The position numbers and the translations under genes were made by a program. Source: a virus. From it: DNA of 31,533 bases. Of this stretch, positions 1 to 31,533 are shown one piece after another; positions within the stretch are counted from its first letter, which is position 1; each line of letters begins with the position of its first letter. The stretch spans positions 1 to 31,533 of the IMG/VR virus record IMGVR_UViG_3300044705_000158; one strand, written 5' to 3'. Below the pieces are notes generated by a model, which saw only the letters and a list, made by a program, of their open reading frames with translations, did no database searches and was not told where the DNA came from.

Positions 1-204
1 GCGTCGCCCACCGCGTCGCCCACCGCGTCGTGCACCGCGTCGCCCACCGCGTCGCGCACCGCGTCGTGCACCGCGTCGCCCACCGCGTCGCCCACCGCGC
101 CGCGCACCGCGCCGCGCACCGCGTCGCCCACCGCGTCGCCCACCGCGTCGCCCACCGCGTCGCCCACCGCGTCGCGCACCGCGTCGCGCACCGCGTCGTC
201 CACC
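1..204 (-). repeat. 12-bp tandem repeat (17 units) encoding V-x-D-A tetrads
   Basis: Seventeen consecutive 12-base units run from the window edge. The plus-strand unit is gcgtcgcccacc, with variation mainly at bases 7-8 (cc, tg, cg or tc). On the minus strand, in frame with the ATG at 530, each unit encodes Val-x-Asp-Ala with x = Gly, His, Arg or Asp; units 9 and 10 read Val-Arg-Gly-Ala. Variation is concentrated on residue x, which suggests selection on the protein. The array continues past base 1, so its full length is unknown. Confidence 0.95.
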
Positions 205-530
205 GCGCCGCCGCGGGACACTTTCAGCGTCCCGCGGCGTTCCGCGTCAAGCAGCTCGATCGCCACCGCGGCCGTCGGAGCGGCCAACGCGAGAACCAAC
301 GGCGACGACACCCAGACGACCACTTCAGGGAACGGGATTCCGGCGAAGCGATAGCAGTCCCGGACGGCTGCCTCGAACCTCTCCCGGTCGGCTGGGCCAG
401 TTCGCAGACCAACTTCGATCCACCGGTCCGCCCACTCGTTGAAGCGGGAGCGTTCCTCGTCGGAGAGCTGCTCGATCCGGGTGCGTCCGACGCGCATCTC
501 GGATCTGCGTCTGTGGCGTAGAAGAGCCAT
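1..530 (-). CDS. DUF6745-type repeat protein, C-terminus beyond window
   Basis: Last gene of the leftward operon, truncated by the window edge; about 176 residues are visible. I start it at ATG 530, three bases after the stop of the gene at 534-863, with an AAAGG just before; ATG 497 is an in-frame alternative. Residues 19-60 (IEQLSDEERSRFNEWADRW, then GLRTGPADRERFEAAV) match my memory of the N-terminal helical part of DUF6745 proteins of actinobacteria, which also carry V-R/G/H-D-A repeats. From residue 110 onward the protein is the tandem repeat. The biochemical function of the family is unknown to me. Alternative: another repeat protein with a similar leader. Confidence 0.75.
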   Translation of the reverse strand, partial: MALLRHRRRSEMRVGRTRIEQLSDEERSRFNEWADRWIEVGLRTGPADRERFEAAVRDCYRFAGIPFPEVVVWVSSPLVLALAAPTAAVAIELLDAERRGTLKVSRGGAVDDAVRDAVRDAVGDAVGDAVGDAVGDAVRGAVRGAVGDAVGDAVHDAVRDAVGDAVHDAVGDAVGD

Positions 531-533
531 CCT

Positions 534-863
534 TTAGTCGGCCACGTTCCGGATGGCGTCTGGCTGGTATTCGCGCTGACGCACGACCCTGTAGGCGCCG
601 GGCTCGACGGGGATGGTGTCGTGCTCCTGGTGGACCAGGTGGACCGGGTCGGTGCCGTGGACGAGGAGGTAGAGCTCGGCGGCCTGGTCGGCGGTGACGA
701 GCTCGGCGGATTCGTCGACGATCGTGTGGGCGTGGCCGGTCGCTTCGCCTTCGGCGAGCACGAGCCGCCCGTCGATCCGGTCGACGTGCAGGTGCGCGTC
801 GAGTGGGGGTTTGTCGATGGGAATGAGCAGGACGTCGCCCTGCCGGTACTGAGACCGCTTCAT
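534..863 (-). CDS. Hypothetical protein, 109 aa, partner of the DUF6745-type gene
   Basis: Start ATG 863 overlaps the stop of the upstream gene by four bases (ATGA). The protein begins MKRSQYRQGDVLLIPIDKPP and contains a GEATGHAHTI motif near residues 39-48, a LVHQEHDTI stretch near 77-85 and YRVVRQREYQP near 93-103. The pattern of short beta-rich segments with conserved His (GHAH, HQEH) is one I remember in small proteins encoded next to DUF6745 genes in actinobacteria, so the two probably act together. The His pairs could bind a metal, but this is inference. No signal peptide or membrane segment is visible. Confidence 0.8.
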   Translation of the reverse strand: MKRSQYRQGDVLLIPIDKPPLDAHLHVDRIDGRLVLAEGEATGHAHTIVDESAELVTADQAAELYLLVHGTDPVHLVHQEHDTIPVEPGAYRVVRQREYQPDAIRNVAD

Positions 864-2215
864 GCGGCCCTCCTTTCGGGTTGGGGTGACATGGCTGTCG
901 ATCGGGCGTGATCAGCCGGCCGGAGGAGCTCGATGACGGGGGTTAGCTCGAGCAGCGCTCGCCGGAGCTTCGCGCTGGTCGTCTTGAGGATCCTGGTCTC
1001 GGGCGGGGCGATCAGCCAGCGGCGCAGCTGCCTATTCGAGAACCCCGATGCGTCGACGAGCGGCTTCCATCTTCCTGCCCACCGCCAGTAGGCGCGCAGG
1101 TCGGCCTGGAGGCCACCTACCGCCTCCAGGTTCTCCGGTCTGTGCTTCGGCGAGCGGGCCCTGACCGCCGCGAGATGGTCGCGGATCGCTTCGACGTGGT
1201 CGGGGTGGTGGCTCTGGCAGAGGCTGCTCCCCTTGAGCGCAAGATGCCGGCACGGCCTGCCGCGAGCCGTCGTCGCCCGGCAGCGAACGGCGTACTGTTC
1301 GCCCCGACGTTCGGCGAGGTACCGCTTGTAACGGGCGCTGGAGGATCCCCTGCGGCGCTTCAGGCCGTGCCGAGTCGAGACGTGCACGGTCATCTCGATC
1401 CGGTCATGCGCCGGCAATCCCAGGATCTTCCACGTGTACGAGAGCTGCGAGGCGAGCGCGCTCTTCGTCATGCCTAGCCGGTCGCAGTTTGCGGCGGCGA
1501 GCTGGTTGATCGACTGCCAGCCATCCCAGTGAAGCGGATGCAGCGTGCGCGCTTCCTCGACGGGCAGCCTCCTCGTCGCGAGCAGCGCCTTGGGGCTCCG
1601 CCGGTAACGAGCCCGCGCGGATTCCGACCGGTCACGCAGCGGCCAGCCGGCACGCCGCCAGGCCTGGCTGACACCGGAGACGGCCGCGTGAATGGTCTTG
1701 TAGCCCTTCGCCTGCCAGTACGGCTCGACGGCCTCGGCGACGGTCAGGCCGTCACGGAGGTACCGGAGCAGGTAGAGGGCCTGCAGCTGCTCGGCCGTCC
1801 ACCTGCCTCCGCGTACGATCGGCGGGACGACGGCTGCGTAGCAGGTCGCGTGATAGACGAACCCCTCCTCGCGGACGAGAAGCTCGCCGCTGTCGACCTC
1901 GCTGCGGCAGACCCCGCATACGGTGAACGGGGAGAGTTCTTCGCCTGGGATCGGATGCTCGAGCGGGCCACGGTCGCGGCAGACCGCGCACAGCCGGCGG
2001 CCACGGAACTCGCCGGTGTATGCGAACAGCGCCCCGCTCAGACCGCACAGGCTCGGCCAGCGGTTGGTGCCCATGTCGAACGCGGCCTTGAGAGTGCGAC
2101 TTGGCCGGCCACTACCCGCCCCGATGCCCGGCATCCGCGCCTGGTCAACGGGGAGATGCCAGACAGCCTCCGATGACGAGTGGACAACGACGGGAGCACC
2201 GATCGCGACTCTCAC
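860..2215 (-). CDS. Zinc-finger/HTH-like protein with DUF5763-like Cys cluster, 451 aa
   Basis: The frame is open up to an ATG at 2248, but I choose GTG 2215: it overlaps the stop of the upstream gene as GTGA and has GAGGAG eight bases upstream. After about 50 variable residues a Cys-rich block (LCAVCRDRG, then FTVCGVCRSE, then HATCY) looks like a double zinc ribbon. A middle part with WTAEQLQALYLLRYLRDGL and WQSINQLAAANCDRLGMTKS resembles two helix-turn-helix units. Near residues 312-340, C-R-A-T-T-A-R-G-R-P-C followed by C-x2-HH resembles the DUF5763-type cluster. The gene is in the early operon between the replication-like gene and the DUF6745 pair, so a DNA-binding role is plausible. Exact function unrecognised; ATG 2074 is another possible start. 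Confidence 0.75.
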   Translation of the reverse strand: MRVAIGAPVVVHSSSEAVWHLPVDQARMPGIGAGSGRPSRTLKAAFDMGTNRWPSLCGLSGALFAYTGEFRGRRLCAVCRDRGPLEHPIPGEELSPFTVCGVCRSEVDSGELLVREEGFVYHATCYAAVVPPIVRGGRWTAEQLQALYLLRYLRDGLTVAEAVEPYWQAKGYKTIHAAVSGVSQAWRRAGWPLRDRSESARARYRRSPKALLATRRLPVEEARTLHPLHWDGWQSINQLAAANCDRLGMTKSALASQLSYTWKILGLPAHDRIEMTVHVSTRHGLKRRRGSSSARYKRYLAERRGEQYAVRCRATTARGRPCRHLALKGSSLCQSHHPDHVEAIRDHLAAVRARSPKHRPENLEAVGGLQADLRAYWRWAGRWKPLVDASGFSNRQLRRWLIAPPETRILKTTSAKLRRALLELTPVIELLRPADHARSTAMSPQPERRAA

Positions 2216-2403
2216 AGGCGGGCGCTCCTCGCGTCTTTCGGTGCCCATGACCGCAGCAGCCGGCCGGTGGCAGCGTTGCGCAGCTCGACGGCGCCGGAGA
2301 AGAACCGTTCAAGCTCGACGATGCAGCCGCGGCCGGCGTGCAGCTCGATGACCTGGCCACGCTGGGCGTGCACCTTGCGCCGCGGCTTTGCGCTAGCCGA
2401 CAC
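2212..2403 (-). CDS. Small basic hypothetical protein, 63 aa
   Basis: Starts at GTG 2403, inside the last codons of the preceding gene (11-base overlap), with GAGGAG eight bases upstream, and ends in a GTGA overlap with the next gene. A longer open frame exists upstream in this phase, but its N-terminal part lies out of phase over the preceding gene. The protein begins VSASAKPRRKVHAQRGQVIE and has a basic N-terminus followed by alternating hydrophobic residues (CIVELERFFSGAVELRN) that suggest a small beta-fold. Function not recognised. Coupling at both ends is the main support. Confidence 0.65.
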   Translation of the reverse strand: MSASAKPRRKVHAQRGQVIELHAGRGCIVELERFFSGAVELRNAATGRLLRSWAPKDARSARL

Positions 2404-3223
2404 GCGCCCGCTCCTCGTCGCGCAGTCCCCGCAAGGTTCGCACCAGGTAGCCGGCCTCGTTGCGCAGCTCGCCACGTCGACGGCGGCGGCCCAGCCGGTC
2501 GATCGCCGTCTCGAACACCGCGTGCGGCAGGCCCTCCGCCCGGAACGCGAGGACGGTCGCGACCAGTCGCCGCCGTGCCTCCGGATTAGATACGACGACC
2601 GTCTCGAGCAGCTCCTCGAGCGCGTCCAACTCCACGAGCCTGGATGGTTCGCCGCGCTGCTCGAGCAGATCCGCGGGCAAGTCCCACAGCAGCCGGGCCG
2701 GCCCTTCCCCTGCAGAACCCTGATCATGATCTTGTAGTAGTCCTGCAGGTGCACTGCCGCGCGCACGCGAACACTTGGTCCGAGCCTGTGGAGAACTTTT
2801 CATGGTCCGCACATGCGACGCGTCGCGCGTCACAGGTGCGACGTCTTGGTCCGGACCAGCGCGCCGCTTGTGCACAACCGATCCGGCTTCCACGCCTGGT
2901 TCCACAGCCTCGTGACCGTTGAGGCTGGTGCTCTCAGCCGTCCGATTGAGGAGGCTGGTGATCTCCGGAACGACCAGCAGGCCGTCCCGGGTGAGGAGCC
3001 GACCCGACGACCGGGCCCGCTCGATGAACCTGTCCACGGTTCCCGCGTCGACACGCAGGATCCGGGCCAGGTCGCGCCGTGACAGGGGACGGCCGGCCTC
3101 GTCGGCGAGTGCGTCACCCGATGGTGACCCGGCCGCGATGAACAGACAGGCGAGCCAGCAGAACCGTTGACCTGCCGGCCAGCGCGAGACGACGACGTCG
3201 GCGAGGACACGATCGATCAGCAC
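2393..3223 (-). CDS. Winged-helix replication-type protein (phage replisome organizer-like), 276 aa
   Basis: Start GTG 3223 overlaps the upstream stop by seven bases. The N-terminal 90 residues (WPAGQRFCWLACLFIAAGSP, then GRPLSRRDLARILRVDAGTV, then FIERARSSGRLL) look like the DNA-binding winged-helix domain of phage replisome organizer/DnaD-like proteins, which help load the replicative helicase. The C-terminal third (LLETVVVSNPEARRRLVATV) is helical and may be a partner-binding domain. The middle, about 2700-2800, is a low-complexity linker where codon use is odd: over 2700-2766 the annotated frame has mostly A/T third positions while another phase has almost only G/C. A pair of compensating frameshifts is possible (see findings). 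Confidence 0.65.
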   Translation of the reverse strand: MLIDRVLADVVVSRWPAGQRFCWLACLFIAAGSPSGDALADEAGRPLSRRDLARILRVDAGTVDRFIERARSSGRLLTRDGLLVVPEITSLLNRTAESTSLNGHEAVEPGVEAGSVVHKRRAGPDQDVAPVTRDASHVRTMKSSPQARTKCSRARGSAPAGLLQDHDQGSAGEGPARLLWDLPADLLEQRGEPSRLVELDALEELLETVVVSNPEARRRLVATVLAFRAEGLPHAVFETAIDRLGRRRRRGELRNEAGYLVRTLRGLRDEERARVG

Positions 3224-3432
3224 GCCAGCCTCGCCTGCTCACGCTCGACAGTCGCGATAACCCGCCGCGCCTCAGCGCGCCGACCGAGCCGCTCCAGCTC
3301 CGCCGCGTACCTCAAGCGGGCGATCCGGGCGTCGCTTGCGGCGAGCTCGACCCGCGACTGAGCGACAGCAGCCTCGTACGCCGCGGCCGCGACCTCGTAC
3401 AGTTGCACCGCCGACTTTGGCCGCGGCGTCAC
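3217..3432 (-). CDS. Small coiled-coil hypothetical protein, 71 aa
   Basis: Start GTG 3432 overlaps the stop of the upstream gene as GTGA. The protein is rich in Ala, Glu and Arg with a heptad-like pattern throughout (VAAAAYEAAVAQSRVELAAS, then ARIARLRYAAELERLG, then RRVIATVEREQ), so one long amphipathic helix or coiled coil is expected. No catalytic motif, Cys pair or membrane segment is visible. Its position just before the winged-helix gene, with overlapping ends, suggests co-production with it. Function not recognised. Confidence 0.7.
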   Translation of the reverse strand: MTPRPKSAVQLYEVAAAAYEAAVAQSRVELAASDARIARLRYAAELERLGRRAEARRVIATVEREQARLAC

Positions 3433-3761
3433 CGGCCAGCCGCCCGCCTGTCGAAGACGCCCAGACTGCGCAGCATCCGCACGATGCCGGCCGCCTGGTC
3501 GACCCTGCGGAACCGGTCCGCCCGCGGCAGATGGTCGACAGCCACTTGACCGCAGGCCGCGTAGATGCGATGAAACGCCTCCGCCTCGAGCCGCGACCGC
3601 ACATCCGCCGACACCTCGAGCCTGACCAGTGCCGCCTCACGCCGCCGGCGACGAGACCCGCCATGGCGACGCAGCTGTTGCGTCTCACGCACATCGGCGA
3701 GCTCGCGATCGAGCCGAGTCTCGCCAGCCTCTGTGGGCGTGTGCAGGAGAGCAGAGGTCAC
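3429..3761 (-). CDS. Hypothetical helical protein, 110 aa
   Basis: The open frame reaches ATG 3791, but I choose GTG 3761 because it overlaps the upstream stop as GTGA, the rule in this operon. The protein is highly charged: residues 1-45 are Arg/Glu-rich (TRLDRELADVRETQQLRRHG), followed by predicted helices (EAALVRLEVSADVRSRLEAE, then AFHRIYAACGQVAVDHLP, then RRVDQAAGIVRMLRSLG). No known domain was recognised. Neighbours are small zinc-finger and RecT-like genes, so an accessory role in replication or recombination is possible but unproven. Confidence 0.7.
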   Translation of the reverse strand: MTSALLHTPTEAGETRLDRELADVRETQQLRRHGGSRRRRREAALVRLEVSADVRSRLEAEAFHRIYAACGQVAVDHLPRADRFRRVDQAAGIVRMLRSLGVFDRRAAGR

Positions 3762-3949
3762 GCCGCATCCGCCTCCGCAAGCCTGATGCACTCATCGACG
3801 GTTGTCTGGCGACCAACCGCGACCCGACCGGACCCGCGACACACCCGGCCACGACCAACGACCGGGGCGTGCTCACGCACCAGGCCGCCCTTCCGCAACG
3901 CGACCTCGCGGCCGCACACCGGGCAAGCCCCGCGCGGTGAAGCGGTCAC
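3758..3949 (-). CDS. Small zinc-ribbon-like protein, 63 aa
   Basis: Start GTG 3949 overlaps the stop of the RecT-like gene as GTGA, and the stop overlaps the next GTG as GTGA. The N-terminus carries CPVCGREVALRKGGLVREHA, and a second Cys occurs at RVCRGSG. The C-x2-C, then His, then C-x-G-S-G arrangement is common in small actinophage proteins of unknown role that probably bind one zinc ion. The C-terminal helix (QTTVDECIRLAEADAA) is acidic. It is one of several such miniproteins in the window. Confidence 0.75.
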   Translation of the reverse strand: MTASPRGACPVCGREVALRKGGLVREHAPVVGRGRVCRGSGRVAVGRQTTVDECIRLAEADAA

Positions 3950-4635
3950 GCGGCGGCCTCCTCGACGACGTCGGCGCCCAACTCGTCACCGGTGTACGGC
4001 GCGCCCAGGAAGACATCCGAGAACAGGGCCCGGGCGAGCGCTGACACGGCCCGCGACCAGAGCATCGCCTCCGGATACTGCGTCCAGTTCTTCTTGGAGA
4101 GCAGCCCGGCGCGCTGCGCCATCTCGAGGGTGAACGTGAACGAGTCGCGCGTCCCGTCGGCCCGTTCGCCATGTGCGGTGACGGCGATCATCTCGCCCTT
4201 GTCGTTGCGGTGCTCCTCCCGCCAGAGCTTGTGGCCCGCGCTGCGGATCGACGCCGCCATCAACGCCGCCGACTCGGAGGGGCGGCCGTCGACGATCGAG
4301 ATCTCCTGCAGCGCCTTCATCGGGCCGAGGCCCCGCTCCCTGCCGTAAAGCAGGCACGCCATCACGGCAGGCGCGTTGTTGCGCAGCTGCTTCGGCACGA
4401 AGTCGGTCGCGACGACAGTGGTCGCGATCTTGCGGAGCATCGACCAGTCGGACTGGTCGGGGAGGAGCGCGATCGCCCTACCGGGCTCCTCGTCATCGAC
4501 GACGTCGGGAAGCGGAATGATCTCCTCGCTCGTCTCGGCGACGACCTCACCATCGATCGGTTCCTCGTCGGGCGCCTGGTCGTCGAGTTGCTGCTGCTCG
4601 GCAGCCTCGGGCGTCACCGCCTTGGGATTGGTCAC
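3946..4635 (-). CDS. recT-like: RecT-like single-strand annealing protein, 229 aa
   Basis: The open frame extends to 4839, but GTG 4635 overlaps the upstream stop as GTGA; the extra upstream residues look like a shadow of other genes. After an acidic 60-residue N-terminus the core reads SMLRKIATTVVATDFVPKQL, ACLLYGRERGLGPMKALQEI and SIVDGRPSESAALMAASIRS, then a beta-rich part and MLWSRAVSALARALFSDVFL near the end. The G-R-E-x-G-L-x-P-M-x-A-L and G-(R/K)-P-S-(M/E)-S-A motifs are typical of the divergent RecT-like recombinases of actinophages, which anneal single strands in phage recombination and replication. No classical RecE exonuclease was recognised nearby; the 128-residue protein at 5426-5812 is the only nuclease-like candidate. 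Confidence 0.8.
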   Translation of the reverse strand: MTNPKAVTPEAAEQQQLDDQAPDEEPIDGEVVAETSEEIIPLPDVVDDEEPGRAIALLPDQSDWSMLRKIATTVVATDFVPKQLRNNAPAVMACLLYGRERGLGPMKALQEISIVDGRPSESAALMAASIRSAGHKLWREEHRNDKGEMIAVTAHGERADGTRDSFTFTLEMAQRAGLLSKKNWTQYPEAMLWSRAVSALARALFSDVFLGAPYTGDELGADVVEEAAA

Positions 4636-4769
4636 CGGAGCACCACCCTTCTCCGGCTCCGCCACCGCTTCTTCAGACGGCCCGCGTGGCGGCCGAACCT
4701 CGGCGTCCGCGCCTTCACCCTCACCGGCGGCACACCGTCCTCGACATACCGGTAGACAACGCTGTTCAC
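4632..4769 (-). CDS. Very small basic protein, 45 aa
   Basis: Start GTG 4769 overlaps the upstream stop as GTGA and is preceded by a strong ribosome site, GGGGAGGAG, a few bases upstream; the stop overlaps the RecT-like start as GTGA. The product begins VNSVVYRYVEDGVPPVRVKA and ends in a stretch with about twelve Arg/Lys in 25 residues (RLKKRWRSRR). It could bind nucleic acid or simply serve translational coupling of the RecT-like gene. Function not recognised. Confidence 0.6.
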   Translation of the reverse strand: MNSVVYRYVEDGVPPVRVKARTPRFGRHAGRLKKRWRSRRRVVLR

Positions 4770-5056
4770 GTCTCCTCCCCTCTCGCAGTTGGTAGAACAG
4801 GCGGCTCGCGGCCGGCGACGATGTCTGCGGCGTCGCCAATCGCGAGCGGAGTCACCACGTGCCGCCACTCGCCGGTCTCCTCGTCGCGCAGATAGGTGGC
4901 CAGCCCGTCGTGCAGGTCGACCTCGACAGCCCGGTCGCCGAAGAGACGCTCGACGCGGCGACTGCCCAGCGACACCGTCACCAGGCGCAGCAACGGATGC
5001 ATGTAGACCGCCATGCCGGCCGCCGGCCCGTCGACGAACACGACGCGCTCCTTCAT
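4766..5056 (-). CDS. Hypothetical protein, 96 aa
   Basis: Start ATG 5056 overlaps the upstream stop as ATGA. AAGGAG lies inside codons 2-3, so the in-frame GTG at codon 6 (position 5041) is a possible alternative start. The sequence has FVDGPAAGMAVYMHPLLRLV near the start and VDLHDGLATYLRDEETGEWR in the second half. The DGPxAG opening and the Y-x-x-D-x-x-T-G-x-W motif recur in small actinophage proteins of unknown function with a beta-rich fold. No Cys pair, signal peptide or membrane segment. Confidence 0.75.
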   Translation of the reverse strand: MKERVVFVDGPAAGMAVYMHPLLRLVTVSLGSRRVERLFGDRAVEVDLHDGLATYLRDEETGEWRHVVTPLAIGDAADIVAGREPPVLPTARGEET

Positions 5057-5136
5057 GGCGCCGACTCCGTCTCAGCCGCCGTCTCCTCCGTCAGCGCGAC
5101 CCGGCCGCACTCATCACAGCGAACCACGTGACTCAC
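5053..5136 (-). CDS. Mini zinc-knuckle-like peptide, 27 aa
   Basis: A 28-codon frame from GTG 5136 to TGA 5053. Its start overlaps the upstream stop as GTGA and its stop overlaps the next ATG as ATGA, so it exactly fills a gap in an otherwise fully overlapping operon. The product starts VSHVVRCDECGRVALTEETA, with a single C-x2-C pair and an acidic tail. A two-Cys peptide might bind zinc as a dimer or with another protein. It is too short for routine gene calling; the support is the overlap pattern and the Cys pair. Confidence 0.6.
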   Translation of the reverse strand: MSHVVRCDECGRVALTEETAAETESAP

Positions 5137-5429
5137 CGGCCACCCCTGTCCTGACGCTCGTCAAGCCAGGCCGCCGAATAGAACGAGCTCCCATTTCGCC
5201 TGCGAACATCGCGCTCGCGCGCGCCGAGACCCTCCCGGGGCTTCGGAACCAGAAAAAGCCGCGGAGCCTTCACCTGGCGGCGGCCGGCCGGCGGCGGCAA
5301 CCGCCGCGCACCGGTCAGATCAAGCTCGCCGCCACGACGCCTCTGCGGCCAAGACACGCTCGTGTCGCACACCAGGTAGCCGACACAGAACCCCAGCAAC
5401 GCGACGAGGACGAGCACGGCGATGCTCAC
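5133..5429 (-). CDS. Small single-pass membrane protein, 98 aa
   Basis: Start GTG 5429 overlaps the upstream stop as GTGA. The first 20 residues (MSIAVLVLVALLGFCVGYLV with the start Val read as Met) form one hydrophobic membrane segment or uncleaved signal anchor. The rest is strongly basic (SWPQRRRGGELDLTGARR, then GARERDVRRRNGSS), so the positive tail should stay in the cytoplasm. No enzymatic motif. In an early operon such a protein could act in superinfection exclusion or anchor another component, but nothing in the sequence proves this. Confidence 0.7.
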   Translation of the reverse strand: MSIAVLVLVALLGFCVGYLVCDTSVSWPQRRRGGELDLTGARRLPPPAGRRQVKAPRLFLVPKPREGLGARERDVRRRNGSSFYSAAWLDERQDRGGR

Positions 5430-5812
5430 GCAGCCCTCCGCAGGTCGAGCGTCTCAGTGATCCATGCGTCAAGGTCGCGGGGCTGCAGGCTCAGGCGATC
5501 AAGGTCGAGACCGCCGGGCAATGAGAGGGTCAGGGAAAACCCTGCAACCTCGCCGTACAAGCCGCCGTCGGTTTCGTATTCGAGGAGGGCTGCGCGCCAG
5601 CCGAGTCGACTCGCGAGCTCTCTCGTCACCCGCCACGTCTTGTCCTTGGCCCCGGAGTGCTTCTCCTCGAACAGGATGCCCGCCGCCAGATCAGAGCGGC
5701 AGACGACGCGATCGATGTCGAGCACGAGCAGCGACCCGTAGGGGAACCGGCCGCGCCAGAACTTGCTGATCGCCGTCTGCTCGCGCGGGTCGCCGCGATA
5801 GCCCTCGCTCAC
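5426..5812 (-). CDS. Hypothetical phage protein with D-x-D ... E-E-K signature, 128 aa
   Basis: Start GTG 5812 overlaps the stop of the methyltransferase gene's partner frame as GTGA. The central part reads SLLVLDIDRVVCRSDLAAGI and then LFEEKHSGAKDKTWRVTREL. Small phage proteins with an Asp-rich strand followed by a strand ending in E-x-K are frequent in actinophages and look like a minimal PD-(D/E)xK nuclease fold. Here D(I)D and EEK are the candidate metal-binding residues. With a RecT-like gene in the same operon a nuclease role is attractive, but the protein is short for an exonuclease and I rate the assignment as inference. C-terminal 40 residues are Leu-rich. Confidence 0.7.
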   Translation of the reverse strand: MSEGYRGDPREQTAISKFWRGRFPYGSLLVLDIDRVVCRSDLAAGILFEEKHSGAKDKTWRVTRELASRLGWRAALLEYETDGGLYGEVAGFSLTLSLPGGLDLDRLSLQPRDLDAWITETLDLRRAA

Positions 5813-6915
5813 GCGCTCAGCCTCCGCCGCGTGATCTCCACGGCGTCCGCGTTGACGTCACAGCCGACAAACGACCGGTTTTCAGCGAGCGCTGCCAAAG
5901 CCGTCGTGCCGGAACCGAGGAACGGATCGCAGACAACGTGGCCCGGGTCGGCAAGCGCGCGGACCAGCTGCCGCATCCCATCGAGTGTCTGCTGCCACGG
6001 GTGCGATTCCTTCTCCAGATCACGGCCGGAGTCGACGACATCGGGCAGCTGCCGCAACCGCGCCTTCTCGGGCCGGGAGCCAAGGTGGTAGACGAGCACC
6101 GGCTTCCATCGGCTGATCACCTTGCGCTCGAAATCGACGGTCGACTCGTGCGCCCCGGAGAGCCAACAGACCTGCCAGTGGAAGACGAGCTCGCTTCGCC
6201 GCAGTGCAGCGAGCACCTCTGGAAGGATCCGCTGGGACGTCATTGCCGCCAACGCCCCAGCCGGCTTCAGCGTCCGAACCGCGAACTCGCCGAGGGCGGC
6301 GTACAAGTCGATCGCATCCTGCGTCACGTAAGGCGGATCCGTGACGATCGCGTCCAACTCCACGCCGGGGTCGAAGTCGCGCAGATCAGCAACGGCCAGC
6401 CGGCACGACGGACCGCCGCGCGCCTGGAGCTCAGACACGAGCTGCGCCTCCCGTTCGCGCGCTGCACGTTCACGATCCCGGCGCTCGGAACGCCGCTCAA
6501 CCTCCGCCTGCGTGATGCGCCCCTCCGGGACGAGCTCCTCGAGGATCTGGGCGAACCGGTCGGAGGGAATCGCCGCAAGCTTCTGCACCTCGTGCGATTC
6601 GCGTTCGGTGACCCCGAGGTCGCGCAGGCGCAATCCTTCGCGGCGGGAAGGATTGCCGGGCCGGAGCTCGCCGCTCGCACGGAGCTCAGACAGCAGCTCT
6701 CCCTCGCGGCGCTTCGCCCAGAGGTGCGCAGCCGCCGCGAGGTTGACCTTCTCGAGCCCGAGGCGCTGCCTTTGAGCCCAGACGCGCGCCGCGGCCGCTT
6801 TGTCGGCGAGCTCCTTCGCCTCGTCGACGCGCTCGATCCGTTCGGCGAGCATGCGCACTTCGGCGACGGTGGCGAGGTAGTGCTGTTCGTCTCGGATTGC
6901 GAGCGTGGCGCTCAT
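5809..6915 (-). CDS. DNA methyltransferase (beta-type, DPPY), 368 aa
   Basis: The frame is open to 7053, but ATG 6915 overlaps the stop of the XRE gene as ATGA and starts the natural N-terminus MSATLAIRDEQHYLATVAEV. Residues 1-175 form a long charged helical region (EAKELADKAAAARVWAQRQR) as in phage and plasmid methyltransferases with a ParB-like leader. The catalytic motif DAIVTDPPYVTQD (near residue 196) precedes the S-adenosylmethionine motif CDPFLGSGTTALAAL (near 333), the order of beta-class N6-adenine/N4-cytosine enzymes. The last residues (FVGCDVNADAVEITRRRL) complete the cofactor fold. No restriction enzyme was recognised beside it, so it probably modifies phage DNA for protection or regulation. 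Target sequence cannot be predicted. Confidence 0.9.
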   Translation of the reverse strand: MSATLAIRDEQHYLATVAEVRMLAERIERVDEAKELADKAAAARVWAQRQRLGLEKVNLAAAAHLWAKRREGELLSELRASGELRPGNPSRREGLRLRDLGVTERESHEVQKLAAIPSDRFAQILEELVPEGRITQAEVERRSERRDRERAAREREAQLVSELQARGGPSCRLAVADLRDFDPGVELDAIVTDPPYVTQDAIDLYAALGEFAVRTLKPAGALAAMTSQRILPEVLAALRRSELVFHWQVCWLSGAHESTVDFERKVISRWKPVLVYHLGSRPEKARLRQLPDVVDSGRDLEKESHPWQQTLDGMRQLVRALADPGHVVCDPFLGSGTTALAALAENRSFVGCDVNADAVEITRRRLSA

Positions 6916-7259
6916 TTGGTCGATGCCCCTAGGCGGTCGCGGATCGCCTCGTCGACGTGCAGCTCGATTCGGCGGCGGAGGAGCTCGTCGAGGCTCACGG
7001 CTCGGCCGTCCTCCTCGTCGTCGCTTTGGAAGAGCTCGCGCGGCACACCGCAAGCGTCCGCGATTGCGTCACGAAGGTCTGCCCGCGGCGCATGCTGGCC
7101 GCGCTCGATCTTGATCAAGTGGCCGCGGTTGCTGCGGCCGAGCTTCTCAACGAGCCGGTCATGCGAGAGGCCGGCCGTCTGCCGGGCCCAGCGAATCCGT
7201 TGACCGAGTGGGAGCTGACGAACGTGGCGCGGGATCCGGCGGTGCACGACAGGCGGCAT
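6912..7259 (-). CDS. XRE-family HTH regulator, first gene of leftward operon, 115 aa
   Basis: Start ATG 7259. Residues 18-72 (LGQRIRWARQTAGLSHDRLV, then GHLIKIERGQHAPRADLRDA) are a clear XRE/Cro-CI helix-turn-helix, with the recognition part around SNRGHLIKIE. The C-terminal 35 residues are acidic then helical (VSLDELLRRRIELHVDEAI), possibly for dimerisation. There is no peptidase domain for self-cleavage, so induction by RecA would need another factor. It is divergent from an HTH-like gene at 7345 and its own promoter carries palindromic and direct repeats, so autoregulation of the early operon is likely. Confidence 0.85.
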   Translation of the reverse strand: MPPVVHRRIPRHVRQLPLGQRIRWARQTAGLSHDRLVEKLGRSNRGHLIKIERGQHAPRADLRDAIADACGVPRELFQSDDEEDGRAVSLDELLRRRIELHVDEAIRDRLGASTK

Positions 7260-7261
7260 GG

Positions 7262-7300
7262 GTGTCGAGTATCCGATACGTGTCGAGACGTGTCAATACG
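7262..7300. promoter_or_regulatory. Operator-like repeats in the divergent switch region
   Basis: A perfect palindrome gtatc-c-gatac (7269-7279) covers the -10 box. Copies of gtgtcgag/gtgtcaat occur at 7262-7269, 7280-7287 and 7290-7297, the last two ten bases apart (one helical turn) and the last over the -35 box. The layout fits binding of the XRE regulator, or of the divergent HTH-like protein, to block this promoter. Confidence 0.55.
7268..7296 (-). promoter_or_regulatory. Sigma70-type promoter for a leaderless early transcript
   Basis: On the minus strand a perfect -35 box TTGACA (7296-7291) is followed by exactly 17 bases and GATACT (7273-7268), one mismatch from TATACT-like -10 boxes. 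The expected start of transcription, six to eight bases after the -10, is about 7259-7262, and the regulator's ATG begins at 7259. The mRNA would therefore be leaderless or have only a few leader bases, which fits the lack of a ribosome site there. Confidence 0.7.
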
Positions 7301-7344
7301 TCGCGCCGTAGAAGTTGCCGCTCTTTGCGAAGAAACTGCGTCAC

Positions 7345-7782
7345 GTGGCAGACGACGAGACGCGGAGGCGCGCGCTCGAGCCGATCGCGGCGCGAGTGCT
7401 CGCGGTGCGCAAGAGCCTTCCGCCACCTGAAGGGCGAAGGTCGAGGCTCGGCTACATGAATGTCGACGACTTCGCTCTCGCCGTCGCCCAGCAGTCAGGA
7501 CGCGCGACGCGTCGAGGCACAGTGATCAACTGGGAGGCGGCGAAGCAGGAGCCGGATCCCGTCTATCGCGAGGCGCTGGCTGCGCTAAGCCTCGGCGAAT
7601 ATTTGCCTGAGGACTTCGCGATTGCCGGAGCGGCTACGGCAGATCGACGAGCTGAAGAGCGGCTCGACGCGGTGGAGGCGGCCCTAGAAGAGCTGCGCAA
7701 CGCTGTACGCGATCTCGAAGCTCGGATACAGCCGTCTCGGCGCGAGAGAGGCGGTACTCGACGAGGTCGTTCGGGACCATGA
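7345..7782 (+). CDS. HTH-like regulator divergent from the XRE gene, 145 aa
   Basis: I use GTG 7345 as start; an in-frame TTG at 7315 would add ten residues (LPLFAKKLRH) and neither start has a good ribosome site. Residues 35-80 (RLGYMNVDDFALAVAQQSG, then TVINWEAAKQEPDPVYREAL) follow the XRE pattern: helix, turn, then the T-V-x-x-W-E-x-x-x-x-x-P-D-P signature. The C-terminal part (RAEERLDAVEAALEELRNAV) is a coiled coil that could mediate dimerisation. As the rightward first gene opposite the leftward regulator it is a natural Cro- or CI-like partner in a lysis-lysogeny or early-late switch. That role is inferred from position. Confidence 0.7.
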   Translation: MADDETRRRALEPIAARVLAVRKSLPPPEGRRSRLGYMNVDDFALAVAQQSGRATRRGTVINWEAAKQEPDPVYREALAALSLGEYLPEDFAIAGAATADRRAEERLDAVEAALEELRNAVRDLEARIQPSRRERGGTRRGRSGP

Positions 7783-8044
7783 CCGGCAGTGATTGTCTCC
7801 GTCGCCGTCGACGGCGTCGCGGGAGAACGGCCACGAGGAGGCCGCCACAGTGGCCGCAGTAGCGTTGCAGCCCGAGGATCCCGAGCTCGGTCGGCCGCGG
7901 GTCCGGCTGTCGGCAGCGGCAGAGTTTGCCGAGCTCGTCCATATGCTCGAGCACGAGCTCGAACAGCTCGTCACCAGGGGTTCGAGTGGTGACCCGCGGA
8001 GATCCTTGGGCGTCGCCTGGAGATCCTTGTGTGACCCCTGTCAT
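7634..8044 (-). CDS. Possible zinc-ribbon-like protein (competes with plus-strand frame), 136 aa
   Basis: A minus-strand frame from ATG 8044. Residues 25-75 read FELVLEHMDELGKLCRCRQP and then LQRYCGHCGGLLVAVLP, a C-x-C then C-x2-C zinc-ribbon-like arrangement, followed by an eight-Arg stretch. The C-terminal 50 residues lie antisense to the coiled-coil end of the gene at 7345-7782 and look less natural. There is no ribosome site, but TAGATT ends seven bases before the ATG and could be a -10 box for a leaderless mRNA. Third-position composition does not decide between this and the plus-strand frame at 7850-8089; only one is likely real. Confidence 0.4.
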   Translation of the reverse strand: MTGVTQGSPGDAQGSPRVTTRTPGDELFELVLEHMDELGKLCRCRQPDPRPTELGILGLQRYCGHCGGLLVAVLPRRRRRRRRQSLPVMVPNDLVEYRLSRAETAVSELRDRVQRCAALLGPPPPRRAALQLVDLP

Positions 8045-8089
8045 GCGCAGGAATCTAACCGACCGAAGGCCGCCGCGGAAAGTCGATGA
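7850..8089 (+). CDS. Possible hypothetical protein, 79 aa (competes with minus-strand frame)
   Basis: Plus-strand frame from GTG 7850, eight bases after a strong GAGGAGG, ending with TGA inside the ATGA start of the next gene at 8086. The product has a helical segment (AEFAELVHMLEHELEQLVT) and a repeated RSLG/WRSL element that comes from an 11-base direct repeat (7998-8008 and 8019-8029). It is co-directional with both neighbours. The opposing zinc-ribbon-like frame on the other strand weakens the call. Confidence 0.45.
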   Translation: MAAVALQPEDPELGRPRVRLSAAAEFAELVHMLEHELEQLVTRGSSGDPRRSLGVAWRSLCDPCHAQESNRPKAAAESR

Positions 8090-8487
8090 CGCGGCTGGGA
8101 TGCATGTCTATCGTGGGGGCAACGGTGATCGCGGTGATCGCTGCTGCGATACACGTCCCCGCGGTTGGCGTCACGGTGATCTTCTTCGCTGTGCTCGGCC
8201 TCGCGTTCGTGGGCGGCCTCGTCCCGGTGATCAAGGGGGAGAGCGCCTTCTCGTGCCCGCACTGCCGGAAGATGGTGAAGCTCGGCGCGACTACCTGCCA
8301 TCACTGCGGCCGGAGCGTTGCGCGACCCCGTCGGCCGCGGCTGGCGAAACCCAGGAGAAAGGCTGCGGTGAGCCGGCCGGCGCCGCGGGGCGTCTGGCGT
8401 TGCGTTAGTTGCGAGCGGTCGTTCGATGCTGGACGGCGCCGCTGCCCGTATTGCGGTGTAGACGCGGTTCCGCCTGCGGCTGGCTAA
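8086..8487 (+). CDS. Membrane protein with two zinc ribbons, 133 aa
   Basis: Starts at ATG 8086, with GGAAAG a few bases upstream. Residues 6-48 contain two hydrophobic stretches (IVGATVIAVIAAAIHVPAV and GVTVIFFAVLGLAFVGGLVP), probably a membrane hairpin. Two zinc-ribbon units follow: CPHCRKMV with TTCHHCG (residues 57-76) and WRCVSCERSF with RRCPYCG (103-124), joined by an Arg/Lys/Pro linker. Such DZR-like double ribbons on a membrane anchor occur in many bacteria without known function. It could be a phage-carried accessory gene (moron) at the cell membrane. Confidence 0.8.
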   Translation: MTRLGCMSIVGATVIAVIAAAIHVPAVGVTVIFFAVLGLAFVGGLVPVIKGESAFSCPHCRKMVKLGATTCHHCGRSVARPRRPRLAKPRRKAAVSRPAPRGVWRCVSCERSFDAGRRRCPYCGVDAVPPAAG

Positions 8488-8489
8488 GA

Positions 8490-8555
8490 GTGAGCGGCCG
8501 GGCGTGGCGCGCAGGCTGCGGCCCCTGATGCGCCGACGGGCCCCCGGCCGCTCAC
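8490..8555. terminator. Long hairpin between convergent genes
   Basis: A perfect 13-base inverted repeat, gtgagcggccggg (8490-8502) and its complement (8543-8555), encloses a 40-base loop that can fold further (ggcgc with gcgcc). It begins three bases after the plus-strand gene ending at 8487 and lies before the end of the minus-strand gene at 8589, the place for a bidirectional terminator. There is no T-run, so simple intrinsic termination is uncertain. Confidence 0.55.
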
Positions 8556-8588
8556 GGATCCTCGGTTATCGGGTCAGCCCTTCGTCTA

Positions 8589-8777
8589 CTAGCTGGGTTC
8601 GCTTGCGTCGGTGCCGGTGCGACCCGCGACGCGGTTGATCAGCTCGTCGAAGAAGCCGAGGATCCAGCCACGCGACTCGTAGTCGACCGGCCCGAGCTTG
8701 ACCTCGAGTGCTGTGCGTGCCTGCTCGAGCTCCTCGAGAGACATCGCCTGGAAGGGCGGATGAGCTGTCATCCCCAT
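8589..8777 (-). CDS. Small hypothetical protein, 62 aa
   Basis: I choose ATG 8777 because a perfect AGGAGG lies seven bases upstream; an in-frame start at 8795 would lie before that site. The product begins MGMTAHPPFQAMSLEELEQA and continues with helical, charged segments (RTALEVKLGP, GWILGFFDELINRVAGR). It has no Cys pair or membrane segment. It is a lone minus-strand gene facing the plus-strand membrane protein across the 8490-8555 hairpin. Function not recognised. Confidence 0.7.
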   Translation of the reverse strand: MGMTAHPPFQAMSLEELEQARTALEVKLGPVDYESRGWILGFFDELINRVAGRTGTDASEPS

Positions 8778-8827
8778 CGAAGAACCTCCTGTCAATAGAC
8801 GCAGGGTCGTATTGCCGACCGTTCAGG

Positions 8828-9046
8828 ATGCTATACCCAGCGGACGTGACGGCAGGTCTCGCCTCGGGATCACAGCTGCCGCCGGATGTGGCGGCCCTGG
8901 GCGAGCTGTTCGCGGAACGGATCGGTGCCGGCTCAGGACGCTGGCGACTCGAGCTCTTCCTCGAGAACGGCCGAATCCGGAAGTGGCTACGCCAGGAAGA
9001 GGGCGGCCGCACCGAGCTCGCACGCTTCGATGAGGAGGCCGACTAG
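8828..9046 (+). CDS. Small hypothetical protein, 72 aa
   Basis: The frame is open well upstream; I use ATG 8828, with GTG 8846 as alternative. CTATAC (8831-8836) lies about ten bases before GTG 8846 and could be a -10 box of a nearly leaderless transcript, although no good -35 is present. The product contains LPPDVAALGELFAERIGAGS and RWRLELFLENGRIRKWLRQE, an alpha then beta pattern. It is divergent from the gene ending at 8777 and heads a short rightward cluster. Function not recognised. Confidence 0.6.
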   Translation: MLYPADVTAGLASGSQLPPDVAALGELFAERIGAGSGRWRLELFLENGRIRKWLRQEEGGRTELARFDEEAD

Positions 9047-9054
9047 CAGTGTGA

Positions 9055-9165
9055 ATGGGCCGCTCAGCCTATTGCCCTGGCCGTCAGCGGAGGCGAGGAT
9101 GTAACCGCTCCACCGCCTTCGCCGGCGCCGAGCGCACCTACCACGAGAGAGGCGGGTTCGCGTGA
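9055..9165 (+). CDS. Possible small basic protein, 36 aa
   Basis: An ATG (9055) to TGA (9163-9165) frame whose stop overlaps the GTG of the next gene as GTGA. It begins MGRSAYCPGRQRRRGCNRST and ends with AERTYHERGGFA. Two Cys nine residues apart and a basic centre. The nearest SD-like GAGGAGG lies about 16 bases upstream, too far to be convincing. The evidence is the overlap and high third-position GC in the second half. Confidence 0.35.
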   Translation: MGRSAYCPGRQRRRGCNRSTAFAGAERTYHERGGFA

Positions 9166-9491
9166 GCCAGACGGCGGTCGCACCCAAGCAGGGCACACGG
9201 CTGGCCGGCCAGCTGTGCCTCTACGACGAGCTCGACTACGGCCGGTACGGCCACAACCTGCGCCGACTCGGCGAGGGGCGCGAGCTCGGCGAGCTCCTCC
9301 TCAAGCCGCTACTCCTCAAAGGCTGGCGGCTACACGAACCGTTCCCAGGATTCGCCGGTGACGGGTTCGTCTTCGTGCTCGAGCGCGGCGGCGTCGAAGT
9401 CAGACGCACCGGCGGGTCCCTCGCCGAGGTCGCGGTCGACCTGTTCAAAGAGGCGTCGGCCATGCCGGGCATCTGGGACGGCGGCTCGTGA
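9162..9491 (+). CDS. Hypothetical protein, 109 aa
   Basis: Start GTG 9162 follows an AGAGGCGGG stretch. The product has a mixed alpha/beta pattern: LCLYDELDYGRYGHNLRRLG, then LKPLLLKGWRLHEPFPGFAG and FVFVLERGGVEVRRTGGSLA, ending in LFKEASAMPG. No recognised domain, signal peptide or Cys pair. Its stop overlaps the next start as GTGA, so the two are co-translated. Function not recognised. Confidence 0.75.
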   Translation: MSQTAVAPKQGTRLAGQLCLYDELDYGRYGHNLRRLGEGRELGELLLKPLLLKGWRLHEPFPGFAGDGFVFVLERGGVEVRRTGGSLAEVAVDLFKEASAMPGIWDGGS

Positions 9492-9742
9492 AGCAACTCG
9501 AACGGCTCGCAACCGAGGACCTCGACGAAGCACTGATCGCGGAAATCCGGAAGCGAGTCTCGATCGACGCGTTCTGCCGGCTCGTCGCCGCCATGTTCAA
9601 CCTGGGCTCCGGCAGTGGCGAGCAGCTGATCGAGATGTGTTTCCACGATGGGTCGTTCCGCTGGTCTCGTGTTCATTCCGGCAGGATCGGCCTCGACCAG
9701 CTCGACCGGCTCCGCGCCGGTGAAGCTCCCTCATTCAAGTGA
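9488..9742 (+). CDS. Hypothetical protein, 84 aa
   Basis: Start GTG 9488 overlaps the previous stop as GTGA. The product is helical with hydrophobic clusters (LDEALIAEIRKRVSIDAFCR, then LVAAMFNLGSGSGEQLIEMC) and a beta-like tail (FHDGSFRWSRVHSGRIGLD). No domain recognised. It ends the short cluster 8828-9742; a gap with inverted repeats follows. Confidence 0.7.
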   Translation: MKQLERLATEDLDEALIAEIRKRVSIDAFCRLVAAMFNLGSGSGEQLIEMCFHDGSFRWSRVHSGRIGLDQLDRLRAGEAPSFK

Positions 9743-9850
9743 CTAGACAGGGGCTCGTCGAGCCGTAATTGTTCTACGAGCGGGCGCTCGGCCGCCGCAA
9801 GCGGTGCCGCCCCCCAGATAGGTCCACAGCGCACGTCTGGAGGGTTTCGT
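9743..9850. other. Intergenic region with a short inverted repeat
   Basis: About 108 bases without a convincing gene. It holds a perfect inverted repeat ggctcg-t-cgagcc (9752-9764), suited to a dimeric DNA-binding protein, a GC-rich stretch able to form small hairpins, and GATAGG (9817-9822). The LuxR-type gene downstream may bind here. No clear promoter boxes. Confidence 0.4.
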
Positions 9851-10150
9851 TTGTTGCCGAGCACCGTCGAGTTGCCGCCCGAGTGGTCAGACCCAGACCG
9901 CGCCGAGGGCGCCCTGGAGCGCCTCGCGAACGACGCGCTGCTCACCCCGCGCGGGCCGGCGCCGGCGCGACGGCAGCTCGAGGTCCTGCAGGAGATGAGC
10001 ATGGGCCTCAGCTACGCGGAGACTGCGGCCGCGCTCGGGATCTCGATCGAGACGGTCAAGGAGCACATGAAGCGGGTGCGCGAGCGGCTCGGCGCCCGGA
10101 ACACGAATCAGGCGATCGCCGAAGCGCTGCGCAGGGGTCTAATCGCGTGA
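9851..10150 (+). CDS. LuxR-type HTH regulator, 99 aa
   Basis: Start TTG 9851 lies seven bases after GGAGG; the next codon is also TTG. Residues 41-98 form a LuxR/GerE helix-turn-helix: RRQLEVLQEMSMGLSYAETA, then AALGISIETVKEHMKRVRER and LGARNTNQAIAEALRRGLI, with the family's G-x-S-x-x-E-x-A and I-S-x-x-T-V-x-x-H residues. The N-terminal 40 residues are too short for a receiver domain, so it is a single-domain DNA binder like many phage regulators. It opens the rightward middle operon and may switch on middle or late genes. Confidence 0.85.
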   Translation: MLPSTVELPPEWSDPDRAEGALERLANDALLTPRGPAPARRQLEVLQEMSMGLSYAETAAALGISIETVKEHMKRVRERLGARNTNQAIAEALRRGLIA

Positions 10151-10497
10151 ACTCGGTGCCGGCGCACGAGCTCACCCGGACGGTCCTGTGCAAGGTCGAG
10201 GATTGCAGAGAGGTCGCCGTGTCGGCGCGTGGCCGCTACGCGAAGCTGTGTGACGAGCATCGCCGCGACGCCGCTCGCGACGCGGCCGCCGCGAGGCCGG
10301 CGGTCGGCTCGCGCGCGCTGACCGCCTCGCCAGTGTCGATCAAGCAGGCGGCGCAGAAGCTCGTCTCGCCGGCGGCGGATCTCGACAAGGCCCTACAGCG
10401 GCGCAACGCCGCCCGCAGCGAGGCACGGGAGGCGTTCGCCAAGTTCAAGGCCGCGCTCGACGAGCTGCACCAGGTCGCCCGTGAGGCCGTCGCGTGA
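10147..10497 (+). CDS. Zinc-finger-like plus coiled-coil protein, 116 aa
   Basis: Start GTG 10147 overlaps the previous stop as GTGA. The N-terminus has CKVEDCREVAVSARGRYAKL followed by CDEH, a C-x4-C ... C-x2-H zinc-finger pattern. After an Ala-rich linker, the last 55 residues (LDKALQRRNAARSEAREAFA, then KFKAALDELHQVAREAV) form a coiled coil. This architecture suggests a dimeric DNA- or protein-binding factor. Family not recognised. Confidence 0.75.
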   Translation: MNSVPAHELTRTVLCKVEDCREVAVSARGRYAKLCDEHRRDAARDAAAARPAVGSRALTASPVSIKQAAQKLVSPAADLDKALQRRNAARSEAREAFAKFKAALDELHQVAREAVA

Positions 10498-11126
10498 CAG
10501 CGGTCGAGGCGCTCGAACTGCACGGCGTCAGCTGGCGACAGCTGGAGCGGATCGCCGGCAAAGCCCTCCAGGACGCGATGCGTGCACGTTCGATCAGCCT
10601 CGACAGCGACCGGCTGCAGCGCGCCCACGAGATGTTCGTTGACCTCGGCGCCCGCTGGGCGAAACGGTACGACGCCCGCCTCGCAAACGGCGTCAGCTTC
10701 ACGACCAGCCTCTACCGGCACCTGTACGGGACGCCGCCGGGCGCGAAGCTGATCGACTTCCTGCGCCGCGAACACGGAGACGAGCGCCGCGGCACACCGA
10801 TCCATCTCGTCCCGGCCGGCGACCGCAACGACGTCGCCGCCTCGCAGAGCGTCATCGACGAGGAGACGTTCGAGCAGCTCGCCGAACACATCTCAGGCAG
10901 CCTGACCCAGCGCGCCCGCCACACGCTCGAGACGATCGCCTACGAGGCGCTCGTGCTCGGTGAGGAACGGTGGCGAATCGCCAGCCGCCACGGCATCGAC
11001 CCGGGTGAGATCAGCGAGCTGCTCGAGGAGCTCGGCTGGCAACTCCGACGCGCGATCGGCGAGCGGGCGCCCTGGCCGCCCGTGGCCGCAGCCGTTCCGC
11101 TCCAAGACCTGGCCGTGTCGGGGTGA
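10494..11126 (+). CDS. HTH-like hypothetical protein, 210 aa
   Basis: Start GTG 10494 overlaps the previous stop as GTGA. The first half contains WRQLERIAGKALQDAMRARS and a helical part with VDLGARWAKRYDARLANGVS. The C-terminal half (EQLAEHISGSLTQRARHTLE, then EERWRIASRHGIDPGEISEL) resembles sigma-factor region 4 or a related helix-turn-helix, with W-R-I-A-S-R-H-G as the possible first helix. A transcription-related role is plausible given the neighbouring LuxR-type gene. The match to sigma factors is weak. Confidence 0.65.
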   Translation: MTAVEALELHGVSWRQLERIAGKALQDAMRARSISLDSDRLQRAHEMFVDLGARWAKRYDARLANGVSFTTSLYRHLYGTPPGAKLIDFLRREHGDERRGTPIHLVPAGDRNDVAASQSVIDEETFEQLAEHISGSLTQRARHTLETIAYEALVLGEERWRIASRHGIDPGEISELLEELGWQLRRAIGERAPWPPVAAAVPLQDLAVSG

Positions 11127-11428
11127 ACACCGTCCGGATCGAGACCGACGGCCTGGTGGGGCGCCAGGCGCGCGTGTTCTTCCAGCCAGACGACGGCGAA
11201 GAGGTCGACATTTCGAGCGTCTGCACCGGCGTCCGCGTGGACATCCGTGTCGACGACGCGAACACAGCAGTCCTCGAGCTGATCAAGGTCGACGGCCTGC
11301 TCCACGCCGAGCTCGTCGACGTCGTCGTCAAGCACGTGCGGCCGAAACGGCAGCGCTTCTGGCGCCGCCTCAGCGTCCACGACGTCACCACCGCCGGCGA
11401 TCGCTTCCGCCGATGGGTGCGCGCATGA
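11123..11428 (+). CDS. Hypothetical protein, 101 aa
   Basis: Start GTG 11123 overlaps the previous stop as GTGA; the stop overlaps the next ATG as ATGA. The sequence is beta-rich (NTVRIETDGLVGRQARVFFQ, VRVDIRVDDANTAVLELIKV), with a basic C-terminus (KHVRPKRQRFWRRLS). The alternating pattern fits a small beta-barrel or sandwich. No domain recognised. Its place between two regulator-like genes does not define a job. Confidence 0.7.
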   Translation: MNTVRIETDGLVGRQARVFFQPDDGEEVDISSVCTGVRVDIRVDDANTAVLELIKVDGLLHAELVDVVVKHVRPKRQRFWRRLSVHDVTTAGDRFRRWVRA

Positions 11429-12006
11429 GCATGCTCGCCCCTATGGCCACCGGCTCCTGGCCGGGCGTCGAGGAAGCGGTCGCGACCCGCACCTCTCTCG
11501 AGGTGCCCGACCTCGGCTTCAACGACTGGCGGCGTCTCGGTGAGCTGCTCGAGCAGCAGCGCGACGCGAACCTGTGGTGGATCGCCGACTGGGCGCTGGC
11601 CGGCGAGGAGCGCTACCGCCGCGACTACGGCCCCGCGCTGGAGCAGATCTATGCGCGCCAGTCGCTGCACGATCTCGTCTACGTCGCCAGACATGTCGCT
11701 CCGGAGCGGCGGCGCGACGATCTCTCGTTCAGCCACCACCGCGAGATCGCCAGCCTCGAGCCGGACTGGCAGACCGTCTGGCTGGACGACGCGCAGACGC
11801 ACGGCTGGTCGACGCGTGAGCTGCGGCAGCGGATCAGCGAGTGGCGCGGCCACGGCCGCAGCCCAACGCCGGCATTGACGATCCGCGCGGTCGCCGAGCT
11901 GCACGACCTGTGCGTCGCGGCCGCGGAACGTGTCGGCCTCGACCCGGCCGAGTGGGCGCGGCAGACGCTCGAGCATGCAGCACGACTCGCACTCGCCAAC
12001 GGCTGA
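11425..12006 (+). CDS. Phage/plasmid-type hypothetical protein with FSHH motif, 193 aa
   Basis: Start ATG 11425 overlaps the previous stop as ATGA; a longer open frame upstream is an artefact of a neighbouring phase. The sequence includes FNDWRRLGELLEQQRDANLW, then ERYRRDYGPALEQIYARQSL, VARHVAPERRRDDLSFSHH and WLDDAQTHGWSTRELRQRIS. The LSFSHH...W-L-x-x-A-x-x-x-G-W-S-x-x-x-L-R-x-x-I pattern recurs in phage and plasmid proteins of the replication or partition kind (ParB-helper-like or DUF3102-like), where it looks like a DNA-binding helical domain. Exact family not certain. Confidence 0.7.
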   Translation: MSMLAPMATGSWPGVEEAVATRTSLEVPDLGFNDWRRLGELLEQQRDANLWWIADWALAGEERYRRDYGPALEQIYARQSLHDLVYVARHVAPERRRDDLSFSHHREIASLEPDWQTVWLDDAQTHGWSTRELRQRISEWRGHGRSPTPALTIRAVAELHDLCVAAAERVGLDPAEWARQTLEHAARLALANG

Positions 12007-12032
12007 CAGGCCCTGCGCCCGAAGAGCAGCAT

Positions 12033-12305
12033 GTGCTCGGGGCGCGCGTTGACTACGGAGGCGAGACGTGCGTCCCGGGCGCGGGCGCAGACAAGGAACC
12101 TGAATGCTCCTGCCGCAAGGGCGCGCGCTGTATCGCCTGCATTGACCGTGACGGCCTGAACCAGGCCACGCCCATGGAGGCGATCAGCGGACTCGAGCTC
12201 CGCCTTCTCGCCGATCGCGCCGATGCCGCCGGCCAGAAGCAGCTCGCGGTGCAATTGCATGAGCTCGCCCGGCAGCGTGAGCGCGAGGAGCTCGAGTGTC
12301 GCTGA
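12033..12305 (+). CDS. Small Cys-rich protein, 90 aa
   Basis: I choose GTG 12033 after GAAGAGCAGC; the frame is open further back to the previous stop. It contains CSCRKGARCIACIDRDGL (C-x-C-x5-C-x2-C), probably a zinc site, followed by a helical C-terminus (ISGLELRLLADRADAAGQKQ, then LAVQLHELARQREREEL). Third positions are G/C-rich across the Cys part, which supports this frame over two overlapping short frames. The stop overlaps the next gene by ten bases. Function not recognised. Confidence 0.6.
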   Translation: MLGARVDYGGETCVPGAGADKEPECSCRKGARCIACIDRDGLNQATPMEAISGLELRLLADRADAAGQKQLAVQLHELARQREREELECR

Positions 12306-12667
12306 TCTGCCCGGGCTGCGGCGGCACCAAGAGCAGGCGCGCCCACCTCTGCCGCACCTGCCGGGCGAAGGCCAACGCGGTCGGCGCCTCGGTCGTCACG
12401 CACGTTCACGAAGCCGCCGCGCCCGACGACGCGCCGCCGCGGCCGCGCACCCCCGAGCAGAACCGCGTCTACCACGGCAAGCTCGCCGACCTGGCCCGCC
12501 ACCAGCACCAGCCCCTCCCGGTCGTGAAGCGGCAGGCTCTCGTCGAGGCCTCGCGCCGGTTCGGCCGCCTCGTGTCTTCGAGCACCGAGCTGTCAGAGGT
12601 GGAGATGGAGCTCCTGCTCGAATGGCTCGACGACGAGCTCGACCGCTATCAGGAACACTTCGCCTAG
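12296..12667 (+). CDS. Zinc ribbon plus helical protein, possibly DUF1018/gp16-like, 123 aa
   Basis: Start GTG 12296 lies inside the end of the previous gene. The N-terminus (LICPGCGGTKSRRAHLCRTC) is a four-Cys zinc ribbon. After a Pro-rich linker the C-terminal 75 residues (EQNRVYHGKLADLARHQHQP, then FGRLVSSSTELSEVEMELLL) recall the helical core of Mu gp16-like proteins: K-L-x-x-L-A, then S-S-T-x-L-S-x-x-E. That resemblance is from memory and moderate. It may be a regulator of the late genes that begin about 800 bases downstream. Confidence 0.65.
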   Translation: MSLICPGCGGTKSRRAHLCRTCRAKANAVGASVVTHVHEAAAPDDAPPRPRTPEQNRVYHGKLADLARHQHQPLPVVKRQALVEASRRFGRLVSSSTELSEVEMELLLEWLDDELDRYQEHFA

Positions 12668-12674
12668 CGCCGTA

Positions 12675-12995
12675 ATGCCGCTCGGCCGCCTCTGCGTCAC
12701 TGGCGAGATCTGCCTCCGCTGTCCAAAGGACTGCCGGCGCCGCCGTAACGAGCGCCGCCGCCAACAGGGAACGAGCACATCCTGGTGGCAACGGCTCCGA
12801 GCTCAGTGCCTCGCTCTCGCCGGCTGGCGCTGCCAACTCCAGCTACCCGGATGCACCGGTAAGGCCACGACAGTTCACCTGCGTCCAGAGCTCCAGGGCG
12901 ACCATCGGCGCGCCATCCTCCACGACTGCACGGCCGCTTGCGCAAGTTGCCACGGGAGAGCGGACGGCCCGCGAGCTCAAGCTGTCCGCTCATGA
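12675..12995 (+). CDS. HNH endonuclease, 106 aa
   Basis: Start ATG 12675, eight bases after the previous stop. After a Cys-containing N-terminus (CLRCPKDCRRRRNERRR) the nuclease core reads CLALAGWRCQLQLPGCTGKA, then TTVHLRPELQGDHRRAILHD and CTAACASCHGRADG. Conserved positions of the family are W-R-C with G-C (zinc), H in the strand, GDH and C-x2-C-H. The usual His-His pair is reduced to one (VHLRP), so activity could be altered. HNH enzymes just before a large terminase are common in cos-type phages and assist genome packaging. Confidence 0.8.
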   Translation: MPLGRLCVTGEICLRCPKDCRRRRNERRRQQGTSTSWWQRLRAQCLALAGWRCQLQLPGCTGKATTVHLRPELQGDHRRAILHDCTAACASCHGRADGPRAQAVRS

Positions 12996-13013
12996 TGCAA
13001 GACTCGACGCCCC

Positions 13014-13331
13014 TTGCAGCAGCAGCTCTTCGACGCTGGTCCGGTTCGTATTCGGTGGCGCCGACGGCATGATCGCACTCGAGCGGAGCGACGTCGGCGT
13101 CTAGCAGCGCGCCTGGTTGGCGAAGGCCGCTACCGGCACGATCCCATCACCGGACGCTGGTACGAGATCGACAATGGCGAAGCAAGACGCGCCTACCCGA
13201 TGGCCTGCGAGCAGTGCGGTGAGACCGTCTACCGGACTTGCAGGTTCGCCAGGGCGCGCACGGTTCGGGGATCGCAATGCGCTGCCTGGACTGCGGCTCG
13301 CCCAACGTGGCTGGCGTGCCGGCTCCGCTGA
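13014..13331 (+). CDS. Zinc-ribbon-like protein, 105 aa, 3' end uncertain
   Basis: Starts at TTG 13014; no strong ribosome site. The N-terminal 80 residues look natural: LFDAGPVRIRWRRRHDRTRA, then ARLVGEGRYRHDPITGRWYE and ACEQCGETVYRTCR (C-x2-C with a further Cys). Beyond that the residues are Arg/Ala-rich and the reading frame overlaps the start of the next Cys-rich frame, whose codons have better third-position GC. The true gene may end earlier through a shift into that frame, giving one protein with two zinc ribbons. Confidence 0.5.
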   Translation: MQQQLFDAGPVRIRWRRRHDRTRAERRRRLAARLVGEGRYRHDPITGRWYEIDNGEARRAYPMACEQCGETVYRTCRFARARTVRGSQCAAWTAARPTWLACRLR

Positions 13332-13435
13332 AAATAGGGGGGCGGGTCGCCCTATGCGCGCAAGGAGGCCGGCCACGACCCCGCGCAGGCCCGCACGCGA
13401 TGAATCCACTCTGGACGGTGGACGAAACGCGATAG
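13277..13435 (+). CDS. Small zinc-ribbon-like protein, 52 aa
   Basis: ATG 13277 to TAG 13433-13435. The product begins MRCLDCGSPNVAGVPAPLKI and includes a later Cys (VALCAQGG); the C-x2-C knuckle is of the kind common in phage accessory proteins. The frame is open upstream to TTG 13238. It overlaps the previous gene by 55 bases, unusual here. The TAG lies inside the GATAGG element before the terminase start. Confidence 0.45.
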   Translation: MRCLDCGSPNVAGVPAPLKIGGRVALCAQGGRPRPRAGPHAMNPLWTVDETR

Positions 13436-13436
13436 G
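13431..13436 (+). promoter_or_regulatory. GATAGG element before the terminase
   Basis: CGATAGG lies eight bases before GTG 13445. The same element recurs before other late genes at ribosome-site distance. It resembles a Shine-Dalgarno sequence (GAAAGG) with one change. Confidence 0.45.
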
Positions 13437-13444
13437 CGAGCGGC

Positions 13445-15244
13445 GTGGCCCCGCGGAAGAAGACTCTCGCCGAGCACGTCGCGGACGGCACCTTCCTCGG
13501 ACGACGGCAGGCGCACCGCGACCTCCTCGAGCACGACGACCTCGTCGAGGATCCTGATCAGCGCAAGGAGCAGATCCGCTATCGCCGGCTGAAGACGGAG
13601 GGGAAGCGCCGGGAGTCAGCTCGCTCGTTTGAGCGTCTCGTGCGCGGGGGCGGCCAAGCTCGGAAGGAACAGGAGGTCGACGCGCTGGCGGAGCTCGTCG
13701 ACGAGCTCGGCGGACCCGGCGAAGAGCACCGCGCCGAACGGATCATCAGAATCTTCCCGCGCTGCTTCCGCCTCGAGGACGGCTCGCCGTGGCTCCTCGA
13801 CGACTGGCAAGCAGAGTTCGTCTGGGACGCTCACCAGGTCCGACGCGACGACGTGGGCGTAGTCCGGAGGGTCTACAAGGACATCTTGCTCGGGATCAGC
13901 CGCGGCTTGGCGAAGACGCCGCTCGCCACGGGCCATGGTGTCGAGGGCCTGATCTGTCCGCCGTCGGGTGTGACGCCGCGGATCTTCCAGGTGGCCGGGT
14001 CGAAGGATCAGGCGAAGATCGGGATCGACTACGCGGCCGCCTGGGTCGAGGGCGAAGAGGACGCACCCGGTGTGCTTGCTCCGCACGTCAAGGCCCGATC
14101 GGAGCGGCTCTTCCGGTCGCGCGGTACGTACCAGATCCTCTCAAGCGACGGTCGCCTCGGTCATGGCCGCAAGCCCACGGTCGGGATCGTCGATGAGTGG
14201 TGGCTGTTCGAATCAGCACGTGAGCGGCAGGCCCACGTTGCGCTGGAGTCGGCACTCGCGAAGGTGCCAGAGTCCTACCTGCTCCAGATCACGACAGCCG
14301 GCTACGACAAGGGCTCGCAGCTCGGGCAGGCATACGAGTCCGCCTGGCGGCTCTCGCATGTGGAGCACCACAACGACGGCTTCCTCCGGATCGCCCGCGA
14401 CCCCGACGCGGGAAGGCTCGTCTACTGGTACGGGCTGCCTGAGGGATACGTCCTCGACGTTGAGGACGACGAGGCAGTACGCCGCGCGATCAGCCTGGCG
14501 AACCCCGGGACCTGGGTCGATCACGACGGCATCTTCCGTGCGTTTCTCCGCGCGCGGTCAAAGGGCGATCTGTCGGAGTGGCTGCGCCTTGCGCTCAACA
14601 CCTGGACGGCGAGCCGCGAGTCATGGCTGCCCGCCGGCTGCTTCGCAGCACTGCGGCATGACGAGCCGATCCCGAAAGGCGCCGAGATCTTCGTCGCTGT
14701 CGACGCCGCCTTGCACAAGGACACGACAGGGGTCGTCTGGGCGGCGCTGATGCCAGACGGGCGGATCCTCCTGCAGGGGCGCGCCTGGGCGGCACGCAAG
14801 GATGCGCCAGCGCACGTCTTGCACGCCGGCGGCCGTATCCGCAACCGCGACGTCATGGAGTGGATCCACCGCGAGCTCGGCGGGCACTACAAGATTCGAG
14901 AGATCGTCGCCGACGACCGTTTCTTCGACGACTACCTCTGGGAGCTCGGGCAGCTCGGCTATCTGACGGCGGCGTGGTCGCAGCAGTCACGCGAGATGCG
15001 CGACGCGGAGCAGCACTTCTACGAGGCCGCGACCAGCGGCAGCATCGCGTGGCACGACCCGAACGACATCTTCCCGCGCCACCTCGAAGCGACCTCAGCC
15101 GTCGCTACCCGGTACGGGTTCAAGGTCGACAACCCGCACAAGAGCCGCCCGATCGACCTGGCCACCGCCGCGATCATGGCCCGCGAGCGATGCGCTAAGG
15201 ACTCCCGCGAGCCCGATCAGCCGATCCTCCTCGGCTTCGTGTGA
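13445..15244 (+). CDS. terL: Terminase large subunit, 599 aa
   Basis: Starts at GTG 13445, eight bases after GATAGG. The motor domain has a degenerate Walker A (GISRGLAKT, residues 150-158), Walker B with the catalytic pair (TVGIVDEWW, D250-E251) and a coupling motif region with LLQITTAGYD. The RNase H-like nuclease has VAVDAALHKDTTG (D420), IVADDRFFDD (D490-D491) and a C-terminal Asp (D571 in PIDLATAAI). It cuts concatemeric phage DNA and pumps it into proheads through the portal. The first 70 residues (KKTLAEHVADGTFLGRRQAH and a basic helix) are not part of the motor and recall a small-terminase-like leader. No separate small terminase gene was recognised. Confidence 0.95.
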   Translation: MAPRKKTLAEHVADGTFLGRRQAHRDLLEHDDLVEDPDQRKEQIRYRRLKTEGKRRESARSFERLVRGGGQARKEQEVDALAELVDELGGPGEEHRAERIIRIFPRCFRLEDGSPWLLDDWQAEFVWDAHQVRRDDVGVVRRVYKDILLGISRGLAKTPLATGHGVEGLICPPSGVTPRIFQVAGSKDQAKIGIDYAAAWVEGEEDAPGVLAPHVKARSERLFRSRGTYQILSSDGRLGHGRKPTVGIVDEWWLFESARERQAHVALESALAKVPESYLLQITTAGYDKGSQLGQAYESAWRLSHVEHHNDGFLRIARDPDAGRLVYWYGLPEGYVLDVEDDEAVRRAISLANPGTWVDHDGIFRAFLRARSKGDLSEWLRLALNTWTASRESWLPAGCFAALRHDEPIPKGAEIFVAVDAALHKDTTGVVWAALMPDGRILLQGRAWAARKDAPAHVLHAGGRIRNRDVMEWIHRELGGHYKIREIVADDRFFDDYLWELGQLGYLTAAWSQQSREMRDAEQHFYEAATSGSIAWHDPNDIFPRHLEATSAVATRYGFKVDNPHKSRPIDLATAAIMARERCAKDSREPDQPILLGFV

Positions 15245-15285
15245 GGATCCGCACATCGCGGCGCCGCGAACGTTCGGAGTGGCGC

Positions 15286-15367
15286 GAGCACCCGGGCTAG
15301 GACAGTGCTCCGGTCCCGATCTCCGGTCTGCCCAGGGCGATCGGGTATCGCGGCCCGGGTGTTGCTC
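15286..15367 (+). ncRNA. Candidate structured RNA element between terminase and next gene
   Basis: The 168-base gap after terL holds nested inverted repeats: cacccgggc (15289-15297) with gcccgggtg (15353-15361), flanked by gag (15286-15288) and ctc (15365-15367) after a bulge, and an inner cccgatc (15315-15321) with gatcggg (15339-15345). On the plus strand this gives a two-tier stem-loop of about 82 bases with no coding frame. It could be an attenuator, a processing site, or a packaging signal at DNA level. Covariation is untested. Confidence 0.45.
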
Positions 15368-15399
15368 CCGCGCCGGCGAGCAGTCTAGCTGTGGTGGTC

Positions 15400-15405
15400 G
15401 ATAGG
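15400..15405 (+). promoter_or_regulatory. GATAGG element, probable ribosome site
   Basis: CGATAGG lies seven bases before GTG 15413, the start of the putative structural gene. There is no other Shine-Dalgarno-like sequence in that stretch. Confidence 0.45.
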
Positions 15406-15412
15406 TGCTGTC

Positions 15413-16015
15413 GTGGCGACCGCGATCGACTTCGCGCAGCTCGAAGCAGCCAAGAGCAGCGCCAGCGTCACCCTCCTCGAACACCAGGGCCTACAGACGG
15501 TCCCATTCACGAGCGACGTGTTCACCGGCTTCGCCGCCGTGGCGGGGATCGAGCTCAGCCTCCAGGTCGCGCTGCGCGGCACCGACTCCCCCTCGCTCGA
15601 GCTCAAGGTCGAAGGCTCCGCCGACGGGCTTGTCTGGTCGACGCTTTCTGGCTGCGACTTCAGCTTCACCGCGGACGGCGCAGCGGAGGCGAAGGTGCAG
15701 GCGCCGCCGGACCAGCTGCGCGTCACCGCAACGCCGGGTGCCGGCATGCAGGAGGGCGAGATCTTCTACGTCCGCGCCACCCCGTTCTTCGAGGGAGAGA
15801 CGCCGAGCCTCGACGCCGTGCTCGCCGCCGGCGACGCCGCCGGCAACCGGCAGATCGCCCAGCTCCAGGATCCCGACGACCCACAGGACGCCGCGACCAA
15901 GGCGTACGTCGACGCGAAGTTCACCACCCTCCTCTCCGCGCTGCCGACGTCGGATCCTCACGTCGCCGGGCAGCTCTGGAACAACGCCGGCGCCCTCACG
16001 GTCAGCGCCGGCTAA
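15413..16015 (+). CDS. Putative virion structural protein, 200 aa
   Basis: Starts at GTG 15413, seven bases after GATAGG. The middle is beta-rich (ELSLQVALRGTDSPSLELKV, EGSADGLVWSTLSG). Near residues 159-168 PDDPQDAATKAYVDAKF is the D-A-A-T-K-A-Y-V-D motif widely found in phage fibre and baseplate proteins, and the end has PHVAGQLWNNAGALTVSAG, also a common ending in phage structural proteins. It may therefore be a head or tail fibre-like component. Its place between terminase and portal is unusual for a tail fibre. Confidence 0.65.
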   Translation: MATAIDFAQLEAAKSSASVTLLEHQGLQTVPFTSDVFTGFAAVAGIELSLQVALRGTDSPSLELKVEGSADGLVWSTLSGCDFSFTADGAAEAKVQAPPDQLRVTATPGAGMQEGEIFYVRATPFFEGETPSLDAVLAAGDAAGNRQIAQLQDPDDPQDAATKAYVDAKFTTLLSALPTSDPHVAGQLWNNAGALTVSAG

Positions 16016-16021
16016 CTCCCC

Positions 16022-16027
16022 GATAGG
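16022..16027 (+). promoter_or_regulatory. GATAGG element before a small membrane protein
   Basis: CGATAGG lies eleven bases before GTG 16039, a looser spacing than at the other sites; a second ATAGG (16035-16039) runs directly into the GTG. Confidence 0.35.
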
Positions 16028-16038
16028 CGCCCGCATAG

Positions 16039-16221
16039 GTGCGCGCCCGCCTCGACAGCCTCATTCGGCGGCTCCGGGCCGCCGCCCCCGACCTCGCGTT
16101 CCTCGCAGGACTCGCCGTCGCCTCCACTGGCGTCGCCCTGGTCTACCTGCCCGCCGGCCTGATCGTCGCCGGCGTCTCGCTTTCCGGCTGCGTCCTCGCA
16201 GCTGAGCGGGGCCGTAAGTGA
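16039..16221 (+). CDS. Small membrane protein, 60 aa
   Basis: Starts at GTG 16039. A basic N-terminus (VRARLDSLIRRLRAAAP) is followed by two hydrophobic stretches, LAFLAGLAVASTGVALVYL and PAGLIVAGVSLSGCVLAA, which look like a membrane hairpin. The stop overlaps the portal start as GTGA. Small membrane proteins at this place occur in some phages; it could be a holin-like or assembly factor. No lysis genes are nearby, so a holin role is only a guess. Confidence 0.7.
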   Translation: MRARLDSLIRRLRAAAPDLAFLAGLAVASTGVALVYLPAGLIVAGVSLSGCVLAAERGRK

Positions 16222-17603
16222 GTCTCGTCGCCCGGATCGCGCGCGGCCCGCAGGCCGAGGTGATGCCGCTCCCCTTCGGCGAGTGGGTCGAGTACTTCAC
16301 CTACGGCAACCAGATCTACGGAGCGCCGCTCAACCAGACCCTCGTCGGCAACAAGCAGCGGGTCACGCCGAACTTCCTCGGCCTCTCGCAGACCGCGTAC
16401 AAGCAGAACGGGATCGTGTTCGCGCTGATCATGACGAGGACGATGCTGTTCAGCGAGGCCCGCTTCCAGTACCGGTCGCGGGAGAACGGCCGCCCCGGCG
16501 ACCTCTTCGACGGGCCCGGGCTGGAGCCGCTCGTGCATCCCTGGAACGGCGCCACCACCGCCGACCTGCTCGCCCTCGCCGAGTGCGACGCCTCGGTCGC
16601 CGGCAACTTCTTCTGCGCCCGCCGCGGCGACGGCCTCCGCCGGCTCCGGCCGGACTGGACGACGATCGTGCTCGGCTCCAACACCGACCCCGGCGTCGAG
16701 GGGTACGACATCGACGCCGAACCGATCGGCTACATCTACCAGCCCGGCGGCCAAGCATCCGGCGAGGAGCCCGAGTTCCTGCTGCCGGAAGAGGTCGCGC
16801 ACTACATGCCGCTGCCCGACCCGGTCGCCCCCTGGCGCGGCATGAGCTGGCTACAGCCGGTGATCACCGAGATCCTCGCCGACAAGGCCGCCCAGGCGCA
16901 CAAGCTCCGCTTCTTCGAGGCCGGAGCGACCCCGAACCTGCTCGTCTCGCTGCCAGAGGCCGACCCGGAGAAGTTCGAGCGGTGGCGGCAGATCTTCGCC
17001 GACCAGCACGAAGGCACCAGGAACGCGTACAAGAGCCTCTTCCTCGGCGCAGGCGCCGACGCGAAAGTCATCGGAACCGACCTCAAGAGTCTCGACTTCC
17101 GCGCCGTCCAAGCCTACGGGGAGACGCGCCTCGCCGCCGCCGCCGGCGTGCCACCCACGATCCTGGGACTGGTGGAGTCGCTGTCGGGGCGCGGCCTCGA
17201 CCAGCCGACCTACGAGTCGGCGATCCGCCGCTTCGGCGGCCTCACGATCCGGCCGCTGTGGCGGAACTTCTCCGGGTCGATGGCACGGATCATCGAGGTG
17301 CCTGAGAACGCGGAGCTCTGGTACGACGACCGCGACATCCCCGCCCTGCAAGCGGACGAGCAGGACGCCGTCACGGCCACCCAGACCCGGACCGAGTCGA
17401 TCGCGTCGCTGCTGATGGCCGGCTTCGAGCCGGACGCCGTGATCGCCGCGGTCGCCGCCGACGACATCACCTTGCTCGAGGGCAGCCACACCGGTCTGCC
17501 GTCGGTGCAGCTCCACCCCAAGCCGGCGCCGAATGGCAATGGCGACGCCCAGCACGCGGCCGCGGTCGCCGCGCTCGACCACCTCATTGGAGACGAGTCT
17601 TGA
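16218..17603 (+). CDS. Portal protein, 461 aa
   Basis: Starts at GTG 16218 in a GTGA overlap. The sequence fits HK97-type portal proteins: TAYKQNGIVFALIMTRTMLF near the N-terminus, AHKLRFFEAGATPNLLVSLP (residues 228-247) and LRAAAAGVPPTILGL-like text (ETRLAAAAGVPPTILGLVES, about 303-322), with AIRRFGGLTIRPLWRNFS near 336. The R/K-F-F-E-x-G-A-T-P-N segment is a hallmark of actinophage portals. It forms the dodecameric ring at one capsid vertex through which DNA passes. Part of this segment is copied in the next gene. The stop overlaps the next start by four bases. Confidence 0.95.
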   Translation: MSLVARIARGPQAEVMPLPFGEWVEYFTYGNQIYGAPLNQTLVGNKQRVTPNFLGLSQTAYKQNGIVFALIMTRTMLFSEARFQYRSRENGRPGDLFDGPGLEPLVHPWNGATTADLLALAECDASVAGNFFCARRGDGLRRLRPDWTTIVLGSNTDPGVEGYDIDAEPIGYIYQPGGQASGEEPEFLLPEEVAHYMPLPDPVAPWRGMSWLQPVITEILADKAAQAHKLRFFEAGATPNLLVSLPEADPEKFERWRQIFADQHEGTRNAYKSLFLGAGADAKVIGTDLKSLDFRAVQAYGETRLAAAAGVPPTILGLVESLSGRGLDQPTYESAIRRFGGLTIRPLWRNFSGSMARIIEVPENAELWYDDRDIPALQADEQDAVTATQTRTESIASLLMAGFEPDAVIAAVAADDITLLEGSHTGLPSVQLHPKPAPNGNGDAQHAAAVAALDHLIGDES

Positions 17604-20596
17604 GAGACGCCCAGATCATCCGTTACGTCCGGGACACCGCCTGGGCGATTCATCCGGCCAAGCTGCCGACGATCCTCGACCTCGTCGCCCTCCACGCCGC
17701 CGGCGTCGAGCTGTCGGAGGAAGAAGTCGAGGAACGGATCCAGGCAGCCCGCCGCGACCGGGCGACCCTGCAGCCCTCCCAGGGCTCCGTCGGTGTTCTC
17801 CCCTTGACCGGGGTGATCGTGCCGCGGGCCGGCCTGATGACCCAGATCTCCGGCGGCTGCTCGCTCGACACCTGGTGCCAGGACCTCTATTCGCTGCTCG
17901 CCGACCCGAACGTCGGCGCGATCGTCCTCGACGTCGACAGCCCCGGCGGCTCCGTGGACATGGTCCCCGAGACAGCCCAGGTGCTCCTGTCGGCGCGTAA
18001 GCAGAAGCCGATCGTCGCCGTCGCCAACACCGAGGCCGCCTCCGCCGCCTACTGGCTCGCCTCCTGCTGCAGCGAAGTCGTCGTCACCCCTTCCGGCCAG
18101 GTCGGCTCGATCGGCGTCTACTCGGCCCACCAGGACATCAGCCAGATGGAGGAGGCCGCCGGCATCAAGACCACTCTCATCTCCGCTGGCCGCTACAAGA
18201 CGGAAGGGTCGCCGTTCGAGCCGCTCTCCGACGAGGCGAAGGCCGCGATCCAGGAGCAGGTCGACACCTACTACGGCATGTTCGTGCAGGCGGTCGCCGC
18301 CGGCCGGAACACAAGCGGACAGGCCGTGATCGACGGGTTCGGGCAGGGTCGCATGGTCACCGCCGAGGACGCGGTCAAGGAGGGGATGGCTGACCGGGTC
18401 GCGACGCTCTCCGACACCGTCGCTCGCCTCCAGGACGACCAGCCCGGCGGGGCTGCCCCCACGCGGCGCCGCCGCGGCGCCGAGCGCTCCGAGGGCGTCG
18501 CTGTCACCTCGCTCGCCGGCGGGAACAAAGTTCGCTTCTTCGAGGGGGGCGCGACCCCGAACATGCTCGTCTCGCTGCCCGGCTGCGATCCTGGCGGCCC
18601 GAACGCTCTGCTGCTCCCCTTCGCCCAAGGCGACGTGAAGGTCACCTTCGCCGCCGATGCGGCGTTTGCGGGCGCGATCGCGCCGCACTCGACCGGGGTG
18701 ATCGATGAGCCGTGGGACGGCCCCGGCCAGGTCGCCGCGCTCGACTCGCCGGTCACGAAGACGCGCGGGATCGGCATGTTCGCCTGGTTCGACTCGAATG
18801 GCGACGACCCGGACGGGGACGGCTACCCGGACGCCAAGGACGACTGGAAGTTCCCGCACCACAAGGTCACCGACGGCGATCCGGGCCCGGCGAACGTCAA
18901 CGGCGTCCGCAACGCGCTCTCCCGGTTGACCGACTCGAAGATCCCCGAAGGCGACAAGGCGGGCGTCCGCAGGCATCTGCAGCGGCACCTCGACGACTTC
19001 GACCGCAACAGCAAAGGCAGTAGCACGGCGACGCCCGTCGTGGCTGCGGCTGCCGATAGCAGCAGACCAGACACGAGACCCGTGGCGCCAGCCCAGGAGG
19101 AGAACCAGATGAAGACGATTGAGGAGCTCGCCGCACGCCAGGACGAGATCCGTGCCCGCCAGGAGCAGCTCGACGCAGAGTTCGCTGGCGCCATGTTCAG
19201 CGACGAGGCCCGCGCGGAGTTCGACCAGCTGCAGGCGGAGTACGAGAACCTCGTCGTCACGATCGCCGACATCAAGCAGCGCAAGGCGACGCTCGCCACC
19301 AAGGCGACGAAGCCGAACGCGACGCTGCCCGGCGACGGCCCGCGCCAGCCCCTGCGCGGCGCGTTCTCTTCGAACGTCGACTCGAAGATCCCCGACAACA
19401 TCTGGGACCTCTCCGCCTACCGGACCCTCGCCGGCTCGGTCGACGAGCTCGCGCGCCTCTACCGCGACGGCGCCCGCCGTGCCGTCGAGATCGCGCACTT
19501 CCCCAGCGAGCTGGTCAAGGCGGAGGACGCCAAGGCGCATGTCGAGGAACTGCTCCTGCGCGACACCGCCGACGGCCTTGTCGCCCGCCACGTGCTCGTC
19601 ACCGGCAAGGAGCAGTACCGGCGCGGCTGGTCGAAGGCAGTCAGGGGCCTCCCGATCACGACGGACGAGAAGCTCGCCCTCGACATGTACGCGCTCACGA
19701 TCGGGACGCCCTCCGACGGTGGATTCGCGATCCCGTACACCCTCGACCCGACGGTGATCCTCGCCTCGAACGGTGCCGTCAACCCGATCCGGCAGATGGC
19801 ACGCCAGGTCCAGATCGTCGGGCACCAGTGGCTCGCCGTCACGACCGCCGACGGCGTCGTCGCCTCCTACGGGCCCGAGCTGCAGGCAGCCTCCGACAAC
19901 AGCCCGACCCTCGCCCAGCCGACGCTCGAGGTCGAGAAGGCGCAGGCGTTCGTGCCGCTCTCGATCGAGGCCTCGCAGGACTGGGTCGGAGTAGAGGCCG
20001 AGCTCGCGAAGCTCTTCGCGGACGCCAAGGACGTTCTCGAGGCGACGAAGTTCATGAGCGGCGCCGGCCACGCAAGCCACGAGCCGGAGGGTCTGCTCAC
20101 TTTCCTCGTCGCGAACAACGCGACGAGCGAGGTACTGACCGCCGCCGTCGCAACGTTCGCCCGCGACGACATCTACTCGCTCGAGAACGAGCTCGCGCCG
20201 CGGTTCGAACCGAACGCCGCCTGGCTCGCGAACAGGGCGTTCTACAACGCGGTGCGCTCGGTCACCGACGACACGTTCAACATCTTCATCCCGATCCAGG
20301 AAGGCACCGGGAAGTCGATGGGCGGCAACACCGGTTACAGCCTCCTCGGCTACCCGGCATGGCGCACCTCGGCGATGACCTCGCAGATCGACGTCACCGG
20401 CCACCAGGTCGCGATCCTCGGCGACTTCGAACAGATGGTCGTGATCGACCGGATCGGGATGAGCGTCGAGTTCATCCCGCACCTGTTCGATACAGGCACC
20501 GGCTACCCGATCGGGTCGCGCGGCCTTTACTGCTACTGGCGCAACACGACCGGCGTCATGACCGCGAACGCGTTCCGCTACCTGCAGGTGCAGTAG
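17600..20596 (+). CDS. Fused prohead protease (S49-type), scaffold segment and major capsid protein, 998 aa
   Basis: One uninterrupted frame from TTG 17600. Residues 60-290 are an S49/SppA-type protease: IVLDVDSPGGSVDMVPETAQ, then the nucleophile in AASAAYWLAS (S148) and the base in GRYKTEGSPFEP (K200). Residues 312-326 copy the portal segment. Residues 345-500 look like a prohead-protease tail: HSTGVIDEPWDGPGQVAAL, a Ca-site-like DSNGDDPDGDGYPDAKDD (398-415), then NVNGVRNALSRL and HLQRHLDDF. From M504 on there is a coiled-coil delta-like region and an HK97-type major capsid protein (GGFAIPYTLDPTVI, FIPIQEGTGKSMGG). An internal AGGAGGAG sits eight bases before ATG 19109 (M504), so capsid protein of about 495 residues may also be made separately. 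Processing by the protease is expected. Confidence 0.9.
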   Translation: MRDAQIIRYVRDTAWAIHPAKLPTILDLVALHAAGVELSEEEVEERIQAARRDRATLQPSQGSVGVLPLTGVIVPRAGLMTQISGGCSLDTWCQDLYSLLADPNVGAIVLDVDSPGGSVDMVPETAQVLLSARKQKPIVAVANTEAASAAYWLASCCSEVVVTPSGQVGSIGVYSAHQDISQMEEAAGIKTTLISAGRYKTEGSPFEPLSDEAKAAIQEQVDTYYGMFVQAVAAGRNTSGQAVIDGFGQGRMVTAEDAVKEGMADRVATLSDTVARLQDDQPGGAAPTRRRRGAERSEGVAVTSLAGGNKVRFFEGGATPNMLVSLPGCDPGGPNALLLPFAQGDVKVTFAADAAFAGAIAPHSTGVIDEPWDGPGQVAALDSPVTKTRGIGMFAWFDSNGDDPDGDGYPDAKDDWKFPHHKVTDGDPGPANVNGVRNALSRLTDSKIPEGDKAGVRRHLQRHLDDFDRNSKGSSTATPVVAAAADSSRPDTRPVAPAQEENQMKTIEELAARQDEIRARQEQLDAEFAGAMFSDEARAEFDQLQAEYENLVVTIADIKQRKATLATKATKPNATLPGDGPRQPLRGAFSSNVDSKIPDNIWDLSAYRTLAGSVDELARLYRDGARRAVEIAHFPSELVKAEDAKAHVEELLLRDTADGLVARHVLVTGKEQYRRGWSKAVRGLPITTDEKLALDMYALTIGTPSDGGFAIPYTLDPTVILASNGAVNPIRQMARQVQIVGHQWLAVTTADGVVASYGPELQAASDNSPTLAQPTLEVEKAQAFVPLSIEASQDWVGVEAELAKLFADAKDVLEATKFMSGAGHASHEPEGLLTFLVANNATSEVLTAAVATFARDDIYSLENELAPRFEPNAAWLANRAFYNAVRSVTDDTFNIFIPIQEGTGKSMGGNTGYSLLGYPAWRTSAMTSQIDVTGHQVAILGDFEQMVVIDRIGMSVEFIPHLFDTGTGYPIGSRGLYCYWRNTTGVMTANAFRYLQVQ
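19095..19111 (+). promoter_or_regulatory. Internal ribosome site and start for the capsid part
   Basis: AGGAGGAG (19095-19102) precedes the in-frame ATG 19109 at ideal distance, exactly where the protease/scaffold segment ends and the capsid N-terminus (MKTIEELAARQDEIRARQEQ) begins. It would allow capsid protein to be made in large excess over the fused protease. Confidence 0.65.
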
Positions 20597-20598
20597 CC

Positions 20599-20916
20599 GT
20601 GAAGCTCTCCGAGACCGACATCCTCGTCGCGCGTCAGTCGGCCCTCGCCCGTCTCGAAAGCGGCGTGCGCCGGCTAATCACAAAGGGCGAGCTGTTCCGC
20701 GTCGACGACCCGATCGTGCAGGGCCGCGAACATCTCTTCGCTCCGGCCGCGAGCAAAATCGTCGCCGCCCAACCGCTCACCGAGGCCACGCCCGAGCCGC
20801 CGGCAGCGCCGCCCTCCGCCGCCGCGGCATCCACGAAGGCCAAGACGAAGCCGGCCGCCCCCCCTGCGGAGGCTCCGCCGGCAGCGGATCCCGCCGCGGA
20901 CAGCCAGACCACCTAG
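20599..20916 (+). CDS. Small head protein after capsid, 105 aa
   Basis: Starts at GTG 20599, two bases after the capsid stop. The ordered N-terminal half includes VKLSETDILVARQSALARLE and ITKGELFRVDDPIVQGREHL followed by FAPAAS, a pattern seen in small actinophage proteins next to the capsid gene. The C-terminal half is Pro/Ala-rich with Lys and Thr (TEATPEPPAAPPSAAAAST), probably disordered. A head accessory or decoration role is plausible. Family not recognised. Confidence 0.75.
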   Translation: MKLSETDILVARQSALARLESGVRRLITKGELFRVDDPIVQGREHLFAPAASKIVAAQPLTEATPEPPAAPPSAAAASTKAKTKPAAPPAEAPPAADPAADSQTT

Positions 20917-20929
20917 CCGCCACGGGAAC

Positions 20930-20973
20930 GGGGGCCGCCTACGCCGGTGCATGCAGCGACGTAGGCGGCCCCC
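20930..20973 (+). terminator. Perfect 14-bp stem hairpin after the capsid block
   Basis: gggggccgcctacg (20930-20943) pairs perfectly with cgtaggcggccccc (20960-20973) around a 16-base loop containing gcatgc. It fills the gap between the capsid block and the connector gene. There is no T-run, so it may act as a partial terminator or protect the 3' end of capsid mRNA. Confidence 0.65.
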
Positions 20974-20991
20974 ACCGAACAGGGACAGCCC

Positions 20992-21684
20992 GTGAGCGAC
21001 GAGATCAGCCAGGACTACGTCACCCTCGAAGAGCTCAAGTCGGCGCAGGAGCTGACCGGGACCAGCTACGCCGACTACGAGCTCCAGACCGCCATCACCG
21101 CCGCCTCCAGGCTGATCGACGACTGGACACACCGCCGCTTCTACCCCGACCCGGACAACGAGCAGGTGCGCTACTACACGGCGCGCCGCTGGACTGACGT
21201 CGAGATCGACGATCTAGTCGACCTCGTCGAGTTCGCCACGGACCCGACCGGCATGGGGTCGTATACCGACATCTGGTCGTTCCCGGCCGACATCCTTCTC
21301 GACCCCGCGAACGCGGCCGCGGACGGCAAACCATGGGAGCGCGTCTTCGTACGCCGCAACATCCCCTCGCTCGGATACGGGCCAAGCTACGGGCTCGGCT
21401 TCTTCGGCTCCGGCTACGCCTGGTGGGGGATGGGGCGGTTCAGGTGGCCGTTCCAGGTGCCGCAGGCGATCCGGGTAACCGGCCAGTTCGGATGGTCGTC
21501 TGTGCCGGCGAAGGTGAAGGAGGCGTGCATCATCCTCGCGCCCCGGCTCTGCCGCCGCGCGCGCGAAGCACCGTTCGGGATCGTCGGCGTTAACAGCGAA
21601 GCCGGCGGCATGCGCCTCTCCCAGACCGACCCTGACGTCTGCGCGCTCCTGAAACGGCTCACGCGCGACCAGTACTTCGACTAG
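20992..21684 (+). CDS. Head-tail connector-type protein (gp6-like), 230 aa
   Basis: Starts at GTG 20992 with AGGGAC upstream. The N-terminal helical part (YVTLEELKSAQELTGTSYAD, then LQTAITAASRLIDDWTHRRF) has the S-x-x-I-D-x-x-x-x-R-x-F motif of head-tail connector (gp6-like) proteins. The middle is beta-rich with Gly/Tyr/Trp (GPSYGLGFFGSGYAWWGMG), and the end (AIRVTGQFGWSSVPAKVKEA, then CIILAPRLCRRARE) matches the family's C-terminal helix region. It joins the portal to the tail. The long Gly/aromatic insertion is a local peculiarity. Confidence 0.85.
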   Translation: MSDEISQDYVTLEELKSAQELTGTSYADYELQTAITAASRLIDDWTHRRFYPDPDNEQVRYYTARRWTDVEIDDLVDLVEFATDPTGMGSYTDIWSFPADILLDPANAAADGKPWERVFVRRNIPSLGYGPSYGLGFFGSGYAWWGMGRFRWPFQVPQAIRVTGQFGWSSVPAKVKEACIILAPRLCRRAREAPFGIVGVNSEAGGMRLSQTDPDVCALLKRLTRDQYFD

Positions 21685-21697
21685 CCAGAGGACCTCC

Positions 21698-21703
21698 GAT
21701 AGG
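21698..21703 (+). promoter_or_regulatory. GATAGG element overlapping a ribosome site
   Basis: CGATAGGAGG places both GATAGG and a classical AGGAGG before GTG 21711, GATAGG being seven bases from the start codon. Confidence 0.5.
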
Positions 21704-21710
21704 AGGCGAC

Positions 21711-22271
21711 GTGGCGCCGCTCACCTTCGAGGTTCTCCACGGTTCCTGGGCAGCCGACGGCGAGGTTTACGACGCTGGCGTGCACGAGATCGACAACGCG
21801 GACACCAAACTCGTCGAGCTCGCATCGCACGCCCACGCCGCCGGCGCGCTCAACGTCAGCGTCGGTCTCGACCCGGCCGCCGTCGAATCACAGGAAGCCT
21901 CCGAGCAGGCGCTTGTCGAGGCGATGGGCGAACACATCGTCAGGGACCTCCCCGACGGGACGCGCGTCAGCTTCTGGACGGGGCCCTGGCAGGAGGGCAA
22001 CTGTCTCGACTATCTCGCCACCCGCGGCGAGCTCCTCGACCGCGACGCCGACAGCGACGACCCATTCCAGTATGACGACGACACGCGCGCCTCGGTGCAG
22101 GCCGGAGTCGTGTCCGCGAACCGACAGCTCGAGCACTGGCGCCACCACAACGACCCCGAGAACACGCCCGACCCGGCCGCTGCAGCACCGGCCGTCCCGG
22201 CGGTGGCGAAGGCTGCGGCGGTCGACCCGGCAGCGCCAGTCGAGACGGAAGTCCACGAGGAGCCGCAGTGA
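21711..22271 (+). CDS. Hypothetical head/neck protein, 186 aa
   Basis: Starts at GTG 21711 with GATAGGAGG upstream. It begins with FEVLHGSWAADGEVYDAGVH and continues with acidic helical parts (LVEAMGEHIVRDLPDGTRV). The middle has FWTGPWQEGNCLDYLATRGE. The last 40 residues are Ala/Pro-rich and disordered. It is very acidic overall. No family recognised; position between connector and virion proteins suggests a structural or assembly role. Stop overlaps the next start as GTGA. Confidence 0.7.
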   Translation: MAPLTFEVLHGSWAADGEVYDAGVHEIDNADTKLVELASHAHAAGALNVSVGLDPAAVESQEASEQALVEAMGEHIVRDLPDGTRVSFWTGPWQEGNCLDYLATRGELLDRDADSDDPFQYDDDTRASVQAGVVSANRQLEHWRHHNDPENTPDPAAAAPAVPAVAKAAAVDPAAPVETEVHEEPQ

Positions 22272-23008
22272 GCATCGCCGCCAGCGACCTCGTCTTCTAC
22301 AACGCCGCCAACGAACCCGTCGACGACGTCTCCACCGGTGGCGGCGCGATCGACACGCTGAGACGGCCTGACTTCACCCAGATCAGTTCCGCCGAGAAGA
22401 TCGACATCGCCAGCTCCGCCGCCGGCGACACGACACAGACGCTGACCCTGACCGGCCGCAACAGCGCCGGCGAGCTGATCAGCGAGACGCTCTCCCTCAA
22501 CGGGACGACCACCGTCACGTCGACGAACACATATGAGCGTCTGCTCAAGGCGGAGCTCTCCGCCACCTGCACCGGCAACACCAGCGTGAAGGGTCACACG
22601 TCGGCTACGACGTTCAGGACGATCCCGGCCGGCGAGCGCGGCTTCCAGGCGATCTTCCAGCAGCTCGCCTCGTCGACGACGGGCGCGATCGACCGCTACG
22701 CCAAGTTCCACATCAAGAACACGAACGGATCACTGACCTTGACGAGCTCGGTCGTGAAGGAAAACTCGGATCCCTCGAACGTCATCACGTTCGGCCTGGC
22801 GGCCGCGCTGAACGACGCAGTCACGATCGCGAACCGTGACACCGCGCCCGCCGGCATCACGTTCGCGAACACTGCGGTCAACGTGCCGAACAGCCAGAAC
22901 CTGTCGAGCGGCGCCGCAATCGGCGTCTGGCTCGATCTCACGCTCGCCCAGAACAACGCCGCGTTGAAGACGACGTGGACGGGCGAGATCGACGGCAACA
23001 CCACCTGA
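22268..23008 (+). CDS. Putative virion protein, 246 aa
   Basis: Starts at GTG 22268 in a GTGA overlap. It opens with SIAASDLVFYNAANEPVDDV and S-T-G-G-G-A-I-D, the pattern of a widespread phage virion protein of unknown exact role (S-x-D-L-V-F-Y ... G-G-A). The rest is beta-rich with Thr/Ser repeats (GDTTQTLTLTGRNSAGELIS, RTIPAGERGFQAIFQQLASS). An exposed beta-sandwich decoration or neck protein is likely. No signal peptide or catalytic motif. Confidence 0.75.
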   Translation: MSIAASDLVFYNAANEPVDDVSTGGGAIDTLRRPDFTQISSAEKIDIASSAAGDTTQTLTLTGRNSAGELISETLSLNGTTTVTSTNTYERLLKAELSATCTGNTSVKGHTSATTFRTIPAGERGFQAIFQQLASSTTGAIDRYAKFHIKNTNGSLTLTSSVVKENSDPSNVITFGLAAALNDAVTIANRDTAPAGITFANTAVNVPNSQNLSSGAAIGVWLDLTLAQNNAALKTTWTGEIDGNTT

Positions 23009-23019
23009 CGCGTCGGCCA

Positions 23020-23298
23020 ATGCGGGTCTTCCTCCGCGACCTCCGCGGCTGGAACGTCCGCTACGGGCTCCTCTGGATGCTGCAGTGGCAGCTCGCCGGC
23101 TGGGTCTCGCTCGGCATTCACCTTGAGCTCGCCACCCGCCGAGCCTCAGGCGGCCCGTTCGAGGGGCTGAGCTACGGGCCCTACCTCGACCTGCACCTGG
23201 GCGTCGTCATCGTGTCTGTCGGCTGGCGGCCGTTTCTGTCGGGCGAGGTGTGGACGCTGTCGGGAGCCGCGAGAGGCGGCGTGAACGCGGAGGGGTAG
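23020..23298 (+). CDS. Small phage protein with WQ...SLGIH motif, 92 aa
   Basis: Starts at ATG 23020; a longer upstream frame is out of phase over the previous gene. Residues 8-60 contain YGLLWMLQWQLAGWVSLGIH and later YGPYLDLHLGVVIVSVGWRP. The S-L-G-I-H ... Y-G-P-Y-x-D-L-H-L-G pattern is one I recall from small phage proteins next to structural genes. It is hydrophobic and aromatic-rich but not clearly a membrane protein. Function not recognised. Confidence 0.7.
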   Translation: MRVFLRDLRGWNVRYGLLWMLQWQLAGWVSLGIHLELATRRASGGPFEGLSYGPYLDLHLGVVIVSVGWRPFLSGEVWTLSGAARGGVNAEG

Positions 23299-26200
23299 AT
23301 GGCGACCTTGACCAAAGTGCTCCTGGGCGTCGCCACCGACCCGGGGACGTGGTCGTTCACGGCCGGCAACGGCGCCGTCGGCACAGAAGGCGTGACCGGC
23401 GACTCCGACACGGTCGCCGGCGACACGGCCACCACCTGCCTGCAAAGCGTCCTCACCGGCAAGAGCAAAACCTCGAACGGGAACGTCTGGCAGTGGGCCG
23501 GCACCTGGGAGAACCTCGGTATCCCGGCCGGCTCCGTCATCTCGCAGGTGCAGCTGATCTACGACTGGCGGATCTACAGCGCCGCGACCGCGTCCGCGAC
23601 GCAGCTTGGCGCAGACACCCTCAACGACTCCGGCGGCACCGCCCAGGGAACCTTCAACGCGGGCGCCTCGGAGGGGACGGCCACCACCGCGTGGGCGACC
23701 AGGACCGGGGCAACGCTCAACGTCCCCTCGGCGCTGCAAGCGTCGAACAGCTCGATCCAGATCCGGCTCGGGTCGAACCTCGCGACCGGTAGCTCGAACT
23801 CCGCGTCGATCGGCTTCCACCAAACCTACGTCCAGATTGTCATCACGTACAGCTTCCCGGTCGCCGGGACCGCGTCGATGCCTCTCGCGCTGAGCAAGGC
23901 GCTCGCGCAGACCGCGACCAAGACCGACGAGACGATCCAGGGGCTGGCGCAGGCTGTGGCCGACCCGCTCGAGCTGCGCAAGGGGCTCGCGCAGACGGAT
24001 GCGATGCCGGTCGTGCCGAGCCAGGCGCTCGCGCAGACGGCGAGGCTGCCCTCCGAGACGCTGATCGCGCTATCCGTGACGGCCGCAGATTCGCTCGAGG
24101 CGGGAAAGGGGCTGGCGGCGACCACAGTGGAGCGCCTCGAGGCCTTGCGAGCGCTCGCTCCGGTCGCCGGCGACCCGTTGGAGTCGATCGCAGCTGTCAG
24201 GGTGACATCGACCGAGCCGGTCGAGGTGCTGCAATCGATCGCTGTCGGGCCGATCATCTTCGGCCGCAGCTCAACCAGTCCAGTCGGCGCCCCGGACGAG
24301 TGGGACGGCCTGGTCGTCGCGCAGAGGACACTGGCCCAGACCGCGCTCTTCACTTCCATGTCGGCGCGCCTGGAAGCCGACATCGGGACGCAGGTCAGGG
24401 GAGTTGTCTACGCCGACGCGGGAGGCAACCCCGGCACGCTACTCGGCTACACGGCGGTCAGCGCGATTCCCGTCAGCGACTGGGTCACGATGGCGCTGGT
24501 CGCCCCTCTGGTGCTGGCCCCCGGGAGCTACTGGATCGGCGTCTACCTGGACGGATTCACCACCAGCGACATCCCGATCAGCGGCGCCCTGTCTCCAGCC
24601 AACCGGATCCGCCGCGGCGTGTCGATCGGCGCGTACGGCTTGCCGCCCGATCCGTTCGGAGTCCCTGACAACACGATCCAGACGAACGACTACCTCGTCT
24701 ACCTGAGCGGCGGCTATCCGTTCCTGCCGCTCGAGAGCCTGCAACAGGTCAAATCCTCCGGCATCACAGGCATGCGCGCCGAGACGCTACTCGGCGCCAC
24801 AGCCGCCGGCTCCGAGCCGCTCGAGTCGCGGGGGACCGGGGCGGTCGCCCAGACCGCGACGCTCACCCTTGAGGCCGGCGCTGGACTGTCGACAACAGAG
24901 CCGCTGCCTGTCGGGACGCTCCGGGCGATCGCCGCGTTCGCGAGTCTGCTCTCCGAGACACTGAAGGCGATCGGGGCGGTAGGGCCGCCGCTACCGGAGG
25001 AGACGGTCGCCAGCGCGGCGGATACTGCAGCGAGCCGTGTGGAGGCGGCCGCGGCGATCGCGTCGACGATACAGTCGAGGCTGGAGGCACTGACGGCGGT
25101 CGCCGCGACCGACGCTGCCACGGCAGAGGCCGGGCACGGGTTGAGCCTGTCGTCGACCGGTCAACTCGACAGCCAGCAGAGCCTGGGCTGCGTGGGTTCG
25201 CTGCCGGCGGAGGCTGTGCGCGGGCTGGCTATGGCCGTGTCGCTGGTCGCGGCGTCAATGAGCAGCCTCTCCGTTCCGGCTAACAGCGGCCTCGAGGCTA
25301 CACGCGGCCTCGCCGCCACGGCGCAGCAACCAGCCGAGTCGCTTCTCTTCCTGGCCGCAGTCACGCGGGCCGTTGTCGACGTGTTGCAAGAGAGCGCCGC
25401 GGCGGCCAGCGGCGAGGCTGAGACGCTCGGCGGCCGGTCGGCGCCGGCCGGTCAATCAGTGGACGCCGCGGCCGCGGTCAATGGGTCGCGTCTACAGCCG
25501 GTCGAGTCGCTGCTCACGGCGGCCGCGAACGGTCGGCTGCCCGGTGAGACCGTCCAGGCGATCGTGATCGCAGCCGCAGCAGCCGCGGAGACGCTCGCCG
25601 GTCGAGCAGAGGCCACGAGTATGCCGTCGGACTTCCAGCAGCGGCTCACGGTCACGTCGCCTGGGGTAGCAGAGTCGCTCGAGGCGACCTCGTCCGTGGT
25701 CGGCTGGCCGGCAGAGACGCTGCTCGGCCTCGCGGCGGTCGCCGTGCTCGGCGCATCGACCGTGCAGGGTGTTGTCGGGTCGGCCGGGGTTCGGGGGGAG
25801 GCGCTGACCGCGGTTGCCGTGGCGGCGGCTGGTCCTGTCGCTTCGCTTGAGGGGACCGGCGTCTCGGCCGTCGAGATCGCCGAGTCACTCGCGGGCGTGG
25901 CTGCGACAGGGGCAGAGCCGGTTGACACGCAGGGTCAAACCGGTGTCACACAGACCGGGGCGTTACCGCTGGAGACGGTGCGAGCGCTCGCCGTCGCGGC
26001 CGCAGAAGCGGTTGATGCGGTGAGTGACGTGGCCGTGTCGGCCGGTGAGCGGCTCGAAGCTCTGCAGGAGCTGGCCGCCGGCGAGAACACCCTGCCGGTG
26101 GGATCGCTCCTTGGGGTTGCCGGCATAGACGCCGAGGCGAGCGAGACTGTCACGGCGGTCGCGGCACCGTCCGGCGCGCGGCTCGAGGCAACCCATGCGA

Positions 26201-27183
26201 TCGTGGCTGCGGTGCAGAGCGTGGCCGAATCGCTGCAGGAGCTCGGCGCGGCGGAGGTGTTCGAGGAGGAGGCGCTGGGGCTGCTGGTTTCTCGGGCCGT
26301 GACGGCGGCTGAGACTGTTCGAGCTGTCGCTGCGGCCGAGACGGCGCCGGCGGAGAGTCTGCGCTCGATCGTGGCTCTGGCCGCGACCGCGTTCGAAGCG
26401 GTCGAGTCGGTGGCGTCGGCGGCGGTGGACTTCCTCGAGTCGAGCTCGCAGACGAATCTTTCGCAGAGCGCGAGCCTTCCCGTCGAGGCGCCAGCCGCTC
26501 TGGCGGCCGAACTCGCCGCGTCGCTCGAAGCGATCACCAACCTCGCTCGCTCCGGTGGCGAGCAGGCGGAGATGCTCTCGAGGCTAGCAGCGATCGCCGC
26601 AAGCCTGTTAGAGCCGGTTGGCGGCTTACGCGCGGCGGATGCCGCATCTACGGAGACACTCGGCGCCTTGCGGACCTCGAGGGCCGAGCCGGCCTCGAGC
26701 GTGCAACCAGTCGCCGATGTACGCGAGGAGCTGGCCGAGTCAGCGGTCCGAGTCACTGCGCCCGCGCAGCCCGATCCGGTGCAAACGCTCAGCCGAATCG
26801 CAGGTCGAGCCGCCGAACCTCTCGAGGCGGCCACGAAGCTCGCGCTGCCACGACCGGAGCCGGCGGAGACTCTGCAACCGGTCTCCTCCAGGGCTGGTGA
26901 CGCTCCGGCGGAGATCCTGACGCGCCTCGCCGCGGCCGTGGCAGCCCCGGTGTCGATGCTGCGCCGCCTCGCCTCGACGGTGGCCGCCTGGTTTGAGACG
27001 CGCCGCCACGGGGCGACGGCCGGGATGAGCACGAGCGGCCGCACCTACGCGCCCACCCGCTCCACGGGCGAGGCATCGGCGAGGGCCGATAGCAGCGGCA
27101 CAGGCGCGGTCACAGGCGACGGAGAAACCGGCGCCCACACCGGCCCGGGAACTACGCACGCCGATGCCAGCCGCCGACTATGA
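23299..27183 (+). CDS. Giant repeat protein (about 62 copies of a 14-aa repeat), putative fibre, 1294 aa
   Basis: Starts at ATG 23299 after GGAGGGG. Residues 1-190 form a beta-rich N-terminal domain (WQWAGTWENLGIPAGSVISQ). Residues 196-316 and 478-1231 are made of a strict 14-residue repeat with consensus (A/V/L)-E-(S/T)-L-x-x-L-A-x-x-A-x-x-P: eight full units and a partial one in the first block, 53 in the second. Hydrophobic positions 1, 4, 8 and 11 fit two heptads per unit. Residues 317-477 are an inserted beta-sandwich-like domain (RGVVYADAGGNPGTLLGYTA, APGSYWIGVYLDGF). The C-terminus is Ser/Thr/Gly-rich. No enzyme motif. Its place between head completion and tail genes favours a head or neck fibre. 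It is not the tape measure protein, which starts at 30767. Confidence 0.85.
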   Translation: MATLTKVLLGVATDPGTWSFTAGNGAVGTEGVTGDSDTVAGDTATTCLQSVLTGKSKTSNGNVWQWAGTWENLGIPAGSVISQVQLIYDWRIYSAATASATQLGADTLNDSGGTAQGTFNAGASEGTATTAWATRTGATLNVPSALQASNSSIQIRLGSNLATGSSNSASIGFHQTYVQIVITYSFPVAGTASMPLALSKALAQTATKTDETIQGLAQAVADPLELRKGLAQTDAMPVVPSQALAQTARLPSETLIALSVTAADSLEAGKGLAATTVERLEALRALAPVAGDPLESIAAVRVTSTEPVEVLQSIAVGPIIFGRSSTSPVGAPDEWDGLVVAQRTLAQTALFTSMSARLEADIGTQVRGVVYADAGGNPGTLLGYTAVSAIPVSDWVTMALVAPLVLAPGSYWIGVYLDGFTTSDIPISGALSPANRIRRGVSIGAYGLPPDPFGVPDNTIQTNDYLVYLSGGYPFLPLESLQQVKSSGITGMRAETLLGATAAGSEPLESRGTGAVAQTATLTLEAGAGLSTTEPLPVGTLRAIAAFASLLSETLKAIGAVGPPLPEETVASAADTAASRVEAAAAIASTIQSRLEALTAVAATDAATAEAGHGLSLSSTGQLDSQQSLGCVGSLPAEAVRGLAMAVSLVAASMSSLSVPANSGLEATRGLAATAQQPAESLLFLAAVTRAVVDVLQESAAAASGEAETLGGRSAPAGQSVDAAAAVNGSRLQPVESLLTAAANGRLPGETVQAIVIAAAAAAETLAGRAEATSMPSDFQQRLTVTSPGVAESLEATSSVVGWPAETLLGLAAVAVLGASTVQGVVGSAGVRGEALTAVAVAAAGPVASLEGTGVSAVEIAESLAGVAATGAEPVDTQGQTGVTQTGALPLETVRALAVAAAEAVDAVSDVAVSAGERLEALQELAAGENTLPVGSLLGVAGIDAEASETVTAVAAPSGARLEATHAIVAAVQSVAESLQELGAAEVFEEEALGLLVSRAVTAAETVRAVAAAETAPAESLRSIVALAATAFEAVESVASAAVDFLESSSQTNLSQSASLPVEAPAALAAELAASLEAITNLARSGGEQAEMLSRLAAIAASLLEPVGGLRAADAASTETLGALRTSRAEPASSVQPVADVREELAESAVRVTAPAQPDPVQTLSRIAGRAAEPLEAATKLALPRPEPAETLQPVSSRAGDAPAEILTRLAAAVAAPVSMLRRLASTVAAWFETRRHGATAGMSTSGRTYAPTRSTGEASARADSSGTGAVTGDGETGAHTGPGTTHADASRRL
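23884..26991 (+). repeat. 14-residue (42-base) protein repeat array, interrupted by one domain
   Basis: Codons for the repeat units of the giant protein: 23884-24246 and 24730-26991, split by 24247-24729. Most units are exactly 14 residues; variants of 15 or 16 occur, the longest carrying a Q-T/S-x-x-x-Q-T/S-like insertion before L-P or L-T. In the second block 53 units with the listed extra residues add up exactly to the 754 residues present. DNA copies are too diverged to be a recent tandem duplication. Confidence 0.9.
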
Positions 27184-27514
27184 CATCGCTCAGGGTGATC
27201 ACGGCGAGACGATCACCTCGACGCTCGAGGACTCGGCGCAGCAGCCGGTCGACCTCGAGGGCGCGAACATCGCGTTCCGCGTCGTGCCGATCGGCGGCAG
27301 CACCCCGCTGCTCGACAACGTCGTCGCCTCCAACGGCCAAAACGGCGACGGCAGCGACGGAACCAAGGGCCGCGTCTTCTACACCTGGCAGCCCGGCGAC
27401 ACCGGCACGCCCGGCGTCTATCTCGCGCAGTGGAAGGCAACCTTCGTCGACGAATCGGTGCAGTCGTTCCCCAACGACGGCTACCTCCTGATCCGGATCT
27501 CCCCCACCCCCTGA
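27164..27514 (+). CDS. BppU N-terminal-like structural protein, 116 aa
   Basis: ATG 27164 lies 20 bases before the end of the giant gene. The sequence fits the N-terminal domain of lactococcal-type baseplate proteins (BppU/DUF2479): DIAQGDHGETITSTLEDSAQ, VDLEGANIAFRVVPIGGST, GRVFYTWQPGDTGTPGVYLA and SFPNDGYLLIRI. In those phages the domain anchors receptor-binding parts to the virion. Here it is free-standing and follows the giant repeat protein, so it may be its adaptor. No further domain. Confidence 0.8.
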   Translation: MPAADYDIAQGDHGETITSTLEDSAQQPVDLEGANIAFRVVPIGGSTPLLDNVVASNGQNGDGSDGTKGRVFYTWQPGDTGTPGVYLAQWKATFVDESVQSFPNDGYLLIRISPTP

Positions 27515-27518
27515 GGCC

Positions 27519-27923
27519 GTGGCGTCGACGAAAGCGATCCGGAACGGGCTCGCCCAAGCCCTCAAGGACGAGCTCGGCGACGGCTACCAGATCAGCGCCT
27601 ATTCGCTGTCAGCGCCGACACCGCCCTGCTTCGAGATCCTGGCCGGCCGGATCGACTACTACCAGGCGATGGGCAACGGCGTGAACTGGCGCGGCTTCCG
27701 CGTGCGCGGCTTCCTCACCCTGAACGCCGACATCGGATCACAGGAGAAGGTCGACGACTTCTTCGAAGACGACCCCGTCGTAGCCGCCCTGGAGAAGGAC
27801 TCGACCCTAGGCGGAGTCGTCGACGACCTGATTGTCGACACCGCCGAACCCGTCTTCTTCGATCTGCCCAGCCTGCAGAGCCCCTGTGTCGGCGGCCAGT
27901 GGCAGCTGCGCATCCTCACCTGA
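27519..27923 (+). CDS. Tail terminator-like / minor structural protein, 134 aa
   Basis: Starts at GTG 27519, shortly after the previous stop. It opens with a helix (TKAIRNGLAQALKDELGDGY) followed by beta strands (CFEILAGRIDYYQAMGNGVN, then WRGFRVRGFLTLNADIGSQE) and a helical stretch with FFEDDPVVAALEKD. This alpha/beta order is typical of tail terminator or neck proteins of siphoviruses (lambda gpU / SPP1 gp17 type), which end tail tube growth. The start of the tail module supports it. Confidence 0.75.
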   Translation: MASTKAIRNGLAQALKDELGDGYQISAYSLSAPTPPCFEILAGRIDYYQAMGNGVNWRGFRVRGFLTLNADIGSQEKVDDFFEDDPVVAALEKDSTLGGVVDDLIVDTAEPVFFDLPSLQSPCVGGQWQLRILT

Positions 27924-27927
27924 ACCG

Positions 27928-28671
27928 ATGGGAGAGCTGACCCTCGTCCCGCCGGCGGAGCGATCCGTTCTCTTCGTGTGTCCCGCCTGGCGGCGCGTCG
28001 AGCTCGCACGGATCTGTCTAGGCCAGCTCGCCCAGCTGGTCGAGGAGTTACGCGGCCGCGGCATGCGCGCCGACGCGATCGTGCTCGCCGACGACGAGAA
28101 CCTCGATGTCGCCGACAAGCTCCGCTTCCGCCTGCTCGAGCACGATAACCGGCTGGGCGCCAAGCTCAACACGGGCTACGCATATGCGGCAGAGCACGGC
28201 TACGAGTACGTGTGCCCGGCGGCGACCGACACCTGGCTGCACCCTGACCGGTTCACCTGGCTACCCGGCGACAACTCGATCCTCTGCACCCGCAACTACA
28301 CCTGCCTCCGCGCCGACGGGCAGGCCCAGGCACGGCTTCGCCTCGAGTACGAGGGCGGCGTCGGCCACCGCCTCATCCCCACCAGGCTCCTCGAGCCATG
28401 CAACTACCGGCCGCTCCAGGATGACCAGATGTCCGGCTGCGACAGCGGCACCCTCACCGCAATCCACCAGGGCCGCGACCGGGCGCTGCATCTCCTCTAC
28501 ACCGACCTGCACCCGTACGAGGTCGTCGGTTTCCAGTCCGAGACTCAGGTGACCCCGTTCGAGCTGCTTGTCGCGAACCACCTCCGCGAGCTCGAGAAGC
28601 CGTTCACGGGTCTCGCCAACCGGTATCCCGGGACGCTCGTCGACGCGATCCGCGGCTTCTACGCAGCCTGA
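27928..28671 (+). CDS. Glycosyltransferase-like protein (GT-A), 247 aa
   Basis: Starts at ATG 27928; an upstream open frame overlaps the previous gene. The fold signature is of family-2-type glycosyltransferases: VLFVCPAWRRVELARICLGQ at the start, DAIVLADDENLDVAD, the LLEHDNRLGAKLNTGYAYAA stretch, and a D-x-D-like acidic site in AATDTWLHPDRF. Enzymes of this type move a sugar from an activated donor to protein or DNA. Being between tail terminator and tail tube genes suggests modification of virion proteins. The D-T-W-L-H-P element is typical of phage-borne relatives. Donor and acceptor unknown. Confidence 0.75.
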   Translation: MGELTLVPPAERSVLFVCPAWRRVELARICLGQLAQLVEELRGRGMRADAIVLADDENLDVADKLRFRLLEHDNRLGAKLNTGYAYAAEHGYEYVCPAATDTWLHPDRFTWLPGDNSILCTRNYTCLRADGQAQARLRLEYEGGVGHRLIPTRLLEPCNYRPLQDDQMSGCDSGTLTAIHQGRDRALHLLYTDLHPYEVVGFQSETQVTPFELLVANHLRELEKPFTGLANRYPGTLVDAIRGFYAA

Positions 28672-28677
28672 ACGCCC

Positions 28678-28683
28678 GATAGG
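28678..28683 (+). promoter_or_regulatory. GATAGG element, probable ribosome site
   Basis: CGATAGG lies eight bases before ATG 28692, with no other good ribosome site in between. Confidence 0.45.
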
Positions 28684-28691
28684 CGCGGGCG

Positions 28692-28949
28692 ATGTTCGAG
28701 ACGCCCCGCTACCGGGTCACCGGCAGCCAGCCGGTCTTCGACCACCAGCCCGGAGACGAGTTCGAAGCCGACCTCGACCCCGCGCAGGAGCAGCTTCTTC
28801 TCGCCGGAGGCCATCTCACCCGGGTCGGCGAGGCCGCCGAGCCGAACAACAGCGCCGGCGAGGCGGAGGGCGAAGGGGCTGACGAAGACGAGGCCGCGGC
28901 CGCCGCGGAGCAGACAAGCCGCACGCTCGCGGCCGAGGAAGAGGAGTAG
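28692..28949 (+). CDS. Small acidic protein, 85 aa
   Basis: Starts at ATG 28692 after GATAGG. A short ordered part (YRVTGSQPVFDHQPGDEFEA, then LDPAQEQLLLAGGHLTRVG) resembles small phage head-tail proteins with a G-x-x-x-T/F-x-A-x-L-x-x-x-Q-E pattern. The second half is a Glu/Ala/Asp-rich acidic tail (about 22 acidic residues). It may be a chaperone-like factor for the tail tube protein encoded next. Family not firmly recognised. Confidence 0.65.
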   Translation: MFETPRYRVTGSQPVFDHQPGDEFEADLDPAQEQLLLAGGHLTRVGEAAEPNNSAGEAEGEGADEDEAAAAAEQTSRTLAAEEEE

Positions 28950-28953
28950 CTAG

Positions 28954-29376
28954 ATGGGCAAGTTGATCGCTCGCGACGTGAAGCTCGTCGTAGCTGGCGT
29001 GGACCTCTCGAGCCACGTGCAGGACATCGACACGCCGGAGAAGTGGAACAACATCGACGTCACCGGGATGGGAGCCAAGTTCATGGAACGGCTGCTCGGC
29101 ATCGGCGACTTCAGCGTGCCGACGACGTTCTTCCAGGACTACGGCGCGGGGAGCGTGCACGCGACCCTGCAGCCGCTCGCCGGGTCGAACACGCCGTTCA
29201 AGGTCGAGATCACCCCGGTCAAATCGCTTCCCGTCGGCGCGACGAACCCGCGCTTCGTCTTCTTCGCAGTCCTCGACGGGTACACGCCGGTCAAGGGCAA
29301 GGTCGGCGAGGCCTCGACGATGCAGGTGACGTTCTACAACGCCGAGCAGAGCGGCGTCCTCATCTACACCACTTAA
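28954..29376 (+). CDS. Major tail (tube) protein, 140 aa
   Basis: Starts at ATG 28954 with GAGGAG upstream. The beta-rich sequence has KLVVAGVDLSSHVQDIDTPE, WNNIDVTGMGAKFMERLLGI and DFSVPTTFFQDYGAGSVHAT, followed by NPRFVFFAVLDGYTPVKGKV and STMQVTFYNAEQSG. The layout, size and position (after terminator and before completion and chaperone genes) match actinophage tail tube proteins, which polymerise into the tail pipe. No Ig-like extension. Confidence 0.88.
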   Translation: MGKLIARDVKLVVAGVDLSSHVQDIDTPEKWNNIDVTGMGAKFMERLLGIGDFSVPTTFFQDYGAGSVHATLQPLAGSNTPFKVEITPVKSLPVGATNPRFVFFAVLDGYTPVKGKVGEASTMQVTFYNAEQSGVLIYTT

Positions 29377-29386
29377 GAGACGAGCC

Positions 29387-29830
29387 GTGGACACCGGTCC
29401 ACGGATGTACGTCGCCGCGGTGATCACGCTCCAGTACGAGGGCCTGCGCGAGCTCGCGCAGGCCCTCCACGAAGTCAACGTCGGCCTCTATGAGGCACTC
29501 CTGGCCGGGCTGCGCGAGGTCGGCGAGGTCATCCGCGGGGAGAGCGCACGCCGGTTCCTCGACTACGGCGCAAGCGAAGGCCGCGAGGCGTCGTTCGCCA
29601 GGGGGGCCGACGGGCTCGGCGTCCTCGTCCGGCCGAACACCTCCCGGATGGCGATCGTCTCCGTCGCCCAGACGGTGCGCCGCAGCGGCGACCTGGGAGC
29701 CCGCCGCTCGAACTTCGGCGACCTGATGATGCGTAAGGCGCTCATCCCCGCACGCCGTGACGGTCTCGACGAGGCGGCGGCCCTCCTTGACAGCGAGGTC
29801 GCCGACCTGCTCCACGAGCACGGCTTCTGA
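29387..29830 (+). CDS. Tail-completion / HK97 gp10-like protein, 147 aa
   Basis: Starts at GTG 29387; ATG 29405 is an alternative. It contains YEGLRELAQALHEVNVGLYE and ALLAGLREVGEVIRGESARR, the L-R-x-x-x-x-x-I-x-x-x-A-R-R pattern of HK97 gp10-like and other minor tail proteins, then GREASFARGADGLGVLVRPN and a beta region. The end is helical (LDEAAALLDSEVADLLHEHG). It probably binds tail tube ends during assembly. A 440-base gap follows. Confidence 0.75.
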   Translation: MDTGPRMYVAAVITLQYEGLRELAQALHEVNVGLYEALLAGLREVGEVIRGESARRFLDYGASEGREASFARGADGLGVLVRPNTSRMAIVSVAQTVRRSGDLGARRSNFGDLMMRKALIPARRDGLDEAAALLDSEVADLLHEHGF

Positions 29831-29889
29831 GATGATCTTCTGACTTCACCTGCAGGCAAGCTTGCTCGGACCACGGCCCCGGACGCCAC

Positions 29890-29925
29890 GGTTTTGGACC
29901 ATGCCACGGCGACTGGTCCAAAACC
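29890..29925. terminator. Perfect 12-bp inverted repeat, probable bidirectional terminator
   Basis: ggttttggacca (29890-29901) and tggtccaaaacc (29914-29925) form a perfect 12-base stem with a 12-base loop, A/T-rich for this genome. It lies after the tail gene ending at 29830 and next to the stop of the antisense open frame at 29938, so it fits a terminator read from both sides. The rest of the gap from 29831 to 30269 has no plus-strand gene I can support. Confidence 0.7.
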
Positions 29926-29937
29926 CTTTGGAGGCGC

Positions 29938-30219
29938 TCAGACGGGGCGCTCTAGCGCGATCCGGACAGTGCGCTTCGAGACCGGTCTACCGTTCACTCT
30001 GAGGCCTTCCGACGTCGCCATCACAGCGAGATTCCGCTCGCTCGCGTGCGTTGTTTCGTACAACTCACGGATCCGGTGCAGGACGCTCTCCCAGTCCTGC
30101 GAGGCCTCGCTGCGCGTCCGGCCACCTAGGGGAGCCCAGCGGCCGAGCCAGCGCTGCGCGCTCTCACCTGAAGCACGCTCGATTCTCGCCCGGGCGAACG
30201 GGCCCCCGGGAGAGCTCAG
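29938..30219 (-). other. Antisense protein-like open frame without a clear start
   Basis: On the minus strand a frame ending at TGA 29938 stays open into the next gene and reads like a protein: ARIERASGESAQRWLGRWAP, QDWESVLHRIRELYETTHAS, then AVMATSEGLRVNGRPVSKRT. The last part resembles a helix-turn-helix. Most third positions are G/C. No ATG, GTG or TTG start gives more than about 41 residues (TTG 30063); CTG 30219 would give 93. It could be a moron-type gene with unusual start or the remnant of one. The hairpin at its 3' end suggests transcription. Confidence 0.3.
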
Positions 30220-30269
30220 CCCGATTGGCGTGGCTGATAGCGGCCACCGGATAGGAGGAGAACGCGAAC

Positions 30270-30704
30270 ATGGCAGACGACGAGCGGCCTGGCTTCAAGA
30301 TCCAGGGGACCTTCTACCCGTGGGTCGGATTCGACGACTGGTTCCTCCCCGACTGCCGCCTCGCCCGTCTCGTCACCGGGTTCACCGAGACTCAGCTGCT
30401 CCGCGGCCAGGCGTCCAGCACGCTCGTAGAGGCCGCCTTCGCAGCCGTCGCGTTCCGTCAGGCCAGCCCCGGCCTGTCCGTCGAAGAGGCGGCGAGGATC
30501 TTCGACGCGCTCAAGCCCGGCCAGATCGAAGCCGTCGGGTTCAAGCCGGTGAAGGCTGATGATGCCGACCCCCCGGACGAGAGTGGGAGCACACCCTCCG
30601 AGAGTGGCGAGCTCTCGTCGGATGCGCCCCCGGAGACGTCCCCCCAGACCAGCTCCACGGACCAGCCTGGGCCCATTACTTCGGATACCGCAGAGAGGAC
30701 ATGA
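30270..30704 (+). CDS. Tail assembly chaperone G, 144 aa
   Basis: Starts at ATG 30270 with AGGAGG upstream, inside GATAGGAGGAG. The helical N-terminal part (IQGTFYPWVGFDDWFLPDCR, LARLVTGFTETQLLRGQAS, FDALKPGQIEAVGF) is the kind found in the first of two tail assembly chaperones, as in lambda gpG. The C-terminal 40 residues, Ser/Pro/Asp/Glu-rich, are an unstructured tail made when ribosomes do not shift. A -1 shift at 30569-30575 gives the longer product. It binds tape measure protein during tail tube assembly. Confidence 0.85.
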   Translation: MADDERPGFKIQGTFYPWVGFDDWFLPDCRLARLVTGFTETQLLRGQASSTLVEAAFAAVAFRQASPGLSVEEAARIFDALKPGQIEAVGFKPVKADDADPPDESGSTPSESGELSSDAPPETSPQTSSTDQPGPITSDTAERT

Positions 30705-30766
30705 GCACCCAGCTCACTGTCCGCGGCTACCTCGACCACCTCAAGTTCCTGCCCAAGGAGAAGTAG
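30270..30766 (+). CDS. Tail assembly chaperone GT (-1 frameshift product), about 165 aa
   Basis: Joined product: codons 30270-30575, then the -1 frame from 30575 to TAG 30764-30766. The -1 frame opens just after a TGA before the slippery site and encodes REWEHTLREWRALVGCAPGD, then PAWAHYFGYRREDMSTQLTV and RGYLDHLKFLPKEK. The W-x-H-Y-F-G-Y-R-R-E-D-M motif is the usual end of GT products in actinophages. GT bridges G subunits and tail tube protein on the tape measure protein in lambda-like assembly. Confidence 0.85.
30569..30575 (+). promoter_or_regulatory. -1 frameshift slippery site C CCC CCG
   Basis: Six C then G (30569-30575). Frame 0 reads CCC CCG; shifted frame reads CCC CCC. Pro-Pro pairing is kept after a one-base backward slip. 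It sits immediately after a TGA in the -1 frame and directly before the open T region, as in other G/GT genes. Confidence 0.8.
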
Positions 30767-31533
30767 GTGCCTCGCGCGCTGATCGACGTCGTTGGTGACA
30801 GCGCGTCGGCGCTGCGTGCGCTGGATCAGGTTGAGGCGTCTGTCAGTGGGCTGACGGGGAGCCTCGACCGGTTGGCTGCGACGGCGGACGCCTCGGGCGG
30901 CGGGGTGGCGGCGGCGTTGGCGAAGGAGTCGGCGGGGTTCTCGGAGTTGGCGGTGAACGCGGAGCGGTCGACTGCGGCGATCGTCGCGGCCTCGGTGACG
31001 CGGGCGGACCGGTTGAAGGCGGAGGCGGTGGCGGCGAGGGAGCTGTCGACGTCGTATGCGTTCGGGTCGGCGGAGCAGATCGCCGCGACGAACCTGTACG
31101 AGCGCAGGATCAGCCAGATCGCCCGCGTGCAGGGGACGGCCGGCCTCACCGCCGACGAGGCCGCCCAGCTGCAGGTTTCGGCGACGATGCGCCAGGTCGC
31201 CGCCCTCGACACCGAGGCCGCCGCCTACGGCAGGGTCGCCGAAGCGGCGGCGGGGGCGGCCGCCAAGATCGCTGCCGCGAACGCCGCCCAGGCGGCGGCG
31301 AACAGGGACCGGCTGCTCGGCGTCGAGGCCGCGACCTCAACGCCGTCGATGACGCAGACCGCGGGCACGATCGGGCGCGGCCTGACCACGTATGTGACCG
31401 CGCCGACGGCGTTCATCGGCTACGAGGCGGTCAAGCAGGCCGTCGATTTCAGCCAGGCGATCCTGCTGATCCGCACCCAAGCCGGCGCCTCCGAGGCGGA
31501 GCTGGAGCGGATGAACCACGACGTGCTGCAGCT
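30767..31533 (+). CDS. Tape measure protein, N-terminal part (cut by window end)
   Basis: Starts at GTG 30767, immediately after the GT stop, with AAGGAG ten bases upstream. About 255 residues are visible and the frame runs off the end. The sequence is Ala-rich and helical (SALRALDQVEASVSGLTGSL, VTRADRLKAEAVAARELSTS), then reaches AVDFSQAILLIRTQAGASEA, a typical tape measure motif (I-x-T-Q-A-G-A-S). It sets tail length and is ejected into the host during infection. Codon style changes near 31080: before it G-ending and T-containing codons, after it C-ending codons, suggesting a recombination joint. Confidence 0.9.
   Translation, partial: MPRALIDVVGDSASALRALDQVEASVSGLTGSLDRLAATADASGGGVAAALAKESAGFSELAVNAERSTAAIVAASVTRADRLKAEAVAARELSTSYAFGSAEQIAATNLYERRISQIARVQGTAGLTADEAAQLQVSATMRQVAALDTEAAAYGRVAEAAAGAAAKIAAANAAQAAANRDRLLGVEAATSTPSMTQTAGTIGRGLTTYVTAPTAFIGYEAVKQAVDFSQAILLIRTQAGASEAELERMNHDVLQ

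Follow-up and report, generated by a model that had tools for sequence, protein, structure and literature searches.

A candidate tail-chaperone -1 frameshift at C_CCC_CCG in a phage fragment, with a slip position kept among related loci

The 31,533-nucleotide stretch of viral DNA analysed here (the window) ends in the beginning of a tape measure gene, and two overlapping reading frames lie directly in front of it. Together they raise the question of whether ribosomes pass from the first frame, G, into the second, T, by a -1 programmed frameshift on a run of six Cs. The original prediction, made from the letters of this DNA, had called the locus a clear case of such a frameshift for tail assembly chaperones. 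Here we compare the locus with its relatives and weigh the frameshift against other explanations.

The G/T locus and its predicted products

The window carries, in order, genes for terminase, portal, a protease-capsid fusion, adaptor, tail terminator and major tail protein, followed by the start of the tape measure gene. The G/T pair sits between the genes for the major tail protein (phrog_4574) and the tape measure protein (phrog_4704; Table 1). By tblastn, the major tail protein of the window matches tail proteins of Rhodococcus and Pontimonas phages. One small ORF and then a gap of 439 bases separate its gene from G; an ORF resembling the small one also stands 5' of G in two of the relatives described below, L112 and L009.

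Table 1 Features of the G/T locus, with positions in the window.
Feature	Position	Strand	Basis
Major tail protein gene, upstream landmark	28954..29376	+	phrog_4574, E 5.7e-12
Conserved ORF between major tail protein gene and G, function not known	29387..29830	+	
AGGAGG, likely ribosome-binding site of G, 11 nt 5' of the ATG	30253..30258	+	read from the sequence
G, predicted zero-frame tail assembly chaperone ORF, 144 aa	30270..30704	+	phmmer to L112, E 8.4e-28
TGA TGA closing the -1 frame 5' of the slip site	30557..30562	+	sequence
Slippery heptamer C_CCC_CCG, zero frame GAC CCC CCG	30569..30575	+	identical in L112; C_CCC_CCA in L009
T, -1-frame extension, 63 aa (30575-30763) and TAG stop (30764-30766)	30575..30766	+	
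AAGGAG within the end of T, probably the ribosome-binding site for the tape measure gene	30755..30760	+	read from the sequence
Tape measure protein gene, GTG start, continues past the window end	30767..31533	+	phrog_4704, E 9.3e-06

G comprises 102 amino acids to the end of the slip codons, followed by a tail rich in Ser, Pro and Thr. The zero-frame codons around the heptamer read ...GAT GAT GCC GAC CCC CCG GAC GAG..., and C CCC CCG lies exactly where it had been placed. The -1 frame, which the original prediction described as opening directly after a TGA, follows two of them and is open from 30563, 6 bases 5' of the heptamer. Its translation is CRPPGREWEHTLREWRALVGCAPGDVPPDQLHGPAWAHYFGYRREDMSTQLTVRGYLDHLKFLPKEK, closed by a stop. 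The sequence W-x-H-Y-F-G-Y-R-R-E-D-M is present in T as described, followed by 20 residues where about 20 had been announced, and its designation as a typical T-domain ending holds within the window's own G/T family. Joining the two parts yields a predicted GT of 102 + 63 = 165 aa, the previously proposed size, as computed from the sequence. The T frame contains no ORF of at least 30 aa with an ATG, GTG or TTG start, and its conserved part has no start of its own.

Within the 47-codon G/T overlap, C_CCC_CCG is the sole in-phase X_XXY_YYZ. At least one heptamer appeared in 16% of trials with random codons drawn from virion genes, and in 57% of trials in which codons were re-drawn for the same protein. 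Across the 4,445 codons of the ten virion genes, 7 in-phase heptamers were counted, a rate at which 47 codons would be expected to hold about 0.07; no C_CCC_CCN is among the 7. A second six-C run in the overlap (30640-30645) has a different phase and no counterpart in L112. Taken alone, the heptamer in the window sequence is weak evidence for a frameshift and suggestive only, and the case is therefore made on conservation in relatives and not on the single sequence. The word 'clear' was too strong for that single sequence.

Three further stretches of the window were recorded as observations in their own right. The 439 bases in front of G (29831-30269) hold no convincing gene; at this place L112 has about 14 bases and L009 about 10. 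A perfect 12-bp inverted repeat (29890-29901 / 29914-29925) lies in the stretch, and on its minus strand a frame stays open for 109 codons with no significant family match; the stretch looks like an insertion. Between the head-tail adaptor and the tail terminator lies an ORF of 1,294 aa (23299-27183) with no sequence match in PHROGs, Pfam or the PDB; L009 offers no space for a counterpart between its portal and tape measure genes. The third stretch, a minus-strand reading frame open for 1,090 aa (17210-20482), runs antisense to the gene for the protease-capsid fusion and is probably a high-GC shadow frame.

Slip position and coding frame among relatives

Because G and T have no usable match in named phage records (50,697 phage records searched), relatives were sought through the capsid, portal and tape measure genes. 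They were reached through the capsid and portal genes and through the tape measure N-terminus, the latter giving 29 loci. A heptamer filter passed 20 of these 29 and found none in the remaining 9; several of the passes look spurious, for example L133, L134 and L136. We retained the window and those loci whose G or T matched a joint profile, resulting in seven G/T-related loci: the window, L112, L009, L113, L116, L115 and L125. Since the joint profile derives from the very loci it selected, it provides no independent test. L111 duplicates L112 (identical across 4,276 shared bases), L114 and L009 are one contig, and L117 was taken as a copy of L116, their identity being assumed. In L009, a minus-strand open frame (17494-17990) with CxxC...CxxCHKK lies between T and the tape measure gene; by eye it is HNH-endonuclease-like, and it has no Pfam match above the cut-off.

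Other searches added little. Viral contigs scanned singly with G, T or the major tail protein gave no relatives, and a viral scan with the G proteins of the window and L112 returned only two contigs that were already known. The G proteins of L116, L115 and L112 likewise found no match in the 50,697 phage records. A match in Curvibacter phage TJ1 (E 1) was dropped, as it lies on the strand opposite to the annotated genes there. The G profile A7, run with no positive control, so that its empty results carry no weight, matched 0 of 396 genomes drawn from the phylum and 0 of 296 from the class of an Acidimicrobiia MAG; among 18 portal-bearing genomes a single one matched, with E 0.006. By hhalign, with E-values for single comparisons, G links the window and L112 to L113 and L116 at 85%, and T links them to L009, L115 and L125 at 82%; the other links are weak.

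All seven G/T-related loci lie a short way 5' of a tape measure gene. The closest relative of the window is L112, whose G is 55% identical and which matches the window with 163 bits in the major tail protein, 95.9 bits in G and 47.5 bits in T (phmmer against the fetched loci, T E 9.5e-13; for G see Table 1). It carries C_CCC_CCG at the homologous place, with TGA TGA before the heptamer as in the window, and the heptamer is contained in a 20-base block, GATGATGCCGACCCCCCGGA, that is identical in both; its predicted GT has 167 aa. In L009, whose portal is 66% identical, TGA TGC CGG precedes C_CCC_CCA, and the predicted GT has 169 aa. The looser relatives L113 and L116 have C_CCU_UUG as their slip site. 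In L115 and L125, also looser relatives, the sequence aligned to the L009 heptamer is C_CCU_CCU, which is not a full heptamer; this site is not independent evidence, because it was placed by alignment. The P-site codon is CCY with a preceding C in all seven loci. Comparing slip sites across relatives had been proposed as a check on the original prediction. In this comparison, the arrangement and the slip position are conserved across the seven loci, two of them (L115, L125) without a full heptamer, and the heptamer sequence varies; a differing slip position, which had been named as speaking against the frameshift, was not seen among them. A codon-identity test at the slip codons gave p of about 0.06, which is not significant.

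Whether T is a coding frame was assessed by comparing translations of the three frames from the slip site to the T stop in 21 locus pairs, each expressed as a z against shuffled scores. For the -1, zero and +1 frames, respectively, z was 20.4, 4.9 and 8.1 in window/L112; 10.6, 2.1 and 0.8 in L112/L009; 34.1, 13.2 and 11.4 in L009/L115; 58.8, 14.6 and 17.2 in L113/L116; and 54.5, 16.5 and 14.6 in L115/L125. The -1 frame is also top in L112/L115 and L009/L125, with z of at least 10 in all seven of these pairs. It is top but weak (z 3.4 to 4.6) in window/L009, L112/L116, L112/L125 and L009/L116. In the other 10 of 21 pairs, including the window with L113, L116, L115 and L125, the -1 z is below 3 and the sequences are too distant to judge; L009/L113 is one of these, and there the -1 frame is slightly exceeded by the other two. 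Close pairs also have zero- and +1-frame scores beyond chance, as overlap between frames would lead one to expect. At proline pairs, CCC/U followed by C is described as promoting +1 shifting (part of PMC8129111), but a +1 shift was dropped as a candidate: T lies in the -1 frame, and the +1 frame, open throughout T in the window, L112, L009 and L113, is broken by 2 stops in L116, 1 in L115 and 3 in L125.

Substitutions point in the same direction in two pairs of relatives. Before the site they concentrate at the zero-frame wobble position (53/105 in L113/L116, 34/93 in L115/L125), and 3' of it at the -1 wobble position (21/53 and 15/37, respectively). No such switch of phase is present in window/L112, where the overlap has changes at 16/43, 16/43 and 13/42 positions and the -1 wobble is not favoured; 3' of the G stop, changes fall on 5, 8 and 11 of 19 positions, zero-frame third positions being top (11/19 vs 8/19). 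L009/L115 has no clear switch. For window/L112, dN (0.52) and dS (0.49) of T are about equal, and the +1 frames are identical at 21 of 42 residues in the overlap. Since this pair lacks a phase switch and its dN is close to dS, we base the coding status of T on the substitution pattern in the relatives and on similarity in the window. Selection on the T frame is thus evident in the relatives and mixed for the window/L112 pair alone.

Proposed mechanism, stimulators and alternative explanations

We consider it highly probable, at roughly 90%, that an ordinary lambda-type G/GT tail-chaperone -1 frameshift would take place at C_CCC_CCG. Gene order, a T without a start codon and a slip site kept in relatives support the original reading of the locus as a tail-chaperone frameshift. 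The majority of ribosomes would translate G to its stop at 30702-30704. In a minority, tRNA-Pro on CCC in the P site and on CCG in the A site would move back one base to CCC CCC, and these ribosomes would continue to 30763 and yield GT; both the slippage and its rate are predicted. By analogy with lambda, G would act as a chaperone coating the tape measure protein; recruitment of the tail tube protein would be an additional task of GT. In E. coli, with a strong stimulator, 61 of 64 heptamers shifted at more than twice the background, and C_CCC_CCG is not among the three failures in the passages concerned (PMC4066793). The same passages count C_CCC_CCC among the efficient heptamers and describe less shifting for mixed purine/pyrimidine ZZN codons such as CCG and CCA (PMC4066793).

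The downstream fold in the window is not unusual (z -0.05 and -0.03), and no strong Shine-Dalgarno-like element is present 5' of the site; the anti-SD pairing of -3.6 kcal/mol is equalled by 41% of gene windows. Stronger downstream folds occur only in L112 and L009 (z to -3.8), and strong anti-SD pairing only in L113 (3097-3105), L116 (3071-3079) and L125 (3491-3499), 6-15 bases 5' of the slip site. These SD-like stretches are possibly stimulators or by-products of acid-rich codons, and we give them little weight because such codons yield GAGG by chance. As the folds and the SD-like stretches occur in different loci, stimulators are not shared, and a common 3' stem or 5' SD, neither of which is found in the window, was dropped.

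Because neither kind of stimulator was found at the window site, we considered whether the pause comes from the peptide, with diprolyl stalling tuning tail-chaperone frameshifting. Stalling on polyproline is described as modulated by the residue preceding the motif (part of PMC4176338). The slip codons encode D-PP-D in the window, D-PP-E in L112 and G-PP-A in L009, and Pro-Pro is kept in L115 (V-PP-T) and L125 (I-PP-T) despite C_CCU_CCU, which is not a full heptamer. Against a role of the diprolyl stand the Pro-Leu at the site in L113 and L116 and the fact that any C6 heptamer forces Pro-Pro. We regard such peptide control as unlikely; if it were true, tail-chaperone frameshifting would in turn be tuned by host EF-P.

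The frame could instead be changed elsewhere in the overlap, if slippage in the P site occurred at one of two other CCC codons, 30627-30629 or 30642-30644, the latter being part of the second six-C run. Both are C runs within the overlap, and slippage on a C_CCY tetramer is documented in E. coli (passages of PMC4066793), but neither site gives an in-phase X_XXY_YYZ. The second run is CGCTCCCG in L112 and hence not kept, and T-frame similarity begins far 5' of both sites, which makes a shift at either place very improbable. Still less credence is due to the readings with no frameshift, in which T has a separate start inside G, such as ATG 30701-30703, or the -1 frame is untranslated. An ATGA overlap is a common coupling signal, and one at 30701-30704 does place a -1-frame ATG on the G stop. 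A start there, however, would give only 21 residues and miss most of the conserved T block; moreover, this ATG is absent at the G stop of L112, and -1-frame conservation begins just 3' of the heptamer.

Homopolymers are where indel errors fall, so a C lost or gained in the run during assembly or sequencing could have split one continuous gene. The six-C heptamer, however, recurs in L009 and in L111/L112, contigs whose two metagenome numbers differ from that of the window, and the same -1 step occurs in four more relatives at sites other than C6; we judge an error of this kind to be the least probable of all the explanations. RNA polymerase, rather than the ribosome, might slip on the C run, as a run of identical bases is required for either. 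The kept position reads C_CCU_UUG in relatives and there offers no long run, and transcript slippage is described on longer A or T runs, against which six Cs are short (part of PMC3711429), so polymerase slippage has only a slim chance of being the cause.

Comparison with known tail-chaperone systems

G and T of the window have no significant match in PHROGs, Pfam or NCBIfam, and the G/T proteins of the relatives tried have none in PHROGs. The structural model of G (pLDDT 77) has chain 3d8l, Lactococcus phage p2 ORF12, as its top PDB chain in both Foldseek and VIA-align, a likeness that is not significant (Foldseek E 1.7; VIA Z 3.4, rmsd 4.2 over 65 residues). We take this ORF12 to be a tape-measure chaperone. 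In BFVD, no match of the G model reached E 0.001 or below, the best being an uncharacterised phage protein at E 0.012. The model of T has pLDDT 63 and pTM 0.40.

In gene position, the pair equals the joined-gene tail chaperones of actinophages such as Rhodococcus phage Jflix2 and Gordonia phage Mcklovin. The major tail protein of Jflix2 is related to that of the window, and G of the window is not detectably related to the joined chaperones by tblastn. The lambda G/GT slip site is G/A-rich, and the suggestion that slipping on a C run is rarer than at such sites fits our sample. C-only heptamers occur only in the window, L112 and L009 among the G/T loci checked, and in none of 11 cultured phages examined from major tail protein to tape measure. 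Mcklovin has G_GGA_AAC plus an overlapping A_AAC_CCC, phiPsal1 has A_AAA_AAA, and Jflix2 has a G_GGT_TTC; the other 8 of 11, including REQ1, Shagrat and Madraxi, have no in-phase X_XXY_YYZ in the -1 overlap. The chaperone overlap of Shagrat, REQ1, Madraxi and Jflix2 (L002-L005) was also observed to end in a TTCTACTTCCGCCTAG-like stretch, three of the four being without a standard heptamer.

We found no paper naming C_CCC_CCG as a phage tail slip site in a search that covered few subscription papers. PRFect, applied to actinophage genes from SEA-PHAGES data, lists 'six' as one of eight backward slip motifs (PMC10885494). Read as six identical bases, 'six' fits the run in the window; 'threethree' is another PRFect motif, and the main-text passages do not name C_CCC_CCG (PMC10885494). 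The slip sequence is uncommon within the sample examined, and its kind is already known.

As a whole, the locus adds a G/T family that PHROGs, Pfam and NCBIfam do not contain, and a natural C-only -1 heptamer, well supported by the comparison of loci, where A- or G-rich sites are usually named. The slip position is fixed and the heptamer drifts around it (C_CCC_CCG, C_CCC_CCA, C_CCU_UUG, C_CCU_CCU), the P site being C_CCY throughout. This is useful for tools that annotate high-GC phages, and provides a small natural series for asking why C runs slip backward and not forward. The general picture of tail-chaperone production is unchanged. In lambda, a -1 shift is described as giving GT as a minor product, which connects the tape measure and tail tube proteins (part of PMC5009743). 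The window resembles that system in its short G, its -1 T extension, a slip near the end of G and the proposed tape measure and tail tube role, and differs from it in its slip codons, Pro-Pro on a run of Cs.
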